DNA from: Sphingomonadaceae bacterium
GTDB taxonomy: Bacteria > Pseudomonadota > Alphaproteobacteria > Sphingomonadales > Sphingomonadaceae
Assembly: GCA_947476425.1 (NCBI GenBank)
Contig: CANJQJ010000010.1
Span: 1-64,000, forward strand
Direction of reading: 5' to 3'
Length of the DNA: 64,000 nucleotides
The notes beneath the pieces were generated by a model. It searched no databases and had not been told where the DNA came from. It saw only the letters and a program-made list of their open reading frames with translations. The position numbers and the translations under genes are program-made. This document shows positions 1 through 64,000 of this stretch, one piece after another (positions within the stretch are counted from its first letter, which is position 1; each line of letters opens with the position of its first letter).

Positions 1-147
1 GCTTCCGCTTCCGTGCCAGCGCCGCTGCACCCAAAACCAGAAAGGAAAAACCAGTCCCTTGACCCAACCCTCGCAACGCGAGACATAGCAACCACCCGGG
101 TCACTTCTCAGTGAAAATCCCGGGTCACTTCTCAACGCAAATCAACA
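1..147. mobile_element. Right end of an IS21-family insertion sequence (partial)
   Basis: Two copies of CCCGGGTCACTTCTCA lie in tandem (95-110 and 119-134), followed by a short tail that ends in CA at 147. Multiple short end repeats and a terminal CA are typical of IS21-family ends. The short reading frame just upstream looks like the end of istB. HlyD-type protein homology begins immediately after 147, which fixes the element border. The rest of the element is outside the window, so the target duplication cannot be checked. Confidence 0.6.
3..62 (+). CDS. C-terminal end of IstB-like IS helper ATPase (5' part outside window)
   Basis: Frame 3 stays open from the window edge and ends at a TGA, giving about 19 residues rich in basic residues and alanine (tail AAAPKTRKEKPVP). 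A basic tail of this kind close to the IS end is usual for IstB, the AAA+ helper that works with the IstA transposase. The call depends on position inside the element more than on the few residues visible. Confidence 0.4.
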   Translation, partial: FRFRASAAAPKTRKEKPVP

Positions 148-377
148 GCAAGGTGCTCGGGATCAGCAGCGATGCCGTGATCGACGAGAAATTGGGCCCG
201 GTCTACATCACCCGGATAGCCCTCTCGCGTTCAACGGTTGATCGTGGCGATCGCGAGGTGCCGATCCTGCCCGGCATGGTCGCGATTTCCGACATCAAGA
301 CCGGACGTCGCAGCTTCATGAGCTACCTGATGAGTCCGATCCAGGAAGCGCGGCTCGAAGCCGGCCGGGAACGGTAG
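148..377 (+). pseudogene. HlyD-family type I secretion adaptor, C-terminal fragment cut by the IS
   Basis: The frame starts inside the IS end (GTG at 111) and continues as about 76 residues that match the C-terminus of HlyD/PrtE-type membrane fusion proteins: a VYITRIALSRS strand, then GREVP-like DREVP, LPGM and IKTGRRS, then the final YLMSPIQEA segment. HlyD adaptors are normally about 400-450 residues and link an inner-membrane ABC exporter to TolC. Everything upstream of this tail is replaced by the insertion sequence, so the gene is broken here. A residual peptide could be made from the GTG in the IS end but would lack the membrane anchor and coiled coil. Confidence 0.65.
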
Positions 378-380
378 AGG

Positions 381-818
381 CTAAGCGCTGAGAATCTTGG
401 TGATCGACAGGATCGGGTGATCGGTGAGGTCCTTCGGGACCTCCTGGATCAGGCGCGATTCGACTTCCTTGTGATAATGCTTGCGCAGTTCGCCGAGAGT
501 CCGCGGCGGCGCGACGACGATGAGCTGCTCGAAATCGCCCGCCAGCGCACGCCGACGAAGCATGTCGGCGGCATCGGCGGCGAAGCGGTCTTCCTCAAGC
601 TGGTGGAAGTCGGTGGCTTCGGTGGCACTGCGGGCGTTGCCGAAGCCGGCATTGACTCGGCCCGGGCCGTCGGTTCCCTGTTCGCGGGTGGGCGGATTAT
701 ATTGCTCGCCATGCGCTTCGACCCGGAGCGTGGGATCCATCGGATTCCCGTCGTTGCGCAGGAACAGGAATTTCCTGCCGTCCGCCACGAGTATCAGCGC
801 CTTGTTGGGTATCGTCAT
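381..818 (-). CDS. Host attachment family protein (PF10116-like)
   Basis: The 145-residue product fits the small 'host attachment protein' family. It begins with ALILVADGRK, the first strand of this eRF1/release-factor-like fold, and ends with the characteristic LGELRKHYHKEVESRL helix and a KDLTDHP turn. The family name is historical; the biochemical role is not established. The start is supported by a strong GGAAGGAG site just upstream. A possible general stress (EcfG-type) promoter lies about 50 bp upstream. It stands apart from the aguAB genes, separated by 144 bp. Confidence 0.75.
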   Translation of the reverse strand: MTIPNKALILVADGRKFLFLRNDGNPMDPTLRVEAHGEQYNPPTREQGTDGPGRVNAGFGNARSATEATDFHQLEEDRFAADAADMLRRRALAGDFEQLIVVAPPRTLGELRKHYHKEVESRLIQEVPKDLTDHPILSITKILSA

Positions 819-866
819 GCCCGCTCTCCTTCCGCAGCATATCGCGCGGTCATTGTCGGATTGCTA

Positions 867-892
867 AAGGGATCTCTACGGAAACAAGTTCC
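867..892 (-). promoter_or_regulatory. Candidate EcfG-type (general stress) promoter
   Basis: On the minus strand GGAAC (892-888) is followed after 17 bases by CCTT. The alphaproteobacterial EcfG consensus is GGAAC-N16/17-CGTT, so the upstream half is perfect and the downstream half differs at one base. It sits about 50 bp upstream of the host-attachment-family gene. Confidence 0.3.
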
Positions 893-962
893 TTCCGGCG
901 GATAATTCGTCCTTGCCAACTGTACAGCTGTTGTCGTTCCGAAGAAAGCGGTGGCGACGGAT

Positions 963-1283
963 TCAGGCCTCGCTTTCATGCAGCGGAACCGCTGCCCTGA
1001 CTGCGGCCATGGGTATCGGGGCATAGACGTGGGGGAAGAGTGCTCCGCCACGCGAGACTTCCCATTTCACCGCGTCGCCAAGCACCGCAAGGTCGATTTC
1101 CGCGAGCATCAGCCCGGTTTGCCCGGCGAAATGCTTGGTCGCGGTTCCTTCGACCTGATCGGCGGTCGACAAATGGATATAGCCATCGGCGAGATCGACC
1201 GGAGCGCCCTGAAATACCCCTTCGGCTTGCCAGGAGGCCCATTGGGAGGCGGTCAGGATCTTGAAGGCGGTGGTGGCGGTCAT
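963..1283 (-). CDS. DUF952 domain-containing protein
   Basis: The 106-residue product has the hallmarks of DUF952: an FKILTASQWASWQ start, a DGYIHLSTADQVEGTA motif in the first third, and a SRGGALFPHVYAPIPM segment near the C-terminus. The family is small, soluble and of unknown function, thought to have an RNA 2'-phosphotransferase/ADP-ribosyltransferase-like fold. Its ATG directly abuts the stop codon of aguB, so it is almost certainly translated from the aguAB mRNA. Confidence 0.85.
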   Translation of the reverse strand: MTATTAFKILTASQWASWQAEGVFQGAPVDLADGYIHLSTADQVEGTATKHFAGQTGLMLAEIDLAVLGDAVKWEVSRGGALFPHVYAPIPMAAVRAAVPLHESEA

Positions 1284-2132
1284 CTAGATGTCCTGCACCA
1301 GCCGGCCGTAAAGCTCGGGCCTGCGATCGCGGAAAAAACCGAAGGCGGCGCGGTGGCGCTTTACGCGATCGAGATCGATGGTCGCGACCAGTACGCCGGT
1401 TTCCTCGCGCCCGAAGCTTGCGAGATAGTCGCCGCGCTCGTCAGCGATGAAGCTGTGGCCGTAGAAGGTCTGGCCATTCTCGGTGCCGATGCGATTGGAC
1501 GCGATCACCGGCACGACGTTCGAAACGCTGTGACCGACCATCGCGCGCTGCCAGAGGCGGCTGGTGTCGAGCTCGGGATCGTGCGGCTCATTGCCGATCG
1601 CGGTCGGGAAGAAGAGGATGTCCGCACCCATCAGCATCATTGCGCGCGCGGTTTCAGGATACCATTGATCCCAGCAGACGCCGACGCCGAGCGTGCCGTG
1701 CGGGGTCGGCCAGACCTTGAAGCCGGTATTGCCGGGGCGGAAGTAGAATTTTTCTTCATAGCCCGGCCCGTCCGGGATGTGGCTCTTGCGGTAGACGCCC
1801 ATGATCGCGCCTTTCGGGTCGATCATCGCGAGGCTGTTATAGTGATGCGGACCATCGGCCTCGAAGAAGCTCGTCGGAATATAGACGCCGAGCTCGGCGG
1901 CCAGCTTACGCATCGCGATCACGCTGGGATGCTCTTCGGTAGGCTTGGCGCGAACGAACAGGCCTTCGTCCTCGACCTGGCAGAAATAATGACCTTCGAA
2001 CAATTCCGGCGGCAGGATGACCTGCGCACCCTTCGCGGCGGCCTCGCGGATGAGCCCGGAAACGCGCGCGATGTTTTCCGCGACATCGTCGGTGAGCGCG
2101 AGCTGGAGGGCGGCGACGGTGATTTCGGTCAT
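1284..2132 (-). CDS. aguB: N-carbamoylputrescine amidase
   Basis: This 282-residue nitrilase-superfamily enzyme hydrolyses N-carbamoylputrescine to putrescine, CO2 and ammonia. The catalytic Glu-Lys-Cys triad is visible in order: LPPELFEGHYF, GVYRKSHIPDG, and GVCWDQWYPE. Length is normal for AguB. It follows aguA with a 5-base gap, and the pair makes the two-step agmatine deiminase route to putrescine. The neighbour identity separates it from other nitrilase-type amidases. Confidence 0.93.
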   Translation of the reverse strand: MTEITVAALQLALTDDVAENIARVSGLIREAAAKGAQVILPPELFEGHYFCQVEDEGLFVRAKPTEEHPSVIAMRKLAAELGVYIPTSFFEADGPHHYNSLAMIDPKGAIMGVYRKSHIPDGPGYEEKFYFRPGNTGFKVWPTPHGTLGVGVCWDQWYPETARAMMLMGADILFFPTAIGNEPHDPELDTSRLWQRAMVGHSVSNVVPVIASNRIGTENGQTFYGHSFIADERGDYLASFGREETGVLVATIDLDRVKRHRAAFGFFRDRRPELYGRLVQDI

Positions 2133-2137
2133 TTTTC

Positions 2138-3118
2138 TCAGGCCTCCGGAATCTGCTGGCTGATGCAGTGGAAACTGCCGCCGCCCGACAGGATCGCGTC
2201 GGCGGAGAGGCCTACCACGTCGCGGCCGGGAAACAGCCCCCTGAGGACGTCCAGCGCTGCCTCGCGGTTCCGTCCGCCTTCGTAGGTGGGCATCACCACG
2301 CTGCGATTGCCGATGTAGAAATTCATGTAGGAGGCGGGCACCACTTCGTCATCCCATTCGATCAGGCCGGGCGAGGGGAATTCCACGACCTCGATCCCGG
2401 CGGCGCGCGCCCGATCGGCGGCATCGGCGAAAATCGCGGCATTGGGATCGTTCGCATCGGCGGCGACCGGCACGAGCAGCCGGTTTTCGCCGACGAAGCG
2501 GGCGAGATTGTCGACATGGCCGTCGGTATGATCATTGGCGAGGCCGTCGCCGAGCCAGAGGAAGCGCGTGAAGCCGAGATCAGCGCCGAGCCGCGCCTCG
2601 ATTTCGGCCTTGCTCATGCCCGGATTGCGATTGGGATTGAGCAGGCATTGCTCGGTGGTGACCATAAGCCCCGCGCCATCACCATCGATCGCGCCGCCTT
2701 CGAAGATCCAGTCGGCGGTGCGAATCGCAAAGCCAGTGGTGGCGGCGAGGCGGGCGCCGATCGTCTGGTCGCCGGGCAGTTCATATTTGCCGCCCCAGAA
2801 GTTGAAGCCGAAATCGACGGCGACCAGCGAGCTTCCCTCGCGGACGATGATCGGCGCGGTATCGCGCAGCCAGATATCGCCGAATGTCTGAACGATCACG
2901 TCGGCGAGATCGCCAGCCAGCGCGCGGGCGGCTTTGGCGGATTCTTCGTCGGCTGCGACGAGGATTACGCGTTCGCCGGCGCCGATCGCACGCGCGAAGG
3001 CGGCAACTTCCGCCCGCGCGGGTTCGAGATTGTCCTCCCACAGGTCGGGATGGCTCGGGAAGCCGATCCAGACGGCGGCGTGCGGGGCCCATTCGGCGGG
3101 TTGGTGGATATTGCTCAT
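2138..3118 (-). CDS. aguA: Agmatine deiminase
   Basis: The 326-residue product is a peptidyl-arginine-deiminase-type (PF04371) enzyme that converts agmatine to N-carbamoylputrescine and ammonia. It starts with the usual PAEWAPHAAVWIGFPS, carries the acidic/histidine motif NDHTDGHVDNLARF, and ends with the catalytic-cysteine motif GGGSFHCISQQIP. It is the first gene of an apparent aguA-aguB-DUF952 operon. No dedicated regulator is visible beside it. Confidence 0.93.
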   Translation of the reverse strand: MSNIHQPAEWAPHAAVWIGFPSHPDLWEDNLEPARAEVAAFARAIGAGERVILVAADEESAKAARALAGDLADVIVQTFGDIWLRDTAPIIVREGSSLVAVDFGFNFWGGKYELPGDQTIGARLAATTGFAIRTADWIFEGGAIDGDGAGLMVTTEQCLLNPNRNPGMSKAEIEARLGADLGFTRFLWLGDGLANDHTDGHVDNLARFVGENRLLVPVAADANDPNAAIFADAADRARAAGIEVVEFPSPGLIEWDDEVVPASYMNFYIGNRSVVMPTYEGGRNREAALDVLRGLFPGRDVVGLSADAILSGGGSFHCISQQIPEA

Positions 3119-3230
3119 GGCAAGCGGCCATAGCGCCCGACGCAGGGGATTTGAACTGGCTTACGGTCACAAAGATCACGCATTTCGTGAAATAAAATTG
3201 CGTGGACCGGGCGTTTCGATCGCATGGGCG

Positions 3231-3707
3231 TCACAAACATCTGATCCTCGGCTCGGCTGGCGGTTCAGGCGGTGGCACCGGCTCGGCGCGAACGAAGCGG
3301 ATCGGCGGCTCGCGACGCTTACTGACTGGCGGAACGGCGGTTATCGCTCGCAAGGCCGCGATCATCAGCCGCTGGTTGGGGCGCTCCTGCCAGCCGACGA
3401 TGCAACCGCGATGAAACACCGGAACGCGCTCCGGATCGAGCACCGCGCTGAACAGCGCGCCACGCGCCGCATCCCAGCCGATCTGGATCGCAAGTTCCCA
3501 GGCATCGGCGAAGCCCTCGGCGCCTGGCTTGTCACGCAAGCCATATGCACTGTGCGCGGTCCGCCCCACCGACCTGGCAGCCGCGGTCACCACCCCGCAC
3601 CGCGCCAGCGAGCCAATGAACGCGCGCTGGACTTCCGGCGTCCAGCCATTGGCGCGGCGGCGCTTCGGGGCATGCGGCTTGAACAGCAGAAGATCGTCAT
3701 CGCGCAT
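3231..3707 (-). CDS. Hypothetical helix-turn-helix protein of the sphingomonad small-terminase-like type
   Basis: The 158-residue protein begins with a basic stretch (APKRRRANGW) and then a homeodomain-like helix pair (TPEVQRAFIGSLARCG ... VTAAARSVGRTAHSAYGLRD). I know this layout from a family common in sphingomonads that resembles phage small terminase DNA-binding domains; no function is established. The C-terminal third is proline-rich and probably disordered. No phage genes surround it. Confidence 0.6.
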   Translation of the reverse strand: MRDDDLLLFKPHAPKRRRANGWTPEVQRAFIGSLARCGVVTAAARSVGRTAHSAYGLRDKPGAEGFADAWELAIQIGWDAARGALFSAVLDPERVPVFHRGCIVGWQERPNQRLMIAALRAITAVPPVSKRREPPIRFVRAEPVPPPEPPAEPRIRCL

Positions 3708-3780
3708 CTGCGAACTCCTTCGAGTCGTTGTGGATTCGGGAGGATAGGCTATGTACTATGTTGTAGGAAAGTTGAATTTT

Positions 3781-3851
3781 TGGGGGTGGGGAGCGCCTTC
3801 GGGCGCGCAGACGCGCGCACCCACCCCCAACCCCTCCCTTTCAGGGAGGGG
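3781..3851. repeat. G/C-rich inverted-repeat element with two hairpins
   Basis: TGGGGGTGGG (3781-3790) is exactly complementary to CCCACCCCCA (3820-3829), with a nested GCGCC-TTCG-GGCGC hairpin inside. It is followed at once by a perfect hairpin, CCCCTCCC-TTTCA-GGGAGGGG (3831-3851). The arrangement looks like a REP-type element rather than an intrinsic terminator, because no T-tract follows. Confidence 0.6.
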
Positions 3852-3881
3852 AACCGAGGGACGTCAATGCTTCTTTCCCTC

Positions 3882-3976
3882 CGTCATCCCGACGAAAGTC
3901 GGGATCCATGGGACCCACAGGTCTCGCGATCGAAGGAACTCCGTATCGTGGATCCCGGCGTCCGCCGGGATGACGA
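3882..3976. repeat. CGTCATCCC/GGGATGACG palindromic repeat, full copy
   Basis: The unit starts with CGTCATCCCGACGAAAGTCG and ends with GCGTCCGCCGGGATGACGA. Each end is its own small hairpin, and the two ends are also complementary to one another, so the whole 95 bp can fold as one long stem. The centre carries GATCCATGGGACCCACAGGT. The same family recurs at about ten further places in this window. Confidence 0.85.
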
Positions 3977-4016
3977 TTGAGGCGGGGAGCGGAGTTTTCA
4001 GCATGACGATTTTCCC

Positions 4017-5090
4017 TCACAACAGCCGCAGCTGGGCGCCTTCGGGCGGGCGGAAGAGGTCGGTTCGCAGGACGATCCGGTCCTGGTTGAGGCCGAGCTT
4101 GCGGCAGGCGATTGCGAAGCGGGTGCGGATGAGGTCGGCCCAGGGGCCGGATCCGCGCATGCGGGTGTGGAAATCGGGGTCGTTGTCGCGGCCGCCGCGG
4201 ATCGAGCGGATCAGGCTCATTACCTTGCCGGCGCGATCGGGATGATGGGCTTCGAGCCACGCCTGGAAAAGCGGGGCGACTTCGTGCGGAAGCCGGACCG
4301 GGATGAAGAAGGCGGCGCGGGCGCCGGCTTCGGCGGCGGCCTCGAGGATATGCTCGATTTCATGATCGGTGATCGCCGGGACGACCGGGGATACCGAGAC
4401 ATGCACCGGGATGCCGGCGTCAGCGAGCGCTGCAATCGCGGCGATTCGCTTGGCCGGGGTTGGCGCGCGGGGCTCAAGGGTTCGCGCGGTATGCGGATCG
4501 AGCGAGGTAACCGAGATCGCGACCGCTGCAAGCCCGTCGCGTGCCATGGCGGAGAGGATGTCGATATCGCGGACGACCCGGTGCGACTTGGTGGTGATGG
4601 TCAGCGGATGCCGGGTCTCGGCGAGCAGTTCGAGGATGCTGCGGGTGATCTTCCAATCGGCCTCGATCGGCTGATAGGGATCGGTGTTGGTGCCCATCGC
4701 GATCGGTGCTGGCTGGTAATTGCGCTTCGACAGTTCCTTGCGCAACAGCGCGGCCGCCTCGGGCTTGGCGAAGAGCTTCGTCTCGAAATCGATGCCGGGC
4801 GAGAGATCGTGGAAGGCGTGGGTGGGCCGCGCGAAGCAATAGATGCAGCCATGCTCGCAGCCACGATAGGCGTTTATCGAGCGATCGAAGGGGATGTCGG
4901 GCGAGCTGTTGCGGGTGAGGATCGTTTTGGGATGCTCGACCGTCACCGTCGTGCGGGGCGGGGTTGGGGTGCCGTCGAGCAGTGCGCGTTCGTCGAGCCA
5001 GTCGCCGTCGGGCGCGCGCTGGGGCAGGTTGAACCTGCTGCTCGTCGCGTTCAGCGTTGCGCCCCGGCCGTGATGGGGTTTTTCCGACAT
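4017..5090 (-). CDS. PA0069-family radical SAM protein (SplB-like)
   Basis: The 357-residue protein has a radical SAM cluster motif CEHGCIYC at about residue 78-85 (CxxxCxxC), preceded by INAYRG. This context and the following ARPTHAFHDLSPGIDFETKL are those of the PA0069 group, related to spore photoproduct lyase. The 4Fe-4S cluster and SAM would start radical chemistry, but the substrate is not known. It is monocistronic and flanked on both sides by intergenic palindromic repeats. Confidence 0.85.
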   Translation of the reverse strand: MSEKPHHGRGATLNATSSRFNLPQRAPDGDWLDERALLDGTPTPPRTTVTVEHPKTILTRNSSPDIPFDRSINAYRGCEHGCIYCFARPTHAFHDLSPGIDFETKLFAKPEAAALLRKELSKRNYQPAPIAMGTNTDPYQPIEADWKITRSILELLAETRHPLTITTKSHRVVRDIDILSAMARDGLAAVAISVTSLDPHTARTLEPRAPTPAKRIAAIAALADAGIPVHVSVSPVVPAITDHEIEHILEAAAEAGARAAFFIPVRLPHEVAPLFQAWLEAHHPDRAGKVMSLIRSIRGGRDNDPDFHTRMRGSGPWADLIRTRFAIACRKLGLNQDRIVLRTDLFRPPEGAQLRLL

Positions 5091-5140
5091 GGGGGCAGTA
5101 TAGCGGGTGGGTGGAACATATCAAGAACGAACGACGCATT

Positions 5141-5318
5141 CGTCATCCCGGCGGAGGCCGGGATCCACGTTGCGGTGGTGGTTCGATCGCGAGACCTGTG
5201 GGTCCCATGGATCCCGACCTTCGTCGGGATGACGAAGTGGGGGCGTCGGGATGACGAAGGTGGGCGTCCTTCGAGACGGGACTTCGACAGGCTCAGTCCC
5301 TCCTCAGGATGAGCGGTT
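5141..5318. repeat. Palindromic repeat, full copy in inverse orientation, plus trailing partial units
   Basis: A 95-bp copy (5141-5235) runs opposite to the one at 3882: it starts CGTCATCCCGGCGGAGGCCG and ends ACCTTCGTCGGGATGACGA. A half unit CGTCGGGATGACGA follows at 5244. Next comes a different dispersed repeat around TTCGACAGGCTCAG (5284-5297) with a CTCAGGATGAGCGG end, a type found in many proteobacterial genomes. This fills the space between the radical SAM gene and the lipoprotein gene. Confidence 0.8.
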
Positions 5319-5337
5319 TCCTCTGAGCCCCAATGCC

Positions 5338-6039
5338 CTAGTTCTTCATCCGCAGGACCGCGGTGGGGGCGTCTTTCTTGAGGGGGCCGATCGGCCAGGT
5401 GATGGTCTTGTCGGCACCAACGATCTTGGGTCCGTCTTCCTGGTTCTGCATGACGATCTCGGCATCGGTGACGAGCGTGAAGATGCCTTCCGCCTTTTCG
5501 CTGGGATCGTTCATCATCGGGATTGCGCCGGCGCTTCCGCCCTGGCCCTGCGCCTTGCCGAATGCTGGTGCGCGCATGCGGACGGTGCCGTCCTTGCGGA
5601 CTTCGAGCGCGATGAACGGGATCATCACTTCGGCATCGCTGTTGAACGGAAAGACGAAGTTGGTGGTGAGCAGGCCAGTGACTGCATAATCGACGAGAAA
5701 CAGCCCGTTGCCCTTGTAGATTACCGAGCGATAGCCGGCTTCCTTGCCGAGCGCGGTGGCGATCTCGCGGTTCTTGACCTCCTGTTCGCTGGCTTTCTGG
5801 GCGCGTTCGCCGGCCTTGGCGGCATAATCCGCCTTTTCCTCGGTGGTAGCGCTGGCGCCCGGCGGGCTATCGGTGCCTGAGGATGGATCGGAGGCCAGGA
5901 CTTCGCCCTTGTAGGCGAAGCTGAAGCTGCGGTCCGCATGGACGGTCAGCGTCGAATTGAACTTGCCGGGCACGAGCAGGCAGCTCGAGAGGAGCAGCGG
6001 AAGCGCGCAGGCGAGGACGATACGACGCAGGGCGTTCAT
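5338..6039 (-). CDS. Hypothetical lipoprotein
   Basis: The product is 233 residues. It starts with an Arg-Arg signal peptide and a lipobox LLSSC with the acylated cysteine at residue 20, so it should be anchored in a membrane facing the periplasm. The mature part has an alanine/glutamate-rich helical stretch (about residues 65-100, TTEEKADYAAKAGERAQKA) and no recognised domain. The start codon overlaps the rlmB stop as ATGA, which implies translational coupling. A longer frame exists upstream but lies inside rlmB and is not coding. Confidence 0.7.
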   Translation of the reverse strand: MNALRRIVLACALPLLLSSCLLVPGKFNSTLTVHADRSFSFAYKGEVLASDPSSGTDSPPGASATTEEKADYAAKAGERAQKASEQEVKNREIATALGKEAGYRSVIYKGNGLFLVDYAVTGLLTTNFVFPFNSDAEVMIPFIALEVRKDGTVRMRAPAFGKAQGQGGSAGAIPMMNDPSEKAEGIFTLVTDAEIVMQNQEDGPKIVGADKTITWPIGPLKKDAPTAVLRMKN

Positions 6040-6821
6040 CAGATTTCTCCCAGCTTGGGGCGCGTGGTGACCGCGTAGAGGCCGATCGCGGCGGCATTGG
6101 AGATATTGAGGCTTTCGACGCGGGGGCTGATCGGCAGCTTGGCAAGGACATCGCAATGCGCCTCGGTATTCTGTCGCATGCCTTCGCCCTCGGATCCGAG
6201 CACGAGGCAGATCCGCGCCGTGCTCAGCGACTGGGCAAGGCTCATGTCGGTCTTGCCGGTGAGGCCGATGCGCCAGTAGCCGGCGTCGCCGATCTCGTCG
6301 AGCGCTCGCGAAAGATTGACGACCCGCACCCATGGCACGAGCTCGAGCGCGCCCGAGGCGGCCTTGGCGAGCGCACCCGATTCGGGTGGCGCATGGCGAT
6401 CCTGGGTGATCAGGCCGAGTGCGTTGAACGCCGCCGCCGAGCGAAGGACAGCGCCAACATTGTGCGGATCGGTGACCTGATCGAGCATGATGATCGGGCG
6501 CTGGTCGTTCGCGCCCATCTCGAGCAGGTCGCCAAGCCAGATATCGGGGAGCGCATCGACTTCGGCGACGAGCCCCTGATGCGCTGCATCATGCGGCACC
6601 ATCTTGCCGAGATCGGCGACGTCGGCGAAGGTCACCGGCAGCACTGGCGGCAGATCGAGCACCATCAGCGCCTCGCGCGTGCCCCATAGCCGGCGCACGT
6701 TGCGCTCCGGATTGGCGAGTGCCGCGATGACGGCGTGACGGCCCCAGAAACGGGGGCGGTTCGATGGCGGCTGTGTCGGCCTGTGTCCTTTGCGCATGGC
6801 CGTGCTTTTACGCACGCGCAC
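6039..6821 (-). CDS. rlmB: TrmH/SpoU-family rRNA 2'-O-methyltransferase (RlmB-like)
   Basis: This 260-residue protein has a short substrate-binding N-domain (RFWGRHAVIAALANP) and a SPOUT catalytic domain with all three motifs: DPHNVGAVLRSAAAF, LVLGSEGEGM, and ESLNISNAAAIGLY. It would methylate the 2'-O of a guanosine in 23S rRNA (G2251 in E. coli) using SAM. An internal ATG eight codons in (6797) is an equally good start. Substrate within the family is inferred, not proven. Confidence 0.85.
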   Translation of the reverse strand: MRVRKSTAMRKGHRPTQPPSNRPRFWGRHAVIAALANPERNVRRLWGTREALMVLDLPPVLPVTFADVADLGKMVPHDAAHQGLVAEVDALPDIWLGDLLEMGANDQRPIIMLDQVTDPHNVGAVLRSAAAFNALGLITQDRHAPPESGALAKAASGALELVPWVRVVNLSRALDEIGDAGYWRIGLTGKTDMSLAQSLSTARICLVLGSEGEGMRQNTEAHCDVLAKLPISPRVESLNISNAAAIGLYAVTTRPKLGEI

Positions 6822-6870
6822 GCTGCTGGCAAGCCGTCTCGCGCAGGAGCATGATTGCGGGCCCGCGCTG

Positions 6871-6899
6871 TTGACAGCCGCCCCCGCTTTCGCAATAGA
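6871..6899 (+). promoter_or_regulatory. Sigma-70-type promoter of tRNA-Tyr
   Basis: A perfect TTGACA (6871-6876) is followed after 17 bases by AATAGA (6894-6899), about 25 bp before the tRNA. This is the clearest housekeeping promoter in the window. Confidence 0.6.
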
Positions 6900-6923
6900 G
6901 CGCGCCTCGCAATGGCGACCAAT

Positions 6924-7009
6924 GGACAGGTGGCCGAGTGGTTAAAGGCAGCAGACTGTAAATCTGCCCGTGCAAGCGTACGCTGGTTCGAATCCAGCCC
7001 TGTCCACCA
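6924..7009 (+). tRNA. tRNA-Tyr (anticodon GTA)
   Basis: The acceptor strand GGACAGG pairs with CCTGTCC; the anticodon loop reads CTGTAAA with anticodon GTA; a long class II variable arm is present; the T arm contains GGTTCGAATCC; and CCA is encoded at 7007-7009. A good promoter lies just upstream. Confidence 0.97.
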
Positions 7010-7072
7010 AAGCCCTTTAGGGCGCCGTATCATGCGGGCCGATCTGGCTTCAGCTGCGAGCGGATCGGCATA

Positions 7073-7660
7073 TTGACTGAGCATCCCATCATATTCGACG
7101 GCAGCGCGATGCGAAGCGTGCTTGCAGGGCGCAAGACGCAGGCGCGGTTGCTTGGGTCGTCGCCGCTGCGGGAATGCTGTGTGGGCGATCGCCTGTGGGT
7201 GCGCGAGGCGTGTGTCGGCGGGTTGAGCGTGGCGGGGCAGGCGGGCGAGGTGTTCGCGAAGATCGGGCGGGCCGAGTTCGTCGTTTTCATGGACGGCTGG
7301 CGACAGTTTCGCGACGGTCGGGGCGTGCCGGGCAAGGTTCCGACGAGTGCGAAGCTCGAATGGACGCCTGCGATCCACATGCCGCGCTGGGCATCGCGCG
7401 CGACGCTGGTGGTTGAATCGGTGCGGTGCGAGCGGCTTCAGGCGATAAGCCCGGGCGATATTGGCGCCGAGGGGGAGCTGGCGCGGTTCGGTGGCTTGCA
7501 TTGGCGGCGGCGGCGGCCGGTGCGGGGGATATGGCTGGATCCGCGCCGTGCCTTCGCTGCATATTGGGATGCCACGCATGGCACCCCGGGCGAGCGCTGG
7601 GTGGATGATCCCGAGGTTGTGGTGCTTGGTTTTTCGGCGTTGAAAACGCCCGCGAGCTAG
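7073..7660 (+). CDS. Phage-type ASCH-like/morphogenetic hypothetical protein
   Basis: The 195-residue product starts at TTG. It has the opening IIFDGSAMRSVLAGRKTQARLL, which resembles the 'PI-F-meR-mRaLLAGRKTQTRR' start of small phage-derived ASCH-fold proteins, followed by GDRLWVRE and later W(T)PAIHMPRWASR and YWDATHGTPG, also typical of that group. It begins 64 bp after tRNA-Tyr, a favoured phage integration site, so it may be a phage remnant. Its role is unknown. It overlaps the convergent DUF4169 gene by four bases. Confidence 0.65.
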   Translation: MTEHPIIFDGSAMRSVLAGRKTQARLLGSSPLRECCVGDRLWVREACVGGLSVAGQAGEVFAKIGRAEFVVFMDGWRQFRDGRGVPGKVPTSAKLEWTPAIHMPRWASRATLVVESVRCERLQAISPGDIGAEGELARFGGLHWRRRRPVRGIWLDPRRAFAAYWDATHGTPGERWVDDPEVVVLGFSALKTPAS

Positions 7661-7842
7661 GTTTCGTCGGTTTCGCGCCGGGCCCCATCGAGGAGCGCTT
7701 CGCGGTGTGCGAGCGCGGCGGCTTCGGCATCGCGTTCGGCCCTGGAGCGACCGAAGCGGGCGCGTTTGGCGGCGGCCTTGTCGGGCGCGGCTGCGCGCGC
7801 ATGTGCCTTGCGGGCCTTGTTGAGGTTGATGATGTCACCCAT
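7657..7842 (-). CDS. DUF4169 family protein
   Basis: This short basic protein of 61 residues opens with MGDIINLNKARKAHAR and continues with RARFGRSRAERDAE, both diagnostic of DUF4169, a small alphaproteobacterial family of unknown function. I chose the internal ATG at 7842 because family members start with MG(D/E)I(V/I)NLN; the frame stays open 17 codons further upstream without similarity. Confidence 0.8.
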   Translation of the reverse strand: MGDIINLNKARKAHARAAAPDKAAAKRARFGRSRAERDAEAAALAHREALLDGARRETDET

Positions 7843-7904
7843 TGGCGCATCCTGCCGTGCCGCACGCGCGAAGGGAAGGGCGTGCGGCAACATTTCAGAA
7901 GGGA

Positions 7905-7928
7905 GATCCCAGCGTTCGCTGGGATGAC
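7905..7928. repeat. Half unit of the palindromic repeat
   Basis: GATCCCAGCGTTCGCTGGGA followed by TGACG is a single hairpin arm of the family, as also seen at the right end of the copy at 61069. Confidence 0.6.
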
Positions 7929-7940
7929 GGGGAAATGCCC

Positions 7941-9824
7941 TCAGCCTCGCGGGAAGCCGATCCTTTCGAGCGCCGCCCGGGCGAGATCGATCGCCGCCGG
8001 ATCCTCGATCGTTGCGGGAATCTTCGCCGGCTTGCCGTCCGCCATGTCGCGGATAGCGGCGCGCAATATCTTGCCCGAGCGGGTCTTGGGCAGCATGTCC
8101 ACCACCGCAGCATCATGGAACGCAGCAACCGGCCCAAGCTCGTCACGGACGCGGCGGACGATTTCCTGGGTCAGCTGCTTGTCGTCCATCGCAACCCGCG
8201 ACTTGCGCACGACCAGCGCGACCGGGACCATGCCCTTGAGCGCGTCCGCTGCGCCAACCACCGCGCATTCGGCGACGGCGGGATGAGCGGCGACGATCTG
8301 CTCGATGCCTGCGGTGGAAAGTCGGTGCCCAGCGACGTTGATGATGTCGTCGATGCGGCTCATCACATGGGCGCGGCCGTCGCCATCGAAAAAGCCCGCA
8401 TCCCCTGCGGTGTAGTAGCCCGGATGGCGCGCCAGATAGGCTTCGCGATAGCCTTCGTCGTTGCGCCAGAGTGTCGGCAGGCAGCCGGGCGGCAACGGCA
8501 TCTTGATGACGAGCTCGCCGATCTCGTCGCGATCGAGCGGCTGGTGTTCCTGGTCGAGCACAGCAAATTCGAAACCGGGGACTGGATGCCCCGCGCTGCC
8601 GAAGAGCGTTTCGCTGCGTTCGAGCCCCACGCAGGTGGCAAGCGCCGGCCAGCCAAGCTCGGTCTGCCACCAATGATCGATTACTGGCATGCCGAGCTTT
8701 TCGGCTGACCAGTGGAGCGTGTCGGGATCGGCGCGTTCGCCAGCGAGGAACAGAACGCGCAACTTGCCGGTGCCATCGCGGGCGAGATACTCGCCTTCGG
8801 GATCGTCGCGACGAATGGCGCGGATCGCGGTCGGCGCGGTGAAGAAGACGCTGACGTCATGTTCGCGGATCACGCGCCAGAATGCGCCCGCATCGGGTGT
8901 GCCGACTGGCTTGCCTTCATAGAGCACCGTCGTGCAGCCCAGGATAAGCGGCCCGTAGGCGATGTAGCTATGGCCGACCACCCAGCCAACGTCGGACGCG
9001 GCCCAGAAGACTTCGCCGGGCTTTACGCCATAGATGTTGGCCATCGACCAGGCGAGTGCCACGGCATTGCCGCCATTGTCGCGAACGACGCCCTTCGGCG
9101 CGCCGGTCGTCCCGGACGTGTAGAGAATATAGAGCGGATCACTTGCCGCGACGGAGACGCAGCCGACCGGTTCGGCGATGGCGCGCAGTTCCGCCCAGTC
9201 GAAATCGCGGCCCTCGACAAGCGTGCCTGGTTCTTGCGGGCGCTGGAAGAGGATGCAGGCCTCGGGCTTGTGGGTGGAAAGGCGGATCGCTTCGTCGAGG
9301 AGCGGCTTGTAATGGACATTGCGGCTCGGTTCGATGCCGCACGACGCTGCGAGCACGAGGCGGGGCTCGGCATCATCGATTCGCTTGGCGAGTTCGGCGG
9401 GGGCGAAGCCGCCGAACACTACCGAATGGATCGCGCCGATCCGGGCGCAGGCGAGCATCGCGAATATCGTCTCGGGAAGCATCGGCATGTAGATGATGAC
9501 TCGATCGCCCTTGGCGATCCCGCGTCCGGCGAGCATGCCAGCGACCAGCGCGACTTCATGCTGCAGTTCGGCGAAGGTGAAGCGCTGCTGCGTTCCGGTG
9601 ACCGGGCTGTCGTAGATCAGGGCGACCCGATCGCCATTGCCGGCGATGACATGGCGATCGACTGCGTTGTAGCAGGTGTTGAGCCTGCCATCTGGGAACC
9701 AGCCGCGCTCGTCATGGCCGACGGTGGGGAAAACGTCCCAGTCGATCGCCCGTGCGGCTTTCAGCCAGAATCCCGAAGGATCCTCGATGCTGCGCGCATA
9801 GGTTTCCGTATAGCGATCCGACAT
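7941..9824 (-). CDS. prpE: Propionyl-CoA synthetase
   Basis: The 627-residue AMP-forming acyl-CoA synthetase carries the adenylate motif ILYTSGTTGAPKGVVRD, the HWWQTELGWP motif and the C-terminal catalytic lysine motif [15 protein letters not shown]. The overall pattern (WFPDGRLNTCYNAVDRHV near the start, WSMANIYGVKPGEVFW in the middle) is that of PrpE rather than AcsA. It would activate propionate to propionyl-CoA in the cytoplasm. It sits beside an MHS-family transporter and porin and close to acsA, which fits uptake and activation of short-chain organic acids. Confidence 0.88.
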   Translation of the reverse strand: MSDRYTETYARSIEDPSGFWLKAARAIDWDVFPTVGHDERGWFPDGRLNTCYNAVDRHVIAGNGDRVALIYDSPVTGTQQRFTFAELQHEVALVAGMLAGRGIAKGDRVIIYMPMLPETIFAMLACARIGAIHSVVFGGFAPAELAKRIDDAEPRLVLAASCGIEPSRNVHYKPLLDEAIRLSTHKPEACILFQRPQEPGTLVEGRDFDWAELRAIAEPVGCVSVAASDPLYILYTSGTTGAPKGVVRDNGGNAVALAWSMANIYGVKPGEVFWAASDVGWVVGHSYIAYGPLILGCTTVLYEGKPVGTPDAGAFWRVIREHDVSVFFTAPTAIRAIRRDDPEGEYLARDGTGKLRVLFLAGERADPDTLHWSAEKLGMPVIDHWWQTELGWPALATCVGLERSETLFGSAGHPVPGFEFAVLDQEHQPLDRDEIGELVIKMPLPPGCLPTLWRNDEGYREAYLARHPGYYTAGDAGFFDGDGRAHVMSRIDDIINVAGHRLSTAGIEQIVAAHPAVAECAVVGAADALKGMVPVALVVRKSRVAMDDKQLTQEIVRRVRDELGPVAAFHDAAVVDMLPKTRSGKILRAAIRDMADGKPAKIPATIEDPAAIDLARAALERIGFPRG

Positions 9825-9949
9825 CTTGCTCTCCCTTTTGTGGGGCCAGCTTAAACGACATTTGGCCGTGCGGTAAGCACGACCAAAGTCGGTTGGGGTT
9901 GGGGGGGCATGCCCTACACTTGAATTGGTGTCACTCCCGACACCCCCAC

Positions 9950-9977
9950 CGTCATCCCGGCGGAAGCCAGGATGACG
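9950..9977. repeat. Short copy of the palindromic repeat
   Basis: CGTCATCCCGGCGGAAGCCA followed by GGATGACG forms one imperfect hairpin. It lies in the 185-bp gap between prpE and the MFS gene, which holds nothing else I recognise apart from a G-run at 9898-9907. Confidence 0.65.
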
Positions 9978-10009
9978 GAGTGGCGCCGGGATTACGATCT
10001 AGTTTCAGG

Positions 10010-11755
10010 TCAATCGATCGTCCGCTTGAAGGTCTCCGGCAGGAGCAGGAGGCCGAGCACCAGCGTGATGCCGGCGACGATGACCGGATACCACAGGCCG
10101 TAGTAGATATTGCCCTTGGCAGCGACCATCGCGAAGCCGATCGCGGGGAGCAGGCCGCCGAGCCAGCCATTGCCGACATGATAGGGCAGCGACATCGAGG
10201 TGTAGCGGATGCGGCTCGGGAAGAGTTCAACCAGCATCGCCGCGATCGGGCCGTAGACCATGGTCACGAGGAAGACGAGGTAGAACAGCAGCGCGACGAC
10301 CAGGGGCCGGTTGATCTCGTCGGGATTGGCCTTGGTCGGATAGCCGACCTTGGACAATTCGCCGACTACGGCTGGCTTGGCTTCGACGGCTGGCTTGTCG
10401 CCCTCGGCCGGCTTGGCCTTGACCTCCGGCGCGCCAACGACTTGCGCGGAGAATGCGGCAATTGCCTTCTTCTTGTCGTCGCCGCTGACCTTGGCCGGAT
10501 CGGGCGCGACAAATATGTTGGTGCCGATGGTGAGCGAGGCGATCGTGCCGGGTGCGGCGGCGATGTTCTCGTAGTTGACGCCGGCCTTGGCGAGAGCATT
10601 CTTGACGATGTCGCAGCTGGTGGTGTCGAACTTGTTCGCGCCGACTGGATCGAACTGTGACGAGCATTCGGCCGGGTTGGCGTTGAGGGTGACCGGCGCT
10701 GATGCCTGTGCCCTGGCGAGTGCCGGGTTGGCTGCATTGGTCAGGGCATGGAAGACCGGGAACAGGCTGACCACTGCGAGCGCGCAACCGGTCATGATGA
10801 TCGGCTTGCGTCCGATCTTGTCCGACAGCCAGCCGAAGAACAGGAAGAACGGCGTGGCGAGCAGGAGCGCGATGATGATCAGCGAGTTGGCGGTGAGGCC
10901 GTCGACCTTGAGCATCTTTTCAAGGAAGAACATCGCGTAGAGCTGGCCGGTGTACCAGACGACTGCCTGGCCGGCGATCGCGCCGAAGAAAGCGATGAGG
11001 ACGATCCTGAGGTTCGGCCATTTGCCGAATGCCTCGGTCAGCGGTGCCTTGGACGACGTGCCTTCATCCTTCATCTTCTGGAAAACGGGCGATTCATGCA
11101 GCTTCAGGCGCAGCCACAGGCCGACCGCGAGGAACGGACCTGACAGCAGATACGGAATGCGCCAGCCCCATTCCTTGAAAGCATCCTCGCCAATGCCGGT
11201 GACTGGCGAACGGACTGTGATGACGATCAGGAGCGCCATTGCCAGTCCAGCCGTGGCGGTGATCTGGATCCAGCTGGTGTAGAGTCCGCGCTTGTTGTTG
11301 GGAGCGTGCTCGGCGACATAGGTGGCAGCACCGCCATATTCGCCGCCAAGCGCCAGGCCCTGGCACATGCGAAGGGCGACCAGCATGATCGGCGCTGCGA
11401 CCCCGACGGTCTTGTAGGTGGGCAGGCAGCCGACCAGGAAGGTCGAAAGCCCCATCACGAGCAAGGTGATGATGAAGGTATAGCGGCGACCGACCAGATC
11501 GCCGATGCGGCCGAACACGAGGGCCCCGAACGGACGGACGATGAAGCCCGCTGCGAACACAAGCAGCGCCATGATGAACGCGGTAGTTTGATTGAGTCCG
11601 CTCAGGAACTGCGCGGCAATGATCGCCGTGAGCAGGCCATAAAGATAGAAATCATACCATTCGAAGACCGTGCCCAAGGACGAGGCGGCGATTGTGAGCT
11701 TCTCGCTCTGCGTCGCCACGTGATGCTTGGGCAGGTCGCTTGGGATTGTTGCCAT
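10010..11755 (-). CDS. MHS-family MFS transporter with a large extracytoplasmic insert
   Basis: The 581-residue protein is a metabolite:H+ symporter-type MFS carrier: the RPFGALVFGRIGDLVGRR loop 2-3 motif, ALGGEYGGAATYVAEHAP, and RIRYTSMSLPYHVGNG near the end are characteristic. An insert of roughly 140 residues (about 355-490) is not membrane-like; it contains two cysteines in AECSSQF and TTSCDIV and a Lys/Pro/Ala-rich spacer (VKAKPAEGDKPAVEAKPAV), and it probably lies in the periplasm. The carrier lies between prpE and a porin, so a short-chain organic acid is the likely substrate (inference). Confidence 0.85.
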   Translation of the reverse strand: MATIPSDLPKHHVATQSEKLTIAASSLGTVFEWYDFYLYGLLTAIIAAQFLSGLNQTTAFIMALLVFAAGFIVRPFGALVFGRIGDLVGRRYTFIITLLVMGLSTFLVGCLPTYKTVGVAAPIMLVALRMCQGLALGGEYGGAATYVAEHAPNNKRGLYTSWIQITATAGLAMALLIVITVRSPVTGIGEDAFKEWGWRIPYLLSGPFLAVGLWLRLKLHESPVFQKMKDEGTSSKAPLTEAFGKWPNLRIVLIAFFGAIAGQAVVWYTGQLYAMFFLEKMLKVDGLTANSLIIIALLLATPFFLFFGWLSDKIGRKPIIMTGCALAVVSLFPVFHALTNAANPALARAQASAPVTLNANPAECSSQFDPVGANKFDTTSCDIVKNALAKAGVNYENIAAAPGTIASLTIGTNIFVAPDPAKVSGDDKKKAIAAFSAQVVGAPEVKAKPAEGDKPAVEAKPAVVGELSKVGYPTKANPDEINRPLVVALLFYLVFLVTMVYGPIAAMLVELFPSRIRYTSMSLPYHVGNGWLGGLLPAIGFAMVAAKGNIYYGLWYPVIVAGITLVLGLLLLPETFKRTID

Positions 11756-11789
11756 TGCCTGCTTCCTCTCTCTCTATCTTGCTGTTTTG

Positions 11790-13151
11790 CTAGAAACTAT
11801 ATTTTGCCGCAAATTCGAGCCGATCGAGCTGGCCCTTGGCACCCGAAACCAGTTCCCTTTCGCCATGCCGATATTCGATACCAAAATCGAGTGGTTTTAC
11901 AGGTGAATAGAACAGGTTTCCTGCTAGGCTCCATGCCGACTTGTTGGCATTGGGTGGGGCAAGACCGGCCGGATATGACACTTTCTGGACGCTTCCCATC
12001 AGCGTCGAGCGCAGCTGGGATGTCCAGCCGAGGCGGAGCGCGGCGAAACCGGCGGTCAGTTCCGGGGTCTCGAGGGTGTTGGCGCCGGTGCGGATCGCAT
12101 CGGGCGAGAAGTTGAGGCCGACATAGCGGCCAATGCCTTCGCCGTGGGTGATCATGAAGCGCAGGTCGTGGCGCTTGTCCGGGCCGAAGGGAAGCTTGCC
12201 GGCGAACGACAGGCCCCATCCGGTTGCATCGGCGCTTGCGACTGTGCCGTGATAGCTCAGCTGGCGAACCACGCCCGAAAGCGAAAACTCGCCGAAGGCC
12301 GGGGTGAACAGCAGCCGCGCGGTGAAATCGGGCATGCGATCGTCGGCATTCTCGGTCATCGTGGCATCGGCCTGGGTGATCGTTGCCGTTTCGGCATTTT
12401 CGACCGCTGCCGAGAGTGCGACCGTCTTCGAGAGCTTCTTCGTGTAGCGAAGCTGCATCTGCCGCACGAAGACGGTGCCTTCGCTCGGGCCGACATAGTC
12501 GGTCGATTCGGGCAGCGCCGGCGTGTACTGGAAGTTCGACCATTCCTGGCCGAGCGTCAGATTGTCGTAGGTGATGAAGGCGCGCCGCATGGCGAGATTA
12601 TAGCCGTTGGTGGTGCGCTGGTTGCCTTCGCTGCCGGGCGACGTCTGGAAGTCAAATTCCAGATGGCCTTTGAGCATATGCTTGCCGATCGGCGTGGATG
12701 TGGTGAGCCAGATCCGGGTCTGCTTGGCATTGGCCTCATAGTCGCGACCTTCGTCGACACCGCCGACCGGGATGGATCCCGGCACGTAGAAATCGCGGCC
12801 TGCGGTGCGGACGCCGAGAACGCCGCCGGAATAATCGGAAATCGACGCATTGGTCTTGAAATAGCCGTTGATCTTGACTGTCGTGCCGCCGACCCTGAAG
12901 CCATCCTCGGGCTTGGCCTGTTTCGCCCAGCTTGCTTCGAGTGCGGCGACTTTTTCAGTGCTGGCGGTGGTTGCAGCCTGTGCCTGCGCCCTGGAGGCGG
13001 CAAGCTCGCTGCGCAGATCGCCGACTGCGCCCTCCAACGCCTTGAGGCGGTCTTCGAGCTCAGCCTCGTGCGCGGCATCGGCATGCGCTGGGGCCGCTAC
13101 GAGCATCGTGCTCGCCAATAATATCCAGTATCTCGATCGGAATGCCATCAT
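11790..13151 (-). CDS. DcaP-like outer-membrane porin
   Basis: The 453-residue product has a signal peptide ending in AHA, then a periplasmic coiled coil (about residues 25-70, EAELEDRLKALEGAVGDLR) and a beta-barrel ending in EFAAKYSF with terminal Phe, as in outer-membrane proteins. The GYFKTNASISDYS and QTRIWLTTSTPIG segments fit the DcaP trimeric transporter family, which passes dicarboxylic and other organic acids. I start it at the ATG 13151, which has GGGGAGG just upstream; the frame is open 16 codons further. The MFS gene follows after 34 bp. Confidence 0.82.
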   Translation of the reverse strand: MMAFRSRYWILLASTMLVAAPAHADAAHEAELEDRLKALEGAVGDLRSELAASRAQAQAATTASTEKVAALEASWAKQAKPEDGFRVGGTTVKINGYFKTNASISDYSGGVLGVRTAGRDFYVPGSIPVGGVDEGRDYEANAKQTRIWLTTSTPIGKHMLKGHLEFDFQTSPGSEGNQRTTNGYNLAMRRAFITYDNLTLGQEWSNFQYTPALPESTDYVGPSEGTVFVRQMQLRYTKKLSKTVALSAAVENAETATITQADATMTENADDRMPDFTARLLFTPAFGEFSLSGVVRQLSYHGTVASADATGWGLSFAGKLPFGPDKRHDLRFMITHGEGIGRYVGLNFSPDAIRTGANTLETPELTAGFAALRLGWTSQLRSTLMGSVQKVSYPAGLAPPNANKSAWSLAGNLFYSPVKPLDFGIEYRHGERELVSGAKGQLDRLEFAAKYSF

Positions 13152-13321
13152 GTCCTCCCCGCTGGGAGCACCGGGCTGCGCCGGTTTCTGCTCCGGCATG
13201 AAGCATCCATGGTGGCCGGACGCTTTGCCAGACAGACCATGGTCGGGTATCGACCCTACTTTGGTCGTGGATGCGGTCCGGCACTTACGGGACTAGTCTG
13301 GCGCCAAAATAGGAGAGCAGC

Positions 13322-15279
<1,958 letters not shown>

Positions 15280-15283
<4 letters not shown>

Positions 15284-15915
15284 GCCCGCCAGTCATCCTG
15301 GTTGCTGACGATCATCCGATGTTTCGGGAAGCGCTGAAGCTCGCCATCGGGCGTGCGTCGCCGGGCGCCCGGGTGATCGAGGCCGGACAGCTCGCCGACG
15401 CCGCCGAGGCGGCGCGCAAGGCCGAGCGGCTCGACCTCATCCTGCTCGATTTGCGCATGCCCGGCGCTGACGGTTTTTCGGGCATCGCGCTGATGCATGC
15501 CGAGCGGCCGGATACGCCGATCCTGGTGGTGTCGTCGGCGGAGGCTACGGCGGCTGCACCCCGCGCGCGGGCCTATGGCGCGGTCGGTTTCGTCTCGAAG
15601 GGGGCCGAGCTGGCAGTGCTTGAGGCAACGATCGCGCGGGCGCTGGCCGGCGTACGCGATCCAGCGCCCGCTACGCCGCCCGATCCCGAGATCGACGACA
15701 TGGCGCGCCGCATCGCGGCATTGACACCTTCCGAGATCAAGGTGCTCCTCGGCGTGCTGGCAGGCCGCCTCAACAAGCAGATCGCGCATGATCTCGGCAT
15801 TTCGGAAGCCACGGTGAAGGGCCATATGACAGTGATCATGCGCAAGATGAATGTGCAGAACCGGACTCAAGCCGTGCTCGCTGCCCGGGCGCTGGATGTG
15901 GAGCTGGATGGGTAG
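15280..15915 (+). CDS. LuxR-family response regulator (CrbR-like)
   Basis: The protein has an N-terminal receiver domain ([13 protein letters not shown]; phospho-acceptor Asp in [10 protein letters not shown]; Lys in VGFVSKGAE) and a C-terminal LuxR helix-turn-helix ([20 protein letters not shown], then [17 protein letters not shown]). I start it at GTG 15280 because it overlaps the acsA stop as GTGA; an ATG at 15256 within acsA is the alternative. Its position after acsA and convergent to a CrbS-type sensor kinase suggests it activates acsA and related acetate genes. Confidence 0.87.
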
Positions 15916-15921
15916 GGGCTT

Positions 15922-15960
15922 CCGTCATCCAGACGTCCTCCGTCGTCTGCCGGGATAACG
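15922..15960. repeat. Degenerate copy of the palindromic repeat
   Basis: CCGTCATCCAGACGTCCTCC followed by GTCGTCTGCCGGGATAACG keeps the repeat framework but with mismatches in both ends. It lies exactly between the two convergent genes of the two-component pair and may act as their shared transcription stop. Confidence 0.5.
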
Positions 15961-15974
15961 GAGAGAGGTGCGCC

Positions 15975-18900
15975 CTACCCGGCGCTGGCCAGGAATTGCC
16001 AGAGCCGTCCGGGTTCGATCGGCTTGGGGAGAAGCGTGACGTCAAGATCGGCGAGACGGGGATCCTGTTCCACGTCGCGATCGGCGGTGACGATCGCGAT
16101 GCGCAGTGTTGGATCGGCTGCTTGCAGGAGCGATGCTACATCGAGACCATCGCGCGCTTCGCCGAGGTGGAGATCGATCAGCGCCGCCGCAGGGCGTTCG
16201 CGTTCGGCGCAGGCGAGTGCCTCGGCCGATGTCCGGTTGATCAGCGGCCGGTGTCCGCGCGCGCGGAGCGCAGCTTCGAGCGCAGCGAGGACGTTGATGT
16301 CGTTATCGAGACAGAGAATATCGAGCCCGATCGCCTCGGCTGTGTCGTCGGTTCCGCGCAAAGGCGCGGCGAGCGGGAGGATGATCTTGCCGGCGGGGAC
16401 ATAGACCGCGAAGGTCGCGCCCTTGCCGGCCGCTGAACGAAGCGACAGTGGGTGGCCGAGGAGGCGCGCGATGCGTTCGACGATGGCCAGTCCGAGGCCG
16501 ACTCCACCGCCAGCGCTACCCTTCGATTCAAGGCGCTCGAATTCACGGAAGATACGTTGCTGATCGGCTTCTGCGATGCCGGGGCCGGTGTCCCGAACCT
16601 CGATCAGGACATTGTCGCCTCGTCGTCGCGCGCCGATCCAGATTCGGCCAGATGGCGTGTACCGTACCGCGTTGGATAGGAAATTCTGGAGGATCGAGCG
16701 CAACAGCGAGCGATCGGTCTCTACGCTGAAGGCGCCGGCATGCGAATGAAGATCGAGTCCGCGTTCCGCTGCGAGCGGCGCGAACTCCTGGACGATTTCA
16801 TCGATCAAAGGACCAAGCGCGAATGACTCGCGGATCGGCTTGACGCCCCCGGCATCGAGCTTCGAGACATCGAGCAGCGCGCGCAGCAACGTATCGGCCG
16901 AACTGATCGCGCGATCGATATTGCGCACCAGCGGCTGCGCGTTTTCGCTGGTTTCCTGCGCGAGCGCGGTGAGGAACAGCCGGGCAGCGTGGAGCGGTTG
17001 GAGGAGATCATGGCTCGCGGCCGCGAGAAAGCGGGTCTTGTCGCGCGTGGCGCGCTCGGCAGCGTTCCGCGCCTCGTCGAGCGCAATGTTGGTGTGGGCG
17101 AGGTCACTCGTGCGTGCGATCACGCGTGCTTCAAGCTCGGCCTGCGCTTCCTTCTCGGAGGTTATGTCAGTGAAGCTCATCACGTAACCAGCACCGGGCA
17201 TCGGCTTGCCGACGGTCTTTATCCAGCGGCCGGAGGGGCGCTTGCGTTCGAAGCTGTGCGGCAGGGCCCGGCGGAGATGCCCGAGCCTGCGTTCGACATG
17301 CGCCTCGACTTCGCCGGGGCCGCATTCACCGCGCTCGGCATTGTAGCGGATCAGGTCCGCCACCGGGCGACCGACAGCGACATAGCCTTCTGGATATTCG
17401 AACATTTCGAGATAGCGTGGATTCCATGCGACCAGCCGGAGATTGCTGTCGACGACGCTTACCCCCGGATCGATCGCCTGGAGGGTCGCGGCAAGCAGGC
17501 CACGCGAAAATTGCAGGCTTTGCCCGCCTTCGTCGAGCAGCCGAACGACATCGCCGACGTCGAGCGTGGCCCCTGCCATCGTCGAAGTTACGATCAATCG
17601 GGCCGAAGGCGCGCCGATCACACCGGCGATAAGCCGTTCAGCGAGGCGGGCGGAATCGGAGGTGATCGGCGCGTTCGGATCGCCCGCGCGATTGGGCCCT
17701 GCGCGGATGACGCCGAACTTGTCTATGGCCTCGGCCTCCCCCACGAAGCGCGCGACAAGCGACTTCAGTTCGCCAAGCGTGCGGACGTTCCCGAAGCCGC
17801 CGCGGACGGGTTGCAGCGAGAATTTTCGCGCACCTGAAACCCGCATGCCGATCATCAGCGCGATGTTGATGCCGAGGCTCCACAGCGTGCCCGTGGTGAG
17901 CGGCGTTCCCAGGTGGATGCCCAGCGGTGCGCGCGGATCGAGCAGTCCATGGCTAAGGCTCGCCATCACCGATGCGAAGCGACCGCTGCCGATCGAAGGC
18001 AGCAACAGGCAATAGGTCCAGCTGAACAATCCGCCAAGCAAGCCGGCCATTGCGGCCCGCGCGTCCCGGAAATCGAGGAGGACGGTAGCGACCAGCGCGG
18101 GCGCGAACTGTGCTGCCCCGGCAAACGCGATCAGCCCGATCGATGCGAGCGAAGAGCTTTCGTTGATCGCCTCGCTGTAGATGAACGCAGCGCCGATGAT
18201 CGCAACGATCACGAGGCGCCGAATGTCCAGCATCAGCCGGCCGAGATCGGCTTCGCCCTGCGCGCGGCTGTGGCGCAACAGGAGCGGGGCGATGAGATCG
18301 TTTGCCGCCATGGTCGACAACGCGATTGTCTCGGCAATCACCATCGCCGTCGCTGCCGAAAAGCCGCCGAGGAACGCGAGCAGGGCGAGCCAGTGCGCGC
18401 CCTCCGAAAGCGGCAGTGCCAGCACGATCAGGTCGGCGGGGGCTCCCGCCGGAAGCAGGGAGAGCCCGGCTGCTGCGAGCGGGAGTACCATCGCCGAAAT
18501 CAGCACGAGATAGAGAACGAAACTCAGCCGGGAACCGCGAGTCGGTTCTTCCCCGCCCGCTTCGGTAACAGCGACAAAGAACTGCCGGGGCAGGCAGAGG
18601 ATCGCGGTGGCGCCAAGCAGCATCTGGACGAAGAAGTCGATCGAAATCGGCGTCCCGAAATGCTGCCTGACCAGCCCTATGCCGCGTGCCTGCGTTTCCG
18701 GCGGGGCATTCAGCAGCAGGCTGCCGGCAAACAAACCGAGCGCGAGGAAGCTCACCAGCTTGATGACGGATTCACCCGCGATCGCGGCGATCACGCCATC
18801 ATGGCGCCCCGCAACTCCATAGCGCCGCGCGCCGAAGCTGATCGCGAACGCGGCCAGCAAGGCTGCAATCAATGGCCCAAGCCACTGCGAATGATCGAGC

Positions 18901-19331
18901 CCGACCAATGTGCCGAAGCTTGATGACACCGAGCGAAGCTGGAGAGCGATATACGGGATCGACGCGATCAACGCGAAGCCGGCGACGATCGCGGCGATTG
19001 TCGGGCTGCGACCGTAGCGGGCCGAGATGAAATCGGCGATCGAGGTCGATCCGGCAACCTGAGACAGGTGGACCAGCCGCGTCAGGAGGCGCGCGCCGAA
19101 CAGGTACAGCAGGATCGGCCCGAGATAGATTGCGAGATAGTTCCATCCGCCGGTCGCAGCCGATCCCACGCCTCCGAAGAAGGTCCAGCTGCTGCAATAG
19201 ATTGCGAGCGACAATGGGTAGGCGCGGTGGCGCAGTCGTGCGTTGAGCCCGCGCCGATCGAAGTGCCACGCGATCGCGAACAGGATCGCGCCGTAGACCG
19301 TAATGGCCAGGAGGGCGACTAACCCGCTGAT
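15975..19331 (-). CDS. SLC5 transporter-histidine kinase-receiver fusion (CrbS-like sensor)
   Basis: Counted from the TTG at 19214 it has 1079 residues: sodium/solute-symporter helices to about 450, a linker of the STAC type, a PAS region (VDSNLRLVAWNPRYLEMFEY), a HisKA domain with the H-box AASHDLLQPLHAARLF near 735, an ATPase domain (N-box LSNAVRYTPSG, DTGPGIAE) and a receiver domain from about 970 with phospho-acceptor Asp in AALIDLHLG. This is the CrbS layout, a sensor of the acetate switch. The open frame continues 39 codons upstream of the TTG and encodes the expected first helix (SGLVALLAITVYGAILFAIA), so that TTG is probably not the true start. No ATG, GTG or TTG occurs in that extension; I extend to an ATC at 19331, which has GGAGGA four bases upstream. 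See findings. Confidence 0.8.
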   Translation of the reverse strand: MSGLVALLAITVYGAILFAIAWHFDRRGLNARLRHRAYPLSLAIYCSSWTFFGGVGSAATGGWNYLAIYLGPILLYLFGARLLTRLVHLSQVAGSTSIADFISARYGRSPTIAAIVAGFALIASIPYIALQLRSVSSSFGTLVGLDHSQWLGPLIAALLAAFAISFGARRYGVAGRHDGVIAAIAGESVIKLVSFLALGLFAGSLLLNAPPETQARGIGLVRQHFGTPISIDFFVQMLLGATAILCLPRQFFVAVTEAGGEEPTRGSRLSFVLYLVLISAMVLPLAAAGLSLLPAGAPADLIVLALPLSEGAHWLALLAFLGGFSAATAMVIAETIALSTMAANDLIAPLLLRHSRAQGEADLGRLMLDIRRLVIVAIIGAAFIYSEAINESSSLASIGLIAFAGAAQFAPALVATVLLDFRDARAAMAGLLGGLFSWTYCLLLPSIGSGRFASVMASLSHGLLDPRAPLGIHLGTPLTTGTLWSLGINIALMIGMRVSGARKFSLQPVRGGFGNVRTLGELKSLVARFVGEAEAIDKFGVIRAGPNRAGDPNAPITSDSARLAERLIAGVIGAPSARLIVTSTMAGATLDVGDVVRLLDEGGQSLQFSRGLLAATLQAIDPGVSVVDSNLRLVAWNPRYLEMFEYPEGYVAVGRPVADLIRYNAERGECGPGEVEAHVERRLGHLRRALPHSFERKRPSGRWIKTVGKPMPGAGYVMSFTDITSEKEAQAELEARVIARTSDLAHTNIALDEARNAAERATRDKTRFLAAASHDLLQPLHAARLFLTALAQETSENAQPLVRNIDRAISSADTLLRALLDVSKLDAGGVKPIRESFALGPLIDEIVQEFAPLAAERGLDLHSHAGAFSVETDRSLLRSILQNFLSNAVRYTPSGRIWIGARRRGDNVLIEVRDTGPGIAEADQQRIFREFERLESKGSAGGGVGLGLAIVERIARLLGHPLSLRSAAGKGATFAVYVPAGKIILPLAAPLRGTDDTAEAIGLDILCLDNDINVLAALEAALRARGHRPLINRTSAEALACAERERPAAALIDLHLGEARDGLDVASLLQAADPTLRIAIVTADRDVEQDPRLADLDVTLLPKPIEPGRLWQFLASAG

Positions 19332-19361
19332 GCATTCCTCCGATGCTTCATTGGGGGACTG

Positions 19362-20696
19362 CTACAGTTCGCCGCGGATCTCGGCCCGCGAGATGCTGCG
19401 CGACGCAAGCACGAGGTGGCATCCGCCCCACAATGTGAACAACATCGCCATGCCGATGCCCCACGCCACGCCATGTTCATGCCCGACATAGTCGCTCACC
19501 GCGCCGATCAGCCATGCGCCAGCACCGACGCCGATCAGGTTGGCGCCAAGCTGGACGAGCGAGACGGCGAGGCCGCGAAGCTTGGGGCCCGCAACCGTGA
19601 CGATCACCGCATAGATCGGGCCGTTGTAGGATGAGCTGAACATGCCCGAGCACATCAGGAAGAAGATCGACCAGTGATAGCTGCCGGCGGAAACAGTGCC
19701 GATTCCCGCAAAGGCGGTGAGAAACGGGATCACCGATCCAAACAGGGCAGTTCGCGCCGGATCGAACCCACCGCGCCGCTTGTTAAGCGTATCCGCGATC
19801 CAGCCCGCCGCGAAGGCGCCGAACGAGCCGACTATCCCGAAGGCGATTGCGACGATGAAGCCCGCCTGGCCGATCGTGATACCGTGGGAGCGAACGAAGA
19901 AGGTGGTGATCCAGACCGACTGGCCATAGATGCCGGTCGCGATCAGGATGATCGCGGTGATGCAGTGGAGCAGCCCCGGGCGCGCGGCGACAAGGCGGAG
20001 GCGCTTCAGCAGTGGGTCCTGGTCGGTGGCGACGGTTACCTTGGTAACGTCGCGGCCGCCGCGCACTGGTTCGCGCACCGTGAAGAACAGCAGCGGAGCG
20101 AGGACGAGGCCCGGGATGCCGGCGGCGAGAAAGGCCCAGCGCCAGTTCGATACCTCGATGATCCAGCCGCCGACGAAGAAGGCGATCGCCAGCCCGACGC
20201 CAGAACTGAGATACCAGATACCGATCGCGGTCGCGCGGCGATTTTCGGTAAAATAGTCGCTGAGCAGCGACATGCCAGTCGGGGATCCGCCCGCCTCGGC
20301 CATTCCGACCGCAGCCCGGCCGAGGAGAAGCGTCCAGAAACCGGTGGCGAGGCCGCAGGCGGCGGTGGCGCCGCTCCATATCGTTAGCGCGAAGGTCATC
20401 AGGTTGCGTCGGCTGTAGCGATCGACGGCAATGCCGAAAGGGAGTGCTGCCAGCGCGAAGGAAATCCCGTAGGCGAAGCCGGCGAGCAGGCCGAGCTGCT
20501 TGTCAGAAAGCGCGAACTCCTTGCCGACGGGACCGAGCACCAGCCCGATGATCGCGCGATCGATGCCGTGGCAGGTCTGCGTTAGCGTGAGGACGCCAAG
20601 CACATACCAGCAATAGCGTTCGGACACGCTCGACCGATCGTCGTTCGCAGCGACACGCGGCTTCAACGTCCGTACCCTCGGTTGATTGGCATCCAC
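19362..20696 (-). CDS. MFS transporter
   Basis: A twelve-helix MFS carrier of about 444 residues with GIAVDRYSRRNL in loop 2-3 and RAAVGMAEAGGSPTG in helix 5, features of the sphingomonad MFS group often found beside hydrophobic-compound catabolism genes. The start is uncertain: I use GTG 20696, about 20 residues before the first helix. An ATG at 20822 would add 42 residues without membrane character and would place the divergent promoter region and palindrome inside the gene. It faces the flavoprotein gene, sharing a probable control region. Substrate unknown. Confidence 0.8.
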   Translation of the reverse strand: MDANQPRVRTLKPRVAANDDRSSVSERYCWYVLGVLTLTQTCHGIDRAIIGLVLGPVGKEFALSDKQLGLLAGFAYGISFALAALPFGIAVDRYSRRNLMTFALTIWSGATAACGLATGFWTLLLGRAAVGMAEAGGSPTGMSLLSDYFTENRRATAIGIWYLSSGVGLAIAFFVGGWIIEVSNWRWAFLAAGIPGLVLAPLLFFTVREPVRGGRDVTKVTVATDQDPLLKRLRLVAARPGLLHCITAIILIATGIYGQSVWITTFFVRSHGITIGQAGFIVAIAFGIVGSFGAFAAGWIADTLNKRRGGFDPARTALFGSVIPFLTAFAGIGTVSAGSYHWSIFFLMCSGMFSSSYNGPIYAVIVTVAGPKLRGLAVSLVQLGANLIGVGAGAWLIGAVSDYVGHEHGVAWGIGMAMLFTLWGGCHLVLASRSISRAEIRGEL

Positions 20697-20794
20697 CCCA
20701 TCCCATGCGTTATTGATTTCTCGCTGAACATAGTCGTTGCGGAAAGTGGCGGCGCAGGCAACCTGTCTTGTGAAGGGCAGGGCCGCCGGGCGTT

Positions 20795-20822
20795 CGATAA
20801 TACATGATGACATTATCGTCAT
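20795..20822. promoter_or_regulatory. Two overlapping palindromes, candidate repressor operator
   Basis: CGATAAT-N10-ATTATCG (20795-20818) is a perfect 7-bp inverted repeat. A second, ATGAC-N6-GTCAT (20807-20822), overlaps its right half. They lie in the divergent region between the MFS and the flavoprotein genes, about 60-90 bp from the latter. A TetR gene is two genes away and is the obvious candidate binder (inference). Confidence 0.5.
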
Positions 20823-20883
20823 TTTTTATAGAAGGCGCAGCACAGGAACCACTCATCCGATTCGTGCGGCAGGGGAAATCGAC

Positions 20884-22110
20884 ATGGCGACAAGATTTGC
20901 GCAACCTTCGGATACCGGCGCCACGAGCACGGATCCAGTCGCCCGCGCCCGCGCACTTCGTCCGTTGTTTGCGGAAAATGCCGCGGCATGCGAGCGCGAG
21001 GGCCGCATTCCGGACGTCGTCATGGCGGCGCTGCGCGCGGCCGAGCTGTTTCACATCACTGCGCCGCTCCGGGTGGGTGGGCCGGCGGTCAATCTCATCA
21101 CGCATATCGAAACCGTTGCCGAGATCGCGAAAGGCTGCGTCGGCACCGCCTGGGCCTATGGCCTGATCTCGGGCGTCACTGGGACTGCCAAGGGAATGGC
21201 GCCCCAAGTGACCGAGCTTCTGTTTCGCACTGGTGACGAACTGATGTGCAGCGCGACCGCGATGACCGGCACAGCCGATCCGGTCGAGGGCGGCTACATG
21301 GTCAGCGGGCGCTGGCCCTATGGCTCGGGCTGCCTGCATTCGGATTGGGGCCTCAATGGCGTGCTGATCCGTAATGCCGAGGGCGAGGTCGTCGACTCCG
21401 CGTTCGCGTTCATCGACCTCAAGGATCCGGCGACGACGATCCTCGACAACTGGCATGTCGCCGGGATGGCGGGCTCCGGAAGCTGCATGATCGTCAGCGA
21501 GAATATCTTCGTTCCCGATGCGCTGTTCCTCAAGACTTCCGATCGCCCAAGCCACGAAGCGCTGCTCGCGATCGAGGGGCTTGAGGATCGCGATCACTGG
21601 CCTTGGGAATCGCTGTTTCCGCTTGGCGTGCTCGCACCGATGCTTGGCGCGGCCGAGGCGATACTCGAAACCGTCGCGGCCAAGATGGAAAAGCGGCCGG
21701 TGACTGGCTGGACCTATCCTAACCAGAAGGATTCCGAGATGCTGCTCGGCCAGCTCGGCGAGGCGGCGCTGGAGATTGATTCCGCCTGGATGCACATTCG
21801 GCGCGCGACCGCATCGCTCGACGAAGTTGCGCCGAAGCGTCCGTTGACGGGTTATGAAAAGGCACGCAACCAGGCCGATTGCGGTTATGCGATGGGTCTG
21901 CTGCGCGCTGCCGGCAATCGATTGATGGACGTAGCGGGGCCGGGCGCGTTTGCGCTGGACAATCCGCTGCAGCGTTTCTGGCGCGACCTCAATGTCGGGA
22001 CCCGCCATAATGCGCTCAACCGCAATTTCTCGATAGAACTGCTTGGCCGGGCGATGACCGGCGCTGACTCGAACCTGCTGTTGCTCCCGGAGATCGGTCC
22101 GAAGCCCTGA
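20884..22110 (+). CDS. Acyl-CoA-dehydrogenase-fold flavin-dependent monooxygenase/hydroxylase-like protein
   Basis: The 408-residue protein follows the HsaA/DszC-type layout: ARALRPLFAENAAACEREGR at the start, PLRVGGPAVNLITHI, GCVGTAWAYGL, a beta domain with VEGGYMVSGRWPYGSGC and DNWHVAGMAGSGS, and a C-terminal helical domain. Such proteins use reduced flavin to hydroxylate aromatic or steroid-derived substrates, or are diverged acyl-CoA dehydrogenases; the catalytic glutamate of true dehydrogenases is not recognisable. The start has AGGGGA eight bases upstream. It begins a plus-strand run with a TetR and a P450 gene. Confidence 0.78.
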   Translation: MATRFAQPSDTGATSTDPVARARALRPLFAENAAACEREGRIPDVVMAALRAAELFHITAPLRVGGPAVNLITHIETVAEIAKGCVGTAWAYGLISGVTGTAKGMAPQVTELLFRTGDELMCSATAMTGTADPVEGGYMVSGRWPYGSGCLHSDWGLNGVLIRNAEGEVVDSAFAFIDLKDPATTILDNWHVAGMAGSGSCMIVSENIFVPDALFLKTSDRPSHEALLAIEGLEDRDHWPWESLFPLGVLAPMLGAAEAILETVAAKMEKRPVTGWTYPNQKDSEMLLGQLGEAALEIDSAWMHIRRATASLDEVAPKRPLTGYEKARNQADCGYAMGLLRAAGNRLMDVAGPGAFALDNPLQRFWRDLNVGTRHNALNRNFSIELLGRAMTGADSNLLLLPEIGPKP

Positions 22111-22174
22111 GCTTGAGCACCGGCCGGGTGCAGATTGCTTGCGCCCGGTTCACGTCCGCTGCCATAGAAGCGCG

Positions 22175-22897
22175 ATGGAGGACGTAGACAACACCGCCGA
22201 AAGCGCAGCGCCAGCGCCCGATTTCCGGGTGCAGGTCGCCGAGCGTCGGCGCGAGCGGATGCGGGCACGCCTGCTCGATGCCGTGCTCAATCTTTATCAG
22301 CCGGACCGTGGGGCGGAGCATCTCGTCATCGACGACGTGATCCGTGCGGCCGATGTCTCGCGCGGCACCTTCTACAAATATTTCGATTCGATCGACCAGG
22401 CGGTGATCGAGCTTGGCGAAACCCTAACCTCGGGGATGATGACCGACTATCAGGCGCTGTTCGGCAGCGAGACCGAACTTGCGGTCGAGCTCTTCGGCGG
22501 GCCGGCGATGACGATCGCGCGCGCCTGGCATGATCCGCGCTGGGGCGGCTTCACCTGCCGCGTCGATTATGTCGATTATCTCGGGCGAAGGAACGCCTAC
22601 GACATTCTCGTCCGCTCCCGCCTCGAACAGGCGCGGACCCAAGGCCTGATCCAGTTCCGTTCGCTCGACGTCGCGCTCGACATGCTCGTAGGGGCGACGG
22701 TGCAGGGCCGCCGGCGGCTGATGAACCGTGGCCCGAACCCGCGCGCCTATATCGACGAGATATTGCAATGGACCTTCGCCGGGCTCGGCATGGCGCCAAA
22801 GCTGATTGAATCCGCCGGACTTTCAGCGTGGCAGAGGATCCTGGACGGGGTGCCGGCGCTTGGCTGGTGGCCACCGGAAAGTGACTGGGATTACTGA
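22175..22897 (+). CDS. TetR/AcrR-family transcriptional regulator
   Basis: The 240-residue protein has a TetR DNA-binding domain: RMRARLLDAVLNLY, then the turn and recognition helix IRAADVSRGTFYKYFDSIDQ. The C-terminal ligand domain is not assignable. I start it at ATG 22175, directly before MEDVDNTAE; a TTG start 36 bases earlier is possible. Lying between the flavoprotein and the P450 genes, it probably controls this catabolic cluster, perhaps through the palindrome at 20795. Confidence 0.85.
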   Translation: MEDVDNTAESAAPAPDFRVQVAERRRERMRARLLDAVLNLYQPDRGAEHLVIDDVIRAADVSRGTFYKYFDSIDQAVIELGETLTSGMMTDYQALFGSETELAVELFGGPAMTIARAWHDPRWGGFTCRVDYVDYLGRRNAYDILVRSRLEQARTQGLIQFRSLDVALDMLVGATVQGRRRLMNRGPNPRAYIDEILQWTFAGLGMAPKLIESAGLSAWQRILDGVPALGWWPPESDWDY

Positions 22898-23007
22898 GCG
22901 CTGGTCCCGGGATACGTAGAATCCACCCCCCATCTTTGGTTAGGTGCGCCTCGGTCAATCGCTATTAAGTTCAATAATGAAACTGATTCAGGCTACAGGA
23001 GCTTTTA

Positions 23008-24231
23008 ATGGCCACGACTGCGGAAAGGGTTCTACCCGCTCACGTTCCATCCGAACTGGCGATGGACCTTCCCCTGTTCGCTCGTGAGAGGGTTTACGAG
23101 AATCCCCACGAGACGATGATCCCCGAGCTCCATGCGACGCTGCCGCCGATCGCCTATGTCACCAACATCTTTCCGGGTAAATCGGCCGGCTGGCTGCTGA
23201 AGCGCACCGAGGACGTCAAGGCGCTGCTTCAGGACAGCGAGCATTTCATCAAGCGCGGCATGGGCAAGTGGGCCGACAGCATCGGCGAAGACTGGATCGT
23301 CGTGCCAACCGAGGCCGATCCGCCCATCCACAGCCTTTATCGCCGCGCGCTCAATCCCCAGTTCTCGCCGCAGAAGATGCACGCAATGGCCGAAGGCATT
23401 CGCGAACGCGCCCGCGTGCTGATCGAAACGTTCAAGGACAATGGCGAATGCGATTTCGTCAATGAATTCTCGGAAAAATATCCGATCCTGATCGTCCTCG
23501 ATCTGCTCGGCCTGCCGCAGGACCGCATGCAGGAGTTCCTCGGCTGGGAAAAGGACATGCTCCACACCGACGATTGGGACAAGCGCACGGCCGCCACACG
23601 CTCCGCCGTCGATTATCTCAAGGGTGAAATCGCGGCGCGCCGGGCCAATCCGCGTGAAGATGATTATCTCAGCACGGTCTTCAATTACGAGATCGATGGC
23701 CGCAAGTGGAACGAGGTCGAGATCCTCGGCCATTGCTTCAATCTCTTCCTGGGCGGCCTCGACACGGTGACGTCGCTTTCCGGGCTGATGTTCAACTTCC
23801 TCGCCCATAATCCGGCGCATCAGAAGCTGATCCGCGACAACCCGTCGGTCAGCGTCGTTGCAGTCGAGGAAATGCTTCGCGCCTTCGGCCCTGTCACCAG
23901 CTTCCGGATCTGCTCGAAGGAAGTCGAGATTTGCGGCCAGAAGGTCATGCCGGGTGATTATGTCGCGATGTCGTCGGTGATGGCGGGCAATGATCCGACC
24001 TATTATGACGAGCCGGTGAAGATCGATTTCGACCGTCGTCCCGCGCATCTTTCGCTCGGCGGCGGCATCCACAAATGCCTCGGCATGCACCTCGCCCGCA
24101 TCGAGCTGCAGATCGCGATAGAGGAGTTCGTCAAGGCCATTCCCGAATTCCGCATCAAGGACGGCTTCAAGGTGCCGTATTTCGTGGGGAATATCGTTCA
24201 TATCCCGGATCTGCATTTGCAGTGGAACTGA
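23008..24231 (+). CDS. Cytochrome P450
   Basis: This soluble bacterial-class P450 has 407 residues. The I-helix oxygen-activation motif is GGLDTVTS, the K-helix ExxR is EMLR, and the heme loop is LSLGGGIHKCLG with the proximal Cys at residue 357; the usual Phe at the start of this loop is Leu. An ATG with AGGAG upstream gives the start. No ferredoxin or reductase gene is adjacent, so electrons must come from elsewhere. The substrate is probably a terpenoid, steroid or alkyl compound given the neighbours (inference). Confidence 0.93.
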   Translation: MATTAERVLPAHVPSELAMDLPLFARERVYENPHETMIPELHATLPPIAYVTNIFPGKSAGWLLKRTEDVKALLQDSEHFIKRGMGKWADSIGEDWIVVPTEADPPIHSLYRRALNPQFSPQKMHAMAEGIRERARVLIETFKDNGECDFVNEFSEKYPILIVLDLLGLPQDRMQEFLGWEKDMLHTDDWDKRTAATRSAVDYLKGEIAARRANPREDDYLSTVFNYEIDGRKWNEVEILGHCFNLFLGGLDTVTSLSGLMFNFLAHNPAHQKLIRDNPSVSVVAVEEMLRAFGPVTSFRICSKEVEICGQKVMPGDYVAMSSVMAGNDPTYYDEPVKIDFDRRPAHLSLGGGIHKCLGMHLARIELQIAIEEFVKAIPEFRIKDGFKVPYFVGNIVHIPDLHLQWN

Positions 24232-24253
24232 GCGCGATATTGATTGGGTAATT

Positions 24254-24286
24254 AAAAAGGGCGGGACCGAGGTTCCGCCCTTTTTT
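24254..24286. terminator. Bidirectional intrinsic terminator
   Basis: AAAAAGGGCGGGACC pairs with GGTTCCGCCCTTTTT with a single mismatch around a short loop, and runs of A and T flank the stem on both sides. It can end both the P450 transcript and the convergent SDR transcript. Confidence 0.85.
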
Positions 24287-24333
24287 ATTGGCCACGGGTG
24301 AGGAGGTTGATTCTATAGCTATTCGTAACCCCC

Positions 24334-25113
24334 TCAGTGGTTCGCCATCCAGCCGCCATCCACCGGAAGCGTATGCCCCGTGATCATCGACGCCTCGTCC
24401 GAGCAGAGCCAGGCGATCGCGGTGGCCTGCTCGCTTGTGGCGATCGGGCGTTTGATCGCCTGGAACGGGAGCAGCAGGTTGATGACCATCTGGCCCATTT
24501 CGACGCCGCCCTTGTTATAGGCTTCGGTCGGAGTGACGCCGGGTGCGATGCAGTTCACGCGGATGCCGCGTTCGGCGTAGGTGACGGCGGCGAACTTGGT
24601 GAGCCGGATGACGCCCGCCTTCGACGCCGAATAGGCCGCACCCGAGACGCCGACATAGCTGAGCGCCGCCAGCGAGGTGACGTTGGCGATTGCGCCGCCG
24701 CCATTATCGATCATGTGTGCGATCTCGTGCTTCATGCTGAGGAACACGCTGCGCAAGCTCACCGCAAATGTGTGCTCCCAGCTTTCGAGGGACTGGAGGT
24801 GGAATTCCGCGCCGGACGCCTGGGGATGCGCGTCGCCGACGATGTTGCCGGCGATGTGCAGCCCGCCGAAGGTTTCCACCGTCTTGCGCACGAGCGCCTG
24901 GACTTCTTCCTCATTGGTCGCGTCGCAACGGAGGAACTGGGCCTTGCAGCCCTCGGAGCGCAGCGCCTCCGCATGGGCTTCACCAGCGGCGGCGTTGATG
25001 TCGGACAGCATCACGCTCGCACCCTGGCGTGCGAAAGCGTCTGCCGTCGCTGCGCCGATCCCGGCCCCTGCTGCGGTTACCAATGCTACCTTGCCTTCGA
25101 ATCGTCCTGCCAC
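24334..25113 (-). CDS. SDR-family oxidoreductase
   Basis: A classical short-chain dehydrogenase of 259 residues: Rossmann motif TAAGAGIGAAT, the structural NIVG (variant of NNAG), catalytic Ser in NVTSLAAL, catalytic YSASKAG, and the C-terminal ITGHTLPVDGGWM. I start it at GTG 25113, with AGGAGA eight bases upstream, since homology begins at RFEGKVALVT; the frame is open 35 codons further. It is divergent from the ketosteroid-dehydrogenase-like gene, which suggests a shared pathway, possibly alcohol/ketone interconversion. Confidence 0.87.
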   Translation of the reverse strand: MAGRFEGKVALVTAAGAGIGAATADAFARQGASVMLSDINAAAGEAHAEALRSEGCKAQFLRCDATNEEEVQALVRKTVETFGGLHIAGNIVGDAHPQASGAEFHLQSLESWEHTFAVSLRSVFLSMKHEIAHMIDNGGGAIANVTSLAALSYVGVSGAAYSASKAGVIRLTKFAAVTYAERGIRVNCIAPGVTPTEAYNKGGVEMGQMVINLLLPFQAIKRPIATSEQATAIAWLCSDEASMITGHTLPVDGGWMANH

Positions 25114-25235
25114 GGCATCTCTCCTCTGAAATTTTGTCGACCTTCCGGTCGCGCCGCCGTGCTGGGACCTGTCTGAGGACGGGTGTGAACGTTTCGCGGC
25201 GACTCCATCCGGGATCAAACATCGAGAGAGGATCC

Positions 25236-26873
25236 ATGATGAAGTGGGATGAGGAATTCGACGTCGTTTGTGTCGGTTCGGGACTTGGCGGGCTTTCGGC
25301 GGCGCTGACCGCCGCGCAGCGCGACGCGAAGGTGCTAGTGGTCGAGAAGTTCGAGCTGCTCGGTGGCGTCCAGGCCTTGTCCTCGGGCCAGCTCTGGCTT
25401 GGTCCGAACCATCTCGCCGAGGAAGCGGGAATCGAGGACAGCGATGAAAAGGTCCATGGTTACCTCACCCAGATCTCGCAGGGCTTCTCGGATGACGAGC
25501 GCCGCAAGGTGTTCATCGAGCGCTCGCGCGAGGCGGTGCGTTATTTCACCGATGTCATCGGGCTCGAAATGATGGTCGTGAAGGGGCTGCCGGACTATTA
25601 TTATCCAGCGGTTCCCGGCGGTGCTGCCGAAGGGCGCTACATCGAAATCAAGCCGTTCGACGAGAAGCGGCTTGGCGCGCTCAAGGATAAGGTGCTCACC
25701 TCGCCCTATGGCGATGGCTACAGCTATACGACCTCGAACGAATTCGTTGCGATGCAGACCGGCAAGGGCGAATTCGTCGGCGATTGCCTGCAGCGCCACC
25801 TTGCAGCGGGCGAACGCTGCGCGGGCGCCGGACTTGCCGCCGCCCAGATCGTGGCAGCCGTCGAGCGCGGCATCGACATTCGTGCATCGACCCCAGCGAC
25901 GGCACTCCATATCGAGGACGGCGCCGTGGTCGGCGTTACCATCGAACAGGATGGTGTTGCGAAGAACATCCGGGCCAAGCTCGGCGTCGTGCTCGCAATG
26001 GGCGGCTACGACTGGAACAAGGCCTATGTCCGCGCCTTCGATGCGATGCCGGATTCGGGAACGATGGCGCCGCCGAGCGTGACGGGCGATCACTTCCGGC
26101 TGGCTGCGAAGGCCGGGGTCATCCCGATGCCCGCCCGCGCACCCGCGCAGAGCCCGATCTTCGTTGGCTACAAAGTGCCTTCCGAGATGATCTATGGCCA
26201 TGTGTCCTATCGCATGTGGCTGCCGGGGACGCCGCACAACATTGCGGTCAATCGCGCTGGCGAGCGCTTCTCGAACGACAGCTTCTATCCGGACGTCGCC
26301 ACCCGCGTATGCCGTTTCGACGGGCAGGAAGACGGATTGGTCAACTGGCCGGCGTGGATCGTCTTCGACCAGAATCTCGTCGATAAATACGGCATGCAGC
26401 CCGCTTGGCCAGGGCAGCCATTGCCGGAGGGCATGGCCGAAAGCGCCGACACGCTCGCCGAACTGGCAGTCAAGGTCGGCATCGATCCGGCCGGGCTCGA
26501 AGCGACAGTCGAACGGTATAACGGCTTTTGCGACGATGGCGTCGATCCCGATTTCGGGCGCGGCACCAATCCATGGGGCCGGATCATGACTGGCGATCCG
26601 CGCTTGCCCAATCCCAACATGGCGAAGCTCGAGAAGGCACCATTCTATGCGGTGAAGCTTGAGCGTGTCGACATGGGCGTGCCCACGGCAGGCCTGCCGA
26701 TCGATACATCCGGGCAAGTGCTCAACGCCGAGGGCGAACCGGTCCAGGGACTTTATGCTGCAGGCAATAGTGCAGCATGGCTCGATATCGGTGGCGGCTA
26801 CAACAGCGGCATCTCCAACACGCGCGGGATGCTCTACGGCTATCTCGCCGCGCTTTCGATGACCGGTCAGTAA
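25236..26873 (+). CDS. FAD-dependent oxidoreductase of the 3-ketosteroid dehydrogenase/fumarate reductase family
   Basis: The 545-residue flavoprotein opens with the dinucleotide-binding fold DVVCVGSGLGGLSAALTA and has the usual second FAD segment GLYAAGNSAAWLDIGGGYNSG near the end, followed by ARGMLYGY-like TRGMLYGYLAALS. The family includes delta1-ketosteroid dehydrogenases and flavocytochrome-type reductases; the exact reaction cannot be fixed from sequence, and the KstD catalytic C-terminal GPAMTFG pattern is not kept. Two ATGs in tandem (25236, 25239) follow GAGAGAGG. An NTF2-like gene follows after 19 bp. Confidence 0.82.
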   Translation: MMKWDEEFDVVCVGSGLGGLSAALTAAQRDAKVLVVEKFELLGGVQALSSGQLWLGPNHLAEEAGIEDSDEKVHGYLTQISQGFSDDERRKVFIERSREAVRYFTDVIGLEMMVVKGLPDYYYPAVPGGAAEGRYIEIKPFDEKRLGALKDKVLTSPYGDGYSYTTSNEFVAMQTGKGEFVGDCLQRHLAAGERCAGAGLAAAQIVAAVERGIDIRASTPATALHIEDGAVVGVTIEQDGVAKNIRAKLGVVLAMGGYDWNKAYVRAFDAMPDSGTMAPPSVTGDHFRLAAKAGVIPMPARAPAQSPIFVGYKVPSEMIYGHVSYRMWLPGTPHNIAVNRAGERFSNDSFYPDVATRVCRFDGQEDGLVNWPAWIVFDQNLVDKYGMQPAWPGQPLPEGMAESADTLAELAVKVGIDPAGLEATVERYNGFCDDGVDPDFGRGTNPWGRIMTGDPRLPNPNMAKLEKAPFYAVKLERVDMGVPTAGLPIDTSGQVLNAEGEPVQGLYAAGNSAAWLDIGGGYNSGISNTRGMLYGYLAALSMTGQ

Positions 26874-26892
26874 TTCAGGAAGGGAATGTCGA

Positions 26893-27300
26893 ATGAGCAG
26901 CGTTGATGCCGCAACCCGCGCGGAAATCGAGGAACTCATGGCGCGTTATTGCCATCGCGTCGATCATGCCGATCCCGAGGGATGGGCGGCCTTGTTTACC
27001 GCCGACGGCATATTCGAGGTCGTGGGGGTGATGCAGATGCAAGGCACCGAGCAACTCAAGGCGATGCCGAGCACGGTGACCGAGCATGGGGCCGGCACCT
27101 GGCGCCACCAGATCACCAATATCACCACCGAACAGGGCAGCGATCCGAACATCGTGCATGTCGAAGCCTATGGCCTCGTCACCGAATGGCGCGAGGGCAA
27201 CAAGCTCGTGACGTTCAGCGATTACCGGATTGAGCTTCGCCGCATCGGCGGGGTGTTACGGATCGCAAAGCTGGCGGCGACGACGGCAGGCATGGCCTGA
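26893..27300 (+). CDS. Nuclear transport factor 2 (SnoaL-like) family protein
   Basis: The 135-residue single-domain protein shows the cone-shaped NTF2 fold pattern: EIEELMARYCHRVDHADPEGWAALF-type opening helices, then DGIFEVVG and a C-terminal sheet (RLIVTFSDYRIELRR-like VTFSDYRIELRRIGG). Such proteins act as isomerases, dehydratases or binding proteins in catabolic clusters. The His-Asp pair RVDHAD is common in the active-site members. It shares the transcript of the flavoprotein gene. Confidence 0.8.
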   Translation: MSSVDAATRAEIEELMARYCHRVDHADPEGWAALFTADGIFEVVGVMQMQGTEQLKAMPSTVTEHGAGTWRHQITNITTEQGSDPNIVHVEAYGLVTEWREGNKLVTFSDYRIELRRIGGVLRIAKLAATTAGMA

Positions 27301-27331
27301 GTGCGTAGCCGGGGATCGTCTGGGGTGACCT

Positions 27332-27631
27332 TCAGGCGCTTCCCGGTGCGCCAAGCAGGCGCCTGTGGATTGCCTCCAGCGGATTGGCATGCGCCGTCGC
27401 GGGGATGTCATCCGCGCGAATAATCTCAGCGATCGCGGCCTGGCGTTGGCCGACGCTGTCGAGCGTCTGCAGCGCAATGACGAATTTGTTGACGACATGC
27501 GCATCGCAGCAAAGCGTGTCCGCCAGCGATTCCAGCTGTTCGCGTGCAAGCACGAGTTCGTCGGCAAGCAGATTCAGGATCGCGCGCGTATCGGCGTTTT
27601 GCGCCGGTTCTGCAGGAGTGGCTGACACCAT
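27332..27631 (-). CDS. Small unknown protein at the end of the chemotaxis operon
   Basis: The 99-residue product is predicted to be mainly helical and acidic in its middle (ADELVLAREQLESLADTLCC ... VIALQTLDSVGQRQA), with no signal peptide or membrane segment. I do not recognise the family. It begins three bases after the stop of the second cheB, so it is co-transcribed and probably works in chemotaxis signalling. The helical content would suit a small coupling or phosphotransfer accessory protein, but no conserved histidine motif is evident. Confidence 0.6.
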   Translation of the reverse strand: MVSATPAEPAQNADTRAILNLLADELVLAREQLESLADTLCCDAHVVNKFVIALQTLDSVGQRQAAIAEIIRADDIPATAHANPLEAIHRRLLGAPGSA

Positions 27632-27634
27632 CGT

Positions 27635-28696
27635 TCAGGCCGCCTTGTTCTTGGCGAATTCGCGACAGCTCTCCAGGGCAGCGGAGGCGATCGCATCGAG
27701 CGGCAGCTCGACCTCGACCGCACCGATCGCCTTGGCGGCGGCGGGCGCCTCATAGACGACCGAGGTTGCCTGGTCCTGGGCGATCGTTCGAGCGCCCGAT
27801 ACGCGCAAGGCCTTCAGCCCTGCGGCGCCATCCTTGCCCATGCCGGTCAGCATGATGCCGATCGCGTTCGAGCGCGCCGTCTTCGCGCAAGTGGCGAACA
27901 GCAGGTCGATTGACGGGCGGCGGCCATTGACGGGCTCGGCTGGCAGCAGGCGCATGCAGGGATCCGGCCAGCGGTCGATGACGAGATGTGCGAGTTCCGA
28001 AGTTGCGATGTAGATCTTGCCCTGTTCGAGCTGGGCGCCATCGACCGCCGGGACGACATGGGCATGCGTCACCGAATCGAGCTCCTCGATCAACGCATCC
28101 GTGAAGCCCGAGCCGAATTGCTGTACGATGACCGTCGGCGGGCAATTTTCCGGGAAGCGGGGAAGCAGTTCGAAGAGCGCTTCGACGCCGCCGGTGGATC
28201 CGCCGATCGCGATTATCTTGCCGTTCCAGCGGAAATTGCTCGACGCTGCGGGACGCCGCGCGCGGCGGGCGTGGCGCTCCTCGGTGCTGATCACCTTGCC
28301 GGTAGCGGCGGCGAGCACGAGTGCGACAAGCTTTGGCTTGAGGCGGTTGAATTCCTCCATCGAGGTCGATGTCGGCTTGGGGAAGCTGTCCACCGCGCCG
28401 AGCCGAGCCGCCTCGATCGAGGCCTTGGCGCCCTTCTGGGTGAGCGTGGAGAGCATCACCACCGGCATGGGCCGATCGCGCATCGTCTCTTCGAGGAAAT
28501 CCAGGCCATTCATGCCCGGCATTTCGATATCCAGCGTCATTACGTCGGGCTTGAGCGCGATCATCATCGCGCGCGCCTCATCCGCATTGGCGGCAGCGCC
28601 GATGACCTCGACGCCCTCGGCACCGTCGAGGATCTGCGAAATCAGCGCTCGCATGGTCAGCGAGTCATCGACGATCAAAACACGGGCTGAACTCAT
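27635..28696 (-). CDS. cheB: CheB paralogue with altered methylesterase active site
   Basis: A 353-residue CheB: receiver domain (VLIVDDSLTMRALISQIL; Asp in VMTLDIEMPGMNG), linker, then methylesterase domain. The catalytic Ser is in AIGGSTGGVEA and the Asp in MLTGMGKDGAAG, but the segment that carries the catalytic His (VQHMP in CheB) reads VIVQQFGSGF, codons CAG CAA TTC, so His is replaced by Gln. The other cheB of this operon keeps the His. The protein probably binds or regulates rather than demethylates receptors, or uses another His. It follows cheW by 50 bp. Confidence 0.85.
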   Translation of the reverse strand: MSSARVLIVDDSLTMRALISQILDGAEGVEVIGAAANADEARAMMIALKPDVMTLDIEMPGMNGLDFLEETMRDRPMPVVMLSTLTQKGAKASIEAARLGAVDSFPKPTSTSMEEFNRLKPKLVALVLAAATGKVISTEERHARRARRPAASSNFRWNGKIIAIGGSTGGVEALFELLPRFPENCPPTVIVQQFGSGFTDALIEELDSVTHAHVVPAVDGAQLEQGKIYIATSELAHLVIDRWPDPCMRLLPAEPVNGRRPSIDLLFATCAKTARSNAIGIMLTGMGKDGAAGLKALRVSGARTIAQDQATSVVYEAPAAAKAIGAVEVELPLDAIASAALESCREFAKNKAA

Positions 28697-28746
28697 TGCT
28701 ACTTTGCTTTCGGGCTTATGGTGGCGACCGGATTATTTTTTTGGGA

Positions 28747-29193
28747 TCAGGCAGCTTCGCTCAGTGGTGGAACGTCCTTGTCGAGCGCGAGCGCATCGAG
28801 CGAGAGCACCATGACCATGCGATCATCGACCGAAACCAGGCCCTCGAGGAAGGACGTGGCGCCATCGCCGAGCGACGGCGGCGGCTGGAGATCCTCGCTT
28901 GCGATCGAGACGATGTCGTTGACGCCATCGACGATCAGGCCCTGGAGCTGGTCGGCAATGCGCACCACGATGATCACGTGGCGCTGGGTCGGCTCGGTCA
29001 GGCCCCAGCCAAGCCGCGACGAAAGGTCGACCACGGGAAGCACGGTGCCGCGCAGGTTGACGACGCCGCGCACATGGGCGGGCACCTGCGGGAGCAGTGT
29101 CGTGGGAGACCATGCCCGGATTTCGCGGATCGCCATGATATCCACGCCGAGATACTGCTCGCCGATCTGGAAGGTGATGAGCTGACGGGACAT
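28747..29193 (-). CDS. cheW: Chemotaxis coupling protein CheW
   Basis: The 148-residue protein is a single CheW domain that links chemoreceptors to CheA: QLITFQIGEQYLGVDIMAIREI, then the RGVVNLRGTVLPVVDL core, then VIIVVRIADQLQGLIVDGVNDIVSI. It lies between cheY and the second cheB on the minus strand. Length is normal for free-standing CheW. Confidence 0.92.
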   Translation of the reverse strand: MSRQLITFQIGEQYLGVDIMAIREIRAWSPTTLLPQVPAHVRGVVNLRGTVLPVVDLSSRLGWGLTEPTQRHVIIVVRIADQLQGLIVDGVNDIVSIASEDLQPPPSLGDGATSFLEGLVSVDDRMVMVLSLDALALDKDVPPLSEAA

Positions 29194-29216
29194 TCAGGGC
29201 TCCTGCTACTCGGGTC

Positions 29217-29588
29217 TTAGTGAAGTACGCGGCGGACGGCCGACGCGAGCTTTTCGGGGTCGAAGGGCTTGACGATCCAGCCGGTGGCGCCCGCATCGCG
29301 AGCCCGTGACTTCTTCTCGTTGGAACTTTCGGTTGTGAGCACCAATATCGGCGTCGAATCCCAGCGGGTTTCCCCGCGCAACGCCTCGATCAGGCCGAAG
29401 CCATCCATGCGCGGCATGTTGATGTCGGTGATGACCAGGCCGGGCGAGTTGTCGCGAAGCCATTCCAGTGCGGCGACCCCATCCTCGGCTTCGACGACTT
29501 CATAGCCTCGTTGCGTCAATGCGTTGCGCAGCAGCATCCGCATGCTCTTCGAATCGTCGACAGTCAGGATCATTTTCGACACGGACAA
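29217..29588 (-). CDS. cheY: Single-domain response regulator CheY
   Basis: The 123-residue receiver domain has the acidic pair in LTVDDSKSMR (Asp11, Asp12), the phospho-acceptor Asp55 in ITDINMPRMDG, the conserved Thr in LVLTTES and the Lys in GWIVKPFDP. No output domain is present. CheY-P would act on the flagellar switch or serve as a phosphate sink. It is 121 bp after cheD, a larger gap than the others, so it may have an extra promoter. Confidence 0.9.
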   Translation of the reverse strand: MSVSKMILTVDDSKSMRMLLRNALTQRGYEVVEAEDGVAALEWLRDNSPGLVITDINMPRMDGFGLIEALRGETRWDSTPILVLTTESSNEKKSRARDAGATGWIVKPFDPEKLASAVRRVLH

Positions 29589-29709
29589 ATTCCCCTGGCA
29601 TCGCTTGCTACGCGCAAGCCCGGTTATATGGATCTACTGGTTAAGATAGCCTTTGCAGGCCGCGCATCTGGTCGCGAAATCGATGCTCAGACTGCCCTTC
29701 CGAGCAGGC

Positions 29710-30288
29710 TTAGAACAGTTCGACATCGCCGGATCCCTTCGTGCTCACTGGCGGCGTGACCTTGCGCTGCAACACCTCGACATTCTGGACGACCCGGCAG
29801 CGCGCCTGGCCCGATTGCGCCCGGAAATCGACCCGGCGGGCGTCGATGCCGCCGACATGGCTGTGGATCAGCGGGATGCCGTCGTCGCGCAGGAAATCCT
29901 GCGCGAACTGGATGTTGGCCGTGCCGATCGTTTTCATTCCGGAGTGGAGATTGGCGCCGCCATAGAGGTGCGCACGGATCCGGCTTCGCACGGCGCCGGC
30001 CTTGAGCATCTCGTTGATCAGCATCTCCATCGCATAGACGCCATAACGCTGCGATTCCGCGCCTTCGGAATTGTTGAGCCCGGCGGGGTGTGAAAGCAGG
30101 AAATGGTTCATCCCGCCGATATGGGCGATTGGATCGTAGAGGCAGGTCGCGATGCAACTGCCGAGCACGGTGGTCAGGATAATGTCGGGCTTGCCTGTCA
30201 CATAGCTTGTGCCCTGGAGGACGTTGACGCGCCGTTCGATCCCGCTGCCGGCACCGATGTGAAATTCCTGATGGTCTATGCGCTGCAT
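29710..30288 (-). CDS. cheD: Chemoreceptor glutamine deamidase CheD
   Basis: The 192-residue protein has the catalytic Cys in [14 protein letters not shown] and the His in [11 protein letters not shown], followed by [18 protein letters not shown] and AHLYGGANL, all standard for CheD. It deamidates receptor glutamines to glutamates so that they become CheR/CheB substrates. Its start lies within the end of cheB (13-bp overlap). Receptors must be encoded elsewhere. Confidence 0.92.
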
Positions 30289-31301
30289 AGCTGGATGGCC
30301 CTCCGACCAATCCTGGCGAGCGGAAGGATCTCGTCGACTGCGCCGAGTTCCGCAGCAACACGCGGCATCCCGTAGACAACGCAGCTATCCTCGTCCTGGC
30401 CAATGGTCTGGGCGCCGGTCTGCCGCATTTCGAGCAACCCGGCGGCACCGTCGGCACCCATCCCGGTAAGCAACACGCCGAGGGCATTTTCGCCGATAGT
30501 CGTGGCGACCGAGCGAAACAGCACGTCCACCGAGGGACAATGGCCCGATACCGAGGGCGCATTGACGAGGCGAATGATCGGGCGAGCGGCAGTTCCCGCG
30601 ATCATCAGGTGCCGCTCTCCGCCCGGCGCCAGATAGACATGGCCGCTTTCCATCGCCTGGCCATCCTCGGCCTCAGTGACGATGGGGAGCGAACATGCAT
30701 CGAGCCGGGCGGCAAGCGCGCGCGTGAAGTTTGCCGGCATATGTTGGACGATTGCAGTCGGCGGACAATTGGCAGGGAAGCCCTGCAACATCTGCATCAA
30801 TGCCTCGACGCCACCGGTCGATGCGCCAACCGCAATGATGCGGCTGGCTGAACGAAAGTCTTCAGGCGGCGCGGCCGCCTTGATGGGCGGCCCGAACTGG
30901 CGTTTGCGGCGCCCGGCCTGCTTGACGATCTCGGCAAGTTTTCCATCATCGCTGGAGAGCACGTCGCGCATCGCGCCGGTTGGCTTGCCATAGCATTCCA
31001 CCGCGCCAAGCGAGAGCGCGCGCACCGATGCCTCGGCGCCCTTGTGGGTGAGCGTCGACACCATCACCACCGGCATAGGCCGCAGTTTCATGATCTTTTC
31101 GAGAAATTCGAGCCCGTTCATCTCGGGCATCTCGATATCGAGCGTGATCACGTCGGGATCCATCTCGCGGATCATCTTGCGAGCGGCGGGCGCATTGTGC
31201 GCGGTGCCGATCACCTCGATATCGGGATCGCGTGCGAGCAAGGTCGAGATCAGCGCCCGCATCGTGGGGCTGTCATCGACGACGAGTGCCCTGACTGTCA
31301 T
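30276..31301 (-). CDS. cheB: Chemotaxis response regulator protein-glutamate methylesterase CheB
   Basis: The 341-residue enzyme has an N-terminal receiver ([18 protein letters not shown]; Asp in [13 protein letters not shown]) and a C-terminal methylesterase with an intact triad: Ser in [11 protein letters not shown], His in [11 protein letters not shown], Asp in [12 protein letters not shown]. It removes methyl groups from receptors, and deamidates some. It overlaps cheR by four bases (ATGA). This is the canonical CheB of the operon, in contrast to the paralogue near the operon end. Confidence 0.95.
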
Positions 31302-32179
31302 GCGCTGACCTTTCGAAATGTGGTCTGGCCAACCGAAACAAGCCGCGAGGCCAGCGTCGAGGGGACCCGCTCGCTGTGACCGATATAAAGATAACCGCCT
31401 TCGGCCAGGTGATCGGTAAGGCGATGGAGAAGCGTTTCCTTCGTCACATCGTCAAAGTAGATCATGACGTTGCGGCAGAATATCACGTCGAACTTCTGCT
31501 TGATCGGCCAGGGATCGAGCAGGTTTAGACGGCGAAAGCGAACGATGTCGCGCAACCGCTTGTCGATCAGGAAGTTCGAGCCGACATTGCTGGTCCACAT
31601 CTCGGCCAGCGGCTTGGGTATGTCGCGCAGGCTGGCGCTCGAATACTCGCCCTTTATACCCGCATCGATGCAGTGCTGCGCCAGATCTGTAGCGAGGATG
31701 GCGATGTCGGCATCCAGGATCTGGCGTGCGAGCTGGCTGTTGGTACCCATCATCGCAAGCGAATAGGCTTCCTCGCCGGAGGATGACGCCGATGACCACA
31801 TGCGTACGCGCTGTTTCGACCTGAGCTCGTCAATCAGCGTCGATCGCACTTGCTCCTCGAAATGATCGAAATGATGCGACTCACGGAAGAAATTGGTGTG
31901 GTTGGTCGTGAGCGCCTCGATCGCGATCTTGCGTTCGGCGCTGTTGGTACGGATCATCTCGACATAATCGGAAAATGAACGCAGCCCTTGTGCGCGAAGC
32001 AGCTTGGTGAAGCGCGAGAAGATCAGCATCGCCTTTTCGCGCGGCATGACGATTCCGGCATGCGCGTGAATCAGCGTCGAGATCATCTCGAAATCCGCCT
32101 GGGTATAGACGAACTCGCCCGTCCCGGGGAATTCGGTCTTTGGCGATACCCGTCCCGGATTCAACATCAGCTGGCTCAT
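31298..32179 (-). CDS. cheR: Chemotaxis protein methyltransferase CheR
   Basis: The 293-residue protein has the N-terminal helical CheR domain ([19 protein letters not shown] ... [18 protein letters not shown]) and a SAM-binding methyltransferase domain ([32 protein letters not shown]). It methylates receptor glutamates. It overlaps both cheA and cheB by four bases. There is no C-terminal pentapeptide-binding TPR extension, so it is of the short type. Confidence 0.93.
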
Positions 32180-34302
32180 GCTGCAAGCCGTCTCGTTGAT
32201 TGGCTGGTGAGGGCTTCGACGTCGAGGATCAGGGCTACGCGGCCATCGCCGAGGATTGTGGCGCCGGAAAGGCTATCGACTGGTCGATAGTTGGTTTCGA
32301 GGCTCTTGATCACGACCTGGCGCTGGTCGAGGATGGCGTCGACCATCAGCACGGACTGGCCGCAACTGTCGGTTTCGACCACGATCAGCACCGCTTTTGT
32401 CGGGTCTTGCGTCGAACTGTCGATGCCGAGGCGAGTGCCAACCGATTCGATCGGAAGGAACGTGCCGCGAACGTTGAGCATCTGACGCCCGTTGCCGATT
32501 GATTTGAGCTCGGAGGCTTGGGGGCGCAGGCTTTCGACGATGTGGGTGAGCGGGATGATATAGGTTTGCGCACCGACGGAGACGATCATGCCGTCGAGGA
32601 TCGCGAGCGTCAGCGGCAGCGCCAGCGTGAAGGTCGAACCCTGGCCCGGACGGGACTGGATGCTGATCCTCCCGCCCAGCGCCTCGACATTACTGCGCAC
32701 CACATCCATGCCGACGCCGCGGCCTGAAATATTCGAGACGGCCTCCGCAGTGGAGAAGCCTGCCGCCATGATCAAATTGTCGATCTCTTCGTCGGCCATC
32801 ACGGTATCGGCGGCGATCAGGCCGCGTTCGATTGCCTTCTGGCGAACGCGCTCGCGATTGATGCCGGCGCCGTCGTCGGAGACGCAGATCAGGATTCGCC
32901 CGCCACGATGTTCTGCCGATAGCCGGACGACGCCGGCTGCGGGCTTGCCGGCCGCGATGCGGGCATCGGGCGATTCCAGGCCATGGTCGATCGCGTTGCG
33001 GATGAGGTGGGTAAGTGGATCGCCGATGCGTTCGACAACGGTCTTGTCGAGTTCGGTCATCTCGCCCTCGACCTGCAGGATAACCTGCTTGCCGGTCTGC
33101 TGCTCCAGTTCACGGACGATACGAGGAACCCGGCTGAAGACCGATTTGATCGGTTGCGCCCGGATCGACATCGCGCTGTCCTGGAGTTCGCGGGTGAGTT
33201 GGTCGAGATCGGTCAGCTCGTTCAACGAGGCGAGGCCATTGACCGAGAGCTTTTGCGCCAGCATCGCCTGGGTAATCACCAGTTCGCCGACCAGGTTGAC
33301 GAGCCGATCGAGCTTTTCGAGGTCGACACGGATGGTCTGGCTCCCCGAGCCGATCGACTGCGATGCATTTTGCGCCGGTTGCGCGACTGGCTGCGGTGAC
33401 GGTGCGGAAACCACCTCCGCCACCGTTGTTGCGGGCGGCTGTGGCATGGGCACTGGCGCCGGCTCGGCAGCGACGGGCGGTGCAACCGACCGGTGCAGCT
33501 CCGTGTCGTGCTGTTCGTCGTCCCGCCGCTCGATATGAAGGTCGCAGCTGTCGAGCACGAATTCGAAGATATCACGGACTTCGGCTTCGGTTACGCGCAT
33601 GGGAACCGTGAAGGTCCAGCCCAGATAGGCTTCCTCGGGATCATAGGCATCGAGCGTCGGAATCGCGGAGACGTCGGTATCAAGGAAGATCGCGCCGAGC
33701 TGGAGCAGCTCCCGGATCAGCAACATCGGCTCGCCGCCATTGGCGAGGGCGCCCTTGCCCGGACGCACTTCCAGCGACCATTGGCTCGAAGCGGAGGAAT
33801 GTTCCCCGATCGCGGTGACTTCGGCTTCGCCCAGCGACTTCATCAGGTCGTCGAAACTGAAGGCGAGGTCCGTCGACCCGGCCTGCTTGGACGCGGGATC
33901 CTCGATTGCCACGATCTCGGGTGGCCTGCCTTCGGCTGTCGCCTTGAGGATGTCGGTCACTTCCTTGTCGTCCGGGGCATCGCCCTCGCCACGTATGGCG
34001 GTGACATGATCCGAAAGCATGTCGAAGGCGCGCAGCAGGACATCGATCAGCGCTGGGGTGATCAGGAGATCGCCGCTTCGGGCGAGATCGAGCACGGTTT
34101 CGAAGTTGTGGGTATAGGCCTGGAGCGCATCGAAGCCGAATGCTCCCGAGCCGCCCTTGATCGAGTGGATCGCGCGGAAGATGGTGTTGATCGTCTCGCA
34201 ATCTTCCTTGCAGTTTTTATAAGCGAGCAGGCCGGCCTCAGCGGCGGCAAGCCCTTCTTCGCATTCCTGGAAGAAGATTTCCTGAATCTCGTCGAACTGC
34301 AC
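32176..34302 (-). CDS. cheA: Chemotaxis histidine kinase CheA
   Basis: The 708-residue kinase has a P1 phosphotransfer domain with His46 in RAIHSIKGGSGAFGF, a Pro/Ala-rich linker (about 270-315), a dimerisation domain (LVNLVGELVITQAML), the ATPase domain (HLIRNAIDHGLE; DDGAGINRERV; GRGVGMDVVRSN) and a C-terminal CheW-like P5 domain. Only one P1 domain is present. It starts 28 bp after the STAS gene and would phosphorylate the CheY and CheB proteins of the operon. Confidence 0.95.
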   Translation of the reverse strand: MQFDEIQEIFFQECEEGLAAAEAGLLAYKNCKEDCETINTIFRAIHSIKGGSGAFGFDALQAYTHNFETVLDLARSGDLLITPALIDVLLRAFDMLSDHVTAIRGEGDAPDDKEVTDILKATAEGRPPEIVAIEDPASKQAGSTDLAFSFDDLMKSLGEAEVTAIGEHSSASSQWSLEVRPGKGALANGGEPMLLIRELLQLGAIFLDTDVSAIPTLDAYDPEEAYLGWTFTVPMRVTEAEVRDIFEFVLDSCDLHIERRDDEQHDTELHRSVAPPVAAEPAPVPMPQPPATTVAEVVSAPSPQPVAQPAQNASQSIGSGSQTIRVDLEKLDRLVNLVGELVITQAMLAQKLSVNGLASLNELTDLDQLTRELQDSAMSIRAQPIKSVFSRVPRIVRELEQQTGKQVILQVEGEMTELDKTVVERIGDPLTHLIRNAIDHGLESPDARIAAGKPAAGVVRLSAEHRGGRILICVSDDGAGINRERVRQKAIERGLIAADTVMADEEIDNLIMAAGFSTAEAVSNISGRGVGMDVVRSNVEALGGRISIQSRPGQGSTFTLALPLTLAILDGMIVSVGAQTYIIPLTHIVESLRPQASELKSIGNGRQMLNVRGTFLPIESVGTRLGIDSSTQDPTKAVLIVVETDSCGQSVLMVDAILDQRQVVIKSLETNYRPVDSLSGATILGDGRVALILDVEALTSQSTRRLAA

Positions 34303-34329
34303 CGTATGATCTCCTGATCAGGCTGGGGA

Positions 34330-34611
34330 TCAGGCCAGCGCTGCAATTGGGAAGAGGTGGCTCGAAAGTCCGGTGAGCGCCGCAGCCTCCGTAAGCACGT
34401 CGCTCGGATCCTTGATCGCCAGCGTAATCTCGGAAAGGCGCGCACTCTTCTGGGCGCTGAGCAGCAGTTGCAACCCGGCCTGCCCGATCCGCTCGACTGC
34501 GGAAGCATCGACCACGATGCTGGAGCCGTCCCGCATCGCCGTGTTGAACTCTTCGACCAGCGCTTGGGCAGCACCGCGATCGAAGGTTTCGGGAAGTATT
34601 ATCCGGGCCAC
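34330..34611 (-). CDS. STAS-domain protein heading the chemotaxis operon
   Basis: The 93-residue protein is a lone STAS domain: IVVDASAVERIGQAGLQLLL is the strand-turn-helix where anti-anti-sigma factors carry a phosphorylated Ser (usually DSSGL). Here that position reads GQAG, without Ser or Thr, so a SpoIIAA-type switch seems unlikely. Similar small STAS proteins head che operons in other alphaproteobacteria, where their role is unclear. It is the first gene of the operon. Confidence 0.75.
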   Translation of the reverse strand: MARIILPETFDRGAAQALVEEFNTAMRDGSSIVVDASAVERIGQAGLQLLLSAQKSARLSEITLAIKDPSDVLTEAAALTGLSSHLFPIAALA

Positions 34612-34979
34612 GAGTTGCGCTCCTGCTTTTGCCCGCCCTTTCTGCCCTCTATTGGTTAATTTTCCGGATAAGCGAGCGCATCATTGTGAAGTCGCGAAGC
34701 CCTTCACCGCCGGAATCCCGATTTTCAGTTGGATAGGGTCGATTGGCCAAAAAGGGGGCCACGCCAAATGTGGGTTGATGAGCGATTGGTTAATATCGTT
34801 ACTCATTCGACATGATATCGCGAACCAATAATCGACCTATATCACATTGAAATACATTAAAAATATCGCTCACTGCCGATCTTAAATAAATATTCAAACC
34901 ACTCTCTTATGCTTAGTCAACTCGTGGTTCCGGCCATTTGGCTGAGCGGGTGTGGGCAAGTCTCGCCCGGAGGACGGAA
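34612..34979. promoter_or_regulatory. AT-rich divergent control region between the che operon and a GGDEF-EAL gene
   Basis: This 368-bp gap is clearly AT-richer than its surroundings, most of all at 34840-34910. ATTGGTTAAT occurs twice (34651-34660 and 34785-34794); on the minus strand these read TTAACCA, close to the TTAACC half-site of CtrA, which controls motility genes in many alphaproteobacteria. No gene is apparent. Promoters for both directions must lie here. Confidence 0.45.
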
Positions 34980-37070
34980 ATGAAGGAGAGCGAGTACAGG
35001 ATCCCTGGCGCGTCGGTTACCGTGCACGGATCTCACTTTGCCGATCAGATTCCGTCGCCTGGCGGCTTGAAAGCACAGGTCGACGAGCTCGAACGGCGTC
35101 TGCAGCTCGAGCATATCGCGCGTGTCGATGCGGAGGCTGTCGCCAAGCGCGGCCTCAATGATCTCTACGAGAGCCAGCGCAAGCTCGATCTGCTGCAGCG
35201 CGTCGCGACTGCGGCCAACCAATCGGGATCGGTGGACGAGGCGCTTCGCTTCGCGATCCACGACATCTGTCAATTTACGGGCTGGGATATCGGCCATGCC
35301 TGGCGGAGGGCTGCCGAAGGCGAACACCTGGTGCCGACCGGCATCTGGTGGGCCCGCGATCCTGAATCCGTGAAGCGATTCATGGACCTTAGCGCCGAGA
35401 TGAGCCTTGCGATCGGCGAAGGGCTGCCCGGCCAGGTGCTTGCCGATGGCGCAGCGCATTGGATAGTCGATCTCAGCTGCGATCCGAATTTTCTGCGTGC
35501 GCCGGTCGCCGAGCGCTGCGGCCTGCGTTCGGCCTTCGCCTTCCCGGTCAAGGCGGGAACCGAGGTTGCGGCCGTGATCGAGTTCTTCGCATCGGAGCAT
35601 CTCCATCGGGACGATGCCCTGCTCCAGCTCTTCGACCAGATCGGAACTCAGCTTGGCCGCGTTATCGAGCGCAAGCGCGCCGAGGAAAAGCTAGTCTACG
35701 AGGCCCTGCACGATCCGCTTACCGGCCTGCCGAACCGAGCGCTGTTCACGCAGAGCACGCGCATGGCACTTCGACGGTGCCGTCGCGATCCCGACAGCCT
35801 GTTCGGGATCCTGTTTCTCGATCTCGACGGGTTCAAGCTCGTCAATGACGGGCTTGGCCACGCCGCAGGCGATCAATTGCTGATCGAATGTGGCGAGCGC
35901 CTTCGCTCCACGCTGGTCGAGGCGGAGCGCTTTGCCGCCACTGTCGGACGCCAATGGCCTCGTTGGGTGCTCGCGCGCTTGGGCGGGGACGAATTCACGA
36001 TCCTCCTCGAGAGCATGGAATCGCTCGAACAGGCCAACGAAATAGCGGGTGAACTACACAAGGCGCTCGAAGCGCCCTATGTCTTCGATGCGCAGGAGGT
36101 GTTTGTCGGATCGAGCATCGGCATCGCGCACGGCGGACCGCATTATCTCGACGTCACCGACATCATGCGTGACGCCGATCTCGCAATGTACGAGGCCAAG
36201 GCCGAGGGCAGGGGCCGTACCGCGATCTTCGACCAGGCGATGCATCACCGCGCCGACGTCCGGTTGCAGCTCGAAAATGACTTGCGCCGTGCGGTTTCGC
36301 GCGAGCAGTTCCTGCTCGAATATCAACCGATCGTTCGACTTTCGGATACTGCGCTGCTTGGCTTCGAGGCGCTCCTCCGCTGGCGCCGCGACGACCAGGC
36401 CGCGCCGCTCCAGCCCGATGACTTCATCCATGTCGCCGAGGAGACCGGGATGATCGTGCCGATCGGCAACTGGGTTCTCCAGGAAGCCTGCGCAATGATG
36501 GCCAAGTGGCAGCATGGCATCGGCAATCGCACCCCGGCGATCAAGATGAGCGTCAATATCTCGCCCAAGCAGTTCCTCCAGCCGACCTTCCTCGCCCAGG
36601 TCCGGAGTGCGCTGGATCGCAGCGGCATCGAACCCGGAACGCTCCAGCTCGAGATCACCGAGGGCGTAGCCGTCATGGACCCGCGCCGAACCGCCGCTCA
36701 ACTCGAAATGCTGCGTCGCTGGGGCGTTCGGATCAGCATCGATGATTTCGGCACGGGCTATTCGTCGCTTGCCTATCTCCACAAGCTGCCGTTCGACACG
36801 CTCAAGATCGATCGCGCGTTCGTCGTCCAGATGGATGGCGATCCGGCTATGCAGGTGATCGTGAAAGCCGTGCTCGATATAGCAGCCTTCCTCGAACGCG
36901 AGGTCATCGTCGAAGGCGTCGAGACCGAGGAGGAGCGCCGCCAGCTCATCGCGTTGGGCTGCACTGCCGGACAGGGCTTCTATTTCGGGCGGCCGATGGA
37001 TGTCGGAACCGTGGAGCGCTTGCTCGAGCGCCGCCGCCGGCCTCGCGATCCGATCGCGGACGCCGCCTGA
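34980..37070 (+). CDS. GAF-GGDEF-EAL cyclic-di-GMP signalling protein
   Basis: The 696-residue protein has a short coiled coil (about 20-65), a GAF-like sensor domain (about 70-225, with WDIGHAWRRAAEG and FAFPVKAGTEVAAVIEFFA), a GGDEF domain with intact ARLGGDEFTILLE near 335 and an EAL domain with GFEALLRW near 461, DDFGTGYSSLAYLHKL and EGVETEEER. Both catalytic motifs are complete, so it could make and degrade c-di-GMP. I start it at ATG 34980, preceded by CGGAGGAC. It is divergent from the che operon, which fits control of motility. There is no membrane segment. Confidence 0.9.
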   Translation: MKESEYRIPGASVTVHGSHFADQIPSPGGLKAQVDELERRLQLEHIARVDAEAVAKRGLNDLYESQRKLDLLQRVATAANQSGSVDEALRFAIHDICQFTGWDIGHAWRRAAEGEHLVPTGIWWARDPESVKRFMDLSAEMSLAIGEGLPGQVLADGAAHWIVDLSCDPNFLRAPVAERCGLRSAFAFPVKAGTEVAAVIEFFASEHLHRDDALLQLFDQIGTQLGRVIERKRAEEKLVYEALHDPLTGLPNRALFTQSTRMALRRCRRDPDSLFGILFLDLDGFKLVNDGLGHAAGDQLLIECGERLRSTLVEAERFAATVGRQWPRWVLARLGGDEFTILLESMESLEQANEIAGELHKALEAPYVFDAQEVFVGSSIGIAHGGPHYLDVTDIMRDADLAMYEAKAEGRGRTAIFDQAMHHRADVRLQLENDLRRAVSREQFLLEYQPIVRLSDTALLGFEALLRWRRDDQAAPLQPDDFIHVAEETGMIVPIGNWVLQEACAMMAKWQHGIGNRTPAIKMSVNISPKQFLQPTFLAQVRSALDRSGIEPGTLQLEITEGVAVMDPRRTAAQLEMLRRWGVRISIDDFGTGYSSLAYLHKLPFDTLKIDRAFVVQMDGDPAMQVIVKAVLDIAAFLEREVIVEGVETEEERRQLIALGCTAGQGFYFGRPMDVGTVERLLERRRRPRDPIADAA

Positions 37071-37145
37071 GACCGCAGCCTGGCTTGGGAGCTGGATAGG
37101 ATTGCAGACTTTCGCTGGAGCCGGAATCGCGGTAGGGCGCAGGCT

Positions 37146-38600
37146 ATGTCTACCAAGCCCACTTCCAACAAGCCTCGCACGCTGTACGAGAAAATCTGGG
37201 ATGCCCATGTCGTCGATCGGCGCGATGATGGCACTTGCCTGATCTATATCGATCGCCACCTCGTCCATGAAGTGACGAGCCCGCAAGCCTTTGAAGGCCT
37301 CAGGGTAGCCGGACGCACCGTGCGGCGCCCCGATCTCACGCTAGCCGTGCCCGATCACAACCTGCCGACGACGCCACGTCGCGCCGCCGACGGTAGCCGC
37401 CTGCCGATCGCGGATCTGGAATCCGCGCAGCAGCTCGCCGCGCTCGAATCCAACGCTCCCGAGTTCGGCATCCGCTACATCGACGCGACCGCGCCGGAGC
37501 AGGGCATCGTCCATGTCGTCGGTCCCGAGCAGGGCTTTTCCCAGCCCGGCACGACGATCGTGTGCGGCGATAGCCATACTTCCTGCCATGGCGGCATCGG
37601 CGCGCTGGCGTTCGGCATCGGTACCTCCGAGGTCGAGCATGTGCTGGCGACCCAGACCTTGCTGCTCAAGCAGTCCAAAACGATGGAAATCCGCGTCGAT
37701 GGCAAGCTCGGCTTCGGGGTCAGCCCGAAAGACGTGATCCTCGCGATCATCGGCAGGATCGGCGCTGCCGGCGGCACTGGCTATGTCATCGAATATACCG
37801 GCAATGTCTTCCGCGAGATGTCGGTCGAGGGTCGCCTGACCGTCTCGAACATGTCGATCGAGGGCGGTGCGCGCGCTGGCCTGATCGCGCCGGACGAGAC
37901 CGTCTTTGCCTATCTCGAGGGCCGCCCGATGGCGCCCAAGGGTGCCGAATGGGACAAGGCGGTCGCCTGGTGGAAGACGCTGCCGTCCGATCCGGGTGCT
38001 GTCTACGACAAGGTCGTCATCATCGATGCCGCCGAGATTTCGCCAAGCGTCACCTGGGGCACCAGTCCCGAGGACGTCGTGCCGATCACCGGTGTCGTGC
38101 CCGATCCCGATAGCTTCGCCGATCCCTCCAAGCAGGAAGCCGCCCGCAAGTCGCTCGCCTATATGGGGCTGACCCCGGGCATGCGGATGGTTGACGTGCC
38201 GCTCGAACATATCTTCATCGGCTCCTGCACCAACAGCCGTATCGAGGATCTGCGCGCCGCAGCAGCTGTCGCCAAGGGCCGCAAGGTTTCGTCGCGCATC
38301 AAGCAGGCGCTGGTCGTGCCGGGTTCCGGGCTGGTCAAGCTCCAGGCCGAGGCCGAGGGGCTCGATCGTATTTTCCTCGATGCCGGTTTCGAATGGCGCG
38401 AGCCGGGCTGCTCGATGTGCCTCGCGATGAACCCGGACAAGGTGCCGCCCGGCGAACGCTGTGCCTCGACCTCCAACCGTAATTTCGTCGGCCGCCAGGG
38501 TCCGGGATCGCGCACGCACCTGCTGTCGCCCGAAATGGCCGCGGCTGCCGCGATCAACGGCCATTTGTCCGACGTTCGCGACATGATGGGAGGTCGCTGA
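37146..38600 (+). CDS. leuC: 3-isopropylmalate dehydratase large subunit
   Basis: The 484-residue LeuC has the aconitase-fold motifs [13 protein letters not shown]-type [12 protein letters not shown], the 4Fe-4S cysteines in IGSCTNSR and GCSMCLAMN, and the C-terminal [14 protein letters not shown]. With LeuD it isomerises 2- to 3-isopropylmalate in leucine synthesis. It overlaps leuD by one base (TGATG). Downstream BolA and Grx4 genes may serve its cluster (inference). Confidence 0.96.
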
Positions 38601-39184
38601 TGGATCAGCTCAGGACCGTCGAGGGACGGGCGTTTCCGCTCGGCCGCAAGAATGTCGATACCGATGTCATCATTCCAGCGCATTACCTCAAGACGATCAG
38701 CCGCATCGGCCTCGGCAAGGGCGCGTTCGAAACGGTGCGCGCCGAGCCCGGCAACGTCTTCGACGATCCCGAATATGCCGGATCGCCGATCCTGATCGCC
38801 GGCGACAATTTCGGCTGCGGCTCGAGCCGCGAACATGCCGCCTGGGCGCTCAATGACATGGGCATCAAGGCCGTGATCGCGCCGAGCTTCTCGGACATCT
38901 TCTCGGGCAATGCGTTCAAGAATGGCATCTTGACGGTGGTGTTGCCGCAGGAAGCGGTCGATCGGCTGCTCGAAGTGGCGAAGACCGATCCGATCGCGAT
39001 CGATCTCGAGCATTGCTCGGTCACCACGCCGTTCCAGGATCGCTTCGAGTTCGAGATCGACAGTTTCCGGCGTAATTGCCTGATGAAGGGGCTCGACGAG
39101 ATCGGACTGACACTGGCGATGGATTCGAAGATTTCGGCTTATGAGACAAGGCTTGCGACCGAACGGAGCTGGCTCTCGGCATAA
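38600..39184 (+). CDS. leuD: 3-isopropylmalate dehydratase small subunit
   Basis: The 194-residue swivel-domain subunit has [22 protein letters not shown] at the start and the active-site loop [15 protein letters not shown]. Length is normal. It is translationally coupled to leuC. No leucine leader peptide or T-box is recognisable upstream of leuC. Confidence 0.96.
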
Positions 39185-39217
39185 GCGGGAACGACGTTGC
39201 AACGTCGGCGACCGCTT
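39183..39217. promoter_or_regulatory. Perfect 16-bp palindrome within a larger inverted repeat
   Basis: CGACGTTGCAACGTCG (39192-39207) is self-complementary without a loop, and it is flanked by AAGCGG and CCGCTT in inverted order. It sits just after the leuD stop and about 50 bp before the zeta-inhibitor gene. A loop-free dyad suits a dimeric regulator better than a terminator, although the outer arms followed by CTTCTTATCT could also stop transcription. Confidence 0.5.
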
Positions 39218-39254
39218 CTTATCTATGGCATGAATTGCGGGGAAAGGAATTTCT

Positions 39255-39578
39255 ATGACGACCTTCGACGATCGCGAGCGCGGTTTCGAAAACAAGTTTG
39301 CCCATGATCAGGAAATGTTGTTCCGGATCACGGCGCGGCGCGATCGGCTCGTCGGTGAATGGGCCGCCAAGCTGATGAGCCTGACCCCGGCCGAGACCGA
39401 CAGCTATGCCAAGGGCATCGTCCAGGCCGATTTCGAAGTGGCCGGCGACGACGACATCGTTCGCAAGCTGCTTGGCGATCTCACCTCCGCCGGCGTTGAT
39501 ATCGACGAATCGCGTATCCGCCAGGTGATCGAGGACAAGCTCGTCGATGCACGGCGCCAGCTGCTCGAAGCGAAGTAG
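39255..39578 (+). CDS. DUF1476 protein, F1Fo-ATPase inhibitor zeta subunit
   Basis: The 107-residue helical protein has the family opening TTFDDRERGFENKFAHDQE and the core LFRITARRDRLVGEWAA. DUF1476 is the zeta subunit of alphaproteobacterial ATP synthase; in Paracoccus denitrificans its N-terminus blocks ATP hydrolysis. The N-terminal segment is complete here, but whether it inhibits cannot be read from sequence. It precedes BolA by 8 bp. Confidence 0.85.
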   Translation: MTTFDDRERGFENKFAHDQEMLFRITARRDRLVGEWAAKLMSLTPAETDSYAKGIVQADFEVAGDDDIVRKLLGDLTSAGVDIDESRIRQVIEDKLVDARRQLLEAK

Positions 39579-39586
39579 GGTACGCC

Positions 39587-39820
39587 ATGGCAATGCAGGC
39601 CAACGATATCGAGCGACTGATCCGCGAAGCGATCCCCGACGCAGAGGTCGAGATTACTGATCTCGCTGGAGACGGCGATCATTATGCCGCTCGAGTCGTG
39701 AGTGGCAGCTTTCGCGGGCAATCGCGCCTGATTCAACAGCGGCGCGTCTATGCCGCGCTTGGCGAGCGCATGGGCGGCGTGCTCCACGCGCTGCAACTGA
39801 CCACCGCGACGCCGGACTGA
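39587..39820 (+). CDS. BolA-family protein
   Basis: The 77-residue protein has the BolA fold: IERLIREAIPDAEVEITDLAGDG, then YAARVVSGSFRGQSRLIQQRRVYAALG with the conserved His in HALQLTT near the end. BolA proteins bind monothiol glutaredoxins through a shared 2Fe-2S cluster; the grxD gene follows after 10 bp, which makes this a natural pair. No ATG ambiguity: the start follows AGGGTACGCC. Confidence 0.9.
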   Translation: MAMQANDIERLIREAIPDAEVEITDLAGDGDHYAARVVSGSFRGQSRLIQQRRVYAALGERMGGVLHALQLTTATPD

Positions 39821-39830
39821 GGAGATTAAG

Positions 39831-40160
39831 ATGAGCGACGACGTAAAGATACGCATAGCTGAGGCAGTAAACGCCGCCGATGTGCTGCTGTTCATGAAGG
39901 GCACGCCGCTCTTTCCGCAATGTGGCTTTTCGAGCCGCGCGATCGCGATCCTCGACCATCTTGGTGTCGAATATGCCACGGTCGACGTCCTCCAGGACGC
40001 CGGGATCCGCCACGGCATCAAGGAATATTCGGATTGGCCGACGATTCCGCAGCTCTATGTGAAGGGCGAGTTTGTCGGTGGTTCGGACATCATGATGGAA
40101 ATGTATGAGAGCGGCGAACTGGCCGAGCTGATGGATGAAAAGGGCGTTGCCGCTGCCTGA
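39831..40160 (+). CDS. grxD: Monothiol glutaredoxin, Grx4 family
   Basis: The 109-residue protein has the CGFS active site in LFPQCGFSSRAI, and the glutathione-site motifs SDWPTIPQLYVKGEFVGG and SDIMMEMYESGEL. With BolA it carries 2Fe-2S clusters in Fe-S trafficking or iron sensing. It ends an apparent zeta-bolA-grxD unit, and a hairpin follows. Fe-S enzymes LeuC and NadA are encoded on either side. Confidence 0.94.
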   Translation: MSDDVKIRIAEAVNAADVLLFMKGTPLFPQCGFSSRAIAILDHLGVEYATVDVLQDAGIRHGIKEYSDWPTIPQLYVKGEFVGGSDIMMEMYESGELAELMDEKGVAAA

Positions 40161-40177
40161 GGCCGGTTTTTCCGGGC

Positions 40178-40220
40178 GGCGGCGGTACGAGGCACTGTTA
40201 GGCGCCTCGTGACCGCCGCC
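40178..40220 (+). terminator. GC-rich hairpin after grxD
   Basis: GGCGGCGGTACGAGGC pairs with GCCTCGTGACCGCCGCC, with one bulged base and a ten-base loop. There is no T-tract, so it could be a Rho-dependent site or mRNA-end stabiliser. The rest of the 214-bp gap to the next gene holds nothing else I recognise. Confidence 0.5.
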
Positions 40221-40374
40221 TTGAGCGGAACAGGAACACACCATCCTTTGCAGGGCACGTGCCAATTTGCACCAGCCGCAGTTTTCCGCGGGTTTGCATG
40301 GTTACCATAGTCTTGACCCCCTCCGGAATTGTAAAGCCGACCGACAGGCTTCCAATTCCTCATTGGCGACGCAA

Positions 40375-41241
40375 ATGAACGGCTTGGCGACGCAACGACC
40401 CACACAGACGCTGACGTTGTCCCCGCTCGTCCGGCGCATTCTGGCCGATAATCCGTCCGCCTTCACCTTCTGGGGCACCGAGACCTATGTCGTCGGCAAC
40501 GCCGCCGGCGTCGCGGTCATCGATCCGGGGCCCGATATCCAGTCGCACCTCGATGCGCTGATGGCCGCGATCGACGGCGCGCCGGTCCACGCAATCATGT
40601 GTACGCACACGCATCGCGATCACAGCCCTGCCAGCCGTCCGCTCAGTGCGATGACTGGCGCGCCAATCATCGGCTGCGCCCCACTCGCGCTCGACGATGG
40701 CGGCCCGCGTGCCGATGCCGCATTCGACGCGGATTATCTGCCCGATCGAGTGCTCGTGGAGGATGATGTGGTTTCAGGCGAGGGGTGGACGCTTCGCGCC
40801 GTCGCGACGCCGGGGCATACCTCCAACCATCTCTGCTACGCGCTTGAACAGGAGAATGCGCTGTTCACGGGCGATCATGTGATGGGCTGGTCTACCACAG
40901 TGGTGTCGCCGCCCGATGGCGACATGGCGGATTACATGGCCAGCCTCGACAAGCTGATGCGCCGCAGCGACAAGGTCTATTATCCAGCGCATGGCGATCC
41001 CGTCGAGCAGCCGCAGCGCTTCGTGCGCGGGCTCGCCGGTCATCGCAAGCATCGCGAGGGGCAGATCCTGCGCCTGCTCCGCGAGGAACCCCGGACGATC
41101 CCGCTGCTGGTCGCCAAAATGTATGTGGGGGTCGATCCGGGCCTCCATCCCGCCGCCGGGCGTTCAGTTCTCGCCCACTTGCTCGACCTGGAAAGTCGCG
41201 GGCAGGTTGTGTGCGACAAGGAGATCTGGCGGTGCGCATGA
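40375..41241 (+). CDS. MBL-fold metallo-hydrolase (LACTB2-like)
   Basis: About 288 residues. The metal-binding motif is [13 protein letters not shown], with further ligands in [11 protein letters not shown] and FTGDHVMGW, as in beta-lactamase-like hydrolases of the LACTB2 group, which include nucleases and thioester hydrolases. The C-terminal winged-helix-like part ([19 protein letters not shown]) also fits that group. I start it at ATG 40375; the frame is open 36 codons further upstream through sequence with no similarity. Substrate unknown. Confidence 0.85.
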
Positions 41242-41266
41242 CCCATTGCCTCTTCGGCGCCTCATA

Positions 41267-41291
41267 CGTCATCGCCTGCGCGGCAATGACG
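41267..41291. repeat. Short hairpin related to the palindromic repeat
   Basis: CGTCATCGCCTGCGCGGCAA followed by TGACG keeps the CGTCAT/ATGACG ends with a different centre. It lies in the 70-bp gap before nadA. Confidence 0.45.
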
Positions 41292-41311
41292 AAACGTCCC
41301 ATGGAGCTTAT

Positions 41312-42301
41312 ATGAATATCGCGACGACAAGCCTCGCCGGGCTCGACCTCAAGGTCGAGATTGACCGCCTCCGCAAGGAAAAGAACGCCGTCATCCTGGC
41401 GCATTACTACCAGGCGCGCGAAATCCAGGACCTCGCTGATTTCGTCGGGGACAGCCTTGATCTGTCGCGCAAGGCAGCCGCGACCGATGCCGACGTAATC
41501 GCCTTTTGCGGCGTTCGCTTCATGGCCGAGGTCGCCAAGATCCTGTCGCCCGAGAAGATCGTGATCCTGCCCGACATGGATGCCGGCTGTTCGCTCGAGG
41601 ACAGCTGCCCGCCCGAAGAGTTCCGCAAGTTTCGCGAAGCGCATCCCGATCATATCGCGCTGACCTACATCAACTGTTCGGCGGCGGTGAAGGCGCTCAG
41701 CGACATCATCGTGACGTCATCGTCGGCGGAAGCGATCCTCAAGCAGATCCCGATGGACCAGAAGATCATCTTCGCCCCGGACAAGAATCTCGGCGCCTAT
41801 TTCAATCGCGTGCTTGGCCGCGACATGCTGCTCTGGCCCGGTGCCTGCATTGTCCACGAGGCGTTCTCTGAAACCGAACTGCTGAAGCTCAAGGCACAAT
41901 ATCCCGGCGCGCCAGTCGCGGCGCATCCGGAATGTCCTCCGGCGATCCTCGATCATGCTGATCAGGTCGGTTCGACTCGCGCCATCCTGGAATTCGCGCT
42001 GTCGAGCCCGTCGCAGACGATCATCGTCGCAACCGAGCCCCACATCATCCACCAGATGGAAAAGGCCGCGCCGCACAAGAAATTCATCGGCGCGCCCGGC
42101 GCGGACGGCAATTGCAACTGCAATATGTGCCCCTACATGGCGCTCAACACGCTCGAAAAGCTCTACATCTCGCTCCGTGACCTCCAGCCGCGCATCGAAA
42201 TGCCCGAAGACCTGCGCCTCGCCGCCAAGAAACCGCTCGATCGCATGCTGGCGATGGCATCGGGAACGGTGGGTCTCGGCGACCTGGGCCTGCGGCGGTA
42301 A
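41312..42301 (+). CDS. nadA: Quinolinate synthase
   Basis: The 329-residue enzyme condenses iminoaspartate with dihydroxyacetone phosphate to quinolinate and holds a 4Fe-4S cluster. Visible are [20 protein letters not shown], the [10 protein letters not shown] segment, the HPECPP motif and the [16 protein letters not shown] region; three cysteines at conserved spacing serve as cluster ligands. The start is ATG 41312 ([10 protein letters not shown]). nadB is not in the window; nadC follows. Confidence 0.96.
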
Positions 42302-42312
42302 AGGGCCCCTTT

Positions 42313-42446
42313 CGTCATCCCGACGCCCTCCTTCGTCATCCCGACGCCCTCCTTCGTCATCCCGACGAAAGTCGGGATCCATGGGACCCACAGTTCTCGC
42401 GATCGCGGAAACACTGCATCGTGGATCCCGGCGTCCGCCGGGATCC
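42313..42446. repeat. Palindromic repeat with two 21-bp tandem end units and an altered right end
   Basis: CGTCATCCCGACGCCCTCCTT-like units of 21 bp (split here as CGTCATCCCGACGCCC and TCCTT) start at 42313 and 42334; the complete repeat starts at 42355. Its right end reads GCGTCCGCCGGGATCCACGA instead of the usual GGGATGACGA, so the last arm looks recombined with the inner arm. This fills half of the 238-bp gap between nadA and nadC; I see nothing else there. Confidence 0.75.
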
Positions 42447-42539
42447 ACGATGCATTGATGTGAAGCAGGGAGGGGAGTTTCGCTTACCTCCTCCCGGAAT
42501 CGCTTCCCGTCGGCCGCTGCTTTCGTTTATGCGCCTTGC

Positions 42540-43388
42540 ATGACCTTCACGCTCGCCAACTTCGATCTCGACGCCTTCGTCGCCGCCACGCTTGCCGAGG
42601 ATCTCGGCGACAAGGGGGATATCACCTCAGCTGCCGTGATTCCCGCCGAGGCGCGTTTCGTCGGGGTGATGGATAGCCGCGATGCGATCATCGTCGCCGG
42701 CCTCCCGATCGCGGCAGCGTTTTTCCGGGCGCTTGATCCCGAGGCGCGCATCGAGATGCTCGTCAATGATGGCGCGCGGGTCGCGGCGGGATCGGATCTG
42801 ATGCGCATCGAGGGCAGGGCGCGGGCCTTGCTGACGGCTGAGCGGTCGGCGCTCAACACCGTCCAGCATCTCTCGGGCATCGCGACGATGACACGGCAAT
42901 ATGTCGATGCGATCGCGGGAACCGGCGCTACGCTGCTTGATACGCGCAAGACCATCCCGGGCCTGCGCGTACTCGAGAAATACGCCACGCTCATGGGTGG
43001 CGCGACCAATCACCGCATGGGATTGTGGGATGCGGCGATGATCAAGGACAATCATGTCGCGGTGGCTGGAGACATCGCCGAAGCGGTCCGCCGCGCGGTG
43101 GTCGCCGGCATCGCTCAGATAATCGTCGAGGTCGATCGCATCGACCAGATCGAGCCCGCGCTTGCGGCCGGAGCGACGCATCTGCTGCTCGACAACATGG
43201 ATCCGGCGACGTTGCGCGGTGCGGTGGCGCTGGTCGGCGGACGAGTCGTTACCGAAGCGTCGGGCGGTGTTCGCCTCGATACGATCCGCGCGATCGCAAA
43301 GACCGGGGTGAAATACATCTCGGTCGGCCGCCTCACCCAGTCAGCGCCAGCCGCGGATATCGGCCTCGACTTCGAGGTTGCCGCCTGA
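42540..43388 (+). CDS. nadC: Nicotinate-nucleotide diphosphorylase (carboxylating)
   Basis: The 282-residue quinolinate phosphoribosyltransferase shows AEDLGDKGDITSAAVIP at the start, LLDTRKTIPGLRVLEKYA, GGATNHRMGLWDAAMIKDNH and the C-terminal EASGGVRLDTIRAIAKTGVKYISVG. It makes nicotinate mononucleotide from quinolinate and PRPP. Its last 48 bp overlap the convergent DUF4112 gene as currently read. Confidence 0.96.
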   Translation: MTFTLANFDLDAFVAATLAEDLGDKGDITSAAVIPAEARFVGVMDSRDAIIVAGLPIAAAFFRALDPEARIEMLVNDGARVAAGSDLMRIEGRARALLTAERSALNTVQHLSGIATMTRQYVDAIAGTGATLLDTRKTIPGLRVLEKYATLMGGATNHRMGLWDAAMIKDNHVAVAGDIAEAVRRAVVAGIAQIIVEVDRIDQIEPALAAGATHLLLDNMDPATLRGAVALVGGRVVTEASGGVRLDTIRAIAKTGVKYISVGRLTQSAPAADIGLDFEVAA

Positions 43389-43964
43389 TTGTTCCCCCGT
43401 CATCCCGACGATAGTCGGGATCCATGGGACCCACAGGTCTTGCGATCGTACGACCACCGTATCGTGGATCCCGGCGTCCGCCGGGATGACGAGGGGAGTG
43501 TCGGGATGAGGAAAGGCGTCCGCCGGGCTGACGAGCGCTGTGGATGCCGTCCCTAACGGGACCACCTGGCCTTCGATCGTAGCCTGTCCGGGGTGATGCC
43601 GGTCGAGGTGGCGGCGGATGATCCTGAGGTTGCGGCTGTTCGATCGGAAGAAGAAATCCGGGATTGCGCCCACGAACGGAATCGCGCCGAGCAGCGTGTC
43701 GATCCCGACATTGCCCGCCATCCGGGTCATCTGCCATTTCGACATGCCGAGGTTGCGCGCTTCCCACACCATCCAGGCGCCGAGCAGCGCGCCGACAAGG
43801 TCGCCTGCCACCGGAATGACGTCGAGGATAACGTCTAGCCCAACGCGCTGCTTCGTGCCGGGAATGACGAACATCCCCTCGAGCAATTGCTCCATTGCCT
43901 CGATGCGACGACGCACTGCGGCGGGGCTGCGAATTTCATCGGTATTGAATGGCATATTGATCAT
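43341..43964 (-). CDS. DUF4112 membrane protein with a repeat-derived C-terminus
   Basis: The first about 135 residues fit DUF4112: IPGTKQRVGLDVILDVIPVAGDL, a membrane segment, MAGNVGIDTLLGAIPFVGAIPD and FRSNSRNLRIIRRHLDRHH. From about residue 155 the frame runs through the palindromic repeat at 43398-43492 and reads VIPADAGIHDTVVVRSQDLW and so on, then enters nadC in antisense. DUF4112 proteins are usually about 130-170 residues, so the original stop has probably been lost by repeat insertion. Function unknown; inner-membrane location likely. Confidence 0.8.
   Translation of the reverse strand: MINMPFNTDEIRSPAAVRRRIEAMEQLLEGMFVIPGTKQRVGLDVILDVIPVAGDLVGALLGAWMVWEARNLGMSKWQMTRMAGNVGIDTLLGAIPFVGAIPDFFFRSNSRNLRIIRRHLDRHHPGQATIEGQVVPLGTASTALVSPADAFPHPDTPLVIPADAGIHDTVVVRSQDLWVPWIPTIVGMTGEQSGGNLEVEADIRGWR
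43398..43492. repeat. Palindromic repeat, full copy inside the DUF4112 frame
   Basis: Starts CGTCATCCCGACGATAGTCG and ends GCGTCCGCCGGGATGACGA, with the same centre (GATCCATGGGACCCACAGGT) as the copy at 3882. It begins ten bases after the nadC stop. Confidence 0.85.
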
Positions 43965-43970
43965 TCGATT

Positions 43971-45428
43971 CTAGTTTTGCGAGTCCAGGAGATGGTTCAA
44001 CGGATGAACCCCCCGAATGTTTGCCTGGAAACCCGTCACCCGCTGCGCGACCAGCGACCAGCGCAGCGGTTGCGCGATCGGTATGAAGGGCACGATCTCG
44101 GTGAGCCTGAGATCGGCTTCGGCGATGCGGGCTGCGCGTTCGACCGGATCCAGGGCCGTCCGGGCCGATTCCAGCGCAACGTCGGCTGCTTGGCTGCACA
44201 CCGCATAGCGATCGCAGGAGAAGCGGCGCAGGTACCAGGTCGCTGACTGGCTGGGCGCCACGGCGTCGATGAGGCTGAGGTCGGCCTCGGCATGTTCGCC
44301 CACATGCACCACGTCCACCCCGATCGTCATCCAGTCGGCGCGCAGATAGGCAAAGAGCAGGCGAGCGCCCGGCGTGTCGGGCATCGCCATTCTCAACTGC
44401 GGCGGCTGGCCGGGATTGTTGCTCCGCCACAACCGGACCGCCCCACTGGCGGCCTGCCGCCTCACGGCGAGATCGGCATTGCCCCAGCCCGGCTCGATCG
44501 GCTGCGACAATTCCTGCGTGCCGGATGGCACGATCGCCGTCGCTTCCTTCCATTCCGGGACGCCGAATGCCCCGATCAGCCGCGCGCGATCGATCGCCAT
44601 TGCCAGCGCGCGTCGATTTTCGGCCGCACCCAGGAAACCCGAACGCCTGTTGAAAGCGACGCCGAACAGTCCGCTGACAGGATCGAGACGCACGTCGCGC
44701 GGGCGAATTGCCGCGGCGCGGAGGATCGGAATATCGGCATAGCGCCCGCCAAGGACAAGATCCGTATTGCCCGCAGCGTAGCGCGCCACGGCGAGAGCGG
44801 AGCGCTCTCCCCGCAACCGCACTTTTCGGCGGGGATCCTGCGCGACCGGTTCGCCATCGCCATCGACTTCAGGAGCCGGGGCCAGCACCAGCATGCCCCC
44901 CTCGGAACTGCCCGGCTTGAGCGGACCGGTGCCGCCATGCGCGCCGAGGATTGCCATTTCGGGCTGTGCCAACAGGTCGAGAAGATTGGATCGCGGCGCA
45001 TTCAGGCGGATCTCGACGACCTCGGGCGTCACCGCGACAATCTCGCGAATCGCGCCAAGCAACGGCTTCAGCGGATTTTTGCTTTTGTGGCTGATCTTGG
45101 CCCGCAAGCGACGCGCGACCAGTTCGGCGTCGATTCCTTCGATCCGATCCAGTCGGAAGGTATAGAACAGCCCGTCATCGGAAATCGCCCAGCGGATGGA
45201 AAGCCCGGGCTCGATCTGCCCGGCAGCGTCGAAGCGGACCAGCCCCTGCATTGTCGCTGCGATCAAGACTGAGTCCGCAGGCGGCAATTCACCGCGATTG
45301 GAATCCGCGAGGCCAGGCGCACCGCCGATAACGCTGACTGCCACCGGCTGGTTGTCGCGCGAGCGATGGCAGCCTGATGAGAGCAGCAGGATCGTGATCG
45401 CAGCGGTGATAATCGGGCGGGCTGTCAT
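43971..45428 (-). CDS. Peptide-type ABC transporter substrate-binding lipoprotein (second of a pair)
   Basis: The 485-residue protein has a signal peptide with lipobox LLLSSGC (Cys20) and the family-5 solute-binding pattern: [61 protein letters not shown], and a C-terminal [20 protein letters not shown]. Related proteins bind peptides or nickel in the periplasm. It overlaps the upstream paralogue by four bases. No permease or ATPase gene lies nearby, so it may serve a distant transporter or act as a sensor. Confidence 0.8.
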
Positions 45429-46942
45429 CGGTTCTTCGGATAGAGGGTCCAGCTAGGGTGTAGGTTGGCGGGGTTGTCTCGCCAACCCCCGATACGCGGA
45501 CCGACGACATTGCGGCTGACGTAGAAATAGATCGGGATGATCGGCGCATCGTCGATCAGCAGCCTTTCCGCCGTCGTCATCGCGGCCCGGCGTCGGCCGG
45601 GATCGGGCTCTGCGCGCGCCGCATCCAGCGCATGATCGAAGGCGGGATTGGCATAGCCCGAATAGTTGATCGGCCCGGCGTCGCTGCGGTGGACCGCAAG
45701 GAAATTCTCCGGCGCCGAGAGATCGGCGATCCACCCCGAGCGCGCCAGTGCAAAATCGCCCCGCCTCAGGCTGGCAAAATGCAGCGCCGCCTCGCGGTTC
45801 AGCAGATGCGCCTCGACCCCGAGCGGCCGCCACATCGCCGAAAGCGCGATGGCGACGCGGCGATGGTCGGTGTCGCTGTTGAAGGCGATGTCGAAGACCA
45901 GCGGGTGCTTTGGGCCGTAGCCTGCCTGCGCGAGGAGCGAGCGCGCCATGGCGAGCCGCCGTTCATTGCTCCAGTCCGCCCATGCGGGATGCCAGCTGCC
46001 GTCGGGCAACAGCGTCCACGCCGGCCGGTTGCCGAGCCGCACGAGCGGTCCAGCGATCCAGCGCCGGTCGACCGCGATGTTCAGCGCCCGCCGGATGCGG
46101 CGATCGGAAAAGGGGGCCTTGCGGGTGTTGAACGTGAAATAATAGGTTCCGCGATACGGCGCGATATGGGTCCCGCCCGGGACATGGCTTCGCAGCCAAG
46201 GGATTCGACTGGCGGGAAAGTCGCTCGCGATGTCCGCACTGCCCGACGCCACCATCCGAAGCGCGGTCAGTCGATCGGTGACCGGACGCCAGAGGATCAC
46301 CCGCGCCGGCGCCGCTCCGTCATGCCAGCGCGGGTTGCGCTCGAGCCTCAGGCGGTCGTTGAGCGTCCACAGCGTGGCGCGATAGGCCCCGGAGGTGACC
46401 AGCGGCCGTTCACTCGTCCAGGCTCCACGGTGGAGCGGCAGCGCAGCCATTGCCGGATGGGCGAGCAATTCGGGAAGCTGGGGGAATGGATGCCGCAGCC
46501 GAACGCGCACGATATCGCCCTCTGCATCGATCCGATCGATCGCTTCGTAGAGGCCGATATTCGGCGACGCGTTCTTCGGGTCGCGAAGCCGCGCGAGCAG
46601 CGCCGGGAACAAGGCCGGCTTGATCGCCACGCCATCGGAAAAGACCAGCCCCGGCCGCAGGTGGAAGCGCCAGGCGAGACCGTCCGGCGACATCGTCCAG
46701 CCATCGGCAAGCCCCGGCTGCACTGCGCCATCGCCGCCAAGCCGGGTCAGCCCCTCGAACTGGTCTTCGGCGATCCGCAGGGACGCGAGATCCGAGATCG
46801 CCTGCGGATCGAGGCTCTTGGCCTCGTCATCGGCGATCCGCACGATCGTGTCGGCCGGAACCGGCGCCACGCGGGCGCACGCGGTGAGGCAGGCAATCGC
46901 AAGCGCCCAAAGCGCTGCCCTTACGCTAGGACTGGCTGACAT
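45425..46942 (-). CDS. Peptide-type ABC transporter substrate-binding lipoprotein (first of a pair)
   Basis: About 505 residues with lipobox LTAC and the family-5 pattern [57 protein letters not shown] and [17 protein letters not shown]. It resembles oligopeptide/dipeptide binding proteins. I start it at ATG 46942, which begins the signal peptide; another ATG lies five codons upstream. It is coupled to the next binding-protein gene. The pair is diverged, not a recent duplication. Confidence 0.82.
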
Positions 46943-46989
46943 AGCGCGACACATCACCCCCGTCAGCCGTCATCGCCAAGCCCCAAAAT

Positions 46990-47017
46990 CGTCATCCCGG
47001 CCTCCGCCGGGGTGACG
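46990..47017. repeat. Short copy of the palindromic repeat
   Basis: CGTCATCCCGGCCTCCGCCG followed by GGGTGACG is a single hairpin between the binding-protein and SDR operons, about 50 bp upstream of the former. Confidence 0.6.
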
Positions 47018-47051
47018 AATGTGGGCCTGGAGATGCCGAGTCAACGACCAA

Positions 47052-47864
47052 TCAGTAGTAGATCTCCATCCGGCCGCCGTCGACCAGCCAATATTGGCCG
47101 GTAATGTAGCTCGCCTTTGCCGAGCACAGGAACGCAGCCAGGCCGGCCACTTCGTCGGGACGGCCGAAGCGCTGCATCGGGATTCGATTGATCAGCCCTT
47201 CCATGAACGCCTCATAGGTCTGGTTCACCCGGGCGGCGCAGTCGCGGAAGAACGCTTCATAGGCCTTGCCGGTGTCGATGAAGCCCGGCGGGATGGTGTT
47301 GACGGTCACGCCGTGCGGCGCGAGATCGTCGGCGAGGCTGCGGCTCAGGCCGAGCCCGGCAGGGCGAACCGTGTTCGCCATCGCATAATCGAAGCCGAGC
47401 GTACCACGGCGGCCGGGCAGGCGACCATGGCCCGATCCGATCGTCAGCAGCCGACCCCATTTCTGGGCCTTCATGTGCGGAACGACCTCGCGCGCGAAAT
47501 GGTGGAAGCCCTTCACGACATAGGTGAAGGCCAGGTCGAAATCGGCGTCGTTGAACTCGTCCCAAAGGCCGGGGCCAGGGGCAACGGGAGAGTAGATCGC
47601 GATATCGGGATCGCCGAATGCAGCGCGGGCCTTTTCCAGCATGCCACCATAGCCGTCGATTTCGGTGAGATCCTGGGAAACGCCAGCCGCCTGGCCGCCT
47701 TCCCTTCGGATTGCCTCGACGGTCGCGTCAATCTGTTCCTTGCCGCGTGCGACGACGATGACCTTGCAGCCATTGCGACCGAGCTCCTCCGACACCGAAC
47801 GGCCGATGCCGTGCGAGCCGCCGGTAACCAGTGCGATCTTTCCTGCGATACCCAGGTCCATCAT
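47052..47864 (-). CDS. SDR-family oxidoreductase
   Basis: The 270-residue enzyme has TGGSHGIGRSVSEEL (cofactor loop), an active-site Ser in LTIGSGHGRLPG, and a catalytic Tyr in DYAMANTV, where the usual YxxxK reads YAMAN, so the conserved Lys is Asn. The C-terminus ends ITGQYWLVDGGRMEIYY. Loss of the Lys would weaken classical SDR catalysis unless another residue substitutes. It is the last gene of a four-gene minus-strand operon led by a sulfotransferase. Confidence 0.82.
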   Translation of the reverse strand: MMDLGIAGKIALVTGGSHGIGRSVSEELGRNGCKVIVVARGKEQIDATVEAIRREGGQAAGVSQDLTEIDGYGGMLEKARAAFGDPDIAIYSPVAPGPGLWDEFNDADFDLAFTYVVKGFHHFAREVVPHMKAQKWGRLLTIGSGHGRLPGRRGTLGFDYAMANTVRPAGLGLSRSLADDLAPHGVTVNTIPPGFIDTGKAYEAFFRDCAARVNQTYEAFMEGLINRIPMQRFGRPDEVAGLAAFLCSAKASYITGQYWLVDGGRMEIYY

Positions 47865-47896
47865 ACTCTCCTTATTGAATTATCTGGTTTGAACTA

Positions 47897-49147
47897 TCAG
47901 GCCGTCAGGCGGCACATATATCCACGATAGCGTTCATCGCGCTGCGCTTCGCGGCCGGCCGCGTCGACATAGCGGGTTTCGGGCGGCAACCGGTCGCGCA
48001 ATGCGTCCAGCCTGACCACTTCGGACGAAATACAGCCGGCTAGTTCTACGCCGGTCGGCAAATTCTGCCAGCGGAACAGCAGCGAGCCGCACGCATTGCC
48101 GCTCGAATCCAGCCAGTTCCACGCGCCCGGATCGCTTGCGCACACGATGAAGCGGAACTTGCCATCGGCATCCGCCACCGCTTGCGTGTGATTGAGGCTG
48201 CTGGTGCGATTTCTATATTCGTACGAAATCATCCACATATCGACATTCTGCACGCCGAGATAACCTGCGCCGAGGCGATCGGTCGTGATCACCAGTGCTT
48301 CTTCGTCGCCGAGCCGGAAATAACCGCCGGTCGCGCACTGGGTGATCAGTCCGCCGCGCGCACCCGATGGGACGGGGACCGGGACATGGTTGAGCGCATC
48401 AACCTCGAACATGCCATGCTGGATCTTGTCGAGGAAGAAGCCGGCGATGATCTTGATGAGATCGGCGGCGCGGGCGGCGGCTGCCTTTGGGTCGTAACGA
48501 TCTTCCGCCGGCGCGTCGGTGCGCTCGATGGTGAGCGAGGAGGGCCGCTCGACGCTCCAGTCCGCCATCGTGTCGCGGACCATCAGAGACTTGGCGCGCC
48601 CGATGTCGAGGTGGTTCCGGCGACCATCGGTGGCGGTGGGATCGGCGTCGATCGTGAAGCTGCCGTCGTCGGCGATGTCGATCAGCGCCATGTTGATGAA
48701 GCCGACGACATCAGCCGCCATATGCTCGCCGATCTGCGCTGGCAGCGCGCAGATGCTGAAGTCGATCGGGAGCGGACCGGCGAAGCGGCCCTTGATCCGG
48801 TAGCTGCATGCCGGATCGATGGTCGAGACCCGGTAGATATTATCCGTATTATCCTGCCCGAAACGGCTGCCTGGGATCGATTTGCCCATCCAGTCATGCG
48901 CCGGCGTGATCGACCACACGAAGCGGGGATCGTGCGGCGTTTCGTTGGCGGCGACGAGACAGCCGTGGAAAAGATGCTCCTCCACGCTTCGCACGATCAA
49001 TGCTTCCTGATCGAGCAGCTTGGCGTTTCGATCCGCCCGAAACAGTGCGAGCAAATCTTGCCGCGCCGATGCTATCTCCGGACTTGCGAACAGCGTCAGC
49101 GCTCGCTCCTCGACGAGAGCCTGCTCCGGAACGCCAAGGATGGTCAC
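47897..49147 (-). CDS. Unknown protein, possibly DUF1214-related
   Basis: The 416-residue protein has no signal peptide or membrane helix. The second half has a pattern reminiscent of DUF1214 (RFIVCASDPGAWNWLDSSGN, then LFRWQNLPTG); the first half is not recognised. Proteins of this look accompany steroid and terpenoid degradation genes in sphingomonads, in my recollection. It overlaps the upstream DapB-like gene by four bases, so the two are translated together. I do not assign a reaction. Confidence 0.6.
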   Translation of the reverse strand: MTILGVPEQALVEERALTLFASPEIASARQDLLALFRADRNAKLLDQEALIVRSVEEHLFHGCLVAANETPHDPRFVWSITPAHDWMGKSIPGSRFGQDNTDNIYRVSTIDPACSYRIKGRFAGPLPIDFSICALPAQIGEHMAADVVGFINMALIDIADDGSFTIDADPTATDGRRNHLDIGRAKSLMVRDTMADWSVERPSSLTIERTDAPAEDRYDPKAAAARAADLIKIIAGFFLDKIQHGMFEVDALNHVPVPVPSGARGGLITQCATGGYFRLGDEEALVITTDRLGAGYLGVQNVDMWMISYEYRNRTSSLNHTQAVADADGKFRFIVCASDPGAWNWLDSSGNACGSLLFRWQNLPTGVELAGCISSEVVRLDALRDRLPPETRYVDAAGREAQRDERYRGYMCRLTA

Positions 49148-50202
49148 AGGAAGAACGGGTCCTTGGCCCAGACCGGAGGAGCGTCAGCGAGCGTCAGGAT
49201 GCCGGGCTTGGCATCGATGACATAGGGCACCGCGTGAATGGCATGCATCCCGGTTGCCATGCAGGCGTCATCGGTCGGCATTTCGCTGTCGTGTGCGCCG
49301 ACCGCGATGCGGGCGTGGATCTCGGGTTCACCCTCGAGATCGACCAGCCAGCCATGGCCGGTGGGCCAGTCGGGCGCGAGATGGTCGGACATGCGGGTGA
49401 AATGCTGGAGCCGGATTCGTTCCCGGCCTTCGGAGATCACCTTCACGCCGAAATTCATCGCGCCGACCGTCCCCGCCTTGATCGTGCCCGCCGCGACGTG
49501 GAGGTCGCGATCGGTAACGACGGTATTGCGGAAGCATTCGATTCGATCGATCGGCAGGCCGAGCGTGTCGGCCATCAGCCATCCCGAATGGCGCCACGTT
49601 TCGCCGACCAGCTCGGCATTGGCGAAGAAAGGCGTTGGATCGTCGGGCGTGTAGCCGAAGCCCATCAGGTCGAACATCTGGTAGGCGCTCGGATATTTGT
49701 CGTACATCAGCGTTTCGGAGCAGACGATCCGATCGATGCGCCGTGCAAGCCGGGTGAACAACAAGGGCAGCGATTCAGCGAAGAATCCGGGCATGATGCC
49801 AAGGCCGTGGAAGGTGGTGTTGCCCTTGATGCAGGCGTCGGCGATCGCTTTCTCGACATCGGGGCCGAGCGATTTCGGGTAGATGAAGTTCGCCGCCGTG
49901 GTGACGACATTCTTGCCCGATGCGAGCAGCGCGCAGATGTCAGCGATGCTGCCGGGAACGTCATTCTCGGCACCGGCGAGGAACAGCACGCAATCCGCTG
50001 GCGTATCCAGGATCTGCTGGCGATCGTTGGTCGCGATCACGCCGAGCTTGCCGATCCCGGCAATGTCGCCGAGATCCTGTCCCGCCTTGTCCGGATTATA
50101 GGTGAACGCGCCAACGATCTCGAATTCGGGCCGCTCGGCAGTCGCGCGGACGACCATCTTGCCGGTGTGACCGGTCGCCCAGTTTATCACGCGATAGGTC
50201 AT
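49144..50202 (-). CDS. Dihydrodipicolinate-reductase-like NAD(P)-dependent dehydrogenase
   Basis: The 352-residue protein opens with RVINWATGHTGKMVVRATAE, a Rossmann start seen in DapB-like and 2,4-diaminopentanoate-dehydrogenase-like proteins, with NVVTTAANFIYP and GIMPGFFAESLPLL further on. These family members are often annotated as amine dehydrogenases, but many act in lipid or steroid clusters with unknown substrates. It follows the sulfotransferase gene by 50 bp. Confidence 0.75.
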   Translation of the reverse strand: MTYRVINWATGHTGKMVVRATAERPEFEIVGAFTYNPDKAGQDLGDIAGIGKLGVIATNDRQQILDTPADCVLFLAGAENDVPGSIADICALLASGKNVVTTAANFIYPKSLGPDVEKAIADACIKGNTTFHGLGIMPGFFAESLPLLFTRLARRIDRIVCSETLMYDKYPSAYQMFDLMGFGYTPDDPTPFFANAELVGETWRHSGWLMADTLGLPIDRIECFRNTVVTDRDLHVAAGTIKAGTVGAMNFGVKVISEGRERIRLQHFTRMSDHLAPDWPTGHGWLVDLEGEPEIHARIAVGAHDSEMPTDDACMATGMHAIHAVPYVIDAKPGILTLADAPPVWAKDPFFL

Positions 50203-50252
50203 TCTTCTCTCCCAGGACTTTTGTGTGTTCTAGCTCAGGATTTCGGTTTCGC

Positions 50253-51413
50253 TCAGATGTCGAACCGTTCGCAATATGCCGCAAATGTCTTGCGCAACTC
50301 GTTGGCGTCGAACCCGAATTTCGCCATGGCATATTCGAACTTGCCGTAACGATCGGCCTTGTACGAAGGATCGGTCGTCGCGTGCCGGATCTTCTCCGCG
50401 AAGGCGTTGGTGAACGGGATGCCGTGCTCCTCGTAGATCGGCGCGATCACCTTTGCCGGATCGCTTACGAAATCGCGGAAGCGAATATGGTGGAGACGCG
50501 GATCGTCGGTCGATGGGCTGGCGAGAATATGGTCGATCCCGGCCTTGAGCTGAACCACCATCTCGTCCGGCTTGACCTTGTAGAGCGCCTCGCCGTTGAA
50601 CGGCTTATACTGCTGCTCGAGCAGTTCGAGCAGCGAGGTGATATATTCCTCCGGCGGCCGATGGATCCAGAAACCGACCGAATCCGGAAACACCTCAAGC
50701 AGCGATCCGGCGATATACTGGTGGATCACGCCCTTGCCGACCCAGCGGCGAGTCGGCATCTTCCACTGATATTGCTTCAGCATGTTCTTGAAGAAGGTCA
50801 GGGCGGCGATCGGATCGCGCGCCGGAATGGTCTGCGGCAGGCTCGGCGTCTTGAGGTACCAGAGCGGGTAAGCGATCTGGAAATCGAGCGAATAGCTATA
50901 TTCATCCTCAGCCTCGGATTCCCCGCGCTGGTCGAGATAGGGGTGCGCCTGCATCATCCGCGGCGATTTCGCGACCATATAGTCGACATATTCGTCCTGC
51001 TCGGCGAGCGCGGCTGCATCGGCGGCTGGATCGAGTCCGCGGGGCGGGGAGGGATGCTGCACGTCACGATAGCGTGGCGTCCGGTTGCCCTCGTCAAGCT
51101 CGAGGATCATCTGCGTGAAGGTGGTCCCGGCGCGCGCGCTGCCGATCACGATCAGCGGCTGGACGATCTCCTCGTCGAGGATCTCCGGATGCTCCGCCCA
51201 GTCGCGAGCGACCTGGAGGCGCTTGATCAGCACGCTGCGGACCTGGTCGACCGCGTCGCGATATTGCGCCTCGGGGATCGGGCCATGATTGTTGAACTGC
51301 GCCATCACATGATGGAAGCGCTCCTCGAGCCCCGCATCGGCATATTCTGCGAGACCACTTTCCTCCCCGGCCGACTTGAATATCTGATCGGCATCCAGAA
51401 AATATGCATTCAT
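50253..51413 (-). CDS. Sulfotransferase-family protein
   Basis: The 386-residue protein has the PAPS 5'-phosphosulfate loop as LIVIGSARAGTTFTQMIL (the usual PRSGTT reads SARAGTT) and the later MTRRWVGKGVIHQY-type TRRWVGKGVIHQ and HRPPEEYITSLLEL segments of the Sulfotransfer_3 family. Bacterial members of this type occur in catabolic clusters, where sulfo transfer is unproven. It is the first gene of the operon. A terminator for the next upstream gene lies within the 225-bp gap. Confidence 0.82.
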   Translation of the reverse strand: MNAYFLDADQIFKSAGEESGLAEYADAGLEERFHHVMAQFNNHGPIPEAQYRDAVDQVRSVLIKRLQVARDWAEHPEILDEEIVQPLIVIGSARAGTTFTQMILELDEGNRTPRYRDVQHPSPPRGLDPAADAAALAEQDEYVDYMVAKSPRMMQAHPYLDQRGESEAEDEYSYSLDFQIAYPLWYLKTPSLPQTIPARDPIAALTFFKNMLKQYQWKMPTRRWVGKGVIHQYIAGSLLEVFPDSVGFWIHRPPEEYITSLLELLEQQYKPFNGEALYKVKPDEMVVQLKAGIDHILASPSTDDPRLHHIRFRDFVSDPAKVIAPIYEEHGIPFTNAFAEKIRHATTDPSYKADRYGKFEYAMAKFGFDANELRKTFAAYCERFDI

Positions 51414-51572
51414 TTATATTTATCCGTCCGTCACTTGCGAAAAAACACCGCGCCCCGAAACACGATCGTTCCGCGACACGATGCGATCGCTGAGGCCCGC
51501 TGCAGCACGGCCAGTCTGACGATGCGGGTCTGAGCCGTAAAGCTGCGAATTTTTACGCCGGTCAAGTCGCGG

Positions 51573-51610
51573 AAAAAAGGGGACCGCCGTCCCTTCGGAA
51601 GGCGATCCCC
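51573..51610 (-). terminator. Intrinsic terminator of the secreted-protein gene
   Basis: On the minus strand GGGGATCGCCTTCC pairs through a GAAG loop region with GGACGGCGGTCCCC, followed by TTTTTT. It lies 29 bp after the stop of the gene at 51639. Confidence 0.85.
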
Positions 51611-51638
51611 ACTGTTGCTTCAACCGGTATGCGGCGCG

Positions 51639-52145
51639 TCAGTCGATGCCGGCCAGGCGGATCTTCTGGACCTGGCCGAAGCGGACTTCGCAACGGAACG
51701 TGCCCTGGTTGTCGCGATGGCTGGCATAGCGTCGGTCGCGATCGCCATAGCCACGGCCGTGATCGTCGGCGACGATGAGGCCGTGGACGCTATAGCCGTT
51801 GCGGACTCGATCGATGTCGTCGATGCGGGACACAGTCACGCGGGGGCCGTGGCGCGATCCGCGCTCCTCGGCCGCGGCGACGCAACGTTCGACGGCCGCG
51901 CGGCCGCCTCCGTAACGCTGCCAGTCGCCGTGGCGACGATCCCGGCCATAGCCTCGGGAGTCACGATCGTCGGACAGCACGGCGGCCAGGCCACCGGCAA
52001 CGACAGCACCGGCAATCACGGTCCCGGCATCGATTCGATCGTCGTCGCGGTGCTGAGCCTGGGCGGGCATCGCGCCAATCAATATCGAGCCGGCGAGAAG
52101 GCCCCCGATCATCGCCTTCGACCATTTTGTTGTATCGAACGACAT
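51639..52145 (-). CDS. Small exported glycine-zipper-like protein of unknown function
   Basis: The 168-residue protein has a signal peptide ending AQA at about residue 30, then a short glycine/alanine hydrophobic stretch (AGTVIAGAVVAGGLAAVLS) of the glycine-zipper type, a very Arg/Asp/Gly/Tyr-rich middle, and a C-terminal sheet-like part with two cysteines (VERCVAAAEE; FRCEVRFGQV). Likely periplasmic or outer-membrane associated. The gene is monocistronic with its own terminator and has an inverted repeat about 80 bp upstream. Confidence 0.7.
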   Translation of the reverse strand: MSFDTTKWSKAMIGGLLAGSILIGAMPAQAQHRDDDRIDAGTVIAGAVVAGGLAAVLSDDRDSRGYGRDRRHGDWQRYGGGRAAVERCVAAAEERGSRHGPRVTVSRIDDIDRVRNGYSVHGLIVADDHGRGYGDRDRRYASHRDNQGTFRCEVRFGQVQKIRLAGID

Positions 52146-52221
52146 TGTTCCAATTCCTTACATGTGCGGTGGGCCGAGGCCTCACTTGAACGGCTATAGG
52201 GAATCGACAATGTCGCGTGCC

Positions 52222-52247
52222 TGAACCCATTCGTTAGGGCAGGTTCA
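52222..52247. promoter_or_regulatory. Inverted repeat upstream of the secreted-protein gene
   Basis: TGAACC-N14-GGTTCA is a perfect 6-bp dyad about 80 bp upstream of the gene at 51639 and just beyond the 3' end of tRNA-Leu. It could be an operator; nothing else identifies its binder. Confidence 0.3.
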
Positions 52248-52291
52248 CATTCGGGATTGAGGAGGGGACAGGAAACTCCTTCCTGTCAAAA

Positions 52292-52378
52292 TGGTGCGGA
52301 CGGCGGGACTCGAACCCGCACTCCCTGTCGGGAAGCAGATTTTAAGTCTGCTGCGTCTACCGGTTTCGCCACATCCGC
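52292..52378 (-). tRNA. tRNA-Leu (anticodon TAA)
   Basis: On the minus strand GCGGATG pairs with CGTCCGC; the anticodon stem-loop is GCAGA-CTTAAAA-TCTGC, anticodon TAA; a long variable arm and a GGTTCGAGTCC T arm are present; CCA is encoded. Confidence 0.97.
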
Positions 52379-52501
52379 ATCGCATTGCTCAAAGGCAGGT
52401 TGGGCGCAGATGGTCAAGCGACTTGTTGGCGATCTCCAGGCGGACCCGCCCGAAGCGAACTCATTCCATGGATCGCCCTGCGGCAATCCATGGAGAAGAG
52501 A

Positions 52502-52780
52502 TCATACGTTGAGGCGGTGGCGCATTTCCTTGCCCGGCTTGAAATAGGGCACACGCTTGGCATCAACCTCGACGGAAGTACCCGTCCGCGGATTGCGACC
52601 AGTGCGCGCATCGCGCGCGCGCGTGGAAAAGGCGCCGAAGCCACGAAGTTCGACACGTCCACCTGAGGCCAGTTGATCGGAGATCGAATCGAAGAAGCAA
52701 TCTACGATTTTCTCCACCTCGCGCGGGCTCAGTTCAGGATTGTCATCAGCCAAAGTCTGGATAAGTTCAGAACGAATCAT
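52502..52780 (-). CDS. ihfB: Integration host factor beta subunit
   Basis: The 92-residue protein has [46 protein letters not shown] and the DNA-intercalating arm [12 protein letters not shown], ending [15 protein letters not shown]. It is the beta type (ihfB follows rpsA in many proteobacteria) and bends DNA as a heterodimer with IhfA. Here a cytochrome c gene on the other strand lies between it and rpsA. The 258-bp gap upstream holds an AT-rich stretch (52800-52900) that is probably its promoter region. Confidence 0.92.
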
Positions 52781-53038
52781 CGTAACCCTCCCCGTTACTG
52801 GTCCGTTATAAAACAGCTGTCGTCGGAATTCCCAGTAAAATCATACAGCAGCGTATCATTACCTAGTTTGGCAAGTCCATAGGCCATGAGTATAGGCCAA
52901 TCGAATGTCATCTAAGTTGTCGACGGCAGGCCGGCGATGGTTGCAGGCGGCCGTTGTGTGTTCGACGCGTTAAGCACTTGTCCGCTGCATTTTGAGGACG
53001 CAACAAACATGGGCAAACTGTTCGAAGGTCAACCTGTC

Positions 53039-53419
53039 ATGAATTATACACATAAACTCAAAGGCTTGAAAATGATAGTCGGGATCGGATGCGCAAGCAT
53101 GGCGATTGGCGCATTCGGCGCAGTGCCCAAGCCGCCGCAGTTTGCGCAGTGTAGCATCTGTCACCAGATCACGAAGGGTGCGGCTTCGACGGTCGGCCCG
53201 AACCTCTTCGGCATCGGTAGCCGCGGCGCTGGAAAGCTGGCCGGCTTCAATTACTCACCGGCAATGAAGGCGGCCGGGGGGGCCTGGAACAGGCCGCGAC
53301 TCGTGGCCTACATCACCGATCCACGCAAAGCGGTGCCCGGCAATCGCATGGCATTTCCCGGTATCAAGGATCCCAAGGCAGCAGGGGCGGTCGCCGACTA
53401 TCTGTTGTCGCTGAAGTAG
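53039..53419 (+). CDS. Class I c-type cytochrome
   Basis: About 126 residues: an N-terminal signal/anchor segment (MIVGIGCASMAIGAFGA), the heme motif CSICH, TVGPNLFGIGSRGAGKLAGFNYSP as in mitochondrial-type cytochrome c, and the axial Met in MAFPGI. I start at ATG 53039; the frame is open 34 codons further. It is likely a periplasmic electron carrier. It lies convergent to rpsA and shares a terminator with it. Confidence 0.88.
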   Translation: MNYTHKLKGLKMIVGIGCASMAIGAFGAVPKPPQFAQCSICHQITKGAASTVGPNLFGIGSRGAGKLAGFNYSPAMKAAGGAWNRPRLVAYITDPRKAVPGNRMAFPGIKDPKAAGAVADYLLSLK

Positions 53420-53455
53420 GTAGTTTTCCGTAGTCGGCTCGCGCCGGATGTCATG

Positions 53456-53494
53456 AAAAAGGCCTCTCCCGATCGCTCGGGAGAGGCCTTTCTT
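53456..53494. terminator. Bidirectional intrinsic terminator between cytochrome c and rpsA
   Basis: AAAGGCCTCTCCCGA and TCGGGAGAGGCCTTT form a perfect 15-bp stem around a TCGC loop, with A-rich and T-rich flanks. Confidence 0.92.
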
Positions 53495-53513
53495 GTGTCC
53501 GCTATGAAGCGGA

Positions 53514-55271
53514 TCAGTTCTTTTCGGTACGCGCCTTGAGCGCTTCGCCGAGAATGTCGCCAAGCGATGCGCCCGAGTCGGACGAACCATATTGCGCGAC
53601 AGCCTGCTTCTCTTCGGCGATCTGCATCGCCTTGATCGAGAATGTCGGCTTCTTGGAACGATCGAAGCCGGTCACCATCGCGTCGAACTTCTGGCCGACC
53701 TGATAGCGCTCGGTGCGCTGCTCATCGCGGTCGCGACCAAGATCGCCACGCTTGATGAAGCCATAGGTGCCGCCGTCACCAACCTGAACGTCCAGACCGG
53801 CATCGCCGATCGACATGACCGTGACGGTCATGACCTGGTTCTTGTTGATCTTGCTGCCGCTGCTTGCGCCGGCGGCGCTGGCAGTGCCACCCGTGCTTTC
53901 GCCGACAGTGCCCGAAGGTGCGGTGACGCCGCCACGCTCGAGCTGCTTGATGCCGAGCGAGATGCGCTCCTTCTCTGCATCGACGTCGAGCACCATCGCC
54001 TTGACGGTTTCACCCTTGCGATAAAGCGCGAGCGCTTCCTCGCCGGTGACGCCCCATGCGATGTCCGACATATGGACCATGCCGTCGACATCCCCGTCGA
54101 GGCCGACGAACAGGCCGAATTCGGTCGCGTTCTTGACTTCGCCTTCGATGATCGAGCCGATCGGATGCGATTCGGCGAACACATCCCAAGGATTGTGCTG
54201 TGCCTGCTTGAGGCCGAGCGAGATGCGACGCTTGTCGCTGTCGACCTCGAGAACCACGACTTCGACTTCCTGCGAGGTCGAGACGATCTTGCCCGGATGG
54301 ACGTTCTTCTTGGTCCAGCTCATCTCGGAGACATGGACGAGGCCTTCGATGCCAGCTTCCAGCTCGACGAACGCACCATATTCGGTGATGTTCGTTACGC
54401 GGCCGGTGAACTTCGCGCCGATCGGATACTTGGCGGCGGCGCCTTCCCAAGGATCGCTCTCGAGCTGCTTCATGCCGAGCGAGATGCGCTGCGTTTCGCG
54501 GTTGATGCGGATGATCTGCACCTTGACGATATCACCGATGTTGATGACTTCGTTCGGGTGGCCAATTCGCTTGTAGCTGAGATCGGTGACGTGAAGCAGG
54601 CCATCGATGCCGCCGAGGTCAACGAACGCACCATAATCGGTGATGTTCTTGACGACGCCTTCGATAACCTGGCCTTCGGCCAGCGTCTGGATCAGGCCCG
54701 AGCGCTGTTCAGCGCGGGTCTCTTCCAGGACGGCGCGGCGTGACACGACGATGTTGCCGCGACGACGATCCATCTTGAGGATCTGGAAAGGCTGCGGAAT
54801 GTCCATCAGCGGGGTGACGTCGCGCACGGGGCGGATATCGACCTGCGAACCGGGAAGGAACGCCACTGCGCCGCCGAGATCGACGGTGAAGCCGCCCTTG
54901 ACGCGACCGAAGATCACGCCATCGACGCGGCTGGACTGCGAGAATTCGGCTTCGAGCTTGTCCCAGGCGGCTTCGCGGCGTGCGCGATCGCGCGATAGCA
55001 TCGCTTCGCCATGGACGTTCTCGACTCGATCGACATAAACTTCGACTTCATCACCAACCGCGATTTCGGCCTTCTGGCCGGGTGCAGCGAATTCGCGCAG
55101 CGCGACGCGACCTTCGGACTTCAGTCCGACGTCGATGACGACCATGTCGTTTTCGATTGCGGTGACGGTGCCCTTGACGACGCGGCCTTCGAAGCCTTCG
55201 TTTTCGCCGCCGAGCGATTCATTGAGCATTGCCGCGAAATCGTCGCGGCTGGGAAATGCCGTAGTGGCCAT
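53514..55271 (-). CDS. rpsA: 30S ribosomal protein S1
   Basis: The 585-residue protein consists of six S1 (OB-fold) repeats; repeated signatures are GAFVDLGGIDGLLHVTDLSY, GAFVELEAGIEGLVHVSEMS and GLFVGLDGDVDGMVHMSDI. A low-complexity Gly/Ser/Ala/Thr linker (about 455-480) separates the last repeat. I start it at ATG 55271 (MATTAFPSRDDF). It lies 169 bp downstream of cmk, a widely conserved order. Confidence 0.96.
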   Translation of the reverse strand: MATTAFPSRDDFAAMLNESLGGENEGFEGRVVKGTVTAIENDMVVIDVGLKSEGRVALREFAAPGQKAEIAVGDEVEVYVDRVENVHGEAMLSRDRARREAAWDKLEAEFSQSSRVDGVIFGRVKGGFTVDLGGAVAFLPGSQVDIRPVRDVTPLMDIPQPFQILKMDRRRGNIVVSRRAVLEETRAEQRSGLIQTLAEGQVIEGVVKNITDYGAFVDLGGIDGLLHVTDLSYKRIGHPNEVINIGDIVKVQIIRINRETQRISLGMKQLESDPWEGAAAKYPIGAKFTGRVTNITEYGAFVELEAGIEGLVHVSEMSWTKKNVHPGKIVSTSQEVEVVVLEVDSDKRRISLGLKQAQHNPWDVFAESHPIGSIIEGEVKNATEFGLFVGLDGDVDGMVHMSDIAWGVTGEEALALYRKGETVKAMVLDVDAEKERISLGIKQLERGGVTAPSGTVGESTGGTASAAGASSGSKINKNQVMTVTVMSIGDAGLDVQVGDGGTYGFIKRGDLGRDRDEQRTERYQVGQKFDAMVTGFDRSKKPTFSIKAMQIAEEKQAVAQYGSSDSGASLGDILGEALKARTEKN

Positions 55272-55410
55272 AGAGATAGACTTTCTAATTGTTATTCCGG
55301 CCATCCGGTTGTCTCCGGAGGTCTTTTGGCCGAACCGCCGCAGGGGCCCCATGCCCATTGCGGCATTCAGCGAATCACTCCCGCTCGTCGAAAACCGGAA
55401 AAAGCAAAAG

Positions 55411-55428
55411 AAGCGCTAGAGGGCGCTT
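55411..55428 (-). terminator. Weak hairpin after cmk
   Basis: AAGCGC-N6-GCGCTT is followed on the minus strand by CTTCTTTTGCTTTTT. The stem is short, so it is at most an attenuating stop between cmk and rpsA. Confidence 0.3.
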
Positions 55429-55440
55429 TCCCCCCTGCGC

Positions 55441-56064
55441 TCAGCGCTTTTTTCGATTTTCAACAAGCGCGATCGCCCGCTGAACGGCGGCATCTATAGA
55501 CATATCACTGGTATCCAGCAAGTCTGCGTCGTCGGCTCGCCGGAGCGGCGCCGTGGCGCGCCCCATGTCGCGTTCATCGCGCGCTCGAATGTCGGTGAGC
55601 ACCGACTCATAGTGCGTCGCGATATCCATTCGAGCGAGCTCTTCATGGCGTCGTCGCGCTCGCACTTCGGGGCTGGCGGTGACGAACAGCTTGGCCTGGG
55701 CATCAGGCGCGATCACCGTGCCGATGTCGCGCCCATCGAGTACCGCGCCGCCAGGCTGGTCAGCGAATATCCGTTGATAGTCCATCAACGCCCTGCGGAC
55801 TGCGGGGAAGATCGAAACCTTGGAGGCGGCGGCGCCTGCGGCTTCGGACTTGAGCGCAGGATCGGCGAGCATGCCATCACTGAAACCGCACGCCGCGATC
55901 GCGTCAGCCTCGACCGAGGGGTCGCCGCCACCGCGCAGGACCGCAATCCCCACGGCGCGATAGAGCAGCCCGGTGTCGAGGTGCGGCAATCCGAAATGCC
56001 GGGCGAGCGCCCGGGCAATCGTGCCCTTGCCTGAAGCGGCGGGCCCGTCGACGGCGATGATCAT
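55441..56064 (-). CDS. cmk: Cytidylate kinase
   Basis: The 207-residue enzyme has the P-loop VDGPAASGKGTIARALA, the LDTGLLYRAVG substrate segment, GRDIGTVIAPDAQAKLFVTAS and RDERDMGRATAPLRRADDA. It phosphorylates CMP and dCMP. The start overlaps the aroA stop by four bases. Confidence 0.95.
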   Translation of the reverse strand: MIIAVDGPAASGKGTIARALARHFGLPHLDTGLLYRAVGIAVLRGGGDPSVEADAIAACGFSDGMLADPALKSEAAGAAASKVSIFPAVRRALMDYQRIFADQPGGAVLDGRDIGTVIAPDAQAKLFVTASPEVRARRRHEELARMDIATHYESVLTDIRARDERDMGRATAPLRRADDADLLDTSDMSIDAAVQRAIALVENRKKR

Positions 56065-57389
56065 GCGACGCCCAGTGCCGTCATAAGCGACTCGAACGTC
56101 GGAAAGCTGGTCGCAACCGAGCTCATGTCGTCGATCGTCACGGCTTTGTAGGAGACGAGGCCAGCGACGGCGAAGCTCATCGCGATGCGGTGGTCGAGTT
56201 TCGCCGAGACCGTCGCGCCGCCTTCGAGCGGTTCGCCGCCAGTGCCGTGGATGATCAGGCCGTCTTCGATTTCCTCGACATGCGCGCCGATGGCTCGCAG
56301 GCCCTCGGCCATGGTCGTGATGCGGTCGGATTCCTTGACCCGCAACTCTTCCAGCCCGCGGAAAACGCTGCGGCCGTTGGCCAGAGCCGCCGCGACGAAG
56401 GCGATGGGGAATTCGTCGATCATCGAGGGCGCGTCGGCCGGGTCGGGCTCGATTGCTGTCAGGGCCGATGCCCTCACCGCGATGTCGGCGACCGGCTCGC
56501 CACCCACTATGCGTTCGTTCAAGGTGCGAATGTCGCCGCCCATCGCGCGGAGCAGGCCGAATAGTCCAGCACGCGTTGGATTGAGCCCGACATTTTCGAT
56601 GACGACCTCCGATCCCGGAACGAGGAGCGCAGCTATCACGGGGAATGCGGCGGAGGAGGGATCGCCCGGCACGACGATAACCTGCGGCTTGAGCTCCACC
56701 TCTCCACGAATCGATATGATCATATCGTCGCCATCCTGCTCGACAGTGAGGTCCGCGCCAAATCCGGTCAGCATTCGCTCGCTATGATCGCGGGTTGGCA
56801 CCCGCTCGATCACGCGCGTGATCCCTGGCGTGTTGAGCCCGGCGAGAATCACCGCCGACTTCACCTGCGCCGAAGCGACCGGCAGCCGATATTCGATCGG
56901 GATGGCCGGGCAGATCCCGCGCAGCGTCAATGGCAGGCGATCGCCGGGGCTGGCCGTGAATGCCGCGCCCATTCGTGACAGCGGCTCGATCACCCGGCCC
57001 ATCGGCCGTCTGGAAAGCGAAGCATCGCCGATGAAGGTCGCGGTGATCGGGTGGCTTGCGACCAGCCCCATCAGCAACCTCGTCGAGGTTCCCGAATTGC
57101 CCATGTCGAGTGCGGTCTGCGGCTGGAGCAGGCCTCCAACGCCGACGCCGTTTACGCGCCACACGTCATTGGCGTCGCGCTGGATGTCCGCGCCCATCGC
57201 CCGCATCGCCGCCGCTGTTGCCAATACGTCCTCGCCGGTGAGTAGTCCGGTGATGCGACTTTCGCCGACCGCGAGCGCGGAAAGCATAAGCGCACGGTGT
57301 GAAATGGATTTATCGCCGGGAACGGTTACCGTTCCGGCCAGCGGTCCGGACGCGCTGAAGGCGCGGGGGCGAGGAGAGGGGCTTTCCAT
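56061..57389 (-). CDS. aroA: 3-phosphoshikimate 1-carboxyvinyltransferase (EPSP synthase)
   Basis: The 442-residue shikimate-pathway enzyme joins PEP to shikimate 3-phosphate. It has VPGDKSISHRALMLSALA, GNSGTSTRLLMGLVA, PSSAAFPVIAALLVPGSEV and ELRVKESDRITTMAEGLRA. The start LAGTVTVPGDKSISHRA resembles the class II (CP4-like) group common in alphaproteobacteria. It is divergent from the FYDLN-acid gene and translationally coupled to cmk. Confidence 0.95.
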   Translation of the reverse strand: MESPSPRPRAFSASGPLAGTVTVPGDKSISHRALMLSALAVGESRITGLLTGEDVLATAAAMRAMGADIQRDANDVWRVNGVGVGGLLQPQTALDMGNSGTSTRLLMGLVASHPITATFIGDASLSRRPMGRVIEPLSRMGAAFTASPGDRLPLTLRGICPAIPIEYRLPVASAQVKSAVILAGLNTPGITRVIERVPTRDHSERMLTGFGADLTVEQDGDDMIISIRGEVELKPQVIVVPGDPSSAAFPVIAALLVPGSEVVIENVGLNPTRAGLFGLLRAMGGDIRTLNERIVGGEPVADIAVRASALTAIEPDPADAPSMIDEFPIAFVAAALANGRSVFRGLEELRVKESDRITTMAEGLRAIGAHVEEIEDGLIIHGTGGEPLEGGATVSAKLDHRIAMSFAVAGLVSYKAVTIDDMSSVATSFPTFESLMTALGVA

Positions 57390-57501
57390 ATGCGCGCGGC
57401 TTTTGACAGCGGCGTCAGGCTATGGCAAGGCGCGCGGCACTCTGGCATGGGCAATCGCCTGTGCCGTACCCTTTATCTTTAGATTCGGAGCGTTGAAGCC
57501 C

Positions 57502-57825
57502 ATGGTGAAGCCTGAATGGGGCACCAAGCGGACCTGTCCCAAATGCGGCACCCGCTTTTACGATCTCGGCAAGGATGATCCTGTCACATGCATCGAATGC
57601 GGTGCTGCGTGGCAGCATGATCCTGTCCTGAAATCGAAGCAGCCACTGCCGTTCGACGCGCCCAAGGTCGAAGACCCGGTCAAGGCGGATTCCGATCTCG
57701 CCGATGCGGATCTGGATCTGGACGTTGATGTCGAAGGCGAGCCAAGCCCGGACGACGATGTCGACCTGGGTGGCGACGATGATATCGGCGTCGATACCGC
57801 CGGAGACGACGACGACAGCATCTGA
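57502..57825 (+). CDS. TIGR02300 / FYDLN acid domain protein
   Basis: The 107-residue protein starts with WGTKRTCPKCGTRFYDLGKDDPVTC, a zinc-ribbon with CxxC and a CIEC pair, followed by a long Asp/Glu-rich tail. This is the FYDLN-acid family, found opposite aroA in most alphaproteobacteria. The role is unknown; the zinc ribbon suggests nucleic-acid or protein contacts. I start it at ATG 57502; the much longer frame upstream is antisense to aroA. Confidence 0.9.
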   Translation: MVKPEWGTKRTCPKCGTRFYDLGKDDPVTCIECGAAWQHDPVLKSKQPLPFDAPKVEDPVKADSDLADADLDLDVDVEGEPSPDDDVDLGGDDDIGVDTAGDDDDSI

Positions 57826-57869
57826 TCGCTATCGTCGGAAGAAAGCGGAAAAGACCCGCTTGCAGAGGA

Positions 57870-57919
57870 GCGCAGCCTGACCTAAAGGGCTGCGCACCCC
57901 GCCGCCGGTTCCCACCGGC
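57870..57919. repeat. Two tandem perfect hairpins before tRNA-Ala
   Basis: GCGCAGCC-N10-GGCTGCGC (57870-57895) and GCCGGT-TCCC-ACCGGC (57904-57919). No T-tract follows either. A weak promoter-like pair, TTGCAG-N17-TAAAGG, overlaps the first hairpin and could start tRNA-Ala. This is most of the 107-bp gap. Confidence 0.45.
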
Positions 57920-57932
57920 AGCATGAGGGGAC

Positions 57933-58008
57933 GGGGCCGTAGCTCAGCTGGGAGAGCGCTGCAATGGCATTGCAGAGGTCAGGGGTTCGATCCCCCTCGG
58001 CTCCACCA
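57933..58008 (+). tRNA. tRNA-Ala (anticodon GGC)
   Basis: GGGGCCG pairs with CGGCTCC and includes the G3-U70 alanine identity pair. The anticodon stem-loop is CTGCA-ATGGCAT-TGCAG, anticodon GGC; the T arm has GGTTCGATCC; CCA is encoded at 58006-58008. An integrase gene follows, so its 3' end is the likely attachment site. Confidence 0.97.
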
Positions 58009-58020
58009 CTTCCTCGGAAA

Positions 58021-58064
58021 GCCGCAGAAATCCTTACATCATAGGAAATCTGCGGCCCGTTTTT
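58021..58064 (+). terminator. Intrinsic terminator of tRNA-Ala
   Basis: GCCGCAGA and TCTGCGGC form a perfect outer stem, with CCT/AGG pairing inside, followed by CCGTTTTTG. Confidence 0.8.
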
Positions 58065-58107
58065 GCCTACTGCTACACTTTGCTGCTATACTGCACGGGT
58101 GAGCGAG

Positions 58108-59862
58108 ATGGCGAAAATACCGGGCCTGCACCTCCGCGGCAGAGTCTATTATTCCAGGGTCAAGGTTCCCAAGGCGCTCGTCGGGCACTTTGGACGCGAT
58201 CAAATTTGGAAGAGCTTGGGGACTTCAGATCGGGCCCAGGCGGAGGTCCTCCACCTCCACGAAGCGACGATATGGAAGGCTGCCTTCTTCGAGGCGCATA
58301 AATCGGCTCGGGCATCGTCGGAAGAGGCTGGACCTGATTCTCGCCCATTGGAGACTCCCGTTCATCTCGCTCAGCAAGAGGTTGTCACGCTGGCAAAAGC
58401 TTTTTTCCAGCGAGCAAAAGCTAGTCTGGACGAACGTGACGTTAGTCCAGCGGAACTCGCCGACGACGAACGGGCACTTATCAAAGTTGATCTTGAGCAG
58501 CAGATTTCGACGCTCGCGACATGGTGCAATCCCGACACTCATCGCTGGGTGGGCAAGGCCGAGGCTGAGGCATTGAGAGTTGTGGGTCTATCTCACGCGA
58601 TCGAACCGGTCGCGAGCCAAAGGCTATCAGAGCTACTGCGACGGGCTTTGATACAGCTTTGCACAATCGAGTTGGCGCGAATGCACGGAGATTTCCGAGA
58701 TCATGTCACAGACGAATTATTCCAATTCGTTCCCGGTACCGAAAAAGAACTATCGGATTTTTCCTTGGGGCAGGGCATCACCTTGGGCAAATGCGTCGAG
58801 CGTTTTCAGAGAGAGGCCCTCGATCTGAAGCCCGTTACGGAAAAGACCTCAAACAAGCATAAGGCGCTTTTGTCACATATCGAGGCATTCTTCGGTTCGG
58901 ACACGCGGTTAATCCAAATCTCACGTGCTGACTGCAATCGCTTCCGTGATACGCTCGCCAAACTACCTCCAAATTCTACGAAACGAGGCGGCAAGAATCA
59001 GAGCTTGGCCGTTATCGCCGAGAATAACCAATCGGACACATTGGCTTGGGAAACCCAGAACAACTACCTGAAGATGCTCGCCGACCTCATGGCATGGGCA
59101 GTGAGAGAGCGCCTTGTTGGCGATAATGTAGCGGACAAAATCGTGCCATTGAAGAAGCGCGAGGCGGCCGAGGAGCAGCGGCTTCCGTTCAAAAAGGAAG
59201 AGTTAGAGGCAATTTTTTCGATGCCCTTATATACGGGCTGCGTGGACGATGAGCGCGGGTTTGCAAAGGTGGGATCGAACCAGCCTCGCAGAAGCCGATA
59301 CTGGCTGCCGCTCATTGCCTTATTCACAGGCATGCGGATGGGTGAGATTTTACAGCTTACACCTAGCCATATCCGCCGATCGGCGCTGGGCACGTACTTT
59401 TTCGTGCTGACCCGTGACATGGACCTCAAGACATATAACGCCGAACGGGAGATACCTGTTCACCCAGAATTGATCCGCCTCGGATTTCTGGCTTGGGTTA
59501 AGGGAAAAGGGCAGAGCCGAGCCGAGCCGTTATTCGATGACGTTGCCGCCAGCAAATTCGGATACAGGAGCGATACTTTTACCAAGCGCTTCGCGACGTT
59601 TCTCAGAAAGGTAAGCTTGCCGCCGCACCGTAAGCGCAAGCTCGCGTTCCATTCGTTTCGCCATACGTTCAAGGATGGCTTGAATGAGACTGGTGCCCCG
59701 GAAGAGATCAAGGACGAAATCTGCGGATGGTCCCGAACAAAGAAAACTGGCAGGCGGTATGGAACGGGATTGAGCGCCGATCAGCTTAAGCCGCATATGG
59801 ATCGACTTTCGTTCGGGCTAGAATTATCACACCTTTATGATTTCGATCCTGCGCTAGAGTAG
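58108..59862 (+). CDS. Tyrosine-type site-specific integrase
   Basis: The 584-residue recombinase has an N-terminal DUF6538-like segment (LHLRGRVYYSRVKVPKALVG), a SAM-like core-binding domain around 240-330 and a catalytic domain. Catalytic residues: Arg in FTGMRMGEILQL (about 409), HSFRHT (about 515-520), and a probable nucleophile Tyr in RRYGTGLSADQL (about 550). I start it at ATG 58108; a TTG 15 codons upstream is possible. It sits directly after tRNA-Ala in the same orientation, the usual arrangement for integration into the tRNA 3' end. Codon use is less GC-rich than in neighbours. Confidence 0.9.
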   Translation: MAKIPGLHLRGRVYYSRVKVPKALVGHFGRDQIWKSLGTSDRAQAEVLHLHEATIWKAAFFEAHKSARASSEEAGPDSRPLETPVHLAQQEVVTLAKAFFQRAKASLDERDVSPAELADDERALIKVDLEQQISTLATWCNPDTHRWVGKAEAEALRVVGLSHAIEPVASQRLSELLRRALIQLCTIELARMHGDFRDHVTDELFQFVPGTEKELSDFSLGQGITLGKCVERFQREALDLKPVTEKTSNKHKALLSHIEAFFGSDTRLIQISRADCNRFRDTLAKLPPNSTKRGGKNQSLAVIAENNQSDTLAWETQNNYLKMLADLMAWAVRERLVGDNVADKIVPLKKREAAEEQRLPFKKEELEAIFSMPLYTGCVDDERGFAKVGSNQPRRSRYWLPLIALFTGMRMGEILQLTPSHIRRSALGTYFFVLTRDMDLKTYNAEREIPVHPELIRLGFLAWVKGKGQSRAEPLFDDVAASKFGYRSDTFTKRFATFLRKVSLPPHRKRKLAFHSFRHTFKDGLNETGAPEEIKDEICGWSRTKKTGRRYGTGLSADQLKPHMDRLSFGLELSHLYDFDPALE

Positions 59863-59866
59863 GCGC

Positions 59867-60076
59867 TTAGTCGGTTTTGAGTAGCTCTTCCGGTTTCACG
59901 CCAAGAGCGATTGCCAAGCGACCAACCGCTCGCACGGTCGGATTGCGGGTGCCACGTTCCAAATCGCTGATGTAGCTGCGCTTGATGCCGGTATCTAAGG
60001 CTAACTCTTCTTGCGAGAGCCCCTTCACCTTGCGGGCTTTCCGAACGTTCTCGCCAAAAATTCGGACCAAATCCAT
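59867..60076 (-). CDS. XRE-family helix-turn-helix regulator
   Basis: The 69-residue protein is a single Cro/cI-type domain: VRKARKVKGLSQEELALDTGIKRSYISDLERGTRNPTVRAVGRLA. I start it at ATG 60076; GTG 60091 would add five residues. It ends 4 bp from the integrase stop, on the other strand, and may control the integrase or the divergent cargo genes through the dyad at 60087. Confidence 0.85.
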   Translation of the reverse strand: MDLVRIFGENVRKARKVKGLSQEELALDTGIKRSYISDLERGTRNPTVRAVGRLAIALGVKPEELLKTD

Positions 60077-60086
60077 GTCCCGAAAA

Positions 60087-60126
60087 GACACGAATGTGGC
60101 GCAATAGTCGGTCCACCAATCGTGTC
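60087..60126. promoter_or_regulatory. Inverted repeat at the XRE promoter, candidate operator
   Basis: GACACGA (60087-60093) and TCGTGTC (60120-60126) are perfectly complementary, 26 bp apart, in the divergent region between the XRE gene and the cargo genes. The left arm lies right at the XRE start, so binding would fit autoregulation. Confidence 0.4.
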
Positions 60127-60189
60127 ATTTCTCTTGCTCATCCTTCGTCTTTGGGAGAAAATGGTTTTGGACAATTCCAGGGGGGAAGA

Positions 60190-60438
60190 ATGCCATCGCT
60201 CGAAGTAGTTAACCTTCAACTGAAGAGCCTCGATGCGACGTCATCATTCCTCACAAGGAAGGAGATCAGCGAACTTCCATCCATTTTGTGGGAGGGGGAA
60301 AATCTGCGAGGGTCGATGCAAGGCAGTTATAACAACCGGATTGGGTTAGGACGCTCAAAAAAAAAGAGCAAAGGCGTCATAACGAACGCCAATTTTGACG
60401 CCCAAAAAGCGAAAATCCTCTCGGCGATGCTGGCATGA
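60190..60438 (+). CDS. Small unknown island protein, possible truncated PH-like domain
   Basis: The 82-residue product has an ATG with GGGGGAAG just upstream. The middle (SFLTRKEISELPSILWEGENLRG) resembles the opening of bacterial PH-like (bPH) domains, but the expected following strands are absent; instead the chain turns Lys-rich through an A9 tract. The next gene overlaps its stop as ATGA. I cannot assign a function. Confidence 0.5.
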   Translation: MPSLEVVNLQLKSLDATSSFLTRKEISELPSILWEGENLRGSMQGSYNNRIGLGRSKKKSKGVITNANFDAQKAKILSAMLA

Positions 60439-60851
60439 ACCGGCACTGGCTGCCTTTAACGATACCAGTCTTGTTGCTGATGGTAGGCTTAATCGTATCG
60501 TGCGGGCCATCGCGTAATTCAAACAGCGCTCCAGGTGACGCCCAATCGTCGTCAGAAGACGGCGCACGTATTAGCCAAGAGGGGTTCGCTAAGCGGGGCC
60601 TCGATTGGCCCTTCACCGTGAGCGAGGGCTTTGTCGGTTGTGACCGGGAAGCCCTTTGGTTCAAAGCTGACCGTGAAAGCTACGCGCTTAACGGCTGGGC
60701 CGTAAGCCTCTTCGGTTATGCTCAACCATACGAGATTTGGCGCTATCAGGAGTATCCAAATGGGCAGGAATTGCATCCTCAGGCCGCGAGATCACGTATG
60801 AACATATCGGACGTTCAGAACGAAGCTCGCAAGCTTTGTAAGGGGCGCTAG
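60435..60851 (+). CDS. DUF2511 (YebY-like) lipoprotein
   Basis: The 138-residue protein has a signal peptide with lipobox LIVSC (Cys23), a Ser-rich linker and a C-terminal domain with ISQEGFAKRGLDWPFTVSEG, CDREALWFKADRESYALNGWA, which matches the DUF2511/YebY pattern. YebY of E. coli is a periplasmic protein linked to copper/calprotectin response; the function here is unknown. It is coupled to the preceding small gene and appears to be island cargo. Confidence 0.72.
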   Translation: MNRHWLPLTIPVLLLMVGLIVSCGPSRNSNSAPGDAQSSSEDGARISQEGFAKRGLDWPFTVSEGFVGCDREALWFKADRESYALNGWAVSLFGYAQPYEIWRYQEYPNGQELHPQAARSRMNISDVQNEARKLCKGR

Positions 60852-60909
60852 TGTTGCGACAGTGTGCGATGCTCTCCGATATCGCCGCGCAAGGCGCTAA
60901 GCACGAGTC

Positions 60910-61032
60910 ATGCAATGGCCGCTTTCCCTGCCGAGACTCGCTGTGAGGCGCAAGCCCCCGCGCGAGGATCTCGCCTTCTTCCTGGTCAGCTTCGCAACCT
61001 GGTTCATCATCCTCTACGGCTTCGTGATCTAG
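60910..61032 (+). CDS. 40-residue single-pass membrane protein (small ORF)
   Basis: An ATG-to-TAG frame encodes a basic N-terminus (PRLAVRRKPPRED) followed by one hydrophobic helix LAFFLVSFATWFIILYGFVI ending at the stop. The charge pattern predicts Nin-Cout insertion. No strong ribosome site is visible, and I have no family name, but the clean amphipathic-free helix ending exactly at the stop looks selected. It lies between the island and a palindromic repeat. Confidence 0.5.
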   Translation: MQWPLSLPRLAVRRKPPREDLAFFLVSFATWFIILYGFVI

Positions 61033-61068
61033 CAGGTCGGCTTCGGCCTGAACCATTAATCCATCCTT

Positions 61069-61149
61069 CGTCATCCCGACGAAAGTCGGGATCTCCCCTC
61101 TCCTCGGCGGAACAAGGCAGTGGGATCCCAGCTTTCGCTGGGATGACGA
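61069..61149. repeat. Palindromic repeat, variant with different centre
   Basis: The left end CGTCATCCCGACGAAAGTCG is identical to other copies, but the centre is unrelated and the right end is the CCCAGCTTTCGCTGGGATGA type seen as a half unit at 7905. It lies between the 40-residue ORF and the LplT-like gene. Confidence 0.75.
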
Positions 61150-61155
61150 ACGCTC

Positions 61156-62451
61156 CTAGTCGCAAGCCTTGTGAAGCCGCCACGCAAGCGCTGCTGCGCC
61201 GATGCTTGCCACGGCGACCATCAGCAGCGTGTCTGCAACAGAAACCCCATGCCACAGCAACACGCCGAGGATCAGCGCAGCCAACACCATTGCGCCGGAA
61301 TTGACGATGTTGTTCGCCGCCACCGTCCGCGCGGTGACCTCCTTGGGAACATAGGTTGTCAGGAACGCATAGAGCGGCACGACGAATATGCCCCCAGCCA
61401 CCGCAACCCCGAACAGGTCGAACATGAGATGCTCGGCATCGGGGAGGCGAAGGAAGGCGCCAAGCTCCATCAGATGGCCGGTGCCGACGGGTGGCCAGCC
61501 GATCACCGTCCGATAGAGATCGAGGATGAAAAGTCCCATCACCAGTGCCGCGCCCGGCGAGAATTTCGCCGATACGGTGCCGCACAGCATACGGTTGATC
61601 GCAACCGATCCGATCGCCACGCCAACCGAGAAGATCGCCAGCATCAGCGTCGCGACGCCCTCGTCGGCGCGGAGCACATTCTTCACCAGCGGCGGGAATT
61701 GGGCGGCGAGGATCGTTCCCATCGCCCAGAAGAAGCTGATCGAGAGGATCGCCAGGAAAAGCGGCTTGATGTGCATCGTCGCTGAAACCAGCCGGTGCGA
61801 CGAGCGAAAGACATGAAGGTCGATCAACTGGTTGGGGACCTCGGGCGGGGCAGGGGGAACGAGTGCGCCGATCAGTCGCCCGACGATCGCGAGCCCGATC
61901 ACCGCTGCCGCCAGAGTCCAGCTCGGGATATGTCCGTCGCCTGCTGCGGCCTGCATCGCGCCACCGGCGATCGTGCCGAGCAGAATGGCGATATAGGTGG
62001 TCGCCTCGACCATGCCGGTACCGGGAAGCACTTCGTCGGGCTGCAAGTGTTGCGGCAGGATCGCGTATTTGATTGGGCCGAAGAAGGTCGAATGCATGCC
62101 CATCGCGAAGAGTGCGATCAACATCAGCGGAATCGAGTGAATGACCAGCCCGAGCCCGCCGACGCACATGATCCCGATCTCGGCGGTCTTCACCAGCCGG
62201 ATGATCGCCGCCTTGTCGCGCCAATCGGCGAGCTGCCCCGACAGCGCCGAGAACAGGAAGAAAGGCAGGATGAATACGCCGCCCGCAACGGCGTTGAAAA
62301 CGGCTTCGTGCGTCGGATCCTGGTAGATCTGGTAGGTTACCAGCATCACCATCGCGGTCTTGTAGAAATTGTCGTTGAACGCATTGAGGAACTGCGTGAC
62401 GAAGAGCGGCAGGAAGTTGCGCCGCGCCAGGAGCCGGAAGGATGGGGTCAT
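61156..62451 (-). CDS. LplT-like MFS transporter (possible lysophospholipid carrier)
   Basis: The 431-residue twelve-helix protein begins RRNFLPLFVTQFLNAFNDNFYKTAMVMLV, the classic start of LplT and of the MFS part of Aas-type fusions, with ALSGQLADWRDKAAIIRLVK in loop 2-3 and HSTFFGPIKYAILPQHL. E. coli LplT flips lysophospholipids inward. No acyltransferase domain is fused and no aas gene is adjacent, so the substrate is inferred from family resemblance. Confidence 0.8.
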   Translation of the reverse strand: MTPSFRLLARRNFLPLFVTQFLNAFNDNFYKTAMVMLVTYQIYQDPTHEAVFNAVAGGVFILPFFLFSALSGQLADWRDKAAIIRLVKTAEIGIMCVGGLGLVIHSIPLMLIALFAMGMHSTFFGPIKYAILPQHLQPDEVLPGTGMVEATTYIAILLGTIAGGAMQAAAGDGHIPSWTLAAAVIGLAIVGRLIGALVPPAPPEVPNQLIDLHVFRSSHRLVSATMHIKPLFLAILSISFFWAMGTILAAQFPPLVKNVLRADEGVATLMLAIFSVGVAIGSVAINRMLCGTVSAKFSPGAALVMGLFILDLYRTVIGWPPVGTGHLMELGAFLRLPDAEHLMFDLFGVAVAGGIFVVPLYAFLTTYVPKEVTARTVAANNIVNSGAMVLAALILGVLLWHGVSVADTLLMVAVASIGAAALAWRLHKACD

Positions 62452-62546
62452 GATATGGCCGCGACTTTCGGCATCTTTGTTTTCATGTTCGGGCCTTTAG
62501 CGAAGCCGGAAGTGGCGGTCTACCGCGAACAATCGTCGCTTGAGCC

Positions 62547-64000
62547 TCAAAACATCTCCGCGGGCATCGCCATCATCGCCTCAGCGCCGCCCTCGATCTC
62601 GCGGCGAAGCGCGCCTGCCTCAGGCATGATTCGCTCGGCATAGAAGCGCGCCGTGATCAGCTTCGCCTCATGAAAGGGAGCGTCGTTGCTGCCCGCCGCA
62701 AGCGCTGCGGCCGAGGCTCGCACCATCTTGAGCCACATCCAGCCAAGCGCGACGATCCCCATGCACGACATATAGGGATAGGCCGCGGCCCCGGCATTGT
62801 TGGGGTTGGCCATGCCGTTCTGCATCAGCCACATCGTCGCCGCCTGCAACTGCCCAAGCGCCTTTTCCAACGCCGCCGCGAAGCCGGCAGCGGCGGGATC
62901 GCCCTTGGCCGCTACGATCTCCTCGCCAAGCAGCTTGAACCATGCCTGCACCGCGCGACCGCCATGCAGCGCCAGCTTGCGACCGACGAGATCCATCGCC
63001 TGCACGCCATTGGTGCCCTCGTAGATCATCGCGATGCGCGCATCGCGGACATATTGCTCCATCCCCCATTCGCGGATGTAGCCGTGCCCGCCATAGACCT
63101 GCTGCGCGAGCGTGGCGCTTCGATAGCCGAGATCGGTGCCGTGCGCCTTGATCACCGGGATCAGCAGCGAGACGAGGTCGTCCGCCTCCTGTCGCTCCGC
63201 CTCGCTCGCAGCGGCATGGCTCAGGTCGACCTGAAGCGCACCCCACAGGCAAAGCGCACGCAAGGCCTCGATATTGGCGCGGCAGTCCATCAGCATCCGT
63301 CGAACGTCGGGATGAACCATCAGCGGATCCGCCTTCTCTTCCGGCTCCGCGGGCCCGGTCAGCGCACGGCCCTGCCGCCTGTCCTTCGCATAGGCCACCG
63401 CATTCTGGTACGCGATCTCGCCTTGCGAAAGGCCTTGCAGGCCGACCCCGAGCCGCGCGGCATTCATCATGATGAACATCGCGGCGAGCCCTTTATTTTC
63501 CTCGCCGACGAGGAAACCCTTCGCCCCGTCATAATTCATCACGCAGGTCGAATTGGCGTGGATTCCCATCTTCTCCTCGATCGACCCGCACGAAACGGCG
63601 TTGCGCGTGCCCGGTGATCCGTCGTCGTTGACGAGGAACTTGGGCACGATGAACAGCGATATCCCCTTCACATTGTCGGGCGCGCCGGCGATCTTGGCGA
63701 GCACGAGGTGGATGATGTTCGAAGTCAGGTCATGCTCGCCGGCCGAGATGAAGATCTTCGTCCCGCTGATGCTGTAGCTGCCGTCGGCACTGGGTTCGGC
63801 CCTGGTCCGGATCAGCCCGAGATCGGTGCCGCAATGCGGCTCGGTCAGGTTCATCGTGCCGGACCATTCGCCCGAGATCATCTTGGGCAGGTAGGTCTGC
63901 TTCAGTTCATCCGAACCCTTGGCGGTGATCGCCCCGATCGCCCCCATCGTCAGCCCCGGATACATTGCGAAGGCCATGTTGGCGCTGGTGAGAAACTCCT
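62547..64000 (-). CDS. Acyl-CoA dehydrogenase, DmdC-like large type (5' end beyond window)
   Basis: At least 484 residues are visible; the frame runs off the right edge. It has [21 protein letters not shown], a flavin beta domain ([20 protein letters not shown]), [55 protein letters not shown] with the catalytic Glu in YEGTNG, and the extra C-terminal domain of the approximately 600-residue class that includes DmdC (3-methylmercaptopropionyl-CoA dehydrogenase). It would oxidise an acyl-CoA to the enoyl-CoA; the chain type is not fixed. Confidence 0.88.

Follow-up and report, generated by a model that had tools for sequence, protein, structure and literature searches.

The window that we analyzed is the whole 64,000-nucleotide stretch of a contig from a Sphingomonadaceae bacterium, and it carries a chemotaxis operon on the minus strand in the order cheA, cheR, cheB1, cheD, cheY, cheW, cheB2, and a gene for a protein of 99 amino acids. 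The cheA gene (32176..34302, minus strand, as are all the genes that follow) encodes Hpt, H-kinase_dim, HATPase_c, and CheW domains, and after it come cheR (31298..32179, PF01739), cheB1 (30276..31301), cheD (29710..30288, PF03975, with a catalytic-type Cys kept in a GSC motif), cheY (29217..29588, PF00072), cheW (28747..29193, PF01584), and cheB2 (27635..28696). The small gene (27332..27631) lies directly after cheB2 and closes the run. Loci of Sphingobium, Sphingomonas, Rhizorhabdus, and Chakrabartia show the same gene order, and in Novosphingobium loci cheB2 sits apart, divergent from cheA. By its motifs and Pfam matches the cheB1 product (P0002) is a canonical CheB with a full triad, with the esterase motifs GASTGG, QHMP, and GMGADG. 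A sequence-only reading of this DNA had compared its His segment with that of the second CheB.

The cheB2 product (P0001) comes from an open reading frame of 353 amino acids with Response_reg and CheB_methylest domains, both above the Pfam cut-off (PF00072, 74 bits; PF01339, 167.5 bits). It also matches the CheB family model NF001965 above cut-off and is 47% identical to CheB1 across 350 columns. In Salmonella CheB, Ser164, His190, and Asp286 are given as the catalytic residues (PMC3180692), and the same triad is written S165-H191-D287 for Pectobacterium CheB (PMC7698151). A phmmer alignment to Salmonella CheB (1a2o) covers residues 1-338 of CheB2 with an offset constant at 3 there, and places S167, Q193, and D289 at S164, H190, and D286. 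Ser167 (TCC, 28196..28198, minus strand) and Asp289 (GAT, 27830..27832, minus strand) are thus retained, along with Thr168 and the GG motif beside Ser167, and the position of the catalytic His is occupied by Gln193 (CAA, 28118..28120, minus strand), the middle one of codons 192-194 (CAG, CAA, TTC; 28123-28115). The sequence-only reading had described exactly this, a Gln for the His with Ser and Asp kept, and its coordinates, strand, and codons for the gene are all correct. CheB2 therefore lacks the Ser-His-Asp triad of a catalytic CheB, and we refer to it as a pseudo-esterase on the strength of its Pfam domains, its clade, and its predicted structure. The receiver residues D10, D11, D56, S83, and K107 are all present, including the predicted phosphorylation site, Asp56 (28529..28531, minus strand). 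An AlphaFold2 model built from 61 sequences has a mean pLDDT of 94.7 and matches the full-length CheB fold in both domains (6ymz_A, Z 48.1, rmsd 1.8 across 338 residues; 1a2o_A, Z 46.9, rmsd 2.1 across 343 residues), so the proposed check by alignment and modelling gives a predicted CheB fold with Gln at the His190 position.

Relatives of CheB2 were gathered from 298 sampled genomes of the family, none of them from the source's genus, and from 80 named loci. We kept open reading frames of at least 200 amino acids with at least 220 query residues covered, which gave 161 matches in addition to both window CheBs, and neither copies of the window's proteins (L001, L003, L006) nor duplicates (L022, L023, and L032 are identical to others) entered the trees. 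In the resulting tree of 157 CheB proteins, P0001 falls within a clade of 72 rows (SH-aLRT 99, by a quick method), and all of the clade rows with a named origin are sphingomonads. The clade splits into a branch of 12 Sphingomonas rows and a branch in which P0001 stands as sister to the remaining 59, with a support of only 86. The full triad was found in none of the 72 clade rows versus 83/85 of the others, the two exceptions being L070, where the Ser is Gly, and one truncated row. After 57 further stretches were added, with matches down to ~203 bits, the clade comprised 83 of 214 rows (FastTree support 0.999) and the contrast was the same, 0/83 versus 129/131. These 83 rows again group together, with a support of 1.0, in a tree with masked catalytic motifs (296 columns) and, also at 1.0, in one from the receiver alone (125 columns). 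At least 38 of the 298 family genomes carry a member of the CheB2 clade, and for 34 of these 38 the rows obtained include a canonical CheB as well, the exceptions being G113, G173, G219, and G256. For comparisons below, "other sphingomonad CheBs" are the 103 non-clade rows that remain when 28 loci are excluded by name, namely those of other organisms, a distant copy from the source organism itself (L002), and L004, which has no row.

The His is missing in 65 of the 83 clade rows. Residues at its position are Q (31), H (18), P (10), R (7), A (6), N (5), and a few others, and the combination of Ser, Gln, and Asp occurs in 30 rows. In each of the 18 rows that retain the His, the Ser is replaced by Asp (13) or Glu (5), so the triad has been broken by at least two routes. 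In L026 a His lies one residue earlier, but there the Ser is Gly. The question of whether the QQF segment of the window protein is common to its sphingomonad orthologues has a divided answer: QQF itself varies, and what all 83 share is the incomplete triad. Arg259 (27920..27922, minus strand) stands at the position of Salmonella residue 256, where 103/103 of the other sphingomonad CheBs have a His. The acidic residues at the nucleophile position are found in the Sphingomonas branch of CheB2, for example in L051, L055, and L064. In Chromobacterium haemolyticum, the second of two tandem CheB genes (L070, 2877-3914) reads GAGTGG, with Gly for the catalytic Ser, and may be an independent candidate pseudo-CheB.

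P0001 holds four His residues, His142, His211, His213, and His237. The suggestion that a nearby His might take over did not hold up, as His211 is found in 3/83 clade members and His213 in 4/83. We also considered His142, present in 2/83, and His237, present in 83/83; the latter is likewise present in 103/103 of the other sphingomonad CheBs, and because it is universal outside the clade it is no new replacement.

These distributions bear on two explanations that would make CheB2 less unusual. One is decay or sequencing error in a single genome, which gains from CAA being one base from a His codon and from a comparison without a genome of the same genus. We consider this extremely unlikely, given the clade-wide loss (the outcome of the check for a single-strain substitution), an open frame, an intact receiver, and close relatives with low dN/dS; an isolated sequencing error at Gln193 is unlikely in view of the clade-wide pattern and the changes nearby (FGSGFT, Arg259). 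The other is that CheB2 is still an enzyme, with Gln193 or another residue supporting slow methylesterase or deamidase chemistry. P0001 does keep Ser167, Thr168, the GG motif, and Asp289, and Ser, Gln, and Asp occur together in 30/83 rows, but no replacement His is conserved in the clade, elsewhere in the clade the His position holds Pro, Arg, Ala, or Asn or the Ser is lost, and the second conserved His is replaced by Arg259. We think this explanation highly improbable, although P0001, judging from its retained Ser and Asp, could have residual activity.

The two domains of CheB2 differ in how they are conserved. Asp10, Asp11, Asp56, Ser83, and Lys107 of the receiver are intact in 82/83 clade rows, the remaining row being truncated, and the mean column entropy of the receiver is 1.05 versus 1.25 in the 103 other sphingomonad CheBs. 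For the esterase domain the corresponding values are 1.76 versus 1.36, and many of the positions where conservation is lost lie at the catalytic motifs (165-174, 191-193, 259-264, 286, and 316-317). Other positions are newly fixed in CheB2: Glu70 (82/82, Lys or Arg in the others), Pro106 and Pro108 flanking Lys107 (83/83), and, at the start of the esterase domain, Trp157 (74/83), Asn158 (72/83), and Gly159 (83/83). Judging from this pattern, Trp157-Asn158-Gly159 and Glu70 may mark a new interface in the clade. The esterase domain keeps its length in nearly all clade rows, and its dN/dS in the 15 closest CheB2 pairs, which are non-independent and none of which includes P0001, ranges from 0 to 0.40, with ten values below 0.07. 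Both domains show purifying selection in close CheB2 relatives. Over all usable pairs, the median esterase dN/dS is 0.528 in CheB2 (2121 pairs) versus 0.412 in the others (2557 pairs), and the receiver medians from the same pairs are 0.259 versus 0.342, but dS is near saturation and these medians are therefore unreliable. Given the residues kept or fixed, the low dN/dS in close pairs, and the CheB-fold model, CheB2 most likely folds and is maintained even though its set of catalytic residues is incomplete.

A receiver that is the more conserved domain of the protein, intact in 82/83 rows, is what one would expect if CheB2 were a phosphate sink, draining phosphate from CheA, losing it fast, and so speeding the decay of CheY-P, with the esterase domain as a structural remnant. 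In addition, CheZ was not found in the source genome, and Sinorhizobium CheY1 is described as a sink in organisms without CheZ (PMC8429497). A sink accounts for the conserved receiver but not for the maintained effector domain, whose length is kept in nearly all rows, which is under purifying selection in close pairs, and which has newly fixed residues such as Trp157-Asn158-Gly159. The adjoining small gene, whose product is a candidate phosphatase, also speaks against a sink, and we regard this explanation as rather unlikely.

The small gene had been described as an unknown gene coupled downstream. It does adjoin cheB2, but it is not wholly unknown, as profile matches and a DXXXQ motif (D58, Q62) make its product CheT-like. 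According to PMC12654446, CheT carries a DXXXQ motif, is predicted to be structured like CheZ, and promotes the dephosphorylation of one of two CheYs. Gln55, Asp58, and Gln62 are present in 37/37 relatives of the small protein, and the gene lies directly 3' of cheB2 on the same strand in 47/72 clade rows (window included); in the remaining 25 it is not directly after cheB2 within the stretch examined. Among 6575 open reading frames, a profile made from sphingomonad sequences only matches proteins at the end of che gene runs in Ahrensia (L068, E 0.0016), Oricola (L075, E 0.0014), and Hyphomicrobium (L048, E 0.0006), and a protein between cheD and cheY in Algimonas (L086, E 6e-6). The profile-profile probability was 93 with all four opposite proteins, 60 with three, and 22 with two. 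The CheT model NF047973 matches neither the window protein nor the L068 and L075 proteins; it matches 4/37 relatives of the small gene at E <=0.1, and its best match is the Hyphomicrobium protein (6.5e-14, 52 bits, below the cut-off of 200). A scan with this model found it in 0/58 genomes of the class and likewise in 0/14 control genomes, and hence is uninformative. The predicted structure of the small protein (pLDDT 86.2) consists of two long helices, for which Foldseek returned no match at E 0.001 and generic helical matches with Z up to 7.3, and a PDB profile search with the family returned designed coiled coils and weak matches. Because NF047973 does not match and the fold searches gave no clear match, we call the product CheT-like rather than CheT proper, and propose it as a candidate phosphatase. 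The small gene also occurs in stretches without a visible CheB2 (L077, L078, L087, L089, and L099) and is therefore no partner exclusive to CheB2.

In some loci cheY, cheB2, and the small gene form a group of their own. In Sphingomonas sp. Y57 (L036, 5463-7326) no other che gene was found within the 13-kb locus, indicating that cheB2 does not need a CheB1 in its own operon. The same three-gene group without another che gene is seen in L013, L014, L019, and L020, the loci of genomes G113, G173, G219, and G256, each of which is ~4 kb and shows ~1.5 kb on each side of cheB2. The genome of L036 and these four genomes each have one weak CheA-type match, located elsewhere (E 6e-8 to 4e-9), and their other CheB-type matches also lie elsewhere.

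The source genome has a second copy of CheB2, 62% identical and with Pro at the His position, on a 6.6-kb contig (C74). There it belongs to a second cheD-cheY-cheW-cheB2-small gene group (62-2869). The tetranucleotide profile of C74 shows no sign of contamination, with a correlation to the window of 0.98; pieces of the window itself correlate at 0.967-0.985, and C74 correlates with the loci of four relatives at 0.953-0.961. The cheD of this contig lies near the contig edge and lacks the Cys region found in 88/89 of the CheDs compared; truncation, misassembly, or a dead CheD are possible reasons.

Seven receptor matches were found in the source genome, and at least two of them, neighboring chemoreceptors on contig C59, end in DWTEF and DWAEF, resembling NWETF, the pentapeptide that tethers CheR and CheB (PMC8609364). 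Despite the receptors and the che operon, FliM and FliG_C gave no match in this genome. FliM also escaped detection in G356, a genome that has FliG, so failing to match it counts for little by itself. Of the T2SSE-family matches in the source genome the single strong one fits a TadA-type ATPase model best, below the cut-off of that model.

The stand-alone gene groups, the weakly matching CheA located elsewhere in those genomes, and the lack of a FliM or FliG match in the source genome would all fit a separate output, in which CheB2-P binds a non-receptor partner and, alongside CheY and the CheT-like protein, regulates some other process. The wide replacement of catalytic-site columns and the fixation of new ones point in the same direction. 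Nevertheless, in many loci cheB2 lies within a full che operon, the four short loci show just ~1.5 kb on each side of cheB2, and FliM and FliG of the source genome could fall in an assembly gap. We think a separate output a fairly improbable explanation.

Our best explanation, which we put forward tentatively, is that CheB2 is a conserved, receiver-controlled pseudo-esterase that derives from CheB, binds receptors without hydrolysis, and damps or times adaptation. This is based on the absence of a full triad in 83 rows, the intact receiver in 82 of them, the purifying selection, and the presence of a canonical CheB in 34/38 genomes. Because this look-alike twin occurs in many relatives, CheB2 is probably kept for binding and signalling and not for cutting. 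CheA would phosphorylate Asp56, which would open the two domains, and the non-hydrolysing domain would then dock on the methylation helices of chemoreceptors and perhaps also on the C-terminal pentapeptides of two receptors in the source genome. CheB2 would thereby occupy positions otherwise open to CheB1 and perhaps to CheR or CheD, and so would damp or time adaptation rather than carry it out. According to PMC8609364, a phospho-mimic Salmonella CheB with Ser164Ala had unchanged affinity for the receptor body and ~2.5-fold weaker affinity for a pentapeptide-bearing receptor; this mutant still binds the receptor, so binding without catalysis is possible. A role as competitor or scaffold, as in the sequence-only reading, would fit this binding, by analogy, as well as the intact receiver and the predicted fold. 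However, the esterase domain varies more than that of the other sphingomonad CheBs, and the cleft that binds receptors may therefore have been lost; this and the stand-alone gene group count against competition as the only role of CheB2, and the weaker affinity of the mutant for the pentapeptide-bearing receptor also speaks against our explanation. A wider proposal, that sphingomonads evolved a methylation reader in which a phospho-gated CheB fold binds methyl-accepting helices with no hydrolysis and shields or competes for them, giving a balance among CheR, active CheB, and dead CheB, is possible but in our view doubtful.

The CheB domain family and the chemotaxis circuit are already known. 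Among the papers listed by our literature search, which reached few subscription papers, none described a lineage-wide CheB pseudo-esterase, an inactive CheB, or one of the sphingomonad type. Given that family models class CheB2 as a CheB, a chemotaxis model built from the genome would include two enzymes for demethylation here, one of which is probably dead. If CheB2 acts as a non-catalytic CheB, a pseudoenzyme would be added to one of the best-understood signalling circuits, and nature would have provided a way to ask whether adaptation is shaped by the mere occupation of receptors, with no hydrolysis.

Compared with known systems, CheB2 shares with Salmonella CheB (1a2o; NF001965) the receiver and esterase domains, the fold, a che operon, the phosphorylation site, and the Ser and Asp of the triad, but it has Gln for the catalytic His and Arg for the His at Salmonella 256, and its whole clade is without a full triad. 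The laboratory Ser164Ala phospho-mimic is likewise a receiver-controlled CheB fold without hydrolysis, and receptor binding is described for that mutant (PMC8609364); it was made in the laboratory and lacks the Ser, whereas CheB2 is natural and P0001 lacks the His instead. As with the CheY1 sink described for Sinorhizobium (PMC8429497), there is an extra receiver protein beside CheY in an organism where CheZ was not found, but CheY1 is a CheY and CheB2 keeps a large effector domain. The small protein resembles the CheT described in Sinorhizobium and Agrobacterium (PMC12654446) in being a small DXXXQ protein at the end of a che operon, but its sequence similarity to CheT is only remote and it is unmatched by NF047973.
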